From the NCBI GenBank assembly GCA_034231615.1, contig CM067317.1, positions 15,140,710 to 15,204,709 on the forward strand: a stretch of 64,000 nt of DNA, read 5' to 3'. Position 1 is the stretch's first letter, and each line of letters begins with the position of its first letter. The notes below the pieces were generated by a model, which saw only the letters and a list, made by a program, of their open reading frames with translations, ran no database searches and had not been told where the DNA came from. The stretch comes from Meghimatium bilineatum (lineage: Eukaryota > Mollusca > Gastropoda > Stylommatophora > Philomycidae). This document shows positions 1 through 64,000 of the stretch, one piece after another. The position numbers were made by a program, and so were the translations under genes.

Positions 1-488
1 AATGAAAAATAATATTCACACCATTTATCAATATTATAATAAATCATGATGAAATTAAAAAGGTTTAATGAAATTTTTCTACTACTGAAAATTAATGTGG
101 TCAAAACCTTAAAAAAAATCAAGGAAAGAGTTGATGATGTCTACATGTTAAAGTTTAATTATAGAACATTCGTATTACCTTTATCAAATGTATCTACATC
201 TGTTTCAGGAACTGTTAACTGTGGACAGACTACAGAAAAAAGTACATTAGTTTATACACTATATGTAAGGACAAAATGTAAACATAGCCTAAGTACTAAT
301 TATCATAACCTAATATCCCCCTAAAAAATATTCTTACTTGTGCAGATCAAACGCCAGGTTGAAAAGATGCAAACCCATGCATAAATCACCCTTGCTGTGG
401 TACTTGAAGAACTTTTTAGGTCTACAAGTTAAACTATTAGGGTTATTTCACTGAGTTTTATAATGTTCCCTAATAAATTAACAGTCAC
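1..488 (-). other. WD40 intron after exon 17
   Basis: AT-rich, no repeat or firm exon seen. A short open stretch with possible splice sites at 338-394 is discussed among the rejected items. Confidence 0.5.
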
Positions 489-640
489 CTTTTGTGTGGT
501 CAATGTAAAAGAGATGCTTTTGGTAGGCAACCAAGAGGTCACCTCTGTTGTTAAGGAAACATGCTGCAGACAGACTAGGGTCAAGCGTTATTTCAGTCAG
601 CAGAACTCTGTTATACCAGATCTTAATGGTCCCATCATCA
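489..640 (-). CDS. WD40 gene exon 17 (last exon seen)
   Basis: Residues 713-763, SDDGTIKIWYNRVLLTEITL ... HLFYIDHTK. Acceptor TATTTCTTACAG, donor GTGACT. An alternative upstream AG (CTCTTACAG) would shift the frame and is not used. It ends in phase 1, so another exon must lie at or beyond the left edge. Confidence 0.9.
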
Positions 641-3600
641 CTGTAAGAAATATAGAAACTACACATGAGTTTCTGTAAGAGATCTATACTGAATTAACAC
701 AAACGGCAATTGCCACTAATTCTTATGAGTAAAACAAATCAATAAGAAGATGCCATGTATATGAATAACTTTTTAGACTACAAAGAATATAAGAATTAAC
801 ACAATGAGAATGAAAGTAAGAATGCAACATACTTCTTCTTCAATGTTCATTCTCAATCTCCCACTGGATCTCTCTTGTAGATGGACAATGAGAGAATGGT
901 CATACTTGATTTCCAGAAGGATGTTGTCCAGAGAATGGAAATGCATTTGTCACCTTTTAATTTGTGTCAGTGGTCAAAACACAAGTCTTCGACAGAGAAA
1001 CGTACAAATACATTGAATTCAGATAAAATGAAACAAATGTAAAGCTTCTTGTATTGTGTAGGCCCTATATATATGAATCATGCAAACATGTTATCCTTGC
1101 ATAATCATAAACCTTCATGGATAATGGGAATGCATAGCTGGCTGCTTCATCCATTCCTACAAACATGGCCCTGAGCTAGGTACCATGGAAACTTCTAAGG
1201 TGAAGTATTGGCTGGCAAGAAAGCTGAACTCATGGCTCAAACTCTGAATGTTGCAGAAAGGTAGAAAAGCCACAAAGCCACTAGAGTTTACCACCTCTGA
1301 AAGGTAAAAAAAAATTTAAAAAATCACTAGCGTTTACCTGCTCTGAAAAGTAGAAAAACAAAAAAATCACTAGTTTACTTCTTCTGAAAGGTAGAAAAGC
1401 CACAGAATCACTAGAGCTTACTTCCTCTGAAAGGTAGAAAAGCCACAGAATCACTAGAATTTACCTCCTCTGAAAGGTAGAAAAGCCAGAGAATCACTAG
1501 AGTTTACCTCCTCTGAAAGGCAGAAAAGCCACAAAATCACTAGAGTTTACCTCCTCGGAGCAGGAGGTTTTTTCTCAAAACATTCCACACCACCTTTGAG
1601 AGTTAGTCTTCTGGGTATGAAATTAAGTTCTGGAGAAACTGCTTGTATATAAGGACACAATAGCTCAGTTGTCCATAATTTATGGAGATCGAAACAAAAC
1701 AAACATCTCCATCTCTGCTGTTCTTCACCATGTATAATCTCTAGTCCAACTATCCACATTTGTTTGTGATTCAATTTCATCAGCTTGTTGTGACAAAGAT
1801 CTGCATATCCTTTGATTGCATCTAGTTAACAGCTTGTCCTAATAGGGATGTAGATATAATACACATAGAAGGTATGTCAGTAAGTAAGGATTTTACCTAT
1901 AGAAAACAAGGATAATGTTATTGTGAAGGTTTTTAACCTGCTTCTTTTCTTGATTATTAGCATTAAATGTTATATTCTGATCTCCTAAAGTGGGTGGTGG
2001 GGGATTTTAACACCATAAACACTCCCCTTTTTTATGGTCTTGGTTCCAGATTAGTCATTTTGTCTGACCAGAATATTCTGTTTATCTTTCTGAGACAACT
2101 AAACTAACATGATCAATATTTCTGTTTATCTTTCTGAGACAAATAAACTAACATTATCAACATTTCTGTTTCTCTTTCTGAGACAACTAAACTAACATGA
2201 TCAACATTTATATTTATCTTTCTGAGACAACTAAACTAACATGATCAATATTTCTGTTTATCTTTCTGAGACAACTAAACTAACATGATCAATATTTCTG
2301 TTTATCTTTCTGAGACAACTAAACGAACATGATCAACATTTATATTTATCTTTCTGAGATAAATAAACTAACATGATCAACATTTCTGTTTCTCTTTTGA
2401 GACAACTAAACTAACATGGTAGACATTTCCTTTTTTATCTCTAGTATTCAGTTCCATGCAATAGTTAGAAAGCACACAACTCATATGGTAGATTCTTATT
2501 TCTATGTTGTCGTTATATCATGTGACATATTCTTTCCAGAATGTAGTCTTTTTTATGAATGGTCTGAACTTCTAACAAACAAGAGCCAGCTCACCAGCCT
2601 CTGCCAGTGTCATCTTTAAACACTCTAATATGTATGTTGTCCATCTTCTTCTTGGTTGACCTCTGCCACTGTTACCGTCACGCATGCTTTCATTATTAAT
2701 GTTTCCATACCATTATGTTTCTTTATATGTACAAAAAAATCTCAGCATTCTTATCCCATGTTGCTAAGAAGCCAGCCCTCGTCGACATTTATCCTACTTA
2801 TCGCTTCCTGGTTTTATTTTTTCTCCATCCATGGTATTCTCAAAGTTTTTCTGTAGAATATCATCTCTTAAAAGCTGTTTTCTTTGCTGTTGGCATGTTA
2901 AGTGTCCATAATAGTTATATATTACATAGTTGGTGTTATACTGTACAGATTTTCAAATGTTACTTTGGTTGCCAAAAGCTTGTCTTGATCTTAGTTAGTT
3001 AGTTTGTTCCTTTTTTGCCACAGGCAGCACATTGGTTTTGATTCTCCATCCGTTGAGTCATGCTACTGGTCCCGACCTTACTGATTCTATTAGAGATATC
3101 CTCTCTTGTTCCATCCTCTTCTTCCCTTATACAACTAAATATAACAAGAAATAGTTGAGTGATTCATACAGTCAATCTTGACCCACCTGCAGGAACAGAA
3201 AAGTCTGAGGGCCAAGCAAACATCAACAGCAATAACTGGAGACTGATGTTCTGGCTTATGTTCAAGCTTCATCATTTCATCATATGTTGGTACTGGTAAA
3301 TAGGAACATTTCAAGTGCACTAAACAAAACATTGAATGGGCAATCAACTTCTAAATAACTCAATGATGTTCAATGCAAAACTAATATTTAACCCATACTA
3401 TATTAATTTTCTTATATTTGGTTACCAAATTTAATAAATCAATTTGCAACAGAAATGTGAGATTTAATTGCTATATTCTTCATCAACAAATGTGATTTTT
3501 CTTCTTCTTCTTCAGCGTTCATTCTTAAACTCCCGCTGGATCTCCCTTGTAGCAGGACCATTGTCCTACTAGATTTCCAGCAGGATGTAGTCCAGAGAAT

Positions 3601-6600
3601 GGAAATGTGTTGTGTCGCTGTTTTATTTGCGCCAATGGCCCGACACATCCATCTTCGGCGGAAATGTGATTCAAAACAAATGACTTACATTTCATTACAT
3701 AATTAAATAGATAAAACTACTATATCTAACCCATTGTAATAATTAACTATTATAAACATTAAACTGTATCAGATTTACTTGGTATATCATGTTGTACAGA
3801 CATCTACAAATAATCACTTACATTTCAATGTTTCTTATTCAATGTTTATGTTTATGTGTTGTTTTTTTAATGTGGTTTTTGTCCCAGTTGGACAGGAACG
3901 TGGAAAGAAATCCTTGTACTATTGTTTATTGCTATTTATTTATTTTGTACAGTGATAGTTTGGGTTTAATAGTAACCTTTGTATTTTATGTAGTATTCAA
4001 ACCAGTAACATCATATACACAAAGCAGATGGATTGACGACTGTCGCAGAGACCCTCTTAGTATCTAATGAGGTACTAAGCATTCAGCTAAACAATATATG
4101 AAAATCAGGGGCGAAACTAGGCAGGTGAGATTAGAGAAGGACCAGAACAGTTGGGGACTAAAATCAGTACGCAGGGTTGCAGCAATTAAAATTAATTTAA
4201 CTTATTGAGTGGGCAGCCAAATCCTGTTCAAGGTGCCAGAATATTTCATGTCAACACTGATGAGAAAACATAGTAGAGAATAATGTTAGAAGTATTCTCC
4301 TCCATCGGACATTAACTAAATGTTGTCCAGATACACTAAGATGCTACTGATGACTGATACAGTTGATATCATAAATGTGGTGGTCCTGATACACTAACCT
4401 ACTTCAGGCTAAAAGTCTGAGTCACTCATTCGTTTTTCTAGCTGCCCATGGAATTCCCAGCATTCTTCTGAACAGGCGAAACTTGGAATAAGGTAATACA
4501 TTAAAAAAAATTTACTTATAACAAACATGATAACCTATACAAATCAATGTTTTGACCAAAAGGTCTTTATCAAGAAAATAATATAACACTCATGGAGTAA
4601 AAAATTACACTACCCACATTCATATTATAATGGATAGATGGGATAAATCCAGAAGTCCGGAAGTGTATAAATGATAACCAACTAAAAGGATAGAGATGAA
4701 ACAAAACAAATGTTTGCAGATGATATGAGATAATAACAATACAGAACAAACAGAGATGTGACTGAACATAATACAAGTAAATTAAAGTAGGAAGCAAGAG
4801 GATAAATTAAAATTCTTGAGACTAACGGGATATTAATCAGTCTGTTCGATGACACTGAATCACCTGGCAACTGGAGTAAATAGGTTTTTCCATACTTGAC
4901 TAACCGCATCTCCAAAAAATGTGTAATTTTGACAAAATCACATTTTTGGAGATGCGGTTAGTCAAGTATGGAAAAACCTGTTTACTCTTGTTGCCAGGTG
5001 ATTAAGAACATAATAGGACATCTGCAAATATGAATGATATTATTACCTATTATCAATTTTCTGAATAACCACATCTTCATGGCCTCAATACAGATAATGT
5101 AAATATTATAATGCTTAACCCATGAGAGATGTTTTACTCACTTCTAGCTTTGAAACTTGGGTCCCCTGCAGGTTCCAGTGTATGGAAAACTACACAGCCA
5201 CTATCATGTACTGTTACTAAAGTGTTGCTCTGAAAAATAAATCTTACTTGATTGTTCAGATATAGGATATTTCAGCATATTAAATTTCTGCTATAAGTAC
5301 ACATATCAGGCCCAGAGATGACATGCACACCAAAGTGCACAGGCCAGCACTCCATAGCTGGTCGAGCATCATGGTCAGCGAACCACAGCTGTGCATCAAC
5401 CCTGCTGTAGCCTGGCCAAGTACTAGGGATAGAAAATAAAGGAATGCCAACCTGGACTAAAAAATGCTGGCTAAAGATGGATGTGTCAAATCGAAAAGCG
5501 CATATAATGCAGCTTGCTGTAAAACATGACACAATGCAGATCATCCACATATGTCCTTCTCAGGACGGCCAGCGGAATCCTTTCAGAGGGTCACCGTAAG
5601 GCGTACAACGAAGAAGAAGTACACATATCTGTGGCTATATTTATAGAGAATGATTCTTGCATCAGTTTTTATAGATTGCAGGATAGCGCAATATGATTTC
5701 TACTTATGCTATGAAATAATGATCCTTGTTTGGAACGCAGATGTTTAATATTTCCTTTATTATTTTATACGCAGATGTGATTATTTCCATTGGCAATGTT
5801 TATCAGTTTATGTTTATCATTTATTAATTTTAATATAAATTTATTTAGGGCTAGGGTTAGCTATGTAAAGCAAAACTTCTCCTAATCCAAACCCTAAGCC
5901 TAACACTAAAAGAATTAATAGTTAAATTAATAATTGATAAATATCAATTGGCAAACATTGCCAAGGGAAATAATCAAATTAATTATCACATCAGAGTTTA
6001 CATCAGGGTACACATTTCAAACCAGAACAAACATAATATATATTGTGATAATATAATTAAGGGATCAAATGTGCCATAGCCCAAAACCCAATCATCATTC
6101 AATCTTGCAATGCCTTACAGCAAAAGCAGAGAAGAGACAACAGACAGACATAGAGAAAGACAGATAGTAATAATATAGGCTATACACAATATACACAAAT
6201 AGAGGTGAAGAAGAGAGTTGTTACATTGTCAAAATCAGATGTGTATGGCAACTATGTGCACATAAAATTGTAACACAACACATCCCCATTCTCTGAACTA
6301 CATCTTGCTACAAATCTACAAGAACCATTGTCCTGATATAAGAGGGGTTTCATAGACGTTTGAGAATGAATGCTAGCTAGTTAGTGCTGTCATTTTGTGG
6401 CAGACTGCTAGGTGATGGAGAATACTACATGTACTGTCACAGAAGATCTGAATGAAGAATGATGAACTAGTTGGCCCAGAGGTATATGCTACATTCCTGG
6501 CAGGACATGATGACTCAGGGATACTATTGTACTGGAACACCTCCCTTCCAGAACTAAACAAACATCCATAAAACTCTAAGAAAAACCCATGATTGTGGCT

Positions 6601-9600
6601 GGGGAAGACATGTGATTCTGGTCACAAATCTTCAGGCTGTTAAGAGCTACCTACTCACAGCTAACGGGATTACTTAACCATCATGATCATTATTATAAGG
6701 AGTATTCTCAGTAATTTTGATTTCCTGAATCATTTATCTCACTGGTGACTCGAGCTCTAGAATTTTATGGTGGCACACCTCATTGCTAGAGTACAACCCC
6801 TATCTTCAATAACCTCACTCATTTATTTTATATAGCCTAGGTTTGAGTAACATATAATCTCTATATTTCAGCCTGGATAGTGTGCCATGGAGAGATATTC
6901 TCCATCCCTGGTCAACACATAGTCTCTATATTTCAGCCTGGACAGTGTACTACGGAGAGATATTCTCCATTCCTGGTCACCACAGTCTCTATATTTCAGA
7001 ATGGAAAGTGTGCTACGGAGAAATATTCTCCATTCCTGACCATAACGAGTCTCTTAATAAAATCTGGAGATGCCAATTACATATCATAAGTGCTTGTCAC
7101 TTGGCAGACAAAACCACAACATTTTCTAAGCTTATTCTGAGATAGCTCAAAGGCTGCACATCAAAAAATAATAGCACATATTGGTATAAGTGAACCTGTG
7201 ATTCCTTGTACATACTATAGACGACTCTTTGTGGTTCAGATTGATCTTGTGAGTCACATCATCCTTGCCATTGATAGTAAATGATATTTCTTATAGCACA
7301 ATAATAAAACTATTACCTCAATAGATAGAAGGTGCTTACTATTAAGTTAGGTCAGAAATGTTCTCATACCTCTCTAGCAAAGTCTATGAGATCAGTTGCT
7401 GCATAGACTTCATGTTGCAGAGTCAGATTTGGTATACACCATACAAGTATCTTAATCATGCCTTTCAGTGCATGAAGGGTGCAAAGTCCATTGTGGGCTG
7501 CATCATGGAACATATTCAAAACCTAATTGGTCAATAAAGCAAACAAAATGTAATGTGAACAACTTTTAACAATGTTTATTGTTAAAAAAAATATACCGTT
7601 AAATTCTGAATATAAACCCATCCGATTGTAGGCCGATAACCTAACTATCCCTTCCCAAAAGTGGAGAAAGTCGAAAGTCCTACTATAGACCGACATCCCC
7701 AACTTAACAAAGCCGGCAATAATGAACATCATCATAAGAAAGAACCGACATGCTAAATGGAAATTAACACAAACTTTTGCAACTCTAAGAAAATAGCATT
7801 CCTTTCATTTGCTTCACTCACGTAACTTGAATGAATCAAGGAATGAAACCCCGGTGGCTACTGTATTCTGGATCAATATATCCGAAAATAATGAATACCC
7901 GTAGGCTGACTTCCCTATCCATGACTATAGACGGTTTATGAGGTGGCAAGACTTTGGGGAACAAAGTTTTTCCTGAATGAATTGTCTGTGTTGGGTGTCT
8001 GGACGTTATGACGCGGAACAGCGCTAGTGAATAGTAATTACTAAGTAACTATTATGTCACTGGCTTCTGACAGTGACGTTTAAGTGGGAAATGATGAAAG
8101 GCAAGACAGCAAGATCACGTTTGTTTTTATAAGATACAGAAGAGTTTGAAATTTGTTCCTGGTTATGTTTACCATGTGGGGAGAATACGGTAATAAAATA
8201 AACATAACAGAGGATTGTGAAATTGATCTCTTCTTCCACTAAATGTACAGTGGTTGGGGGAGGGAATCAATTACGGTGCAATTTTACTACAAAATGCCTA
8301 TGATGTGTTGTGATTTGGAACCCGTTTCAAATCTTCTATAAAGAAAGATTACATTTTAGTCACTTATCTGAATGGCATCACATAATGTGAGGGAAACGTG
8401 GATTGGTTGAGCCGATTGAAATGGGTAGGGCCAGTAGTCCATCTTCAGCCTCAGTGGGCTGGACTAATTAACAGAATATACAGAGTACCAGTATGTAACT
8501 ACCGGTATTTGCCACAGAGTTCTCACAAAAATATTGCAGACAGTCATTCCCCGGCTTTGTTTTTAAAAGATACAGAATTAACAGTTTGAACTTAACGAGT
8601 TTGAACTTTGTGTGACCTGTATGTTTACCTTATACAGTAATATAAACATGAGGCACAGCTCAGACGAGTTTCACTATTTATTTCTCTCCGCCATTCCCCC
8701 AACACTGCCTAAGTAGCAAAGTTTTGGATGTCAGTTACATGTTTGTGCAAGACCGTGTTTGTGCAAGACCGTTGAATGTAGAAAAAGACCTCTGTACAGA
8801 ATTAATTAGGACTTCATTCTTTATGTTTCTGATTATTGTCTTGGTCCCTATTTATATACTTGGAGTCGCATGTTAAAAATTGGCAAGGCCGACCAGCACA
8901 TGCACGGAAATACTCAAAATCTGACTTTGATGTGTTTTTACATTTTCTGTACACAGGTCTTATAGCCTAGTAGACGGTCAGTAACTGTTGTAACATTTGC
9001 TTTACCCAAAATGAAAGTGTGTGACAGTGTTTAGACTACTGGTAGTCAGTGTTTCCCTACACAAACAAGACTGGGCCTTGATGATAAACATGTGTTACTG
9101 GTAGATCAGCTTAGGCTACCATATTTCGTTTTTTCACAGACCATTACCGTATTTTGGTCAATATATAAAAAACGGTAATACCCATTGCTAAAAATAGCAT
9201 TTCCGGGGAAATTAAGCTCAGTAAAAATGGCGGGCATGGCATGTCGGAAATAACGATATAGACCTAGTAAGTGAGTTTTATCAAGAAATATCGGAGGTTT
9301 CGAAGGAAATATTGTATGATATATAGAAATTAATGTAATTAGAGGCTTAGCAGTATGGTAGTACGCTCTAGATTGTTGGAGAGCCCTAGTCATTTTATCC
9401 TGGCTTAATATATCGGGACATGTGAGTTGTCACTGGCATTTTTTTTAAAGTGTTTTTCTCCTTTTTTACTGTGATTTGGACGTAATTTTTTTTTAAAATT
9501 TGATGTTACTCGATTATAAGACGAAGAGTATGAAGTCATCTCTGTTTATTGTCCAAAAATTCTCGGGTTATACACGGAATTTAACGGTAAATTAAACAGG

Positions 9601-12600
9601 TACAGGAAATGCATACTTTTTTCAATTCTTCTGTACATTTACTTCTTAAAGGCATCAATTCTATCTTCTAGCTGTTTGTTCATTATTCATGTTTTAGAAC
9701 TATACACCCTACAAAGTAGATGTAGCACTTCACATAGATGTAGTTGTAAGTAAGCGTCATCCGAGCGGAACTGGTTCAAAGTGCATTTGCTACATTATTA
9801 TTTGTTCTTATTAACACTTCACTGTACTCACGTTTAGCTTGTCATTGAGTGAAAAAAATTAAAGAAAGGAAGGAGGAACATGCGTGAATAAGTCGTGGAG
9901 ACAGCAATAACACTTGGATATAGGGAGAGATACAATAGATGAAAGAGAAGTAAAATGGTAATATAAAATTCAAAATTCAATCCCGGATAACCTGCAGGCA
10001 CTCGCTATAAATACAATTCTGGATAACTCATTGGATCCCACTGATACACTGTCATTTTGATTCATGCTCATTAATGGTTTTCAAACATGGACCAACTTAG
10101 CTGAGAAGTCAGCTGCATATCCCACTACAACATCAAGTATGAGAATGGAAATAGAAGTGGTGACAGCAGCTCTCACTTGGCTGGGGACGATGATGATGAT
10201 GATGTTCTTCCTTCGCAAGCGAAGATGAGCATCGCATGAAAAAAAATTAAATGCGATGAAAAAAAAAAAATATATATATACATACATATATATATATATA
10301 TAATTCAAATTTGCGACACAACCACCAACAGACTTAGTGACTCTATTGGACTCTCAAAGTATGCTGCGCAAGATAGAAAAGGGTATGATTAGAACTGAAT
10401 GGGTCACTCTTCTCATCAACGCGCAGTAATTACATGGATCTACTGTCCAGGTCATGCTGGGATCAGGGGAAACAAAAGAGCTGATATGTTGGCTGATAAA
10501 GCCTTGGTGAATGACACAGAGATAAGAAGAGACAAGATTGAATTGATTAGAGCAGTTATGGATACCCTAGAAGACACGAGGAGGAAGTCAAATGAGACAA
10601 TGTACATATTCAGAGAATGGTAGAAATTAGAATGACTAGAGATGATGGGAGAAAGTGCTTCCTCTCCGGAAAGATCAGAAGAACATGTAATAAGCAACTG
10701 ACTGGGACACTGAGCATATACACTTTTAGATGGTGGACGAAACGGCAAGCAGAGCATATATGGGAATCCCCAGTGCTGTGACGCTTGTTCCTAATCAAGA
10801 ATCAAACGATTACTGGTTACATGTGAATAGATATGCTAAATTTAGCGCTGATGTGATTACCGGTTATGATGGTGTTCAGTGTTGTTTTTGATCGTTTCTA
10901 ACAGCTGTTATTTCCTAACTGCGCAAGGTTTATTATGACCTTCAATTTTCGTCAAAACTTGGTAAAAATGGACTAACTTATGATTCAGATGATATTGAAA
11001 TGCAATTTTTAAATGAAATTCTAGAGAACATGAATGAATCAGATGTTGATGGGGTAGTAGTAGTTCAGTATTTCGTAGGCCTAGTTCAAATTATTGGCGA
11101 TGTGTAGTGTAGGCCTAGTTGATGATAACTGAATTAGTAATTGTATATAATATAAAACAAACTTACAGGATCTTTACCAGTCTTAAATTCCAAATGTTTA
11201 TGCCCCTTTTTTACTGGATCCATAAAAATGATCCTACCATCCTGGAACAAAGAATAGTTATGATATTTTCGACAGCAAGTATGTCAAGTATAGATATGGA
11301 TCAACCATATTCTACAAATTAATAACTGTGTTATATATAAGCTATATCACTGACTGATGATTTGTTTTTAGTATGTATTATTATATTGTATTGTATTAAT
11401 GCATGGCTACAAAATGACAATTAATAAACAGTATCCAACTCTGTGTTAACAATGTTAAACATGGCCCTTGATAAAGACTAACAAAAAGATCACAGTTTGT
11501 GACATGAGATGTTTGAGGAAAGCTATAAATGTTATAAGAAGAGACCGCATGAGAAATGAAGATATCAGGATGGAGTAAAAAATATCTCAAGTCAAGACTC
11601 CATCTAGAAGAAGCAATCCAGATGGTTTGGTCACGTCATGAGAATTGTACCTGCACAACTAGCCCTTCATGCATACATCAGCAGAAGACCAGGCTGCAAG
11701 GAACAAGGAAGACCAAGAACTAGATGGGCAGAGAGAATCAAAGAAACATTAAATAGACATGAGCTTACCATGGCCAATACAACTGAAATGGCCAAAGACA
11801 AAAAAACTCAGAATTCCCCCCACGACGCATAATGGCAAAAGTGGAAATCACAATAGATGGTTAGATAAATAGATTGTATTAATATATCATATTGTATTAC
11901 ATAGGTGTCAATAGTACAGATTTCCATATTGATACAAATTTCAGCCCCCCCCCCAAAAAAACCCCCAAAAAATACACAATTTTAAAAAACAATTATTTAA
12001 AAAAGGTCATCTGGTGTTAAATTTCCTAGGAATTACTGCTGATGCTGACATTTTTTTTTTATCTTACATGCTAATATCAATGGGCAAAAATTAAAAAGTC
12101 TTTGTTAAAATTTTGCAGTTTATTTTTTTTTTTTTTTTTTGTGTGTGCTAAATACAGACATTTTTATTGAAACATGGAAATAAATTTTAAAAAAAACAGA
12201 TTTATGAAAAAATAAGTTGACAGTTATGTTGTAATGTAACTTTAACTAATTGATTCTTGGTCATACTACATACACAGGTTGATTCTGCCTAATTAATTCT
12301 CTCAGGATATTTCAGTTAGTCTGATGGTTGGCATTCTATATACTATAGCCTATATTTTAGCTATACAAGTGAGTGGACATAACACAAATAACTTTAGATA
12401 TGCAGATGACACTGTTCTGATCACCAAAAGTGAGAAAGATCTACAAAAATAATGAACATTGTAGTAGTAGAAAGCCAAGACAAAGTCCTCTTCTTAAATA
12501 ACAATAAACTGCAGAAGATGGATATGTTGGACCATTTGTGCAAATAAAACAGTGACACAACATATTTTCCATTCTCTAGACTACATCCTGCTGGATGTCT

Positions 12601-15600
12601 AGTCAGGACATTGTCCTGCTACAAGGCAATAGTCAACAACAAATTCTGATATGAGATACCGGAAATAGAGTTGTGGAGATCCATGATCATCCATATTAGT
12701 CTGCATGGCACATGCTGATGATGAAATTTCTAGCAATTCTATTTTTTTGTTTTATTCAATCATACAACTAGTGATGCTAGATTGTAAAATGACATTTTGT
12801 ACAAAAATATTTTTTACAAAACACATGGACGACATCAAGGACTGATCCAGTCAAGATTTTTTTCTCACTCTTGCACATCATTGAAGACACAAATCGAAGA
12901 AAGACTGTGTGTTGATGCATCAAATATGGTACACCTACTACCTTAATGTTACAGCTTTATAGATAGATATAGGCCTATAGATGGATGGATAGATGGATGG
13001 ATGAATGGACAAATTTTGAAATGAACTCTACCTCTAGTCCCAAAAGCAGATATGAGTCTCGGGTAGGACAACAGTAACCCTCATTTGTCCATATAATTAC
13101 AGCAGATGCAAGTACTGCAATACAACAGCACCTGGCTAGTACTTCATTTCCAACTCCAATACCTGTAGATTTATCTTGTTCTGTAGACTTTGTGGAAGCT
13201 AATCTGAAAACAACAAGTTCAGCTAAAGTTGACTAAACTTAACTGTGAGGGATATAATTTACTATATGACATATACTATATGATTACTATAATATATTCT
13301 ATGAGGGATAGAATTTACTTTTAATGCATTTTAGAAATAAAATATATAAAACAATGACCACAAATTGTGTTTGATTCATCATTTTTAGTATTTATATAAA
13401 CATAAGGATGGTTCTGGTTGAAAGTTTAATATTTCAACCTTATTTCTGGCATAATTTTGATGTGTTGCAATATCAATTTTGTAAGTTGTTGATCATTTTT
13501 GGACATGTAGTATGTAGTAATGACTTATGTTTCGTGCAAGTAATACTATTTTATTTAGTTTAGTCACATTAATTATTGAATTAATTATTCACATTTCATG
13601 TCAGAAATTATTAGTATCTTTAATTTATACATTATATTCTATTTTTTAAATTCAATATTAAAAGTAATTCTTTTCAAGAATCAGAATGCTCACCACATTT
13701 ACTGTCCATTTCTGATTAAAAATATTTATCTATCTATTGTCATTTTCACATGTGCAGTCAGATGTTGTGAGGAGTTTAAGTTTTCTGTCTTTGGCCATCT
13801 TTGCTGCACTTGCCATGGTCAGATTGTTCTTAACAATCTTTCTGATTGCATCTTCTCATCTTGTTCTTGGTCTGTTAGCTGTCTATACTATCTAAAATAT
13901 CTATACTACTTTATAATTTACACATTTTTAGAAGTACTATTTCTTGTTCCCATGATAGATGGGCAAAAAGAAATCTAAACAATCATTCCAAACAAAAAAA
14001 ACAAAAAACTCTTTAGCCAATGGGTTATGTTATGAACATATGTTATGAGACAAGGACTAATAAAAAAAAGAGTAAAAACATATAGACCTAATGATGATGA
14101 TGAATTTTTTCAGATGAACAGGTAACTCTTGACATCCCATAGCCTTTCAGACAAAAACACAGGTTTTATCAGTTGTGTAACCAGTATCCCAGGATTATCC
14201 AGTCCTGCCAAGAGCACATAACTCAATTTTTCAAATTTCTTTGTGTTGACACTGCTGGCCTTTCTTTGTATAGCCATTTTGCCTTGACCTACAACTATGG
14301 TGATGCTATATATATGAACTATGTAGACTCAATTTACCTGAAATTTATCAACATTTGGAAGAAAGTTTCTCTGATAATTCTATTATTCACTATCTGATTC
14401 AGGAAGTGGTTTAGAAAGTGTTAATTTGCATTGTAATACTAGTTACTGATTCAGAGAATATAGTACAAATTGAATGACATTTGCAGGGTATGTGTTTCAA
14501 TTTCGTGGTCAGACATGTGATTGGATGAGGTCCACATTTTTGTTTTCTGGCAATAATGGTGCAATAATTCAGAATGTTGATCATGCAAACATTTAAAGAA
14601 ATTTTTGAATGTGTATCACATGACACCTATTATACAACATATTTGTGATAAGACAAATAATAATGTTGACAAGCATATTACTGATAGGAAAAACGTGAAT
14701 CTGGAATAAAATGGATTATTATGATTATTTTTTTGCATGACAAATGTATATAAAGGTTTTTACGAATCCTCCATAATATAAAGAAGCATTATACTTGTAA
14801 ATTCATAAATTACAGTTGTTGTCATGTGACATATTCTTTCCAGAACGTTAGTCTTCCTTATGAATCTCCTGAAGTCCCTGCGGTCTCTAGCAAGTTGTCC
14901 CGCTACCTCTAGCAACATGTGCATGAATTCCTGAATGTCTCTGTCCAACAACGTCTTGATCAGCCACAGCCTCTGCTGTCTTGAACGTTGATTTTTCTTA
15001 GCACATCTTGTTTGGTCTTCCTTGCTGTCCATGGTATTCTCAGGACTAAATGTGGTAGGCAAATTGGGTAGGGGAAAAAATTCAAAAACAATTAAAATGT
15101 CCCTGCACTGCAGACGATTTAACCTTTTTACCCTTATGCAGCCAAGGAGTTCAGATAATATTTGGGTCCCAAATGTCTCTCTGGGACCCAATTTACTAAG
15201 GCAGTTATCATTTCACACTGCCAGTTCATGTTGTCAAAGATCAAAATGATTTTAGTCGATATATGTGGAGGAAATCTATAAGTACATCCAATCTCCAAGG
15301 GATCACATGGATCTACTGCCATAGACATGCTAGTGTTAATATAATGAGAGAGTAGATAGATTTACATACAAAGCACCAATAGATGGAGAGTGACAATGGA
15401 TAAAGGAGATATGCTTAAGCTGCTTCAAGAGTGCCTGATGGATGCAGATACCATTACTAATGACACATCTATGTTGTAAGTTAGGGAATTCAGTAGTACT
15501 TTAGAACTATGTGGTACTAGTAGAACTTTACACCTATGCAGAAAAACAGAATAAAAAACATGGTTAACCAGTGAGCCATGGTCATTTGTTAATGAATACT

Positions 15601-18600
15601 GAGCACTTATGGGTCTTTCCAGAGTGCAGTTATGTCAGCCTGTAACTATAACTCCACCTAAGACGGATGTGTCAGACCATTGGTGCAAATAAAACGGTGA
15701 CACAACGCATTTCCATTTCCTGGATTACATCCTGCTTGAAATCTAGTTGGACTATTGTCCTGCTATAAGAGAGATCCAGTGGGAGTTTGAGAATGAATGC
15801 TGAAGAAGAAGAAGTAATTATAACACAAAATATATTATTTTCTTTTCTGTGTGAACTGTTGTTTCTTATTCATTTTTAAAGCAATATTTGGCAATCTAGA
15901 TTCTTACATTGGTTGATTATCTTTAGATTCCATCATCCCAGAATGCAATGCTGTAAATTCTCGCTGCATGTCAATCATGTGCCATACAGCAATACGGCAG
16001 GCAGGATCAGTTCTGTTGTATCATAATTGAAAGTAAATATGACTGTTTATTACTATCAAACAAGTACATTTTTCTGTACAGAGTTTTTAACAGAAACAGA
16101 ACATGATATTTGTGTCATATCAATAATGTATAGTTGTCAGGTCCTATAAGCAATTAATGAGCTACCATATTACTTATAGTAAAACAATAATTCTCTCATC
16201 TAGAAAGATGGAAAGGTGCTTATTACTAAGCATTTATAAAACAATGACTGAAAAGAGTTATGATTGAAGCTTCGTTATTTTAAGATTTGGTAATTACAGC
16301 ATAAAAAATGCATTCATGAAACACTTCAGCATGAAGATACGTAATTAGGTAAACTGGAGATAGAAAGTTGTGTTGAGCTGTGATCGTATATCCCAGCCGG
16401 CATGGCACCTGATGGTGAAGACAAGTGTATTTCTTCTTTTTCTTATATGTTCATTCTCAAATCCCTGGAAATTAGGATAATGTAATCCAGAGACTGGAAT
16501 GCGTTGTATCATTGTGTACAATTTTTCTGTAATATAGACTTATGTGTCTTATTTGAAAATAAATGTCTTAAAAAACTCTTCAAAATCTGGTAGGAAGAAT
16601 TCAAGTTAAACAAGTAAATAAGAGAAGACACCAAACAGCAACACATTTCTACAGCAATATGAAGAAAGCAAGTGGATTTATATCAGTCTTGTATCAATGA
16701 TATGCATGGCATGAATGAAACATACCACCAAATATAAGCATTAAAATGATTACAAGATGGCAAAAGAAAGAAGAAACCAAAGAGAAACTCTTCGCAGAGC
16801 AACCATCAAAGAGAATATAACCATGGTCTCAACAACATGCAAAAATTACACACAATAGCAACATAACACTCAAACTGGAGATCACTCAGATACATGTTTC
16901 TGCTTTATGCATCATATTCAACACTGAAGGAACATAGATAGACATACAGATTTGCCTTATGGTCCAACACATCTAATTTCTGAGTGGTATTATTTATGGA
17001 TTACCTTGACCTTCTACATTATATGATAGCTACCCACATGTTCATCCTACCTTAGTTAACTCATATGCTATGAATGGCAGGTCATAACATTACTATTTCT
17101 ACTCCCTTTTTAGGCATAGGTAAGTCAAAGAAGTAAAACATCCTGAAAGTCACTGCTTGTCATATTGGCCCACAGCAGGAAAAACTCCTGCTCATTAGTG
17201 CTCATCATAGTGGGCCGAAAAAAATCCTGCTCTCTCGTCCCGCTCGTCCACGTGGTAAGTCCCATAGAAGCAACCTGCCATTGAGATGAAGTAAACTCTT
17301 CATGTACTAAGCAGCAACAACTATTAGGTGGGGTGTCCAGTTTCCTTCCTTGCTGTGTTTACCTTCCCCAACCCATGCATCAGGTACCAATTTACAGCTG
17401 GGTCGACTGGAGGAACGGTCGAGTCAGATGAGAAATCACAAAACGAGATTTATTTATCCGGGCGTACTGTCTATCTGGCACACTGTAACCCGGTGACAGT
17501 AAGCATGCTTACTATTATCTAGACTAACAGGTTCCTCTCTTACTCCCTTTTTAGACCCCAGCAAAACATTTGTGAGGTTAATAATTCAATGGTTAACCCC
17601 CAAAAATATAACTTTATCTCAAATTGATTTTCGACATAAATTTGTGCATAGAGTTTTGTAAGTGAAGTGGTGCAATATCTAATTTGCTGACAATGTTAAG
17701 ATTGTTACAAGTATTCTTCTCTCAGAACCATATTCTTCTTCTTCATCGTTCTTCAGTCAGATATCAGGTTACAGCACCAATAGCTTCAATGAATTGTGTG
17801 ATTCGCTTCAGGTCATCCATGGAACCCCTCAATTCTGGAAGCAGTGCCGTCTCAGTAGGCCATATTTTCTCCCTCTCTTCTTGGTAGAGTTGACAGGCAT
17901 GAATAATGTGTTCTGCAGTCTCTGGGCTCAGTCCACAGTTGCACAGGTCTGTCTCACGAATCTTCAGCTTTCGGAACATGTGACTTCTCAGCCTGTTGTG
18001 ACCAGTTCGTAGTCTGAAAATTATGGTTTGTTCTTTGCTTGACATTTGGTGGTAGGGGTCATTTGGTTCTGCAGTTGGGTGCATTTGCTTGCACTATTTC
18101 TTATATTCTGCTTTTAACATGGTCTTACTTTCATAGTACGTATTATCATTTTCTATTTGTTCCAGTGATCCCCCTTTCCTTGCCAGGAGATCAGCTTTTT
18201 CATTTCCAGGTATGCCACAGTGACTTGGGATCCACTGCAGTACTGTTTCTTTGGTGGTACTGTGAGGTGTAGTAAGCAGGCCATAAGTTCATTCATGCTC
18301 GTGTTCTTTGGATCTTTCAATGCCTGCAATACTCAGAACCATATGATAGAAGAGATTATGCAGATATCATTAGAAAAAAAAATGAATAGCAAATATAGAT
18401 AAGTATCTGCATACCTGGCTGTGTAGACCCAGATCTCATGAGAGTTGATAAGCATATAGATGATATTAAAATGTCGATTGTAGCTTACACTTAAAACTCT
18501 TTGTAATGGAGAAATATTTGGAGGTGGAAGCACTGTAGTTAAGCATTTACTGTTACTTCTAGCCATCAACCGAACACTGAAAACAGCAAATGAGCAAAAT

Positions 18601-21600
18601 ATATCAAATATAGAAGACAGTAATATTTCATATACATTTAGGTGAATATAATAAAAAACACTATATCTGTAGTTATTGTATTAAAAAAATTGGAGAGTTC
18701 ATGCTTGGATAACGGAACTACTTTTTTTCCAGAAGGTGAAATTACAAGTTTTCTGAAATTATTTCCGTTGGTAATTATTACCCATCAGTGGGTGAAGGTG
18801 GATGAAGAATTACACAAAATTTGTGGATCAGCGCAGATTTTATAGAAAGTTGGAAGATAGTTCTGTTATCCAAACAGGAACCAACAGTAGAGTCTCCAAA
18901 GTTGGCCATCTCCCTATACTGACCACATTCCAAAGTTGACCATATTTTCATGTAGCAGCAATGCACCATAGTAAACTAAAAGTACAATAAGCTTGCTCCA
19001 TATGTTGACCACATGTGCATGTTGACCAGTTTGCTACTCTTCTTTGGGTGGTCACCTTATAGAGATTTGAATACACTTACATATTATCCATTTATGTTCT
19101 TTCAGTGGCGAATATGGTACACATGACAGAAACCAGTGCTCTCCATGTTTAGCAGTGTGCTGCTGCTGTATATAAATCTTGCATGTTGTTGAGACCCATA
19201 GCTTTATCCTTTTTTGATGGTTGTTCTATGAAGATCTTCTTTTGATCTTCCTCTCTTTCTATAGCTATTGGGTACGCACTTGTAGTGAAAGCATAGGCCT
19301 AATTGTATTAATTTTAAGTACATGTCCGATATATATAAACCACCATTTTTTTTCTTATTGTGGAAACATATTGTTATTTGGTCCTTCTCTTGTTTGCTTG
19401 TTTGACTTGAATTCTTCCCAGGTAATATCTAAGAAATTTCTAAGACATTTATTTTCCAATAAATTTCACTTCTTCTCCAGTGCATCTGTTAATTTCCAGC
19501 TTTCACAACTCTGTTAATACTGTTATTAACATTGGACGTAACACATGCATACCAGAACCTGATATAGAGAATTGAATCCCATTAAATATCATGGAGAGCT
19601 GCTCACAGCAGCTAAGCAATAGCATTGAATGTATAATATAAAAATGACAGTTTAAAATGGGTGAAAATTTTAAGTAATCACCTGAACAATCTTTCTGTTG
19701 ATATTGTATATAAAAACAATAATAAATTTCGTAGTCGTAACCTTTGATAACAGTTACCATGTTGTTCCGACAGGCCGACGTTGTGCGTGAACTAGTTGCG
19801 GGCACAGCATGAGTTAGCAGAACAACAAAGAAACCTTTCGCAAGGGCCAGAGTTGTGCCCTGATGTCAACGTCTGTTTCTGCGGCATTAGACTCAAAACA
19901 CAATAGAGTTGGACGGCTGCTGGAACAGAGGGCAGAGTACTTATGGGAATACCCCACGTTCTGTGAGGCCAGTTTCTAATCAAGAATAATAATAAATTAT
20001 CAGTAAACTAGGTTCTTTCCAAGATAACAAGTCTACATTTTTTGGGGAAAACGAAACAAAATTTAGGCAATAGTATTTCCCACAAATGATTTCCTTTGCT
20101 TAATCTATCTATAATTACCGATTACTGGTTTTGGGGACAAGATATTTAATTTAGAAACGTTGTATGAGTGGGGCTCTCAGTGGATGGTGCTCACAAGGGG
20201 AAGATCTCAGTGGATGACATACACATAGTTTAATCCAGCAGCAGACCTTGTAACTGTAACATACTTTCTACATCCCTAACAAACTTACAGTTACATTAGC
20301 CATTTGTTTCTAGGACAGAGCCAGCAGTCAGTGACATCACATAATTTTGGATTGGTGCAGATTTTATACAAAAAATGAATGTAGACCCGTTATCTGGGAA
20401 AGAACCGTAAATTAAAACTATTTGCATTTTCCCAGTTAATTTTCAGTGGGAGAAGTTTGTTCACCATCTCAACCAGTGATATTATCATAAAAAAGCTATT
20501 CACAGTCTGAATAAAAGTTAATTGGCTATGTTTTAACTAAAATAGCTGTCTGATACTTCCAACAATGAGAAAATATTGAAAACAACACTAGCATTAATTT
20601 TAATAACAGTATTATTGATATTAGCTGTGACAAAAATAGTGATGACTGAAAAGATCATCAACTCCAGAGCCATGAGTAAACCACAAATATGCAAGAACAT
20701 TTGTTATTATCAATATCCCTTTTTCTGCACTTGTTCTCAAACTCATGCAGATTAGCAGGATGTAGTCCATAGAACGGAATGCATAGTGTCATGGTTTATA
20801 GCTTTTTGTAATATCTGTGCCTTTTGGTCGGACACATTTGACTTCAGCATGGCTTCTTGCGCACTTTGACCATATATGGGATGAGACAGTAAACTTCACC
20901 CCATAACCTCCTTAGTTGCTTCTTTCGACTGGCTTGAAAGATAAATAGTGTTACTATTCTTTTCTTTCCTATCGGATCCCACAATACTCTTGCATTCATT
21001 TCAGTAACCTTACATCATCTCAATAACTTTGACATCTCTCATTTGCTACATTCTGAAATGGTACACTTTGACCTGTAAACATATCAATAACTTTGACATC
21101 TCTCATTTGCTACATTCTCAAATGGTACACTTTGACCTGTAAACATATCAATAACTTTGACATCTCTCATTTGCTACATTCTGAAATGGTACACTTTGAC
21201 CTATAAACATATCAATAACTTTGACATCTCTCATTTGCTACATTCTGAAATGGTACACTTTGACCTGTAAACATATCAATAACTTTGACATCTCTCATTT
21301 GCTACATTCTGAAATGGTACACTTTACCTGTAAACACTTAAACTTGTATAACAGTTCTATTACCTGCTGTCTTCACTGATAGCCATGATACGTGTTGTTT
21401 TCTCCTGGCATCCACACCTAATCATTCTTGTAACTTGGCTACGTGTAAGGGCCCAAAACTGCACGGTATAATTCAAGTGCCATAGAGTTAAAGTTCTTGG
21501 TGTGCTGACATATAGGATATTGTCATCTGTTATACCCATCCATTGGATGCCATCTACTGATGCAACCAGACTAAGTGAAAATTAAAACATTTAAAATTCA

Positions 21601-24600
21601 GCTGTGTTATAATGTGAAAGGTCCTAAGAATATCATGGACAGAAAAAAGAACTAACTCAGCTGTCCATAAAGATCTGAGCACAGAAGTAGACTGGCTCCT
21701 CAAAACTATCAAAAATTCAAATTTACATATTTCTGACATATAGAAAGACACAATGGTTTGGGAAAATTAATCATGGAGGGGAACGTTCTTGGAAAGAGAA
21801 CAAGAGGCAGACCAAGACTACAATGGATATGTGACATCAAAGATTTTCTGAACATGACACTAGATGAATCTAGGCAGTTCACACAGAACCGTGAGGATTA
21901 CAGTGTGGACAATATTCTGCAAAGGACATGCGACATAGTCAAAGAGAGAGTTAGAGAGAGAAATAGTTATAATGTGCCTTCTTCTTAAAATTTGATATGT
22001 ACAACTTATCTGTTTTATCAAAAACAGTTTTCTCATCATCAACTAGGTGAAGAAATTTCCATAAAGTAAGAAAACAATATCATTCCATTAGTGTGACAAC
22101 TAGGAGTTTTGGAAAGGATATCATTCCATTAGAGTTTTGGAAAGGATATCATTCCATTAGAGTTTTGGAAAGGATATCATTCCATCAGAGTTTTGGAACG
22201 TAAATAATTTCATTAGAGTTTTGTAAAGGATATTCCATTATAGTTTTGGAAAGGATATCATTCCATTAGAGTTTTGGAAAGGATATTCCATTAGAGTTTT
22301 GGAAAGGATATCATTCCATTAGAGTTTTGGAAATGATATTCCATTTGAGTTTTGGAAAGGATATCATTCCATTAGAGTTTTGGAAAGGATATCATTCCAT
22401 TAGAGTTTTGGAAAGGATATTCCATTAGAGTTTTGGAAAGGATATCATTCCATTAGAGTTTTAGAAAGGATATTCCATTCGAATTTTGGAAAGGATATCA
22501 TTCCATTAGAGTTTTGGAAAGGATATTCCATTCGAATTTTGGAAAGGATATCATTCCATTAGAGTTTTAGAAAGGATATTCCATTCGAATTTTGGAAAGG
22601 ATATCATTCCATTAGAGTTTTGGAAAGGATATTCCATTTGAATTTTGGAAAGGATATCATTCCATTAGAGTTTTGGAAAGGATATTCCATTAGAATTTTG
22701 GAAAGGATATCATTCCATTAGAGTTTTAGAAAGGATATTCCATTAGTGTTTTGGAAAGGAAATTTGTTGATGAGCTGGATCTTTATATCATGGTTTACTC
22801 ACATTGTGATATATTTGTTTGCTTTTCATAAAGGTAGTTTATTTCTTCTTCTGCATTTGTTCTTAAACTCCTGCAGATTGCAGGATGTAGTTCAGAGAAT
22901 AGATTGTTTTGTTTCATCATTTCCAGCTTAGCTGTGGTATCTGCGAGATTCAGCTAAACACATTTTAGCATGTATGTTCTTCATATAATCTTTAAAAAAA
23001 AGGTTTTCCTTTTCTCTTTGAAATATTTTGCAAAAAATAAATGAAGTAACAAAGTAAATGTTATACCTGATGCAACATGATTTATAAAGTAAATGTTATA
23101 CCTGATGCAACATGATTTATAAAGTAAATGTTATACCTGATGCAACATGATTTATAAAGTAAATGTTATACCTGATGCAACATGATTTATAAAGTAACGA
23201 TGAAGATGATGATATAATCCCTTTAGCTGTGATCAGGTAACTCTTGACAGCCCATAGCCTTTCTGATGAAAGCAAAAGTTCTTCTGAGCTGTGTAACTGA
23301 GGGGACACCCAGATTAATATAAGGTCTCTAAGGCATGAATGTTTGGGAGGGGGGAGGTGTATTTATGCATATTTAGTCTCAGATGAGAGGCCTTTCAGTG
23401 GATCTGTATCCCAGGATTACCAAGTTCTGCCAGAGGCATATCACACACATCTTGGCCAACTATTTCATCATTCTTCTATCAAATATGTTGACCCATCCAC
23501 AATGATGCCACATCTAGCATTCCCTGTTACCTGGGAGTCTGTCACAAAAGGGGACAAAGGCGCAATGTCCACTGGAATGTATCATTTTGTAATCATGATA
23601 ATTACTTATTCTTATTCTTTGCACCCTGAAAAAATAAGTCCAGGAATAATTATAAAAATCAATACCCTTACTATCCAAATAAATAGATTCTAGAATGTTC
23701 TTAGACCTATATTTTTAACAAAGGCTGTGCCTACTTTAAATGTAGGTGCAAACAGGAGACCAAACTGAATCAAATTTACTTGATAAACTATGTAGAAAAA
23801 ACCCCCACCAACTCCCACAGATTGTAGCTTCACCCACTGATAAACCAAAACTACTACACCTGTCGTAATTTAAAGGTCAACTCCAAACACTATTCGCTCA
23901 GGCTTAAGTAATCCATTTGATTATATTTGCATATCATTTTCAGAATAATCACCATCTAAACCTAATTCATCATGCTCTGAATCATCAAGCACAAACTTAA
24001 GCAACTTGTTCACCTGTCTTTGAACACACATAAAATCCGAATTTTCAACAAGTGGTTTTAAAAATATCTTAATTCACTGACAAGATATTGTGAACACATG
24101 TACTTTATTTTGTGAAGCAGCTATCTCAAAATGCTATGCATACTTTGTGATGTCATTAATATGTGTAAATTTATTAATAATAATTAATGTTTTGTGAAGT
24201 CAAAATACTGAAAATTCAGTCCATCAGAATATGAAAAATGTCAATTCCCAGAATTTCGGGATCCCGAAATCTAAGGGTTTTAATTCAATGAAATAAAGGT
24301 TAAACATTTACCTGTAGAGACAATCCATAGTATCAAGAGACCACATGCGAACAGTTCCATCCAAAGAACAAGTAATGACAATGCTAGATGTCATTGGATG
24401 TAAGATCAGATTAGTAACTGCTCGAGAGTGGCCTCGAAAAGTGTGGATGAGACCTCCAAAAAGACTCCAGACTTTAACTATTTTCCAAAATAAAATGAAT
24501 AAACAGTAACATTTCAATAATGAGTAATAACTGCAGAAAAACTGTAATCCAACAGGTTAAACTTTGTACAGGGTAATTAAGTTTTTCTAATCACTGGTAT

Positions 24601-27600
24601 ATCAAACATGGGACAGCATTATCACGATCCTTACCCAGTGTTATTTTAAATACCGTGTTCCTTTTCTTCTGGTAGTTCTCAAAATCATGCAGGTTAGCAA
24701 GATGCAGTCTGAAGAACGGTATGTGTTGTATAATGGTTTAAAGCTTTGCTGAAATATCTGTGCCTTTCGGTCTAACACATTTGACTTCAAAATGGCTTTG
24801 GGTCACCCTATGGGATGGGATAGCCAACTTCTTCATCATCAAATTCACCTTAGTTGCATCTTACATCACATATGGCAGGTAATAGTATTGCTATACTATG
24901 TCGTCCCCTTCAAGCCCAGCAACAGATGGAATTATTTTAATATCAATGATGTAATTGTCTAACCAAAACTGTAAGTTTTATCTAATGATTTTTGACAACC
25001 TTCACATTGAATATACCTTCACTATCAAGAGATGAAGTCACAAGAACTGTAGCATTCCTGGAATACCTACACCCAGTTATAGACATTGAATGTGCTCTGA
25101 AAATATAACGTTTTTAAAGTGTTACTTAAGAATGTTGCACATGATAGTTGTTGATATAGGTAATTATGATGTTATAGTGCTCACAGGTGGATCTACACAT
25201 TGTGATCAATGTAGGTGGATCTACACATTGTGATCAATGTAGGTGGATCTACACATTGTGATCAATGTAGGTGGATCTACACATTGTGATCAATGTTCTC
25301 TTGCGAAGTGTGCCAAAACTCGGAAATCCTACAAAACAACTTGGATTTCTACAATATTAATTTGATCTAAATATTTGTTTAGAATAATGTTTTTCAACCA
25401 ATAAAATAACCGTGTACATCAAAATAGACTGTGAACTTTGTAAATAGAAAAGAACATCACGAGAAAGATGAACAGGTCAACATGTAGGTCTATAGCTACT
25501 GTACTAACATATGGCCATGAATCAACATCACTGATTATTTAACTCTCTGATGTGAACATTGACTGTGTCATTCATTATGTTTGTTATGTCCTAAAGCCCT
25601 TTTGATCAACGTCATTTTTTGTGTGCTTTCCTATGTGATTCTAGTGATTATAAAAACTTCATTGCCCTGTAATTACAATATTTGCTTGTCAGTAATTAGT
25701 TTTATTAGTAATAGTAACTATATGGCACTTTAAAAACAGAAGATTTATCAACATAATAATAATAATAATATCCCATAATCCATCAGGGTTATAGTATTGC
25801 CACGTTGGAGACATAAGCACGAATTGCCCTTTAAACCCTTCTCTCTTCAGACATTTAGACAAGTGTAAAAATATCATGCCCAGACCATTCACTGATGCTG
25901 TTAATCTAGAATATTCTCTGTTTGCCTCTTTGTCTTCCAACCTCAACTGTTCCTTGAACAAACAATTGTCTAGAAAGTGAGTCATATTTTGTTACAAGTC
26001 CAAACCAAACAGGCATGCACTGTTTCACCACTACCAAAAGTGATTTTTAATAATCTGCAAGTTTGTTTATTTTCTGCCATACAAATATATTTGTCTAATG
26101 TAATAATTAAATATCTGATCTATTCAGCTCCTTTTTTATATATAAAACCGTAGCATGACAAGGTCATAGGGGTAACACTAGATTCACCAACACACAAAGT
26201 ACTCCAGAAATTCTGTAAGTTTTAGTATTTTGCCATTTTTTCTCTGTGTCTGATTATATATTACAATATTTCAGAGGATGAAAAGTTTAGCTGGTGGTAC
26301 CCATCTCCTCTCCAGTTATCCTTACAACATGATTACAACATACATGTGTTTTATCCTATGGTATTCATTACACTGTACTGATGTTGACACTACATTTTGT
26401 TTGTTGCACAGTTTATCAGTTTACCAAGATGGCAAGTGGGTCTAAGTGTACATTTTAGTGGTCAATGAGGAATAAGTTAACAAGGTGAGATATTTTAAGT
26501 CTATTATAATAATAATAATAATGATATCAGATAAGCAATCTTTAGTGAATATGTTACTCATACAATGACAAACATAATCAAGCAAACCTCTCAAACTTGA
26601 ATAGTAACTTCCCATCTAGATTATAGGTATATAGGTCATGCTCACTACAGAAATACAAGTGTTCCATCTGGTGATCTAATTCCACTCGCTTGACCCAGCT
26701 ACCTCCCACATTTGGAAGTTCATACCTTGAATAAAATGTATAACTTGAAACATTGATGTGGTATAGATATCGATATGTTTTGTGTGATATTATCACAGAA
26801 ATTTGTGCTATCCAGAAGCAAATTTACTGGACAAAGTATAACATTATATTCTAAAACTGTCAGATATATTCTTAAATAAAGAGTAACACTTAGACATGTA
26901 CAGCTGTATTAACACATGCTCGTGTATAAACTTCATTGCAATCCAGGCAGGTATATAGGTTCTCAGTCTCACTTAATAGATGATAAAGGGTGTGCTTGCA
27001 GATGTTTCACGCAGGCTGCTGGTTGAAGATTCTTTTTGTTAAGTCCTGCAAGCATCCAGTTCTACTATTATGATGCTTCATACTGAATTCCTCAAATCTT
27101 AGACTAGATGTATCATCAATAGTATGACTACATCCAGTCAAATGTCAAATACTGCATGTCCCCATTAAACATTTGCAGGGAGAGATTTTGTAGCTGTGTG
27201 ATAAAGGCCGCACACTCTTGCTGTCACCACATCATGTGCAGGATGAGTTTTTTAACTCTTTCAACACGTAATTATACCCGGGGTTTAGACGTAATTAATT
27301 TTAGGCTAACTTTTTGGACCGCAACATGATTCAGGCGCAAGCTTCCTGAAGACAAAGTATTAGCTATGGAAAGTCATATAAGGTATCAAAAGAAAGATAA
27401 TTGAATGTGAAATTCATATACAATATAAAAATGTAAGAATTGTAAGAACAATAATACTTGCCATTTACGAACCAAACAAGGTCAATTTGGAGGGTATATA
27501 TGGAGTCCCATTATAACGGGCTTACGTCCTTAAAGGGTGCCGGGTCTGTCCAGTTATAACGGGCTTACGTATGAATTGAGTTAAATGCATCCAGTAGCAT

Positions 27601-30600
27601 ACAGGATGCATCCAGTAGACACTTATAAAACTGTTCCTGCAATTCCTTTTTATCCATTACCAACTCCCCAAATCCATTGCATTGGATGTAAGCATGTCTG
27701 ATCTCTCTCTCTCATTGCCATACACACCCCAATGGCATGAGTAGCAGATTCATGATACCCAGGAGTTTAGACATAGCTGAAGATGCAACACACTCATAGT
27801 GATACATTTGCTATTGTGGATTGTGTGCAGCATGGACTGAGAGTCTGATACAATAACTACCTTTATAAATAGTCACAGAGCCATGTGAGGACTGCAATAA
27901 CAACCTTTAGTCACAGAGCCATGTGAGGACTGCAATAACAACCTTTAGTCACAGAGCCATGTGAGGACTGCAATAACTACCTTTACAAATAGTCACAGAG
28001 CCATGTGAGGACTGAAATAACTACCTTTACAAATAGTCACAGAGCCATGTGAGGACTGCAATAACTACCTTTACAAATAGTCACAGAGCCATGTGAGGAC
28101 TGCAATAACTACCTTTAGTCACAGAGCCATGTGAGGACTGCAATAACTACCTTTAGTCACAGAGCCATGTGAGGACTGAAATAACAACCTTTAGTCACAG
28201 AGCCATGTGAGGACTGAAATAACTACCTTTAGTCACAGAGCCATGTGAGGACTGCAATAACTACCTTTAGTCACAGAGCCATGTGAGGACTGCAATAACA
28301 ACCTTTAGTCACAGAGCTATGTGAGGACTGCAATAACTACTTTTAGTCACAGAGCCATGTGAGGACTGCAATAACTACTTTTAGTCACAGAGCCATGTGA
28401 GGACTGCAATAACAACCTTTAGTCACAGAGCCATGTGAGGACTGCAATAACAATCTTTAGTCACAGAGCCATGTGAGGACTGCAATAACTACCTTTAGTC
28501 ACAGAGCCATGTGAGGACTGCAATAACTACCTTTAGTCACAGAGCCATGTGAGGACTGCAATAACCACATGAACTTCCATCCTCATACTGCAAGGGTGGG
28601 CAAACTACGGCCCATGGGCTGCATGCGGCCTGCCATTGGATATTTTGCAGCCCTCAAACACATTTTTAAATACACGAACATTGTTAACTCTTTCAGGACC
28701 TGAGTATTTTTAGGTTTGGACCAGAGTAAATTTTAAGTGTAGAAAAATTTCCTTACATGTGTTCTTCATTGTATCCCTTGACATACTAATATTGATAAAT
28801 AGTGTATGTGTAATATATCATTGGAAAGGGGAATGGATACAGAATATGAATATATAAGTACATTGATGATATCTGATTACTTCACAAGGTTAGAGTTAGT
28901 AAAACACACAAAAATAAAATGAAAATATTAATTTATTAGTATAAATATTGTGACTTACCCAAATGTGTCCATACTTATCATTGATTATATCCATTTGTCA
29001 AGAATGTTTACACAAGTATATTCAATTCTCTTAATTATGCATTTTATTTGATGAATTTCTATCAATAAATGTTAAAGTTATGTTAATTTTTCTGAATGAC
29101 ACCAGAAGCAATAAAAATATGAAAATATTTCAGGGGTAGAAAAATTTCCTTACATGTGTTCTTCATTGTATCACTTGACATACTAATATTGATAAATAGT
29201 ATATGTGTAATATATCATTGGAAAGGGGAATGTATACAGAATATGAATATATAAGTACATTGATGATATTTGATTACTTCACAAGGTTAGAGTTAGTAAA
29301 ACACACAAAAATAAAATGAAAATATTAATTTATTAGTATAAATATTGTGACTTACCCAAATGTATCCATACTTGTCCATGATTATCATTGTTGATATCCA
29401 TTTTTCAAGAATATTTACACAAATATATCCATTTTTCTTCATTATGCAGTTTAGTTGATGAATAAATATCAATAAATGTTAAAGTTATGTACATTTTTCT
29501 GAATGACATCAGAAGCAATAAAAATATGAAAATATTTACATCCAGTCACGGCTTTATTATTTACATGTTTTTATTTGTTACAAATGAGATCATCTTGTGT
29601 GATATTCCCTAAAGCATGATTTAGCACACAGATGTGGCTTATGTGAACATCCTATGCAGTAGTAGCTACTGCGCTTTCGTATTTGCTTAGTAGCACAATG
29701 AGCACATTGCCTGTCTTTTCCACCGGAGTCAATGAGATGGGTGGTTCCCTGATACCTTTCAAGCTCTGTATTTACTGTTTTTCTTCCTGGCTTGGACAAT
29801 AAAGCAGCATCAATGTTATTAGGTGCCTCTAATTCAAATAAACTACATAGCTCCTCTATCAATATGTCCTTGAAGTTTGAAAGGGGCATAGGCTTCTCTG
29901 CGCAAGGGCGGCTAAGTGTGTATAAAATGTGGGCGTTGAGTTGTGTTATTTCCAACACCCACATAAATACTTTTTTCCACCACTTTACTGTTTTTCTTGT
30001 GTGGTTTCCATAATATGAAATCATCTGATCTACTCTATCACATCCATTCATTGACATATTGTAATTATGAATGGGTGATGGTTTCCAGACTTCGCTCCTA
30101 CCCTCAATTCTAATTTCACATGTTGCGCTTCCACATGTTGTTACCAGTTGGCAAGGTTTCTTCGATTTTTTATCTCTCCAGCTGACACACATAACTTTAT
30201 CTTCATCATTTATGAACCATTTTGGTTGATTGACAGCTATTTTCTTATTCTTCATTTCTTGTGGAAACCCTCGTCTGTTCGCATTGAGAGTTCCAGTATA
30301 ATGGTGATTTCTCTGCCGCAGAAACTGGACAAGAGGTAAGGACGAATAATACCTGTCAGCAAACAAATGGTGATGTCCTGTGATGCCTTCTAGTAGTTTG
30401 TCAAAAATTTTGACAGCATGGGTAGACTTTGTATCAGTTTCCAGCCTGTATGTCGTGTCCGCACCAAAATATACCAGCAGGTTGAAAACATATCCAGTGA
30501 TGGAGTCGCAGAGTCCGTATGATTTTATATGATATTTTTTTGGCTTGCTTGCATTATATTGCTTGTGCCTAAACCTTCCCTTGTGGCCTATAACCATCTC

Positions 30601-33600
30601 ATCTATACATATGTTTTCAGAAGGATAGAATGCATTCTGAAAGCTTGCAACTAATTCATTTATGAACGGCTCTATTTTAATTTTACCCTGTGCATCAGCT
30701 CCAGCCGCATGAAGCATTGATTGGTAAATCAATAAAAATTTGGTCCTGCTGAAAATTGATCCAAACCAGGGGCTACTTCTGTGTGTTTTTGTGGACCAAA
30801 AATCTTTTATGGAATGTTTGGGGTCCAAACCCATGTTTATCAGGGTGGCGAGAAACTTCATAAAAATATTTCGGTCGAGCGCAGTCCATTTTGAATAAGT
30901 AGAATATTTCCTTCGAGGTGTATTCATTTCCAATTTCTGCTGGGCATAAGAGTTTACATTGGCTATTAGATTGTCAATTATTGGTTCTGTCATCAAGGAT
31001 AGTAAACACTGGAGAGGTGAGGCATTTTCAGGAAGGCCAAGTTTGCAGCCAGAATGTATCTGTCTGAAGTGAGACACTCCTATACTCTCTCCTTCTAGGG
31101 CTTCACGCCACACAGCATCAGTCCTAGGCCTACCTTGTCGATCTGTGGAAGTATGATTCATAGGCCTACTTGTAGCATTAGTAGGCCTAGAAGTACCAGC
31201 TAAATCCTCTGAATCAGTAGATTCATCACTACTATTAGATGCTTCTTCAGAGGAACTAACATTACTTGATCTGATGCAAGCTGTTACATTTTTTATAAAA
31301 CCTACACCAGTTTGCTTTGGTTTCTTACCTTTCGACAAGTCACTAGGCCTATAATCACTATCGGAATCATCATTATCAGATTCACTAACTAGCAAGCTCT
31401 GAAACATAACCATAGCTTGTTCTGCACTGTATCTAGAAGAAGTGGGCGTTGCCATTTTTTTCAGAAATAAAAGTTACAGAATATGTCGATCACAAATCTT
31501 CTTGTACACACCACATGTGTTTCGGTACCGGTTGTAAAACGGAAGAGGATCTTTCCCGGATGTTCAGAGGTTAACATAAAAACTTGAACTGGGCAAAACG
31601 AAATATAACTGATCAATATATGATCGATCTAAGACGTTGATCAATCAAAGCCAGTATACTGGCGATTGGTCCTGTAGACCCACAGTATAAAGCCAGTATA
31701 CTGGCGATTGGTCCGGAAAGAGTTAAAATATTTGCAAAACCTTTTATCCATATTAGAAAATATACTGTTATAGTGTAAGTCTGTTAGAAATGTAATTTAT
31801 TTCAGAAGTTATCTACATTATGTAAAACTACCTTTCTCTAAAATAAAAAAATTTAATTGATTACTTACCGAGAATTTTAAACAAAAACATACATAATATT
31901 ATATGCGGCCCTCCAATAGCTTTACAATTTTCAATGCAGCCCTCTGCACAAAAAGTTTGCCCACCCCTGTCATACTGGATGTAGTTGTTCTGTATGCTCT
32001 ACTATGCTTGATAATCTCTACTACAATTGAATCCCTCTATATGCATCCTCTTATAACACATTTCTCTATTTAACCCCTTAGCTGCGGAGGTATTCTTAAG
32101 GATACAATGAAAAGCTGGCTGCTATTTTGCTGTGTTCCTCCTCTTCTTAGCTGCCAATGACAAAAATATGTCTGGAAGTTTATAATAAAGCACCCATATG
32201 AATTATTTGCCTGGAAAACTAAGAAGAAAAAGATTTCAGCCACATGGCGGCAGCCCCTCATCGTATCCTTAAGGATACCTCTGCAGCTAAGGGGTTGATA
32301 ACACACTTTTCAAAATTCCCAATTATATTTATTCTTTATTATTAGTACTATATATAACAAATTTCTGTTAATAAATACATGTTTCATTGTTTAACCTTTA
32401 GCAAGCCAGATTAAAAAATACGAAACGTCTCCCTGCCACCGGATTCTTTTTTGAAAATTTGCATTATTGATGGTGACTGTTTTGAAAATGTGATAATTTT
32501 TTGGTTGTTAGAGATATTTAAATAATATTTGCACATATAAATAAAGAATTGAATTATGCATAGGGTAGCCGGGGGTAAAGATGCGCTGGGGGCAAAGATT
32601 CGCAGTCGTTTTTTTCTGGAACTATGGGTTTTTCCCGCAAACCACGTGGCCACGCCGGACGCTAACATCCGTTTCTGTCGCACAATGAATTTTCATCGGT
32701 CACGGGCAGGTCATTTTTGAGCTATGGGGTAAATTCATTTTTTAACGTTCTCGATCTAACTTTTTTTCCACTTCTCACTCTTTGTCCTCTGTTATCATTA
32801 CTGTCATCTTATTTTACATATCTGAACTGAAAACTATATTGTATTGTTAAGTTATTAAGCATGTTACATTGTCAAGATAATTTTTGTTTGCATGATATTT
32901 TATATAAATTGTGAACAGTGTGATTTTGGGGTAACGCCGCGCACACTGATGGGGCAAACATGCGCTGCTGACTGACTGCGCATGTTTGCCCCAGTCACTT
33001 CTCCCTCATGTTGCCAAATATTTAAACCAATATTTTATTGTCACGTTATGTTTCTTTTTAGGAATTACAAACGGAAAATTGAGAAAATGATGCCACTGAC
33101 TGAAAATGAAGCAGTCGCTGCTATAGATGCACAATCTCCGCCAGTCATAGATGCACAATCTCCGCCAGTCATAGATGCACAATCTCCACCAGTCATAGAT
33201 GCACAATCTCCGCCAGTCATAGATGCACAATCTCCGCCAGTCATAGATGCACAATGTCCGCCAGTCATAGATGCACAATCTCCGCCAGTCATAGATGCAC
33301 AATCTCCGCCAGTCATAGATGCACAATCTCCGCCAGTCATAGATGCACAATCTCCGCCAGTCATAGATGCACAATCTCCGCTATTCATAGATGCACAATC
33401 TCCGCCAGTCATAGATGCATAATTACCGCCGGTCATAGTTGCACGATCTCTGCCTGTCATAGTTGTACGATCTCCGCTGATCATAGATGAACGACCTCCG
33501 CTATTCATAGATAGTTGAAATTATAGTCGAACGCTTTATAGAGCACCCCAACACGTTGTAATAGTTTTAAACGGATCTAAGCACTCAGTCTCTGTATTAA

Positions 33601-36600
33601 ATTAATTTTTCATATTTACTTTTTTTCATTATTTTTTCGTATTAAAGTTACATAAAGATACATATGCCTAGTCTTTGTGCTCTATTATCTTCCCACATTG
33701 TGACTGACTATGTTTAGATAGGAAGTGACGTTGTTATTTTGCTGGTTTTGTCAATTTTCCCATGATTTTGTAATTGTTTTTGCCTGCGCGTGTTTGCCCC
33801 AGAAATTGGGGCAAAGGTGGGATTATACTCATGTTCATAAAATCTCACTCTACGAACTAAACGTGATTGTATGTTGTAAATACCCTGACGATTGTTAGAT
33901 GGATGGATAAGCTACACACTGCTGCTAGTTTGGTCTCTCATAGTTAAGTCTATTTGTCATAATACGGAAAAATGTGAAAAACGCGCATCATTGCCCCCGG
34001 CTACCCTATATTGGTGTAATTTATGTACGTGTGTGTGTGTGATACCAGACGTATGAGAAAGTGGTAAAGACGTTTTTCACAAAAAACATATATTTTATAA
34101 CAAATAAAGAGGGAAAAAATAAGAAAAAAAAATAACTTACCTTACATATCGAATTCCTTGGCAACACTGTCAACTAAATCACGTAAATCTGTTGTATTTA
34201 TGTTCTTTCACTGCGAAATTATCAAAATATAGCCGGGGGAACTGTATAAAACATGTAGATTTGCAGTAAAATCGTTCTTTGAGCTTAGGCCTAGAGTTAT
34301 TTTTTCTGCCACTTCAAAATATTCGATATCAAACGTACAAGTCCCCAAACCAGCACGGCATTCTGTATATTCACTGCTGTGAAACTAAATAACCTAATAA
34401 TCCATGATTCAATCCACGATTCAATGTTATTTTATTCGAAATACGATGAAATAAAGGTCTGTAAAACCGATCCATCATCATGGCATCGTACCGGTGTACA
34501 GATGTGGTCAGATTAATTGCTCTTAAACTTTTACGAATAGCCAGCCATTCTCAAAAACGATCATGTCGGAAGTGGGGGATGTACCGGCTTCGATTGCGCA
34601 TGTCCCCAGCTATGTGCATGGAGTGTGGTACGTGTAAATCTCACGATAATCTCGCTGGGTGGGACGGCCCGCCATCAGCGCGCGCGGCCATTTTGTTTTT
34701 CGGCGGCTGGATATCATATCGGCTCGGTGAAGGTTAAGACCAAACTGTTATAAATAAATGGATCTTACTGTACTAGGACCGACTATGAAACCTCAGCCAG
34801 ACTTCTCATCCTGATACACAGATCCATTCAGTGAAGACAATATCACCATTTCTGGCATTATCTGCAATCAGTCGATCAATTTTTAGGATTGCTTTTCAAT
34901 TGTCCCAACTTTAATATCCCTGTCAAGGCAAATTATAACCTTGTGAAAGCTTGTCATGGTCTCATCAATTGCCATCAATTTTCTTCTGTTGGTAAGTTCG
35001 AGAATGTGATAACTTCTATTGTCATGTAAGAGTGTGCCATCTATGACATGCAGTGCCTAATTCTTGTACTAACAAAACATGATATCATAAAATGTGTATA
35101 AACTTTGGAAACTAAATTATCCTAATTGAAAGCTGCAAATTAAAAATAAAAACAGATGTAGCCCTACTTGAGAGTAAGCTCATAGTTGGTATGAGTTTTC
35201 AGGTCTCCAAAATTGTTTGCAGACTGTTGGAGGAAATGCCATACCTGTAAGATATGATAGCATGAAATTAGTCTTCAGAGACAATACATGGTAGATACAC
35301 TGGTGAGTCATTTCAGAGCACAGTAAGGGATACAGAATATCTACATCAAGTACATTGATGGTGGTTGAGGCTGTTAGTGCAACCCTTCATTGATTATTTG
35401 GACTTCTTCTCCACCTCATCTTCCTCTTCTTATTTTGCATTAGTTCGTCCCCTCCTGTAAAATAGCAGGATTTAATCTAAATATAGGAATATATAGGGTT
35501 ATAGCTTACATATTAGTTGTGATATCTGTGTCTTTTCATACAAAATTGAAAAACAAATTCCATGAGTCAATGACTACAACAATTATTGACTTATTGATTT
35601 ACCAGCTTGACAAGTTGGTTTAAGTGACGGTTTTAGTGGTTTTTGAGAAATAAAATGGTAACGTGTGTATTTTTTATAATAGTAATAATGTGGTGATGAT
35701 TTAATTTCTAATGTTATGGGCAGGCAGCTCATAGTCATAGGTCTCAACTAGTATGAATTTTCCATATTAATATAGATTTCAGCCCCCCTCCCCCCCCCCC
35801 CCCAAATATTAAAATAAAACCACAATTTAGAAAAAAAAATTATTTTAAAACAGGCCACTTGGTGTTAAATTTCCTAGTATTTATTACTAATACTGATGTT
35901 TTTATCTCACACTCATATTGAGAGGCAAAAAATAATAATTTTTTAATTTTAAAATTTTGTGGGAGTTTTTGTGTGTGTTAAATACAGACGTTTTTATTGA
36001 CATATTGAAATAAATTGTAAAAAATACATATTTATGAAAAACTAAGTTCAAATCTATGCCATAGCTCTTCTGACAAATGTACATGTTCCCCTCAGTTGTA
36101 GTGCAGTTATGTTGAGTGTGTTGTGTATGGTTGGAAGTGGTGGTAGTAATTCTTGTCGGATGTATATTAGTTTTGAGCACTGCAGTAAGAGATGTTCAAC
36201 AGTCTTCTTTTGTATGTTACAGTGTCTGCAGTTTGGTACGTGTAATGGATTTTTTCTGTTCATATGTTTATTAACGGGGGAGTGGCTTGTTCTTAGTTGA
36301 AATGTGAAACTCTGGATTATCCTCCCAAGTTGTTTTAGAGGGTCCATTGGGTTGGTTTTCTGTTGGTGTTCATACAGTAAGTGCCCAGTCTTTGAGTTGG
36401 CCCACTGTCCTAGCCATTCTTGTCTGTAATTGTTTCTTAGGATTTATTTGCATATTTGAAGAGAAATTTTGGGGGAAACTGAAGGACAGCTGCACATCTC
36501 GTAGATAGTTTATCAGCCATTTTATTTCCAGGGACCCATGCATGACTAGGTATCCATTGGAGGGTGAATTCTGTGCCATTATAGGTGAATAGCTGGTCAA

Positions 36601-39600
36601 TTTTTCTATTTATGTTGCAATCAGGAAGTGACTTTTTGTTCTCTAGGACCTGGAGTGCTGATTTTGAGATTATATCTTCAGGTGGAGCAGTTCCATTCTC
36701 GAAGCCCACAATGATTTGGTTCAAAGCTTTCTCGATTGCTATTGTCTCAACTGCGTAGTTAGAGCAGTAATAATGTGAAGTAAAAAGATGAAATATGTAT
36801 AACTATATAATTAGACAACTTGATCATGTTTTACTCCCAAAATGCTACATAAGACAGAATGGTGAATGTTATGAAAGGAATAGTTAATACTAGTGAACAA
36901 CTCGGTTTTCCAAAGCATTACATGCCCTGGTCATGCAGGGGTCAAAGGCAATGTAAGAGCAGACTCAATGGCAGACAATGATGTGGTTGATGAATAGATA
37001 AGACAGATCTAACAAGGGCAGTCATAGATTTACTACAGAGTAAAGAAGATGATGCTGGAGGGTGATAATCTACAAATACACAGACAGAAATGGGGATGAC
37101 CAGGCATCAGGGAAGAGTGTGCCTTCCTCATGACATAATCAACATATGACTGTGATTTTGAGTCAGAATACTCTTGGATGGCTGCTAGAATGGTGAGCTG
37201 AGCTTATATGTGAAGGCTCCATGTGCCATGACACTGGTTTCTAATAAATAATCAATAAAATTATAATGCTTACACAATGTGTAGCAAGCACTCACCTTAG
37301 TTCCACCAACACCCCCTGTTATGAGCTCATCTCTGATAGGATTGAAGAGCATGAAGAGTACTGACCTTAAATCAGCATTAACTGAGCATGTTTCAATAAA
37401 ATCTCTGTTGTATACCTGAGGTAATGACACTATATATTATTTTACATATGTCTACACACAAAAATCAAGACGTTTTAGTTTTGCTAAGACATAATTATCA
37501 ACTAAAAACACATTAAACAATCTGGACAAGAATAAATAATTGTCAAATGAGAAACTCTTGTCTTAGCCACTTGTGCTATGAAGCATTTATTTCAAGATGG
37601 ATGATGTCAATGAGGCTGAGAACGTACATATATAGAGAATGTCAGAAATAGGAGTATCTCAATCAACATCTGACTCGGACTTGAGTCTACATACACTGGG
37701 ATGGCTGCTGGAACAGAGGGTGGAGCACTTATGTAAATGCCCGACCTGCTGTTAAGCCAGTTTCTAATCAAGAATCAATCATGGGGAGCTAAAGTCTATG
37801 TTAATCCCATGGGGTTGTAGAATTTCTCTGATATTATAGATCCATTTACGCCTTGGTCTTCCTCTCGCTCTCATCCCGGATATTCTGCTGTTATACACTC
37901 TCAGCGAGAGACATTCAGGTTCAATTCTCCAAAAGAGAAAGTGTCATAAACAAAAGTGATAACTGATGGGACTGCAGTAAAACTGTTTGCCAATATTTAT
38001 TAATGGAAAATATGAAATAATATGTTTTACGGTTCTCAAAGCAGACTGACATGAGAAAAAATAGCTAACAGACATAATTAACAATTTGACCAAAAGGTTT
38101 TTATAAAGAATAATATACAGGACACATGGACAGCAAACAATAAAAACTAAAATGTCTGCAGTCTAGTCCATCTGTTGTAATATTATTTGTATTGATTTAT
38201 CTCCATATGTCCTGAATTTTTTCTTGATAAATACCTTTTGATTGAAACATGTATTCAGTATATTTTGTAAACTTCTAAATATATTTTGTATGTCATTCTG
38301 TTTTAAGAACATAATTTTAGAATGTACTAATTATTAATACCTAAACAGAATGTATTAATACCTAATTAATGTTCAATTGTGTTTTCCATTAATAATTAAC
38401 AAAATAAAAAGATGGATGAACAAACATTATCCCTTTTATACAAAAATACAAATAGGATTAAAGTCTTATATAACTATCTAGATTGATTGAATCTGGGAAA
38501 ATAACAAAGTACTGTAAGAGTCACCACCTCATACTTATTGTTAATGTCATATTTACATTATTTTTTAAAGCTATTTTTAAGCAAGCATAATAATAATAAT
38601 AATAAAAATAATAATAAAACCCATAACCCATCAGGATCATAAGGGTGTCACACTGGAGACATTAGCAGAAAAAGTCCTTCAAACACATCTGGTAGAAATT
38701 CTGAGGCGTGTAGAAAAATCATGTCCAGATCATTCCTTGATGTTATAAATCCAGAATTTTCTCCTTCCATAACTGACTGTTCTTTGAAAAATAATTTTAT
38801 AAAATGAGTCGTATCCCGCTACATTTCCAAAACAAACAAGATCTTGCCGCTTCACCAGTGCCAAAAGTGGTTTTTAATAACCTGTAAGTTTATTTATTTG
38901 CTGCCGGATGAATATATTTGTCTTGTGGATGTATATATGTTTTGTATAACTAATTATGAACAGACATCTTTAGCCCTTGTATTCAAATCTCTGAATCCTT
39001 ATTTCCATGTCTGCATTGACTTTCAAGCTTTCACATTCGTATAAAAGTATACTTAGCACTAGCAATCTGAATAGATTGACCTTTACTGTAATACTGATCT
39101 TACTTGTCCAAATTACACTCGACCTTACCAATGCAGTCATCCATCACTATCTTGAGTCTTAACTTAATTTCATTTCCTATGTATGAAAAAATGGAGTAGA
39201 ATGACAGCTGTGTTTATTGTTTGCCAATAAGCCAAGATTCAGAGAGGAGTTGGGCACTACCGAGTAACATTCTACCCATGGAAATGCTACATTGGAAGAA
39301 TGCATAGCTCAGTGATATTAAACTGGAGCTACACATATTCTGTTGGTGTTTATTTCTTAGCGCAACCAATTCTCCAGACACCCAGCTGAAAATGGATACC
39401 AGAACTTAAGACTGCATAGCAATCATATTCACTTCCCGAGCCACAGTGCAAATGTCCTGTCACTGACACTTTCATGAGCTGACATAATCTAAGCACATAT
39501 TAGGGCACACAGAGACATCATCACCAAATCCATAACTTCTCAGAGTTGTGCCACTCTGGAAACATCGACACAAAAATCCTGCCATGACTCTCTGTTCTCA

Positions 39601-42600
39601 ATTCCTTGTTTAAGTATGGAGAATTGTAATTGTCTTCCAGTTTTAACATTATCAAATCATACATTCTATTGCCCCTTCTTTTCCCACCCTCAACTGCCCC
39701 AACAGTTACAGTATCCCATCATATTCTAAACAGAATATGTTTAGGATATGATGGGATGATTGACGCATACTGGCTCTTAGTTATAGAATGAATTATCTTT
39801 AGCAATAAGGGAGATAGAAAACAAAACACATGAGTTAACTAGTCATAATTAAGTGGGAGGAACGGAGTAAACTCAAACAAAGAAGCTAAAGAGTTAAAAG
39901 TCTTTGACAAGCTCTGATTGTAATGTCCAACTTTTCTACAAACCTTCAAAGAGAAATCTTTTCCAAGAATAAAGTAGCAGTTGTACTTTTTTGCATACAC
40001 CATATTTGTAATGAGGCGGTACTCATATTTTGGAAAAGACAAGGCCCGATGAACTGTAGACAAAGAAATAATATTACTAAAGACAACATAAACAAGATAT
40101 TTCAAGTGGACTAACATTGTGGAGTATGTTGCTGAATTGCTAGAACAATGATCTAATAACCACAAGGTCTCTAGTTCAAACCATGGTTGGATTTTTATCT
40201 TTTGGAGGTACAATAAAAATCATTCCTGTACAAGTTGTAGTTATTTCTATAGCAAAGCCACCTTTATTTTCACTGCATATAAGAAGTCTACATGCTCTCC
40301 TTAACAGGAAAACAGTAACGGAAGGACTGATATCATCACACTCCTGGCAGACCCATAGATGCTCAGTACCTCTCAACAGATGTTGAAGATTTTGCACGTC
40401 TATAGTTCCTAATATGCATTGGTTTCTCATGAACCTAATTCATCTCATTTTTTTCCCTTCCCTAATTATCCAATGCATGATCACAAATTCCTGAAGTATC
40501 AATCATCAATAAACCTGTAACCCTTCAGGGTCGTAAGGGTACAACATTGGATGCTTTAGCACACAGAGTCCTCCAGAAATTTCTATGCTCAGCGATGCGG
40601 ATGAGTGAGGAAAAATCTTTTCCTGTCCATTCCTTGATGTGTGTCCATGCCTTTATTTGCCCTCCTCTGCTTTTTCCCCTTTGACAGTTCCCTACAGTAT
40701 TGTTTTTGACAAGGAAGCATGTCTACATACATGTCCAAATCATGCTAGTTTTTGTTGTTTCACTATTGAAAGCACTGGTAATTGTACACCTGCATACATT
40801 TCTACTTTATTTCTTATGTACAAATTGTTCTTATGTTTCCTATAGGAAATTTGTAGAATGTGTCTGTAACATTTTTACTCCTGAAGTATATCCACCACTG
40901 ATTTGTTCAATGCACTATTATCCTCCAGAAGCAATCCAGTATTGCTATCAAGTTATCACCTTTGTCAATATTGTAAGTACTTACAACAAGTGCTTTTGTA
41001 TCCAGCTTGTCAATATTGTAAGTACTCATGACAAGTGCTTTTGTATCCAGCTTGTCAATATTGTAAGTACTCACAACAAGTGCTTTTGTATCCAGCATGT
41101 CAATATTGTAAGTACTCACAACAAGTGCTTTTGTATCCAGCTTGTCAATATTGTAAGTACTCACAACAAGTGCTTTTGTACCAGCTTGTCAATATTGTAA
41201 GTACTCACAACAAGTGCTTTTGTATACAGCTTGTCAATATTGTAAGTACTCACAACAAGTGCTTTTGTATCCAGCTTGTCAATATTGTAAGTACTCACAA
41301 CAAGTGCTTTTGTATCCAGCTTGTCAATATTGTAAGTACTCACAACAAGTGCTTTTGTATCCAGCTTGTCAATATTGTAAGTACTCACAACAAGTGCTTT
41401 TGTATCCAGCTTGTCAATATTGTAAGTACTCACAACAAGTGCTTTTGTATCCAGCTTGTCAATATTGTAAGTACTCACAACAAGTGCTTTTGTATCCAGC
41501 ATGTGAATATTGTAAGTACTCACAACAAGTGCTTTTGTATCCAGCTTGTCAATATTGTAAGTACTCACAACAAGTGCTTTTGTATCCAGCTTATCACTAT
41601 TGTAAGTACTCACAACAAGTGCTTTTGTATCCAGCTTATCACTATTGTAAGTACTCACAACAAGTGCTTTTGTACCAGCTTGTCAATATTGTAAGTACTC
41701 ACAACAAGTGCTTTTGTATCCAGCTTGTCAATATTGTAAGTACTCACAACAAGTGCTTTTGTATCCAGCTTGTCAATATTGTAAGTACTCACAACAAGTG
41801 CTTTTGTATCCAGCATGTCAAAATTGTAAGTACTCACAACAAGTGCTTTTGTATCCAGCTTGTCAACTCACTCATCCTCATTAAACTTTAGATCAGAACC
41901 ATTTCTATATTAATACTTTAAAAAATGAACAAAAACATATAAAATAGTTGACATTCATTATGTGATTGTCAAAAATAATATTTTTAGTCTAAAATATATG
42001 ACTACAGGAAATGACCACTTATAGGAATATCCCATGGCGCTGGTTTCTAATCAAGAATCAAGGTTTATATTAACATGGTATGTCAAATCTTTAAAGACTT
42101 ATACAAATTTATGTTTATGTACCTCTAGCATCTACTGCATCCCGTTTCCATGTTGTGATGCCCTTGGTGTCCAGTATGATAAACTGTCTCATTCTTTCGT
42201 TGTAGGTAACTAAGAATATAAATACTCAATTAGCCACACACTATAACAACTTATTAAGTTTTCAAACCATAGATTTGTATTCACACTTTAACAACTTACC
42301 GGTATAAAGTTTTTCAAATCATCGATTTGTACTCACATTTTAACAACTTATAAAGTTTTCAAATCATAGATTTGTATTCATTATACTTTTTTTTTAAAAC
42401 AGCCAAAACAGTGATAGCCTCTACTCATTTCTGTTCTTACAGTTCTTTAAATATTTGAAAGACAGTCATAGAGTGTTCTTCAGTCATAGACTATCTATCT
42501 ATGTAATGTGTCCCTTTCAGAACATTCCTCACTGCCACTCTGTAAGTCTCTTTGTTCTGTGAAAGCTGTTCAGCTTCTTCTAGTTTCATGTACCAATCAT

Positions 42601-44982
42601 AGTCTTGGTCTGCCTCTTATTCTCTTACCTGGAACTTTTCCCTCCATGATTAATCTTTCTAAACCATTGTTTCTCTTTACATGTCTGAAATATTTAGTTT
42701 GCACTTTTTTACAGTTTTGAGGAGCCATTCTGCTTCTATGTTCAGGTCTTTGTGGATGTATGCGTTGGTTCGTCTTTCTGTTCACAATACTCTTAGGACC
42801 TTTCTATAACATTTCATTTCAAAAGCAGATATTTTCTTTTCCATTGCAGATATCATTGCACACATCTCACAACCATATGTTGCCACTGGAAAGATATAAC
42901 TTTTTAATTGTTCATAGAGCCTACTTGTGTCTTAATATTCATTCATTATCTCTAAAGGTTGCATAGTGCATAGACCATCTTTTTTAAACCAACCATATCA
43001 CATGCACTTCTCTACTTTCAAACTATCCACTCTTATATGCTTCTACACTACTTTTCCACATGATTCTTGACCTATCCACTCTTCTTGTTACCAAAATATT
43101 TCATGACTGAATACCGGTGATGCTGGTCAGGAGCCATGATTCTCCAAATGCTGAGCCTCATAGTAAAGTAACCCATAGCATTTATTAATGACATAGGGGT
43201 GTGAGATGTTAGCGCGATCTCACATTTCAGAGGCTCTGCAAATCAGGGCGGTAGCCATCTCTTTTCCCTCGCAGTCTTTACTTCCCGGATTCATCCTGTA
43301 CCCATTTAAGGCTGGGTTGACCCGGGAGCCATTGCAATTTTAAAAACATTTCCGCCTACACTGGGGAATGAACCCAGGACGACTCATATGTGAAGCCAGG
43401 GCGCTAACCACTGCGCTAGCGCGGCTCCCACTGAGCCTCATATGAACTGCCTAATAAAATAATGTAATACTGATTACTTCTATTTGAAAATAACTACAAT
43501 TTAGCTGATTTCTTGCTGCATAAAATTAATGTATACAAAAAGTATTAAAAATTATACCCAAAAAATTAATGTATCAATATAAAAAGCACATCAAATACAT
43601 CAATGAGGACACATTAGAAAAAAATATTATACCCTAAAGTTTATGTTAACAAAATGAGGAATAATGTGTTGTCAGGACCCAAAAGGATAGCAAAGAATAT
43701 GGACACTGTTACCTGCCATGCATGACATAAGAGATTACTAGCACTGAAGTCAACTGTGTTGGGCCATTGGTGCAAATAAAATGGAGGCACAGTGCATTTC
43801 CGTCCTCTGGACTACATTCTGCTGGAAATCTTGTAGGACCACTGTCCTGTTATAAGAGAGATCCAGCGGGAGTTTAAGAACAACTGCAAAAAATAACAAA
43901 TAATAAGGGAAGGCTAAGAAGGTTTGGGATGAAGTTGACTGTACCACCCAACAGGGTATCAAAGTGACCCATAGGCCATGCTGAAGTTCGATGTGTCAGG
44001 CTGACAATTTTAGATATCACAGTTACGCTGTAAACCATGACACAATGCATTCCATTCTCTGGACTGCATTTTGCTAATCTGTATGATTTTGAAAATGAAT
44101 GCAGCAAAAGAAGAAGACTGAAATATAGCCTGTAAATGACATTGTCATTCAAATACTGTTGAATTTTTGATGCCAACGCTGGTAATCCACTTGCTAGTAC
44201 AATATGGATGATCAGTTTTTAAACCACAAGCTAATTTGGTTGGACAGGTTACAGTCTAGCAGAGTGCACCACCAAGACAAGAGACAGGAGATGTTGGAGA
44301 TACGTTGCAGCCAACCTTTGTTGCGGAGACGGCACTTGATGATGATGATGATAATTTGGTTGGGTTAGGGTTGAAAGGTGACTACAAACCACTCTATCAC
44401 TAAGTCAACTAAAAATAAGGAAGAGAATATCTAATATTTATGTGCTATTTTCTTGGTAAATGAAAAGACGCTTATGGATAATAGGCCCTATACTGACAAC
44501 AATTATAAAAGCAGTAATAGAAGTAATCCATGACAGAAAATAACAGTTATCATGACAAAATTGTTTTGCGAAGCAACCAAATATTATGTTAATTTTAAAC
44601 GGCTGCCTGATGAATTGTTAGTCTCAGGCACACAACATATGCTGGAGATGTAGGCCTACATTCTAAGAAGTACAAAAAAATTATACTGACCACCCATAAT
44701 TTCTGTGTTTCTTTTCCCATGTTCATAAGTAGCTCTCAGAATGAGACCATGTGGAACTGATGAAAACTGACTGGTTATATTCATTTGAGGTAAGCAATCA
44801 GTTCCAGCATCTGAACTTTCATGTGATTTCTGCTCAGAGACCGAATCTTTTAATTCATTTAAGATGTATCTACTATCTACATTGTTTTCATTATTGTCAC
44901 CTTCGATTAAATATTCTTCACAATAGTCTGTATTACATGTTTCTAGATCTGAGAAACTCATGGCAATCTCTCTATCTTTCAT
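489..44982 (-). CDS. WD40-repeat protein, WDR97/WDR87-like (17 exons, 3' end outside window)
   Basis: The whole gene span is given; its exons are listed separately. I joined 17 ORF segments bounded by AG acceptors and GT donors. All 16 junctions keep reading phase, giving 763 codons from the ATG at 44982, which follows an in-frame TAA 9 nt upstream. WD-type strands are visible: GITTWKRD near residue 118, GGVGGTKVWHF near 197-207, SLDSEVKVWSL near 298-307, SLDGTVRMWSL near 339-349, SEDSSVRLM near 423-430, VLASAVIIWTNEG near 545, and SDDGTIKIW at 713-721. These fit tandem beta-propellers. From memory of the family, the order YNERMRQF, then KYEYRLITNMVYAKKYN, then ITGGVGGTKVW resembles invertebrate WDR97/WDR87-like proteins. 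No signal peptide or membrane segment is seen. A role as an axonemal or sperm scaffold is inference from the family only. The last exon ends in phase 1, so coding continues beyond the left edge. Another WD family remains possible. Confidence 0.85.
826..1005 (-). mobile_element. SINE-like repeat
   Basis: Reverse orientation: starts from the TTCTTCTTC tail at 828, then TTCATTCTCAATCTCCCACT, CAGAGAATGGAAATGCATTT. Confidence 0.7.
1257..1555. repeat. 43-bp minisatellite (~7 copies)
   Basis: Unit ACTAGAGTTTACCTCCTCTG, AAAGGTAGAAAAGCCACAGA, ATC; the first copies have poly-A interruptions. In WD40 intron 16. Confidence 0.9.
2075..2415. repeat. 44-bp minisatellite (~7.5 copies)
   Basis: Unit ATCTTTCTGAGACAACTAAA, CTAACATGATCAATATTTCT, GTTT. 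In WD40 intron 16. Confidence 0.95.
2480..2890 (-). mobile_element. LINE C-terminal fragment
   Basis: Degenerate relative of 14760-15060: minus strand has LAEAGELALV, FRPFIKKTTFWKEYVT and, further up, FYRKTLRIPWMEKK. Confidence 0.65.
3187..3292 (-). CDS. WD40 gene exon 16
   Basis: Residues 678-712, IPTYDEMMKLEHKPEHQSPV then IAVDVCLALRLFCSC. Acceptor TTTACCAG, donor GTGGGT. Phase 2 out; joins exon 17 as FCSC-SDDGTIKIW. Confidence 0.85.
3500..3665 (-). mobile_element. SINE-like repeat
   Basis: Reverse orientation: TTCTTCTTCTTC, CATTCTTAAACTCCCGCTGG, TAGTCCAGAGAATGGAAATG and ATGGCCCGACACATCCATCT. A well-preserved copy. Confidence 0.75.
3666..4857 (-). other. WD40 intron 15, no feature recognised
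   Basis: AT-rich intron. Apart from one 'TTTATCAAG' dispersed motif near 4540-4590, I see nothing. Confidence 0.5.
4858..5003. repeat. Near-perfect 146-bp palindrome
   Basis: Arms 4858-4923 and 4940-5003 are reverse complements with about three mismatches and one A-run indel, around a ~16-bp loop. The ends read AATCACCTGGCAAC / GTTGCCAGGTGATT. In WD40 intron 15, so the pre-mRNA would carry a ~63-bp stem. Confidence 0.92.
5142..5229 (-). CDS. WD40 gene exon 15
   Basis: Residues 649-677, SNTLVTVHDSGCVVFHTLEP then GDPSFKAR. The HDSGCVVFH strand is WD-like. Acceptor TTTTTCAG, donor GTGAGT. Confidence 0.87.
5290..5615 (+). mobile_element. Probable SINE-like repeat, diverged
   Basis: Shares TGTAAAACATGACACAATGC and the tail ACAACGAAGAAGAAG with the family, with unrelated sequence between and at the 5' side. 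Confidence 0.45.
5760..6005. repeat. Fold-back repeat with ~100-bp inverted arms
   Basis: Left arm with GATTATTTCCATTGGCAATG and TTATTTAGGGCTAGGGTTAG pairs with the right arm's reverse complement (GATTATTTCCCTTGGCAATG, TTTAGTGTTAGGCTTAGGGT). Probably a MITE; I see no certain target duplication. Confidence 0.7.
6235..6380 (+). mobile_element. SINE-like repeat
   Basis: ACACAACACATCCCCATTCT, CCATTGTCCTGATATAAGAG and TTGAGAATGAATGC. Confidence 0.65.
6857..7048. repeat. ~64-bp tandem repeat (3 copies)
   Basis: Unit AGTCTCTATATTTCAGCCTG, GACAGTGTACTACGGAGAGA, TATTCTCCATTCCTGGTCAC. Contains TATTTCAG, an acceptor-like string on the plus strand. In WD40 intron 14. Confidence 0.9.
7370..7522 (-). CDS. 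WD40 gene exon 14
   Basis: 51 codons, residues 598-648, VLNMFHDAAHNGLCTLHALK ... DLIDFARE. Acceptor CCAATTAG, donor GTATGA. Phase 0 on both sides. Confidence 0.85.
7523..10079 (-). other. WD40 intron 13, upper part
   Basis: 2.5 kb without recognisable coding or classified repeat. A small GC-richer spot with AAAATGGCGGGC lies near 9224. Several short ORFs have no family resemblance. Confidence 0.45.
10080..10805 (+). mobile_element. RNase H-bearing LINE 3' fragment with inserted repeat
   Basis: RNase H pieces SMRMEIEVVTAALTW (about 10140) and TWIYCPGHAGIRGNKRADML (from about 10430) are separated by an insertion with GATGATG, poly-A and TA repeats (10185-10310). It ends with TTCCTAATCAAGAATCAA, a terminus shared with the fragments at 19880, 36895, 37640 and 42000. 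Confidence 0.8.
10950..11107 (+). other. Orphan acidic ORF fragment
   Basis: Without an ATG, one frame reads KLGKNGLTYDSDDIEMQFLN and then EILENMNESDVDG to a stop. Acidic, regular and helical, it resembles an acidic transposase N-terminus. I do not recognise it. Confidence 0.3.
11167..11241 (-). CDS. WD40 gene exon 13
   Basis: 25 codons, residues 573-597, DGRIIFMDPVKKGHKHLEFK. It completes LGLEDGRIIFMD, a WD-like strand. Acceptor TTGTTCCAG, donor GTAAGT. Phase 0 on both sides. Confidence 0.87.
11595..11850 (+). mobile_element. LINE C-terminal fragment
   Basis: WFGHVMRIVPAQLALHAY, GRPRTRWAERIKETL and ELTMANTTEMAKDKK, a related LINE tail. Confidence 0.8.
11915..12230 (-). mobile_element. LINE 3' UTR-only copy (5'-truncated)
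   Basis: Closely similar over ~310 bp to 35730-36050, including the poly-C tract after TTCAG, GGTGTTAAATTTCCTAG and AAATACAGAC. It lacks all coding sequence, as expected of a severely 5'-truncated insertion. Confidence 0.7.
12385..12510 (+). mobile_element. LINE reverse-transcriptase fragment with YADD box
   Basis: Reads NFRYADDTVLITKSEKDLQK after minor correction (catalytic YADD), followed by a stop and frame change. Not continued at either side. Confidence 0.7.
12505..12625 (+). mobile_element. SINE-like repeat
   Basis: AAAACAGTGACACAACATAT and GACATTGTCCTGCTACAAG; the 3' tail is missing. Confidence 0.65.
13032..13203 (-). CDS. WD40 gene exon 12
   Basis: Residues 515-572, with CCCIAVLASAVIIWTNEGYC and SYLLLGLE. 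Acceptor TGTTTTCAG, donor GTAGAG. Leaves in phase 0. Confidence 0.88.
13730..13900 (-). mobile_element. LINE C-terminal fragment
   Basis: Minus strand: TRWEDAIRKIVKNNLTMASA then AKMAKDRKLKLLTTSDC, the same tail as 11595-11850. Confidence 0.65.
14095..14300. repeat. Second unclassified dispersed repeat, copy 1
   Basis: Shares GGTAACTCTTGACATCCCAT, AGCCTTTC and CAGTTGTGTAACCAG with 23215 and 48575. Confidence 0.5.
14760..15060 (-). mobile_element. LINE C-terminal fragment
   Basis: Minus strand: LEVAGQLARDRRDFRRFIRK and TNVLERICHMTTT, with RIPWTARKTKQDVL remains near 15040. Confidence 0.75.
15290..15480 (+). mobile_element. RNase H LINE fragment
   Basis: Degenerate ITWIYCHRHASV then GATATGCTTAAGCTGCTTCA, matching the RNase H tail of this family and the 51240 fragment. 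Confidence 0.55.
15655..15820 (+). mobile_element. SINE-like repeat
   Basis: Subfamily with GACGGATGTGTCAGACCATT, TTGTCCTGCTATAAGAGAGA and the tail GCTGAAGAAGAAGAAG. Confidence 0.75.
15908..16012 (-). CDS. WD40 gene exon 11
   Basis: Residues 480-514, RTDPACRIAVWHMIDMQREF. Acceptor ATACAACAG, donor GTAAGA. Phase 2 on both sides. Confidence 0.85.
16425..16530 (-). mobile_element. SINE-like repeat, partial
   Basis: Reverse orientation: TTCTTCTTTTTCTT, GTAATCCAGAGACTGGAATG. Only the 3' half. Confidence 0.55.
16955..17112 (-). mobile_element. SINE-like repeat, 5' half
   Basis: Reverse orientation of the 5' part: TTATGGTCCAACACATCTAA, CACATGTTCATCCTACCTTA and AATGGCAGGTCATAAC. Interrupted at 17112 by the 17113-17539 insertion. 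Confidence 0.5.
17113..17539. mobile_element. Possible retroelement insertion between 14-bp direct repeats
   Basis: TACTCCCTTTTTAG occurs at 17099-17112 and again at 17540-17553, bounding a ~427 bp insert inside a SINE. The insert contains TTACAGCTGGGTCGACTGGA and is GC-richer than its surroundings. No ORF of note. Confidence 0.45.
17764..18330 (-). mobile_element. LINE C-terminus, same family as 46250-47275
   Basis: Reads FRLRTGHNRLRSHMFRKLKI and CNCGLSPETAEHIIHACQLY, closely parallel to the 46 kb copy. Upstream on the same strand are remains of RNase H (QVTVAYLEMKKLISWQGK). Confidence 0.85.
18415..18576 (-). CDS. WD40 gene exon 10
   Basis: Residues 426-479, SVRLMARSNSKCLTTVLPPP then VSYNRHFNIIYMLINSHEIW. 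Acceptor TGTTTTCAG, donor GTATGC. Joins exon 9 to give the blade motif SEDSSVRLM. Confidence 0.9.
18577..19879 (-). other. WD40 intron 9, lower part
   Basis: AT-rich. Two or three repeats of CAAAGTTGACC / ATATGTTGACCACATG around 18900-19030, otherwise nothing recognised. Confidence 0.45.
19880..19992 (+). mobile_element. RNase H LINE 3' end
   Basis: Contains GGCTGCTGGAACAGAGGGCA and TTTCTAATCAAGAAT, as at 37640. Confidence 0.65.
19993..20714 (-). other. WD40 intron 9, middle
   Basis: No ORF, repeat array or TE terminus recognised. A short GGGGCTCTCAGTGGATG ... AAGATCTCAGTGGATG doublet near 20170. Confidence 0.4.
20715..20950 (-). mobile_element. SINE-like repeat
   Basis: Reverse orientation: ATGCAGATTAGCAGGATGTA, GGTCGGACACATTTGACTTC and ACCTCCTTAGTTGCTTCTTT. 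Confidence 0.75.
21010..21345. repeat. 64-bp minisatellite (~5 copies)
   Basis: Unit AATAACTTTGACATCTCTCA, TTTGCTACATTCTGAAATGG, TACACTTTGACCTGTAAACA, TATC. Copies nearly identical. Ends ~20 bp from the donor of WD40 exon 9. Confidence 0.95.
21364..21570 (-). CDS. WD40 gene exon 9
   Basis: Residues 357-425, SLVASVDGIQWMGITDDNIL ... MAISEDS. Acceptor TTTCACTTAG, donor GTAATA. A minisatellite of 64-bp units begins a few bases into the following (lower-coordinate) intron sequence. Confidence 0.9.
21590..21990 (+). mobile_element. LINE C-terminal fragment
   Basis: HIERHNGLGKLIMEGNVLGK, RTRGRPRLQWICDIKDF and LNMTLDESRQFTQNREDYSV: same family as 42500-42960. It starts just 20 bp beyond WD40 exon 9. 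Confidence 0.85.
22070..22765. repeat. 25/28-bp alternating minisatellite (~26 units)
   Basis: Units ATTAGAGTTTTGGAAAGGAT then ATCATTCC (28 bp) or ATTCC (25 bp). Over much of the array they alternate, giving a 53-bp higher-order period. In WD40 intron 8. Confidence 0.95.
22845..22930 (-). mobile_element. SINE-like repeat, 3' end only
   Basis: Reverse orientation: TTCTTCTTCTGC, CCTGCAGATTGCAGGATGTA. Confidence 0.55.
23050..23200. repeat. 35-bp tandem repeat (~4 copies)
   Basis: Unit CCTGATGCAACATGATTTAT, AAAGTAAATGTTATA, essentially identical copies. Confidence 0.93.
23215..23560. repeat. Second unclassified dispersed repeat, copy 2
   Basis: GGTAACTCTTGACAGCCCAT, GCTGTGTAACTGAGGGGACA, CAGATGAGAGGCCTTTCAGT, TATCCCAGGATTACCAAGTT. 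The longest copy. An open frame at 23343-23693 falls inside it and is not taken as a gene. Confidence 0.55.
24312..24477 (-). CDS. WD40 gene exon 8
   Basis: Residues 302-356. Contains the clearest WD repeat in the protein: GHSRAVTNLILHP, then SIVITCSLDGTVRMWSLD. Acceptor GGAAAATAG, donor GTAAAT. Phase 1 in, phase 2 out. Confidence 0.93.
24650..24925 (-). mobile_element. SINE-like repeat
   Basis: Reverse orientation: CATGCAGGTTAGCAAGATGC, TTTCGGTCTAACACATTTGA, ATATGGCAGGTAATAGTATT. Near full length but diverged. Confidence 0.7.
25017..25096 (-). CDS. WD40 gene exon 7
   Basis: Residues 275-301, RAHSMSITGCRYSRNATVLV then SSLDSE. Acceptor ATATTTTCAG, donor GTATAT. Codes the HSMSITGC ... VTSSLDSE half of a canonical WD blade that finishes in exon 8. 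Confidence 0.88.
25185..25300. repeat. 28-bp tandem repeat (4 copies)
   Basis: Unit GTAGGTGGATCTACACATTG, TGATCAAT. Copies identical. Just upstream in the transcript direction from WD40 exon 7. Confidence 0.93.
25745..26110. repeat. Unclassified dispersed repeat, copy 1
   Basis: Begins after a TAATAATAA tract with CCCATAATCCATCAGGGTTA and CATGCCCAGACCATTCACTG, and extends through AGTGATTTTTAATAATCTGC. Copies at 38590, 39515 and 40490 share the order of motifs. The TAA-tract end suggests a retroelement in reverse orientation. Confidence 0.65.
26588..26725 (-). CDS. WD40 gene exon 6
   Basis: Residues 229-274, KYELPNVGGSWVKRVELDHQ and onward to NLDGKLLFKFE. Acceptor TTATTCAAG, donor GTTTGC. 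The junction with exon 5 restores a Lys codon (AA|G). Confidence 0.88.
27256..27580. mobile_element. piggyBac-like MITE (325 bp)
   Basis: Flanked by TTAA at 27252-27255 and 27581-27584. Ends CTCTTTCAACACGTAA and, from the right, CTCAATTCATACGTAA are imperfect inverted repeats. Two subterminal direct repeats TTATAACGGGCTTACGT lie at about 27511 and 27554. No ORF. Confidence 0.75.
27865..28566. repeat. 38/47-bp minisatellite (~17 copies)
   Basis: Unit CACAGAGCCATGTGAGGACT, GCAATAACTACCTTTAGT. Early copies carry an extra ACAAATAG. It ends ~25 bp before the hAT MITE at 28591. Confidence 0.95.
28739..29130. repeat. piggyBac internal direct repeat, copy 1
   Basis: Copy 1 of a ~395 bp unit repeated at 29136 with a period of 397 bp. 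Starts GTAGAAAAATTTCCTTACAT and ends GAAAATATTT. A few substitutions and small indels separate the copies. Confidence 0.9.
29136..29537. repeat. piggyBac internal direct repeat, copy 2
   Basis: Second copy of the unit starting at 28739. It ends 53 bp from the transposase stop codon, so the element's 3' non-coding region was enlarged by tandem duplication. Confidence 0.9.
29590..31455 (-). CDS. piggyBac transposase, intact
   Basis: Uninterrupted 621-residue ORF, a normal full length for PGBD-type transposases, which cut and paste DNA at TTAA. Residues 1-90 are acidic and Ser-rich (SDNDDSDSDYRPSD). The catalytic core carries the three conserved aspartates: D285 in CIDEMVIGHKGR, D367 in HLFADRYYSS and D473 in NGCDRVDQM. 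The C-terminus (584-614) has a Cys-rich zinc-binding cross-brace (CAHC, CIGC, LCAKSC) used by the family to bind element ends. It lies inside a TTAA-flanked element with matching inverted ends. It is antisense to nothing and runs in the same direction as the WD40 gene whose intron hosts it. The open frame and complete triad suggest recent mobility, or possibly domestication. I cannot tell which from sequence alone. Confidence 0.95.
   Translation of the reverse strand: MATPTSSRYSAEQAMVMFQSLLVSESDNDDSDSDYRPSDLSKGKKPKQTGVGFIKNVTACIRSSNVSSSEEASNSSDESTDSEDLAGTSRPTNATSRPMNHTSTDRQGRPRTDAVWREALEGESIGVSHFRQIHSGCKLGLPENASPLQCLLSLMTEPIIDNLIANVNSYAQQKLEMNTPRRKYSTYSKWTALDRNIFMKFLATLINMGLDPKHSIKDFWSTKTHRSSPWFGSIFSRTKFLLIYQSMLHAAGADAQGKIKIEPFINELVASFQNAFYPSENICIDEMVIGHKGRFRHKQYNASKPKKYHIKSYGLCDSITGYVFNLLVYFGADTTYRLETDTKSTHAVKIFDKLLEGITGHHHLFADRYYSSLPLVQFLRQRNHHYTGTLNANRRGFPQEMKNKKIAVNQPKWFINDEDKVMCVSWRDKKSKKPCQLVTTCGSATCEIRIEGRSEVWKPSPIHNYNMSMNGCDRVDQMISYYGNHTRKTVKWWKKVFMWVLEITQLNAHILYTLSRPCAEKPMPLSNFKDILIEELCSLFELEAPNNIDAALLSKPGRKTVNTELERYQGTTHLIDSGGKDRQCAHCATKQIRKRSSYYCIGCSHKPHLCAKSCFREYHTR
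31648..31714. repeat. piggyBac subterminal repeats with palindrome
   Basis: Two 25-bp copies (31648-31672 and 31690-31714, period 42) of a unit containing the 12-bp palindrome CCAGTATACTGG followed by CGATTGGTCC. Position next to the terminal repeat suggests transposase-binding sites. Confidence 0.75.
32074..32294. mobile_element. piggyBac-like MITE (221 bp)
   Basis: ~31 bp inverted ends starting CCCCTTAGCTGC, nearly identical on both sides. The left flank is TTAA (32070-32073); the right flank reads TTGA, a decayed TTAA. The terminal sequence differs from the full piggyBac nearby, so it belongs to another family. Confidence 0.8.
32951..32992. repeat. 15-bp perfect inverted repeat inside the pogo-like element
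   Basis: GGGGCAAACATGCGC and its exact reverse complement are separated by 12 bp. The arms match the motif near the element's termini. Confidence 0.85.
33059..33510 (+). pseudogene. Degenerate pogo-like transposase N-terminus running into an 8-residue repeat
   Basis: Open from 32982 to 33422. After a possible acceptor (TTTCTTTTTAG) it reads RNYKRKIEKMMPLTENEAVA, like the N-terminal DNA-binding start of pogo/Jerky-type transposases, and then repeats IDAQSPPV about 12 times. The repeat is a 24-bp minisatellite, so the frame stays open for that reason alone. No DDE region follows. Confidence 0.5.
33122..33510. repeat. 24-bp minisatellite (~16 copies)
   Basis: Unit GCCAGTCATAGATGCACAAT plus CTCC. 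About 12 near-identical copies to 33420, then about four diverged ones. The 24-bp length keeps several frames open on both strands, so ORFs here are not evidence of genes. Confidence 0.95.
34010..35167 (-). other. WD40 intron 5, upstream end
   Basis: Apart from the CpG-rich patch at 34550-34735, AT-rich sequence without recognised features up to exon 5. Confidence 0.45.
34550..34735. promoter_or_regulatory. CpG-rich patch in WD40 intron 5
   Basis: Unusually GC- and CpG-rich for this window (GGGACGGCCCGCCATCAGCG, CGCGCGCGGCCATTTTG). CAAAATGGC on the minus strand resembles a YY1 site. A 85-codon ORF overlaps it, but nothing else supports coding. Could be an internal promoter or part of a GC-rich transposon. 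Confidence 0.3.
35168..35244 (-). CDS. WD40 gene exon 5
   Basis: Residues 204-228 plus two nt, starting VWHFLQQSANNFGD, which completes the GGTKVWHF strand begun in exon 4. Acceptor ATCTTACAG, donor GTAGGG. Precedes the 8.4 kb transposon-filled intron. Confidence 0.85.
35730..36780 (-). mobile_element. LINE 3' half: RNase H, C-terminus and 3' UTR
   Basis: Minus-strand pieces from 36724 down: an RNase H segment with FTLQWIPSHAWVPGNKMADK, then after frameshifts a C-terminal segment with FQLRTSHSPVNKHM and NCRHCN ... EHLLLQCSKL, ending near 36054. Below that lies ~320 bp of non-coding sequence with a homopolymer C/G tract, which I read as the 3' UTR because 11915-12230 is a second copy of just that part. 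Confidence 0.75.
36895..37245 (+). mobile_element. RNase H LINE 3' fragment
   Basis: CPGHAGVKGNVRADSMADND then degenerate sequence to the shared 3' end TTTCTAATAAATAATCAA. Same family as 10080-10805. It abuts WD40 exon 4 (low end 37296). Confidence 0.75.
37296..37415 (-). CDS. WD40 gene exon 4
   Basis: Exactly 40 codons, residues 164-203, with SVNADLRSVLFMLFNP and DELITGGVGGTK. Acceptor TTACCTCAG, donor GTGAGT. Phase 0 on both sides. Confidence 0.9.
37640..37785 (+). mobile_element. RNase H LINE 3' end
   Basis: Only the last ~145 bp of the family: GGATGGCTGCTGGAACAGAG and the terminus TTTCTAATCAAGAATCAA. Confidence 0.65.
38085..38255. repeat. Inverted pair of a dispersed 'TTTATCAAG' motif
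   Basis: TTGACCAAAAGGTTTTTATA ... CAGGACACATGG at 38090-38135 faces its reverse complement at 38197-38250. Single relatives lie at 4540-4590, 51705-51760, 58440-58480 and 62905-62950 (the last with GACGTTTCGGTCC). Confidence 0.6.
38590..38900. repeat. Unclassified dispersed repeat, copy 2
   Basis: TAATAATAA tract, CATAACCCATCAGGATCATA, TCATGTCCAGATCATTCCTT and AGTGGTTTTTAATAACCTGT, as in the 25745 copy. Confidence 0.65.
39515..39740. repeat. Unclassified dispersed repeat, copy 4 (diverged)
   Basis: CATAACTTCTCAGAGTTGTG, CACTCTGGAAACATCGACAC, then degenerate. A short inverted repeat of TATCCCATCATATTCTAAAC follows at about 39712-39755. Confidence 0.45.
39944..40053 (-). CDS. WD40 gene exon 3
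   Basis: Residues 127-163, with YEYRLITNMVYAKKYN and FILGKDFSLK. Acceptor TTTGTCTACAG, donor GTTTGT (weak but usable). Leaves in phase 0. Without this exon, exons 2 and 4 are out of phase, which supports it. Confidence 0.88.
40490..40840. repeat. Unclassified dispersed repeat, copy 3
   Basis: CTGTAACCCTTCAGGGTCGT, AGAGTCCTCCAGAAATTTCT, TTTTCCTGTCCATTCCTTGA. Ends where the 45-bp minisatellite region begins. Confidence 0.6.
40966..41866. repeat. 45-bp minisatellite (~20 copies)
   Basis: Unit CTTGTCAATATTGTAAGTAC then TCACAACAAGTGCTTTTGTA then TCCAG. The copies are nearly identical. Two are 44 bp (one T lost), at about 41181 and 41675, 494 bp apart (11 units minus one base). The 45-bp length keeps long frames open on both strands (up to 225 codons); these are not genes. 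It lies in WD40 intron 2. Confidence 0.97.
42000..42062 (+). mobile_element. RNase H LINE 3' end (60 bp)
   Basis: Short remnant with GGTTTCTAATCAAGAATCAA next to WD40 exon 2. Confidence 0.5.
42123..42209 (-). CDS. WD40 gene exon 2
   Basis: Residues 98-126 (VTYNERMRQF ... GITTWKRDAVDAR). Acceptor TATTCTTAG, donor GTACAT. Enters and leaves in phase 1. The ILDTKGITTW strand is a typical WD blade end. Confidence 0.88.
42235..42385. repeat. ~45-bp tandem repeat (3 copies)
   Basis: Unit with CACACTTTAACAACTTA, AAGTTTTCAAATCATAGATT, TGTATT. In WD40 intron 1, starting 26 bp from exon 2. Confidence 0.85.
42500..42960 (-). mobile_element. LINE C-terminal fragment
   Basis: Minus strand: RTNAYIHKDLNIEAEW, FRHVKRNNGLERLIMEGKVP and GKRIRGRPRL, typical of the LINE tail GKR-RGRPR-W. 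In WD40 intron 1, sense to the gene. Confidence 0.8.
43186..43432 (-). mobile_element. tRNA-derived SINE
   Basis: Minus strand starts with a tRNA-like head: an A-box region TAGCGCAGTGGTTAGCGC (43401-43418) and B box GGGTTCATTCCCC (43363-43375). These are pol III promoter elements. A ~150 bp body follows, ending near AACATCTCACACCCCTAT. A second copy is at 62459-62700. Confidence 0.85.
43672..43890 (+). mobile_element. SINE-like repeat
   Basis: Degenerate 5' part, then GGCCATTGGTGCAAATAAAA and the subfamily segment with CACTGTCCTG and AGATCCAGCGGGAGTTTAAG. Confidence 0.75.
43900..44125 (+). mobile_element. SINE-like repeat
   Basis: Tandem neighbour of the 43672 copy, of the other subfamily: GTAAACCATGACACAATGCA and an AAAGAAGAAGA tail. 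Confidence 0.75.
44216..44350 (+). mobile_element. LINE 3' terminus with GATGAT tail
   Basis: Degenerate LDRLQSSRVHHQDKRQEMLE and then a (GAT)n tail, as seen at LINE ends in this window. Confidence 0.5.
44691..44982 (-). CDS. WD40 gene exon 1 (initiator)
   Basis: Codes residues 1-97 plus one nt. The N-terminal ~70 residues are acidic and Ser/Asn-rich and look disordered. They are followed by SSVPHGLILRATYEHG, the likely lead into the first propeller. The start is the first ATG after an in-frame TAA; a GTG lies just before it. The donor is GTCAGT. Phase 1 leads into exon 2. Confidence 0.75.
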
Positions 44983-45199
44983 CACGAATATTTAAGAGAT
45001 TAGTATCTTACTTTTGCGTGTTCATTCACAGTCAAAAAGGCCTATATAAAAGATATTTGAGATTATAATATATTATAGCAGATATAAGATTATGGCAATC
45101 ACAAATCACATGATATAGTAGGGGTGTGAAATTTTACAGAGCTTACAGCACAGGTCCTAATCATTTTGACATAAGATCACTAGTTCCCTTTCTCTATAT

Positions 45200-45350
45200 C
45201 ATCACTCTCATCATCAGGTGCCATGCCGGATGGCGTAGGCAATCATGGCTCTCCACAGCTCTCTATCTCCAGCATTATTTATTTAGATTACTGTTGTTTC
45301 CCTGCAATGCCAGGTCTAATATTTCTCACGTTGTCGCCCTCTGTTATCAT
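45200..45350 (-). mobile_element. LINE 3' terminus
   Basis: Reverse complement has GAGCTGTGGAGAGCCATGAT and GGCATGGCACCTGATGATGA, matching the end of the 55 kb LINE. Confidence 0.7.
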
Positions 45351-45624
45351 TACCATAAACTAGAAAATTAACTTTTCATCGCCATAAGAGTTTTCAGTCA
45401 TGTTATTATATATTAAGAAGTCTTTTTACACATGGAAGATATGTCAACGTACCAGCTTTGTAGGGAGATCTGAAGTATTCACAGCTTATGAAATTGTATA
45501 TTAAATTAATGTTAAATTTATTGTTCATTCATTCAGATTCTCAGGAAATATGAGCAATGAAGATCTGGCATTCTATGTACAATGGCAGGAAGGGTTTCTC
45601 CATAGCTTTTTTTCATATACAGTA

Positions 45625-45990
45625 CACTTCAACTCTCAGCTGTATGACATCAACTCTCAGCGATATGACTTGAACTCTCAGCGATATGACTTGAACTCTC
45701 AGTGGTATGACTTGAACTCTCAGTGGTATGACTTGAACTCTCAGTGGTATGACTTGAACTCTCAGTGGTATGACTTCAACTCTCAGTGGTATGACTTCAA
45801 CTCTCAATGGCATGACTTCAACTCTCAGCTGGTATGACTTCAACTCTCAGCTGGTATGACTTGAACTCTCAGCGGTATGACTTGAACTCTCAGCGGTATG
45901 ACTTGAACTCTCAGTGGTTTGAATTCAACTCTCAGTGGTATGACTTGAACTCTCAGTTGTATGACTTCATCTCTCAGTGGTATACACTGC
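45625..45990. repeat. 21-bp minisatellite (~17 copies)
   Basis: Unit TATGACTTGAACTCTCAGTG plus G. Read on the plus strand it is YDLNSQW repeated; the minus strand is open too. It lies ~650 bp upstream of the WD40 start codon. Confidence 0.95.
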
Positions 45991-46249
45991 TTTCAGAAGA
46001 AACATCCTACTAAGTTTCGCCATTTTGCACGCAGACATCCAATCACATGAAAGCCTGAACAGGACACAACTGACTCCCCAGTCACATGTAGACCTACACA
46101 AAATTCCGGATTAGCAACATAGCTATGTATGTGCTTATGCACCACAGACCATATACTTCAGAATATTCTGAGTATGAGATGAAGAGGAAAAACATACTTG
46201 CCCATAGAAACAACATTAGAATCAAAAATCTATGGTCTCCTTCTTCTTC

Positions 46250-47275
46250 TTTCGTTCACTTGAAACATGTCTATATCTGTAATTCTGTCTCCTTAATAAA
46301 ACTCACTGTCTTTTGTAGTTCATACAGTGTCCCATAGAGCTTTGATTCCAGTGTTGTTTCCTCTGGCCAATATGTATGCCTCAGCGTTTCATGTTCAGAA
46401 CACTCTTGAAGTATATGTTTGGCACTCTGTGCTGCCTGTCCACATGTACACATGGCCGTGTTGCCAATCTTGAACTTTGTATACATGTGACTGCGGAGTC
46501 GGTTGTGTCCTGTTCTGAGACGTAGAATTATAACTTGCTCTGATCTGTTCATAATGTGATAGTCATCTTGTGTTGGCGTTTGTGGCTTTCTTATTGACTT
46601 GATCATCTGTTTTTTCTGATGGTAGGTGATTGGTATATCTGGTTGGTCTTCGGCAGCACCTTCCTTAGCCAGTTGGTCTTCTTTTTCATTTCCTGGATAT
46701 ATCTTGTGGATATTCCTCATCCAGGAAACTGAGGGTGACTGTCATTCGCTGCACACTGTTCTGTTCGTCCTCGCTTAGTATTCCTTTCACATGGGTCTGA
46801 ATGTATATTGGCATTCCATGGCTTTCACTCCACGGGGTTTGTTCTGGTACAGACCTTAAGGGGCTATCAACTTCAGGTAGGTCTGTAAGTTGTCTACGAA
46901 GTTGTTTAGCTTGATGGATAAAGCTGCTTCTTTTCAGTCGCCCCATTGCTAGATTTTGGAATCTTTCCTTCATTGGATGACTTGGCATACACTGTAACTT
47001 TTCTGCTTGAATTAGTACTTTTGTGTCTCTGCGTTCGCCAAGTGTTTGCATTCTTCCCATTTTCTGCATCTCTGCTATGGGTGTTGATTTCATTGTTCCC
47101 AACATTATTCTAAGTGCCTGGTTTTGCACTTTATCTAGATCTTGTAATGTGGTGTTTGATGCAGGACACCACGCAGCTGAACCATATTCCAGGTGTGGTC
47201 TTATGCCTTGCTGGTAAACTTTACTAAGTATATTTCCACTGGCTCCCCATGTGGTTCCACTTAGTTTTCTCTATG
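46250..47275 (-). mobile_element. LINE 3' part: RT thumb, damaged RNase H, C-terminus
   Basis: Minus-strand reading starts with RPHLEYGSAAWCPAS and LDKVQNQALRIMLG (end of reverse transcriptase). It continues to a broken RNase H (only PGNEKEDQLAKEGA remains) and ends with LRLRTGHNRLRSHMYTKFKI and CTCGQAAQSAKHILQECSEH. A frameshift near 46700 splits it. Jockey/I-like by its RNase H and the C-terminal Cys/His knuckle. Confidence 0.85.
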
Positions 47276-48094
47276 GTCTCCTGTATGAGCTGCATATTGT
47301 GAAGTTTATTGAGGTTATAAAATTACAGATCTGGACATGTTTAAATGAACAAAAGAAGAAAACATAGGCCTAAATCTTGAAAGCATCATTCGTGGTATCA
47401 ATCTTGGCCTCTTTTAACCACACACTACATATGACTGCATGGTTTCAATACTGTAACTAGATGATTTTAATGTGTCTAAATTAAGATATAATACTACTCT
47501 CTTTTGTCAGGGAATCTCACAAAAGCAGGGTTGACTCCCAGAAATTCTCATGAAGGTGTTTGCTGTAAAATTTCTCATTAGCAGTATTTTCTTTAAGCAT
47601 AGTGGCCTAGTAATTATTTTAAACCTATTATGTGACATGTTCCCTTCTTAAAAAAATAGTTTTTTCTACAGCATATCTATTTTAAAATGTGTCAGCAGTG
47701 CTATTTCAACTGAAAATGCAATACTTTTTAGCATTATTCCTATGTGTATGTGCATGTCTATTTCTATGCGTGTGTGCATAAATAGAGTGTATAGAAATAG
47801 CGCTTTTTTCCATCTATTAGATGGTTAATTATCAAGTTTATATTTTGCACAGAGGTACTTTGTGTTGCTTTATGTTTGTTATAAGATGAATCATCACCAC
47901 TGCTACATTAGAGTAAATTGTGTTTAAAGTCTGTACTGTTTTGAGTTATAGCTGTCAGTCAGGAGTTTTTCAAAGGTTTTTTTCAGATAAGCAGAAAAAG
48001 TAAAGTATAATGAATGCTCCAATGCCCAAATATGGAGCAAAGAGTAGCTACACTGTGAATTCATGTCATATAAATGGACTAATAAGATTTAGGC
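47276..48094. other. Intergenic AT-rich stretch
   Basis: Upstream of the WD40 gene. No coding or repeat structure recognised; GTGTATGTGCATG-type simple sequence near 47745. Confidence 0.4.
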
Positions 48095-48260
48095 AATGAG
48101 GTTGGTTTTCCCATCTCATTGACTTCATTGAGGGTCAAAGTTACCCAGAGGCCATGTTAAAGTCAGATGTGTAAACTATACCACAACACATGCCTATTCC
48201 ATTCTCTGGTTTACATTATGTTAATATGCAGAGGTTTCGGAAGGAAAGCAGAAAAAGAGT
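48095..48260 (+). mobile_element. SINE-like repeat
   Basis: Has ACCCAGAGGCCATG, ACACATGCCTATTCCATTCT and the tail AGCAGAAAAAGAG. Degenerate. Confidence 0.6.
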
Positions 48261-48574
48261 AGCTTAACTGTTTTACATGAAAATAAAACATGGAATTTAC
48301 TTTTTCCACCTAAAGACTTTTTTTTTACGAAAAGAACAAAGTTCAAACATAGGCCTATGGAATTAAAAAAAGTTGACATAATAAACTACAGGGGATGTAT
48401 ATATTATATTTATATACCTAATCTCAGTCATTTAATCTGTAAGTTTCCATGATATAGGGGCTTATAATAACTCCATTTACCTAGGAAAATCAGTTTCAGA
48501 ACATGATTTTGATGATTAAATAATAGGGGGCCAAATGTAATCCATTTACTTTTAATACAAAAGTTAGGGTATTA

Positions 48575-48725
48575 GTAAGCAAATAGCTCTTGATAGTCCA
48601 TAATAACCTTTGTCACACAAAATAACAACCTTTGGTGATAAATTAAACGCAAAGTAAGGTAATCCTCAGTCAGTAACTGAGATGACACCTATCATGAGAT
48701 CAGATGAGTATGAAGACTATGACTA
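48575..48725. repeat. Second unclassified dispersed repeat, copy 3
   Basis: Shares TAGCTCTTGATAGTCCATAA, CAGTAACTGAGATGACACC and TCAGATGAG. Most diverged copy. Confidence 0.4.
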
Positions 48726-49137
48726 ACTTTCACAACAGTGACTATGATGATGGTGATGTGACCACTAATGTCAGTCTCAGGACGATTCAAATTTCATCTG
48801 ATAGATAGGATGATCGTGTGCGAGAAGACACTCACTCAGATAGTACACAGTACAGAGATACTAATCTGCGACTTAAATTAATTAATACATTATTTCAAAC
48901 ATATTCTGCTTAAAATCTAAGAAGGAATGCTACAGAAGAAGGAAGGGGAAATCACAGTAAACAATAATTAACCGAAACTGTTCTTAAAACAAAACTTTAA
49001 CTTAAAGTTTTAAGCATTATTGATATTGTTTACAGTTAGCAACGATGATAGCGCCATCTTGTTAATATTTCTGCATCATGGCTGCTATATGGAAATCTAG
49101 AAAAAAGACAGAAAAGAGTCACACACAACGGTACTTT

Positions 49138-49250
49138 AGGAACAAAGATGAGAGTGATTTTGATTTTCAGTAGTGATGTCCACCTTTTAGCGCTCAAAAA
49201 GGATTCCATCAATTGCCTATACACATAACCATTTTTAACTTTCAGAATTT
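49138..49250. repeat. Direct repeat copy 1 of a ~110-bp unit
   Basis: Shares CTTTTAGCGCTC, CAATTGCCTA and ATTTTCAGTAGTGATG with 49768-49875, 630 bp away in the same orientation. Could be ends of a small element. Confidence 0.65.
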
Positions 49251-49767
49251 CTTGACTTTCTTACTCGATGCAGACTTAATGCAATTTTCAGCTTTACTGC
49301 TTTGACTGATAATTATTATGTTTATGGCACTCGTTACCACATTTATCATTTATATTTTAGATAATTTTCAACATGCTGCATTTTTCATTTTGCAAAATCG
49401 TGTCGCCAAAAAAACTGGTGAGGTATGTTGATTATCATCTTCGCACACGGGACATGTCCATAGGTATTCATATCTCTACTTCAGGAAATGTCTCATTGTA
49501 GAACGACTGTTGGCTTCAGTTTCATGTTGGTTGCACGTTTTTCTTTAAATTTTTGTTAGGTCTTCCCTACGAGCTAAGCCTATCCTCACACCTAATTAAC
49601 ATATTTTCGATACTGGCCATACTCATTATCGTGAGATCCTCCGATTAAAACTTTATCCCAGAGAGTATTGAATATATCTGCTCGAGCTATAAGCTGATCA
49701 TCTGTGATGATGGCGATGCTGGCTTCTTTTTGGGCTCGCTAATCTCGCTCCACAGCCCATGTGTCGG

Positions 49768-49875
49768 GGAACAAAGATAAGCGTGATTTTCAGTAGTGAT
49801 GCCTACCTTTTAGCGCTCTAAATTGATTCAACCAATTGCCTATGCATATAACCTGTTTTGACTTTCTGAATAATA
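49768..49875. repeat. Direct repeat copy 2 of a ~110-bp unit
   Basis: Second copy of the unit at 49138; ~85% similar by eye. Confidence 0.65.
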
Positions 49876-50059
49876 TTCACTAAGCCACTCAATATGCATA
49901 AATGGAAATAGCCTTGCTATTCCGGCTAATTTAGTCCCTGCGTTCCAGCAAATGCCCCCTTCGTTAGTCTGTTTGTTGTTGCGATGAAAGCGGCACCAGC
50001 CTTCGTGAACGGTTCTTCTGCGTAATTTGGCAGTAAATCATGCGCACTGCTGGTGGATG

Positions 50060-50910
50060 ACCGATCCATTCATTATAACGAGGGGTGGTCGAAAAGTTTT
50101 GCACTTTACTAAGAAATCGTAATGACAGGCAGAGTTGCTGTGAATCATTTTTAAAACGCACAATTGGTTGACAATTATCGCGCATTCATGTTTCTCACGG
50201 TGTGTCGGCGAAAGTAAAATTGGTGGGGAAACTAGTTCAGTTATGTATGAAGCCGTGTCATGAAAGACGGAGGCTCGTTGCGAAATACAATTACTGCAAT
50301 TGCAGGGTAAATCTGCAAAACACATTTTTTATGAGATGTATGTCGTTTATAAGGCTATCTACCCTTCGTATGATAATGTGAAGCGTTGAAAAATCACTTT
50401 CAAATGGAACACGTCAGCGTTCAAGATAAGCCAAAGAGTCATGCTTACCGTCTTTTGAGACATTTGCAGGGTAATACTCAACGTTTACCTTCTTCGTGGC
50501 CATACTATCAACTAATGTACTACCAAAGCTTTCTTAAGAAATTACAAGAAGAAATTAGGTGCAAAAGATTTGGAATGCCATCCAGAGGCGTTTATCTAAT
50601 GCTGAACAATGGGACGGCTCATGACTCCATTGTCTTTGCCCAGCACTGCTGGTATGAAATCATGCTCAATCTACCTTACTCACCTGATTTAGCACCAAGT
50701 GACTTCTGTTTTCAAACACGAAGAATCTGTTTCGTGGGCCTAATTTTTTTTCCTGACAATTTGGACTTAATAACTGAAGTGATCCCAGGTCCAGGAAGAG
50801 GTGTTCTGCTATCAAGGCATTGGGAAAATGAAAAAGGAATGGGAGAAGTGCATCGCCTTGAGTGGAGAATGCTTAGAGAAGGACTAAACTTCACGCCAAT
50901 TTTCAGGTAA
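50060..50910 (+). pseudogene. Mariner-like transposase remnant
   Basis: The readable part (50386-50910) contains LNNGTAHDSIVFAQHCWYEI and LPYSPDLAPSDF, the hallmark of mariner transposases around the second and third catalytic positions. The usual Asp of the second motif is Asn here. Sequence before 50386 is broken by stops, and the C-terminus is altered. The left limit near 50078 (GAGGGGTGGTCGAAAAG) resembles a mariner end, but I could not find a clear partner. Confidence 0.75.
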
Positions 50911-51239
50911 GTGTCTTGATTCCTTTATACTAAACTGCAAAACATTTCTACCATCCCTCATACACTTACAACAAATGGTTACATGGATGACAGTCTTGAC
51001 AAAAAATGCTTACACGGATGACAGTCTTGTTTCGACATTCCCCTGCTAATTGTTTTATCTCTAGACCTAGATTTTCCTCTAAGTTTTTAAAACGACAATT
51101 AACTGAAAATAATGTCAAGGTAAATGTAGCTTTTTCTATTAAGAAGTGCATTGTGTCTACAAGAATGTTCTTTGTCTTTTAATTTATTTCATTGTATTCA
51201 CCGTTGGATCACCTTTTGTGCGTCTTTGTAAAAAGTCTG

Positions 51240-51640
51240 ACTGTGGCTTCACAACCAGCTAAAGCTATAGGGTATCTGTCGAGAATAGCGGAGCGTACTA
51301 AACAATTACATCCAGCACGCCGATGGAAGCCATTGCTGTCACTGCTGCCCTCACATGCATCTCTGAAACCGCAATCATGAAAGTAATTTTGACTCAAGTT
51401 TCCAGTCCATGCTGCCAACGATCCACAACGGCCGGGATCGATATCAGTGGGTGTCATCTATAGCTACATACAACTTCCAGGGAATGACATGCCAGGACAC
51501 ACCGGTGTTCGTGGTAATGAGAGAGAAGACATACGTACATGCTAGACACCAATAGACGGAGCGTTTACAATAGATAAGGAGGATATACCAAAATCGCTAC
51601 ATGAACGTCAGATCAATAACATTTACTCACTGCCGCAAAA
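51240..51640 (+). mobile_element. RNase H LINE fragment
   Basis: Reads VTAALTCISETAIMKVIL and MPGHTGVRGNEREDI in different frames, followed by the degenerate C-terminal tail. Broken by frameshifts. Confidence 0.7.
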
Positions 51641-52289
51641 CTGAAATTCAACACACAAAACGTGAATTGGTAAATGAAATTTTGCTGATAACCGAAAACT
51701 CACATAACAACACACACAAAAATCGATGTTTCGACAAAAAAGCTTTTATCAAGATATATTAACAACAAAAGACGGCGAGTAAGAATGGCGTTATTCACGT
51801 TCTCATGGCAGAGCTAAATACAAACAAAACGCACAGGATAACAAAAACTAAATCAGCATTTCAAAAAATTATGAACATTCTATGCAATGGAGTACTATCA
51901 ACATATATGTGAGTTAGAGTGCTAAATTTTTATAGAAAACTAATTATTTTTTCTAGATGTAAAGCATTGATGGTAAAAATAAAAAAATTTCTAAGTGAGA
52001 TGGAGGCTACTGACGCACAGCGAAATATTGAGAAGGCGTTATAATTAAACGTATACAGTCGCTCATCAGAGGCCCTTTTGTTTTACCTATTTTTGACAAC
52101 AGAAACACGTTACAAAACTATCCTCTTCCGAGTCACCTATAGAGGTTACTCACGTGTTACCAATCAGTAAAAAGAAAGAAGCAGCCTCTCGTTGTTATTG
52201 CAATAAGGTTGTTTTAGGGCGTGTTGTTTCAGATATGTCAAGAAAGGCCTCCAATGTGCAGATATTTACAAGTTAGTTGTCACACCTTT

Positions 52290-52650
52290 CTTTAGTTAGC
52301 CTTGACTGAGATATGGTTTTTGTGAAGAATTATGAAAATTCCATGGACAGACAAGAAAACTAATGTAGGTCCTTAGATAAGATGGAGTAAAAAGACAAAT
52401 TATAGCAAATGCTAGAAGAAGACATTCATTTTAATGGCACGTAACGAGAACAGTAAATCTTGAACATTCAGTAGCCACCGGAAAATCAATGGGGATAAAC
52501 GGCAGAGGAGAAAGATAGAGAAGTTATTGGATGTGTTATCACTGTGGTACAAGAGAATGATAGCAACTGAACTGATTAGCAACAAAAGAGATAGAGATTT
52601 GGCGAAAAATGACCGCCCACGCCACTCTGCATGATGACTGATTGAGTTAT
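52290..52650 (+). mobile_element. LINE C-terminal fragment
   Basis: Plus-strand frames read KFHGQTRKLM, LEHSVATGKSMGINGRGERE and IEIWRKMTAHATLHDD, the tail also seen at 55550-55850, with several frameshifts. Confidence 0.75.
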
Positions 52651-52679
52651 ATATGGAGCTGGTATCTTTTATTTTATCT

Positions 52680-52747
52680 ATATACTTCCAGGAATCCATG
52701 CAAATACATCAATCATCACATGGGTCACCTGTACGCATGGGTCCTGG
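52680..52747 (-). pseudogene. Broken copy of the start of VWC exon 2
   Basis: Reverse complement reads TTTTAACCAGGACCCATGCG, against TTTTAGCCAGGACCCATCCG at the real exon. The acceptor AG is changed to AA. Similarity continues about 65 bp into the exon and then fades. It cannot be spliced as the original is. Confidence 0.8.
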
Positions 52748-52789
52748 TTAAAATAAAAAAAATTTGAAAATTGATTTTATTATCTTTAT

Positions 52790-52996
52790 CAGTGGTTCTC
52801 AGCCTTTTCTGGACTATGGCTCCCAGTTTGACAAATGCCCTTCTGTGTCGCTCCCTATTGGCAAACGTAAATGGTTTTTGACTTTCTTTTCCAATCACAC
52901 AGATGTTTTAAGCTGTAGTGTTGGGATTTCCTTTATTTATCGTTCAAGTAATTACAGCTAGAAAATGGAGTATATGACTCACGCTGAGAATCACTA
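52790..52996. mobile_element. hAT MITE in arm A (207 bp)
   Basis: Starts CAGTGGTTCTCAGCC; the other end read inward is TAGTGATTCTCAGCG. A perfect 8-bp target duplication ATCTTTAT sits at 52782-52789 and 52997-53004. Confidence 0.9.
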
Positions 52997-53059
52997 ATCT
53001 TTATCGTCCGTTTCTTCATTATTAACCTTGTTTAATAGTTATCATTACAACTTATATAA

Positions 53060-53500
53060 ATGTGAGATAGGAAATTGCTAATTCGGTTTTCAGTTCTTGG
53101 ATCTATAATAAGTATAGATTTCATATTTGTGCCTGGATATGCCGATTTCGGAGAAAATGAATGCACAGACAGGCTTGCTCTATTCCGGTCAATTGGGCCG
53201 GACAAGCATTATGTCTATGTTCTAAATGTTCTTATGCAGGTAGATCGGGTGACTGATGTAAGAAATGATTGTGCACCTGTAACACTGAGAAGACTAAAGG
53301 AATACCGTATCAAGAATGGCGTGGCTAAACAGGAGTGTTATGTAGGTAACCAGATGACACTGGTAAACTAACACAGAGTAGTTGTGGTCAGTATCTTCAG
53401 CTGAGGGATATCTTGAGGTCCCAGATCCGAGCACTAATATGCTGTTTTCTATGTGCATGGAGGGTGATATTTTGACTAAAACTGTAACTTCGTATTCATT
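53060..53500 (+). mobile_element. RNase H LINE fragment within arm A
   Basis: FVPGYADFGENECTDRLALF then DCAPVTLRRLKEYRIKNGVA: the end of RNase H plus the linker of an I-type LINE. A mirrored copy is at 61370-61700. Confidence 0.75.
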
Positions 53501-53739
53501 ATTGAGTGTTCCTTCATTTTATATATTTATAATAGTTGCCCTCTTTAATATAATTTGACATGTCATGAAGGTGATCGTATTGAAGCTATGCATGACATAT
53601 GGATAGTGAAGCTAGAAGTCTTCATACAAATGGTTGTACGTTGTATATGAATGGGTGCCTTCTACATACACACATAGTCACCACTCCGTCCTCTCAGAAT
53701 AACGAGTATTGTCAATGTATTGCATAACTGTAAAAAAAA

Positions 53740-54480
53740 CACACGAGAAAACAGGCCTGCATTGGCCGGAGACATGTTCCTACATTCTTCGATGTCACTA
53801 GTCCACCCTCTTCTTAATCTTCCTTTTTTTTATCTCGCCTTGCACTCTGTTCTCCCGAATCAGCATTTCGATATCACCATGTCGCTTTATGTGTCCAAAA
53901 TACTGCAGCTTCATTCTTATGTGGTATTTAAATGCCACCCTTCAGTTAGTTTCAGTCATTTCAAAATTGCAATGTTCTTCTTTTTCTCTGTTCATGATAT
54001 TCTTAAAATCTTTCTGTAGCACTTCATTTCAAATGAAATTATTCTTCTGGATATTGTCTTATTTAAAGTTCAAGTCTCGCCTCCTTAAGTTGCCACGGGG
54101 AAATTAATTTATCTTAAAATGGTAACTTTAGTGTCGTTATTACTACTACTTTACCACAGCTTTCTTATTTGTTTCAATTTGAGGGCTGCAATCGCGAGTT
54201 CAATTGCAATTCTAATCTCGATCGAACTATCTCCAGACCTGTTTATATTTGCTTCCAGATATTCGAATATGTTTACACCTTCTAGTTCACGACCGCAAAA
54301 AGGTTGTTTCAATTTGAGGGCTGCAATCGCGAGTTCAATTGCAATTCTAATCTCGATCGAACTATCTCCAGACCTGTTTATATTTGCTTCCAGATATTCG
54401 AATATGTTTACACCTTCTAGTTCTATGTTGTCTATTGTGATTATCGGCTTTATTTTTGTTTTCTCTGTTGTCATAATTTT
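53740..54480 (-). mobile_element. LINE RT/C-terminal fragment with in-frame tandem duplication
   Basis: Minus strand: IKPIITIDNIELEGVNIFEY and SSIEIRIAIELAIAALKLKQ (RT thumb), then a diverged C-terminus with ILRIS and GRLRRGWTSDIEECRNMSP. The RT part is duplicated (54171-54288 and 54306-54423). Confidence 0.75.
54171..54423. repeat. Direct duplication, 118 bp twice, period 135
   Basis: Copies at 54171-54288 and 54306-54423 appear identical. A period of 135 (45 codons) keeps the minus-strand RT frame open. The near-identity points to a recent event. Confidence 0.9.
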
Positions 54481-54589
54481 TGTGTGTACGTTTAGATATA
54501 GATTTTTTATCTCGCTGTATTTCTTTCAACGTATCCATTCTGAGTTTGTAGGCACTTTACTTCTTTAGGTTGCAGTAGGAACATGACGG

Positions 54590-54830
54590 GGCGAGCACCA
54601 AAACTAGCCAGCCTATCAATTCTCTCATTGCCCTCCACAAAAACACCAACCACAACTAGTTAGCCTATGTTCACTCTCATTGCCCCCCCCCCCCCCACAA
54701 AAACTAGTCAACCTATCTTCTCTCTCATTGCCCTCCCACCACCAAAAAGCACCAAAACTAGTCAGCTTATCTTCTGTTCCATTGTCTCTCCCCCACCCCA
54801 CAAAAACACCAATATAACTAGGCACACAGT
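54590..54830. repeat. ~58-bp degenerate tandem repeat (4 copies)
   Basis: Unit with ACCAAAACTAGTCAGCCTAT, CTTCTCTCTCATTGCCCTCC and a variable C/CA tract (poly-C at 54685). Confidence 0.85.
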
Positions 54831-54884
54831 GAATGTCATGTCATCATATCGCTAAGGATCAACATAACAATTCGTGCCGAAACC

Positions 54885-55142
54885 GTTCGCCTATTTCTGC
54901 GGTCCCAAAGAAGCAGCAACACTGTTTACCTTCTCTGCATGTCGTAAGAGACTACTAAGGAGGCTATGGGATGGAAGTGACTGTTTCATCCTATATAGGA
55001 TCAAAGTGTCCCAGATAGGCCGAAATGCGCAGACGTCGCATCAATATTTCAAACCATGGCACAACGCATTGCCTTCTCTGGACTACAATCTGCTAATCTG
55101 CTGGACATTGAGAGCGAACACAGAAGAAGAAGTACTAATGAG
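54885..55142 (+). mobile_element. SINE-like repeat, full-length
   Basis: Same parts in order as 59130-59390, ending in GAAGAAGAAG directly before the 55 kb LINE. Confidence 0.8.
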
Positions 55143-55860
55143 AAGTTAAAACAGAGAATATTCTTTTCTTTTAGCAGTTATTCTGAAATAATGTGTAAAA
55201 ATTTTTATTTGTTAAATAACACACCTTGCAAGATCATAGTGAATAGTATAGTATTAAAACAGGTCCACCAATTCAAATATCTAGGTACAATTATAACAGC
55301 AGATGGAAGAAGTTCAACAGAAATAAGATGCAGAATAGGACAGGCAAAAACAACATTCAGAAAAAATGAAAAATATACTGTGTAATATGACCTTGTCATT
55401 AGAGGTGAGAAAGAGAGTTCTGCAGCGCTATATAACCCCTATACTAACATATGGGTGCTATTATTGGACAATAAACAAACTGGAAAGTGGGAGATTGGAG
55501 GCAACAGAGATGTGGTTCTACAGAAGAATGCTGAGAATACCATGGACTGCCAGAAAAACTAATGTAGAGGTGTTGAAAGAGTTAAATGCGAAACGGACCT
55601 TAATCAACAATATAAGAAAAAGGCAATCTTCTTTTTTTTTTGGCCACTTCATGAGACAGGCAGGTTTAGAGAACATAATCACAACAGGCAAGATTGAAGG
55701 TACCAGAGACAGAGGGCGACAACGTGAGAAAATATTAGACAGTTTGACAACCTGGCACGGCAAAGAAACAACAACGACTTTGATACATAATACTGTGGAC
55801 AGAGAGCTGTGGAGAGCCATGACCGCCTACTCCACCCGGCATGTCACCTGATGATGATGA
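55056..55860 (+). mobile_element. LINE reverse-transcriptase C-terminus
   Basis: Two overlapping frames (55056-55385 and 55366-55851) give VHQFKYLGTIITADGRSSTE, YITPILTYGCYYWTINK, FYRRMLRIPWTARKTNVEVL and REKILDSLTTWHGKE, ending CCTGATGATGATGA. This is the end of an RTE/CR1-type ORF2 with one frameshift near 55370. The sequence before ~55140 is SINE. Confidence 0.88.
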
Positions 55861-56440
55861 ATGTGTAAAATCCCATAAAGCAAAATGAAAAAAAATGTTT
55901 TACGACAGTCACCCACTCTCAACCATCTATTACATCATTTAGGATTTTCCAAGATAAAAAATGTGTTTAATGAATATTTCTAGTGTAGCAGTTTCAGGTA
56001 TGCATATATTTAAAAAAAATAGGAACAATTGCATATTAATGTTTTACGTGGTACATTTCCAATATTGGGTTTTATTTTTGTGTTGAAGGGAAACTAAATT
56101 ATTTTTACAAAAATTGAAGGCATAAATAAACTAAAGTGATGTCAATACTGAAAATAGCATTTTCTAAAACAAACAAAAAGTAAACCTAATTATGAAAAAT
56201 ATACCTTGTAAAACACTTTATTCACATAATTTTGGGACAACAATTGTTTTTACTAATGTAAATGCATGCATAGTATCACACAAATCATGTATCATCTTGA
56301 ATATGTCAGTGATGCATCGAAACTAGTCATGCCATTGAAGTCGAATTGGTCCGTTGTAAAAAAAAAATTACAACCTATAATATAGGGTATATACGTGTCG
56401 GGTTACGGCAAATTCACGTCTTCTTCCTCGATAATAATGA
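55861..56440. other. Intergenic stretch before the VWC gene
   Basis: AT-rich, no ORF or repeat seen. May hold upstream regulatory sequence of the VWC gene, but I see no specific site. Confidence 0.4.
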
Positions 56441-56442
56441 AT

Positions 56443-56574
56443 GATGATTGATTGTATTGTCTGTTATTTGACTCTAGCAAGCAGATCATGGACATAACAT
56501 GAGAAATTGATGATTGATTGTATTGTCTGTTATTTGACTCTAGCAAGCAGATCATGGATATAACATGAGAAATG
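56443..56574. repeat. 66-bp tandem duplication
   Basis: Two nearly identical copies (56443-56508, 56509-56574) starting GATGATTGATTGTATTGTCT. They end ~125 bp before the TATA-like box of the VWC gene. Confidence 0.93.
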
Positions 56575-56699
56575 AAGTGAAAATCTATCCCTGTATTTTG
56601 TCAGCTGTGACACTGCTGTTCCATATTTATTCAAATAATATAGTTCTAGTTTTATATTCAGTGACAATTGATACTTTCCTTTCTAAAATAAACCGATAC

Positions 56700-56706
56700 T
56701 ATAAAA
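56700..56706 (+). promoter_or_regulatory. Possible TATA box of the VWC gene
   Basis: TATAAAA lies about 130 bp before the ATG. A start site ~30 bp on would leave a ~100 nt 5' leader. A match this short in AT-rich DNA can arise by chance. Confidence 0.4.
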
Positions 56707-56832
56707 ACCCCAATATAAATCAAACTTGTCACATTCGTTTTCAGACACCAGTAGATCAACTGATCAAGAAAGGTTTTAGTCATCGCTAACTTTGTAAACT
56801 CATCGAGCAGGCATATTTTGTACCGACTAACC

Positions 56833-56928
56833 ATGATGCAAATGAAAGTACTGTGTGTCATTTTCACTCTGTTGGTGGCATTATTTGAAGTTCAGGCTGA
56901 CTGTTACTTTAAAGGAGTCAGTTACAAG
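56833..56928 (+). CDS. VWC protein exon 1 (signal peptide and first cysteine)
   Basis: 32 codons, beginning with two Met codons, with a third three codons on. Codes the signal peptide plus DCYFKGVSYK. The donor AAG|GTAAGTG is near consensus. Confidence 0.83.
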
Positions 56929-59900
56929 GTAAGTGAATTCATTTAACCATAGAATTACAATGAGGTAGGAACGGACCACGTAAGTCAGTTTTCGCTTTCT
57001 CCAGTTTTCGGAGAATTACTTTAATATATTTGTTATTTTATAATTATTATAAATATCTATTTATACTTTGTGGCTCTTTTTTGACTTGCGGCGTCAGGGG
57101 TAGAAGAGTCATCTCCGAAGATGGCTTTATTGTGTGCTATTAGTAAGCTTCTTCCCGTGTCCTCTTTGATTTCTGTGATCCATCTTGTACATGGTTTTCT
57201 CTGGCTTTATAGCCGTTATGTATATGTGTCATGGTTATCTGTGGTATGATGTCTGTTGGTAGTCTGGAAGTGTGTGAAAACCACTTAATCTGTTGTAGCT
57301 TGATGTATTCCAATACTGGTATTGTTTTAGTTATCTGTCTGTTATGGTTTCTAATTCTATCTCTTAATGACACTCAGAGTATTCTTCGTAGAGACATCAT
57401 TTCTGTGGTTACTATTTTTCTTTTCTCTTGTGCTGTCGCTTTCCATGTCTGGATCTGGTAGCACAGTGACGGGATAATAATAGTCTTGTATAATGCAACT
57501 TTAGTGTCTGTGTTTACATTTTTTACTCTTTAAAATACGTATCATCAGACCTAGGACTTTGTTACCAATATTATTTTCTAACATCTCAAATATTCCAAAA
57601 TGTCGACTCAAATTAACATGCACTTTCATAAATTTCCCAATTGTGAAATCCGAAATGACCCTGGCCTATTTTCTTTCGCTATTCGCGAGAGTTTCACCTG
57701 AATTTTCAACATAATTTACGCGATCATTTGTACTTGTGTTGGTACCTGACTTACATAGGATACAATGACTTTAGGCTTGGCGATCGCTGTTGTTGTCATC
57801 TATAAATATTTTCCTCGATATCATGAAACTGCAGCTCACATCCTTGACCATCGTAACAATTCAGTCACAGACATTCCGTTATTCACATCGGACCATAGGA
57901 GTCTCATCATGATGGAGTACCGCCTTATTCATAACATATAATATTGGAACCAGCAACAATTAACATCTGTCATAAATTATTGTAACAAATGTCGGTTAAA
58001 TAACGCAAAGTATCTCTCGCCGCTCTCTGGTACACACATCTACTCACTTTCGGTTGTTCGGTCCATGTCTTCTTCGAGCTTTTTATAACTGAAGAAGACG
58101 AACCTAGTTTGGCGTCACGTGTTATCAGTTGCCTCATTTCTAGTGACATCCTACTTCCGATTTCCAGACTTTCCTCCACCACGCAATTAACAATCTCGTA
58201 CCTTCTCCAGCTAAGAATTTTCAGTTCATAGTCATTGTCAAATTTCGTTTAATATTGTGCATTTTCCTTGTGTACTGTAATTTTTCTATACGTAACAACT
58301 TACATTTCCTCCGTTCATCCTCTCGTCCGTTTGCAGCTCACCCATTCGTCTTCTTTTTGTGCATTAGTTTTCCGTCAGTTCCCACAAAGATGACACATAG
58401 TTTTCGCTTGTTTTTGGTGGTTCCATTAAGTGATTTTTTCCCCCGTACCTTTATAAAGACATTTGGTCGAAACGTCGATTCCATCTATTATTCCACATAA
58501 AACTGATATCGAACCCTATATTTTCCATATTCACCTAAGTGGCAATTACTATCACGTGGTTTTGAACTTAATAGAATTAAGAACAACTTCTTACACTATT
58601 CCATATTATAAAAGGTTTCTTACACTATACCGTTTTCTAAATAGTTGGTTACACTATTCTGTAGAATTAAAATGTCGACTACACTATTCCATATTATAAA
58701 AAGTTGGCTATACTATTCCATATTATAAAAAGTTGGCTATACTATTCCATATTATAAAAAGTTGGCTATACTATTCCATATTATAAAAAGTTGGCTATAC
58801 TATTCCATATTATAAAAAGTTGGCTATACTATTCCATATTATAAAAAGTTGGCTATACTATTCCATATTATAAAAAGTTGGCTATACTATTCCATATTAT
58901 AAAAAGTTGGCTATACTAATCCTTAGAAATTCAAAGTTAACAAAACGGTCAACGAATCATGAGAACTACAAATTGATTTAGTTCACAAATGATCTGAACA
59001 ATTAGTAGGAGAATCGAAAAAAGGTTTAACAAGGAGTAGGAAGAGGAGTCGAGAAAAATTAAAATAAACAATACTATATTTATACACCAAATGAATTGTT
59101 TGAATGTGAAATCAACCGTGTGTTGTCGTGGCCCGAAAGGGAGCAAAGAATAGCAACACTGTTTACCTCCCATGCATGTCGTAAGAGGCGACTAAGGAGG
59201 TTAATGGATGGAGTTGACTGTTCCATCCCATATAGGGTCTGTGACCCAAAGTCATGCTGAAGTCAGATGTGTCAGGCCGAAAGGCGCAGATGTCGCAGCA
59301 ATGTTGTAAACCATGACACAACGCATTCCGTTCTCCGGACTACATCCTGCTAATCTGCAGGAATTTGATAACGAAGAAGAAGAAGAATTTGAAACATTTG
59401 TCTTAAAATTTGAAATAAATAAAGTAGTGTTTTCGTCCTTTTCGTGCTCAATTCTGCTCTTTTTGTACTGAACACAATAGCGTCAAAAGAAGGATGAGAT
59501 TTTTGACATAATTACGGAGAGAGCGAGGGTGTCCCGTAATTCTTGCTAGTTGTTGACATGAGAAGGGGATTGGGAAAAATAATTGACAAAAGTCGCAATT
59601 TATGTTCAGTCCCTTATTGAAGACATGTGTCCAAAGATGTCAAACGATGTTCCCTTTTCCACATCACTTAGATGATTCAGGAAATACTGTGTTAGGTCCG
59701 CTTTTTGCATGACCAACGACATAGCTAAGGATGTTGTGGTCATCATCAAGTCTGTCGCATTTACTTTCCCAAAAGATCTGGTACCCACTTTCCCTTGGCT
59801 GGGTCGAACTAAGAGCGTTGGTAATGTAATTTTTAAAAACTATTTTACATTGAGCTGGAAATTGAACCTTGGATAATCTTGACAGGAAGCGAATTTACAA

Positions 59901-62281
59901 ACAACTGAGCTGCTGCGGTCCAGTTTACTAACAACAGAGCTGCTGCGGTCCAGTTTCCTAACAACTGAGCTTCAGCGGTCCAGTTTCCTAACAACTGAGC
60001 TTCAGCGGTCCAATTTCCTAACAACTGAGCTGCCGTAGTCCGAAAGATTCAAAATGTGCACATTTTAATAAAATGATCAAGTTATAACAATATCACAACA
60101 ACATGAATTGTAGAATATCTACTATACAATCGATGAAACAATCATTTCTATTATCGACTATCATGCTATTCAGTCTATCTACTTATTGTCTTTTTTCTGC
60201 TTTTGCTGTTAAGGATTAAATGAAGATCTGCTTTCAGTCACTAGAATGCTTAATTGCTTCATATGCAATAATAGTGTGACGTCTCAGAACGTTGATAACT
60301 CCATCGATCAACCTTCTCTTCGGCCATCCTCTGCCCCTCTGCTTCCATTCTGATTTTGAATGCTCGTGCTGCTGAACAATATGGGTTAATTCTCGTTAAG
60401 TGGCTGAACAATTTCAGTCTCTGTAATTCAATATATTTGACCACAAAAATTGATCCTACAATACTTTAATCATTTCTCACATAATTTCTACGTGTTTTGT
60501 TTACTGTTTATTTTAGACATTTCATTTCACACACAGTTAGTTTATATCAACGTCTGACATTCATAACACAATTTTCGCAGGACGAGTGAAATTATTACTC
60601 GTCTTTTGGGTTTCATCTGGATTTGGCAGCATATCTTATTCAGGAGTAGACGTCAACATATGGCAGCAAATCCTATTAGGATCGTAGACATCATCCCATA
60701 CAGCATATCCTGTTCAGGTCGTAGACATCAACCCAGACAGCATATCCTGTTCAGGTCGTAGACAAAAACCCAGACAGCATTTCCTACTCATGACGTTTAC
60801 ATCAACATATCGCAGCATATCTCCCTATTCATGACGTTTACATCAACATATGGCAGCATATATTCAGGACGTAGGCATCAAAATATGCTCAAAAGTAGGG
60901 GATGTCTATGTGCAGGGCCGTGTCGTTCTGTGATGCAGAGAGGCGGCCGCATGAGGCGGCACTAATAAAAATCCATTTAAGTAGCGACATTTCGAATAAA
61001 AACCGTTAAAGGTGGTTAACAGCATTTCAAAGAATTGCATCATCCAAAGAAAATCTACCTTATGGTCCTGTCTATGTGTGTATATGGAAGGCACCCTTTC
61101 ATATACAACCATTTGTTTGAAGACTTCTAACTTCTTTATCCATATATCATGCATGGCTTCAATACGACCAACTTCTTCATGACATGGCGGGTAAAATTAT
61201 ATAGAAGAGAGCAACTACTCGTATTATAAATAGGTCTACATAAAATGTAGGTACATTGAATAATGAATACGAAGTTATAGTTTTAGTCAAAATATCACCC
61301 TCCATGCACATCGAAAACAGCATGTAAATGCTCGGATCTGGGACCTCAAGATATTCCTCAGCTGAAGATACTGACCACAACTACTCTGTGTTAGTTTACC
61401 AGAGTTTTCTCGTTACCTACATAACGTACCTGTTTAGCCACACCCTGTTGGCATGGTATTTCTTTAGTTAGCTAAGGGTTGCAGGTTCACAAGTATTTAT
61501 TGCATTAGTCACTCGTCCTATTTCCATAAGATCATTTAGAACATAGGCTCCGTCAGTTGCTTGTCCGGTCCCCATTATTGACATAGAGCAAGCCTGTCTG
61601 TGCATTTATTTCCTCGAACACCAGCATATCCAGGCACAAATATTAAATCTATACTTATTATAGAGTCAAGAACAGAAAACTGAGTTAGCAAATTCCTATC
61701 TCACATTTATAGAAATTGTAATGACTATTGAACAAGGTTCTAAATAAAGAAACAGACGATACGGATCAGAGTTTTCCTACGTTGGTCTTATGATTCCCTT
61801 TTGGGACTACAGAGAAGATATTTGAAATCGGAGAATTGGAGGGGGCGTCACACTCATGTAAGCGGGGGGGGGGGGGGAAGGAGGGACAGGAATTTAACTA
61901 CTTGAACGAAAAATAGGGGAATCACAATGTTAAGATTTAAAGAAAATTCTTTGTGACTGGTAAAGAAAGTCAAAAACCTTTAGTTTTAGTCACTAGGGAG
62001 CGACACAGAAGAGAATTTGTCAAACGGGGAGTCATGGGTCAGAAATGATTGAGAACCACGAATGAAGATAATTAATGCAATTATTAATTTTCACTTTTTT
62101 ATTTTAGCCAGGACCCATCCGTACGAGTGACCCATGTGATGATATGTGTTTTTGCGCGGATGATGGAATCGTTTCTTGTCCTGCGATTGACTGCTACTAT
62201 CCATTCGTCGCCAGATATTGTCCTGATGGATCTACCCCCAAACGTAAAGCAGGAAAATGTTGTCCGTCATGTGATCCATAG
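56833..62281 (+). CDS. Secreted single-VWC-domain protein, two exons
   Basis: Exon 1 (56833-56928) and exon 2 (62108-62281) join in phase 0 to an 89-residue protein. The first ~22 residues are a signal peptide (hydrophobic VLCVIFTLLVALFEV, then QA|DC). The mature part has ten cysteines in von Willebrand factor type C order: a first Cys in DCYFKG, then DPCDDMCFC, then two more single Cys, YCPDG, and the closing GKCCPSC. A single VWC domain with nothing else is typical of small secreted invertebrate proteins, some of which bind growth factors or act in immunity. The target here is unknown. The donor is GTAAGT and the acceptor TTTTATTTTAG. The 5.2 kb intron is filled with repeats. An alternative start is the ATG at 56836. 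Confident on structure, not on role. Confidence 0.85.
57110..57540 (-). mobile_element. LINE C-terminal fragment
   Basis: Minus strand: IVTTEMMSLRRILRVSLRDR, IPVLEYIKLQQIKWFSHTSR and QITMTHIHNGYKARENHVQD, a CR1/RTE-like tail. Lies in the VWC gene intron, antisense to it. Confidence 0.8.
57541..58589 (+). other. VWC intron, first part
   Basis: No classified repeat except one reversed 'GGTCGAAACGTCGAT' motif near 58468. Less AT-rich than average around 57640-58200; no exon-like ORF with splice sites found. Confidence 0.4.
58660..58918. repeat. 29-bp minisatellite (~9 copies)
   Basis: Unit CTATACTATTCCATATTATA, AAAAGTTGG; six or more copies identical. Preceded by degenerate units from about 58590. 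In the VWC intron. Confidence 0.95.
59130..59390 (+). mobile_element. SINE-like repeat, best full-length copy
   Basis: Best example of the commonest dispersed repeat. It starts near GTGGCCCGAAAGGGAGCAAA, has CATGTCGTAAGAGGCGACTA, GTCAGGCCGAAAGGCGCAGA and ACACAACGCATTCCGTTCTC, and ends in (GAA)n. It has no ORF. At least 14 further copies lie on both strands. Confidence 0.85.
59906..60035. repeat. 30-bp tandem repeat (~4.5 copies)
   Basis: Unit AACAACTGAGCTTCAGCGGT, CCAGTTTCCT. In the VWC intron. Confidence 0.9.
60180..60460 (-). mobile_element. LINE C-terminal fragment
   Basis: Minus strand: VKYIELQRLKLFSHLTRINP, then a degenerate basic tail with EGQRMAEEKVDRW. Antisense in the VWC intron. 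Confidence 0.65.
60640..60880. repeat. ~37-bp degenerate tandem repeat (~6 copies)
   Basis: Unit CAGCATATCCTGTTCAGGTC, GTAGACATCAACCCAGA with many variants. Confidence 0.8.
60913..61070. mobile_element. hAT MITE (158 bp)
   Basis: Ends CAGGGCCGT and, from the right, CAGGACCAT. A perfect 8-bp target duplication TCTATGTG lies at 60905-60912 and 61071-61078. Interior is CpG-richer at the left end. Not present at arm A. Confidence 0.88.
61370..61700 (-). mobile_element. RNase H LINE fragment within arm B
   Basis: Minus-strand copy of 53060-53500, with TGCCTGGATATGCTGG and ACAGACAGGCTTGCTCTATG. More frameshifted than arm A. Confidence 0.7.
61767..62061. mobile_element. hAT MITE in arm B (orthologous copy)
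   Basis: Same element as 52790-52996 at the same relative place. Target duplications are decayed (ATACGGAT and ATGAAGAT against ATAAAGAT). It carries a run of about 13 G near 61863 that arm A lacks. Confidence 0.75.
62108..62281 (+). CDS. VWC protein exon 2 (VWC core and stop)
   Basis: 57 codons plus TAG. Begins PGPIRTSDPCDDMCFCADDG and ends CCPSCDP. It carries nine of the ten VWC cysteines. The first ~65 bp and the acceptor have a diverged inverted copy at 52680-52747. Confidence 0.87.
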   Translation, partial: PGPIRTSDPCDDMCFCADDGIVSCPAIDCYYPFVARYCPDGSTPKRKAGKCCPSCDP

Positions 62282-62348
62282 GTATATTACTTGTCATACT
62301 ATATATACACTGTGTTTTGCTAGAGTTTATAAGAACTATAAAATATAT

Positions 62349-62354
62349 ATTAAA
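62349..62354 (+). promoter_or_regulatory. Possible polyadenylation signal of the VWC gene
   Basis: ATTAAA 68 nt after the stop codon, the commonest variant signal. AT-rich surroundings make it unspecific. Confidence 0.3.
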
Positions 62355-62458
62355 AAATACATATATATCCTTAGTGACTATAATCTTGAATTGTAAAATG
62401 TCGAAAAATTACATAGTGTGTACTATGTATAAGTAAAGTTAAGTCATATCATTAATTA

Positions 62459-62700
62459 ATGCCCGAGGGGTGTGAGATGTTAACAATATGACATTTCAGT
62501 GGCTCTGCAATATGAGGGCGGTAGCCATCTTCTCTCCCTCGTAGTCTTTACTTTCCGGACTAATCCGTACGAAATACGGCTGCGTCGACCCAGGAGCTGC
62601 TGCGGTCTGAAAAACATTTCTGCCCCAACTGGGAAATGAACCCAGAAACACTCATATGCAAAGACAGTGCTCTAACAACTGCTCTACGTGGCTTGGCTTT
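62459..62700 (-). mobile_element. tRNA-derived SINE, second copy
   Basis: Same body as 43186-43432 (AGGGCGGTAGCCATCTTCTC, GGGGTGTGAGATGTTAACA on the plus strand). The A box is mutated (TAGAGCAGTTGTTAGAGC) and the B box is TGGGTTCATTTCCCA. It lies 178 bp downstream of the VWC stop codon. Confidence 0.82.
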
Positions 62701-63388
62701 ATATATATATATACTCGTACATGTGCAGACATTAGAACTTGTAAAAAAAAAATACTACAGGGAATAGTCGAAGATGGGAGAAGCAGTGTAGGGCAAAAGC
62801 AATCATGGGCAGAATATGGGGTAAATACTAAGTTAAGTATACAGGAATACTTAACCATCAATATAAAATAATCAGAAATAACAATAAAACATAGAACAAA
62901 GACAGTTATCGACGTTTCGGTCCTATTGGAGACCTTATCAAGAAACAAAAACCAACTAAGACAACACAACTATAAAAATACTATAAAAAAACCGCCGATA
63001 AGACTTAGACAATTGCTTCCTTACAAAAAACAATTGCCCAAGTGGCGGTTCTAGCTCATCATTTAAATAAGGTGCAGAATTATGCGTTCAATATTGACAG
63101 ACATAAATTTGCATGGCAAAAATGATAAAAAGGAAAACCAAAGTATAAGATAAAAATACAAAAATAAAGAAATGGGACACCAATTCGTGATGCCAAGATT
63201 TGGGGAGGTGGGGTAGGGGCAGGAGATAAAATGGAAAAGGATAGAGAAAGAAATTAATGCGCAAGGGGGAGGGGCTACAAATAGATAAGGAGAACATAGA
63301 AATGTGCAAGGAAGAATATCAATTGATAGCACGTGGGATATATTTACATCAAAATATATACACATCAACATACAATCACACAACTAAG

Positions 63389-63446
<58 letters not shown>

Positions 63447-63483
63447 CATACATATATATACGCATACATATGTATATATACAT

Positions 63484-63522
<39 letters not shown>

Positions 63523-64000
63523 CAATATACATAGAAATACAAGTACACTAGGAACAAGTATGTATCTAACATCAAATATTCATACACAAACACGTCTACT
63601 AGGAACACACACACATATATATATCTAACAAGATCAACCCATAGATATAAGATAGATCCACAAAAAATGCATAAGCATGTAAGTGTATCTAAACACAAGT
63701 AAGGGTTCACATAAGAATAGGTGTACATAATGACACAAAATCAGCATCAACATAAATATAAATACATGAATTCACATACATATTTTTTCACATAAATACA
63801 TATAACATGAACATTGGCACACATAGAGATGTATACATGTATTCCCATACACATTAAATTAAATAAAAACAAGAACATTTTCATTCGAGTTTTTAGAAGA
63901 AGAAAAAACGTAGAAGAAATGATACGAATGGTTTACCAAAACTGATGAAATTTCAATAGACTGTAATAGTCTAACATTGAGACATTGGCTCGGGTAAAGG
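62701..64000. other. Right end: simple-sequence-rich intergenic DNA
   Basis: Contains a dispersed GACGTTTCGGTCC motif at about 62910, the TA/CA microsatellite, and low-complexity AT-rich DNA to the window end. No gene recognised. Confidence 0.5.
63384..63530. repeat. TA/CA microsatellite
   Basis: Long (TA)n followed by (CA)n and (TA)n. Similar TA/CA-rich sequence continues weakly to 63830. Open frames here are low-complexity artefacts. Confidence 0.95.

Follow-up and report, generated by a model that had tools for sequence, protein, structure and literature searches.

A piggyBac transposon nested in a non-autonomous hAT element of Meghimatium bilineatum and its family across the genome

Members of the piggyBac superfamily such as T. 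ni piggyBac and piggyBat share the duplication of a TTAA target, short inverted ends, and a transposase with a DDE_Tnp_1_7 domain. For the T. ni element, the account in PMC7351741 covers the role of the transposase residues D268, D346, and D447, as well as a cysteine-rich domain that binds a palindromic repeat. Among hAT transposons, the Buster group is described as targeting nnnTAnnn, and Mar, a Buster-type MITE of Drosophila willistoni, has the ends CAG(G/A)GGTAGGC (PMC3517528). A combination of two elements has been outlined for CMITE-IN of Acropora corals, in which a piggyBac-related element occupies a TTAA of another element (PMC2872659). The locus described here shows the same kind of arrangement.

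The locus was analyzed in a window of 64,000 nucleotides (C20:15140710-15204709) of the Meghimatium bilineatum genome, which was searched over 1.61 Gb in 32 contigs; all positions given without a contig refer to this window. A preliminary description had proposed that a piggyBac element is nested in a hAT MITE at 28583-31977, and we find that these coordinates are exact and that both target duplications are perfect. Both elements are newly described members of known transposon kinds. Nested transposons are common, so the nested arrangement is in itself ordinary. The locus is a clean textbook case of nesting, and it yields relative ages for two transposon families of the genome.

The outer element is bounded by two identical copies of the 8-bp sequence TCATACTG, at 28583-28590 and 31970-31977, each with TA at positions 4-5, in agreement with the exact duplication noted earlier. 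For this pair, the computed probability that two fixed places agree in all 8 bp is approximately 1.5e-5, and TCATACTG is found four times within the window, the number expected by chance. Inside the duplications lie a left piece (28591-28683, MITE positions 1-93), starting with CAAGGGTGGGCAAACT, and a right piece (31727-31969), terminating in AGTTTGCCCACCCCTG; by our count by eye, these ends are complementary at 15 of 16 positions. Removal of the insert together with one TTAA copy restores a MITE of 340 bp, which aligns over its full length with other copies in the genome. The restored MITE contains four TTAA sites, at positions 76, 94, 224, and 248, of which the piggyBac element took the one at position 94.

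The hAT MITE belongs to a large family, with 1,460 first-look candidates in the genome. For comparison we used 29 further copies, retrieved by their similarity to the right half of the MITE. A scripted comparison found an exact 8-bp duplication on the left and right in 19 of the 29; the remaining ten comprise three copies that are off register and seven without an exact left match. One of the off-register copies (L021) has flanks that match at 7/8 in a separate alignment. With the three off-register copies omitted, the central TA (positions 4-5) is present in 26/26 right half-sites. Another of the three (L022, G000:C18) lacks the usual hAT left end within the 340 bp aligned. The duplication at the window locus, TCATACTG, fits the motif nnnTAnnn, and the outer hAT is of the Buster type, as judged by this target motif. 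The family is reminiscent of Mar in its closely similar ends, its 8-bp nnnTAnnn duplications, and its many non-coding copies; Mar also has a longer relative with transposase remnants, to which a longer relative of the present family may correspond. It differs from Mar, as described in PMC3517528, in length (340 bp versus 610 bp), the sequence comparison covering the ends.

Longer relatives that retain both ends of the MITE are also present. Two of these, L020 and L027, both among the 29 copies compared, carry 1,059 bp and 205 bp of extra sequence, respectively, near position 88, and a third, L066, has approximately 2,070 bp between the shared ends. Three frames of L066 were scanned against Pfam: one lies at the cut-off for Dimer_Tnp_hAT (21.4 bits), the second matches zf-C2H2_12 below the cut-off, and the third has no match. 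A short frame of L020 gave no match in Pfam, PDB, or NCBIfam. These longer relatives and the frame matches in L066 suggest that the MITE is probably an internally deleted form of a longer hAT. The hAT transposase may resemble GTF2IRD2-like hAT proteins.

The inner element spans 3,039 bp, one TTAA included, and splits the MITE at the TTAA of position 94. As the preliminary description had read from the sequence, it is flanked by TTAA on both sides, at 28684-28687 (MITE positions 94-97) and 31723-31726, next to inverted ends of 13 bp at 28688-28700 (plus strand) and 31710-31722 (minus strand) that match at 12/13; with the TTAA included, the terminal inverted repeats form 17-nt arms with 94% complementarity. 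The designation of the element as intact is borne out by an open frame of 621 residues plus stop on the minus strand (29590-31455), so that the left end lies behind the transposase gene. Also behind the gene is a tandem array with a 397-bp unit, present in the window copy as two units at 28730-29537 with spacings of 397 and 407 bp. In this array, which comprises one to five units across the family, the element differs from T. ni piggyBac and piggyBat.

Two 26-nt repeats of identical sequence lie on the plus strand close to the right end and contain the palindrome GCCAGTATACTGGC. They are located at 31647-31672 and, 42 bp further on, at 31689-31714, the latter overlapping the right inverted end. 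Palindromic subterminal repeats near one end are likewise described for T. ni piggyBac (PMC7351741); the presence of two identical 26-nt palindrome-bearing repeats sets the window element apart. By analogy with the palindromic repeat that is bound in the T. ni element, these may be candidate binding sites for the transposase.

The predicted protein matches the Pfam family DDE_Tnp_1_7 with an E value of 8e-68 and DDE_Tnp_1 slightly over the cut-off. A C-terminal cysteine-rich zinc finger, as in the T. ni protein, is present, its zf-Tnp_2 score of 24.3 bits being barely over the cut-off of 24. Two solved structures were matched at an E value threshold of 0.01, piggyBat (9c0f, E 2e-43) and 6x67 (E 1.5e-23), and these values place the window transposase only distantly from both in sequence. 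The second is listed under the name "Transposase", and we take it to be T. ni piggyBac, with which the aspartates agree: D285, D367, and D473 align with D268, D346, and D447 of 6x67, so that the DDD triad is present, with a further aspartate at D476. In NCBIfam, the transposase gave only two matches, to IS701 models, both far under the cut-off. The TTAA duplication, the inverted ends, the DDE_Tnp_1_7 domain with its DDD triad, and the zinc finger together assign the inner element, by its sequence, to the piggyBac superfamily.

The nesting suggests an order of events in which the hAT MITE arrived first, with its 8-bp duplication, and the piggyBac element later entered the TTAA at MITE positions 94-97. 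We give this reading a probability of about 97%, on the basis of MITE paralogues that lack the insert, a junction found at one place, and the more advanced decay of the outer element; the same order had been proposed from the locus itself. None of the 29 paralogues carries a piggyBac element at the corresponding site, and apart from a 1-bp indel in two copies (L024 and L035) there is no insert at positions 90-111; being paralogues, they show the MITE without piggyBac and not the window locus in another individual. The TTAA at position 94 is kept in 28 of the 29, L021 reading ATAA.

The two elements also differ in decay. Against the majority of its relatives, the MITE shows ten changes in 340 bp, six of them CpG transitions. 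The piggyBac element departs from the column majority of 21 copies by three substitutions in a 2,187-bp core, one of which is a CpG transition. The difference in rate is significant with all changes (Fisher p = 3e-7) and without CpG transitions (p = 0.004), where the values are relative and are not dates, both sets having been picked by similarity, and some of the differences in the MITE may already have been present in its source copy.

The 8-bp duplication encloses both elements, and the anatomy of the single locus would be compatible with a MITE that gained the piggyBac element elsewhere and then moved here with it as a unit, TCATACTG being made around both. In CMITE-IN the composite seems mobile itself according to PMC2872659, whereas the 104-bp right piggyBac/MITE junction is matched end to end at the window locus only, of 40 scored candidates (1,697 at first look). 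A composite hAT/piggyBac mobile unit was rejected on this count. If the donor was lost, a single cut-and-paste step would produce no second copy, which keeps such a move in consideration; against it stand the absence of hAT MITE sequence from the other piggyBac loci fetched (0/20) and a MITE more decayed than its insert, and we regard it as very unlikely. The large MITE family would also supply partners for a recombination between different copies, in which two half MITEs were joined and the match of the ends is accidental. This is hard to reconcile with an exact outer duplication and an exactly duplicated inner TTAA, and the two pieces join into a collinear 340-bp copy with neither gap nor overlap, making this history extremely improbable.

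In the preferred order, hAT first and piggyBac second, a non-autonomous 340-bp Buster-type hAT would have inserted and made the 8-bp duplication, presumably mobilized in trans by an autonomous relative. An autonomous piggyBac element, excised elsewhere by its own transposase, would then have entered the TTAA within the MITE and duplicated it, its movement probably proceeding by cut-and-paste as in the T. ni element.

The inner element belongs to a family for which our genome counts are lower bounds. The array unit was found at at least 91 places in at least 40 piggyBac elements, the window copy counted. Across 40 copies, six have one unit, 19 have two, 14 have three, and one has five. Flanks and frames were compared in 20 of the 39 other elements. 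TTAA is present on the right in 20/20 and on the left in 18/20, L041 and L042 being the exceptions, and the flanks differ between copies. The 621-residue frame is retained in 11 of the 20, the longest frame being shorter in the remaining nine. Over the 2,187-bp core these copies carry 1 to 78 substitutions relative to the majority, and two of them (L051 and L055) have no differences from each other.

A genome-wide search with the transposase protein, in which 71 of 3,381 candidates were scored, gave at least 76 matches. At least 32 of these, the window copy included, are stop-free, full-length frames (residues 1-621) at 99-100% identity; the remaining 44 are partial or contain stops, with identity down to 76%. 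The family thus appears, from these sequences, to be young in its main burst, with older relatives in the same genome. These further matches share 76-97% identity, and most are broken or partial; their presence speaks against one very recent arrival, which we rejected as the sole history. A virus as carrier was likewise rejected: in IMG/VR, the sole collection scanned, one stretch matched a pattern, and tblastn found nothing related to the transposase. No paper describing the family was recognized by its title or the start of its abstract in the literature searched, which is not proof of absence.

Some of the copies may still be mobile. Tentatively, and with somewhat more doubt than confidence, we suggest that the family is autonomous and still transposing in the species, and that the variable 397-bp array could have been shaped by transposition, for example by gap repair after excision. 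With its 32 stop-free full-length frames at 99-100% identity and the intact ends of fetched copies, the family could supply a new natural piggyBac system, which would be of interest for gene transfer in the laboratory. It also offers a case of a young family expanding alongside its own older, broken copies. Of the present observations, this possibly live piggyBac family most deserves to be followed.

The nested pair had further been said to occupy a conserved gene's intron, a claim that holds in part. An exon-like frame on the minus strand (24311-24556) matches WD40 in Pfam (E 5e-8) and many WD40 chains among solved structures, but three other frames that by eye look coding and resemble exons belonging to one gene (37188-37436, 26581-26823, and 21363-21581) match no Pfam family at an E value of 0.1, and a pattern search for an exon linking the host-gene frames across the insert gave no clear one. 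The nested pair (28583-31977) would fall between the frames at 26581-26823 and 37188-37436, and an intronic position in a conserved gene is plausible. Of six further window frames compared with Pfam, one gave a weak match of interest, to RNase_H (36440-36802), below the cut-off.

Several other features were observed in the surroundings. Tandem arrays are abundant in the window (32 rows, some overlapping), and a minisatellite with a 38-bp unit and 17.8 copies (27870-28565) ends 17 bases short of the left hAT duplication. On the other side, 92 bp past the right hAT duplication, starts a palindromic MITE (32070-32298) whose self-complementarity is 71% across 227 bp and which has TTAA on its left and TTGA on its right; by its sequence it appears to be a piggyBac-type MITE from a different family. 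A relative of this palindromic MITE (L053, 6068-6301; 81% identity) has one terminal TTAA in common with a copy of the piggyBac family found in the window. One member of this pair took its TTAA from the other, and either may have been there first.

The CpG transitions in the MITE of the window lie at positions 24, 25, 30, 41, 59, and 309, and the observed/expected ratio of CpG in the window is 0.44; together with their share among the ten MITE changes, this suggests DNA methylation of transposons in the host. Within one of the fetched loci (L059, 1501-2124; G000:C2:121989805-121990428), a mitochondrial COX1 fragment is found inside a nuclear contig. It is open under the invertebrate mitochondrial code and adjoins an apparent tandem array.
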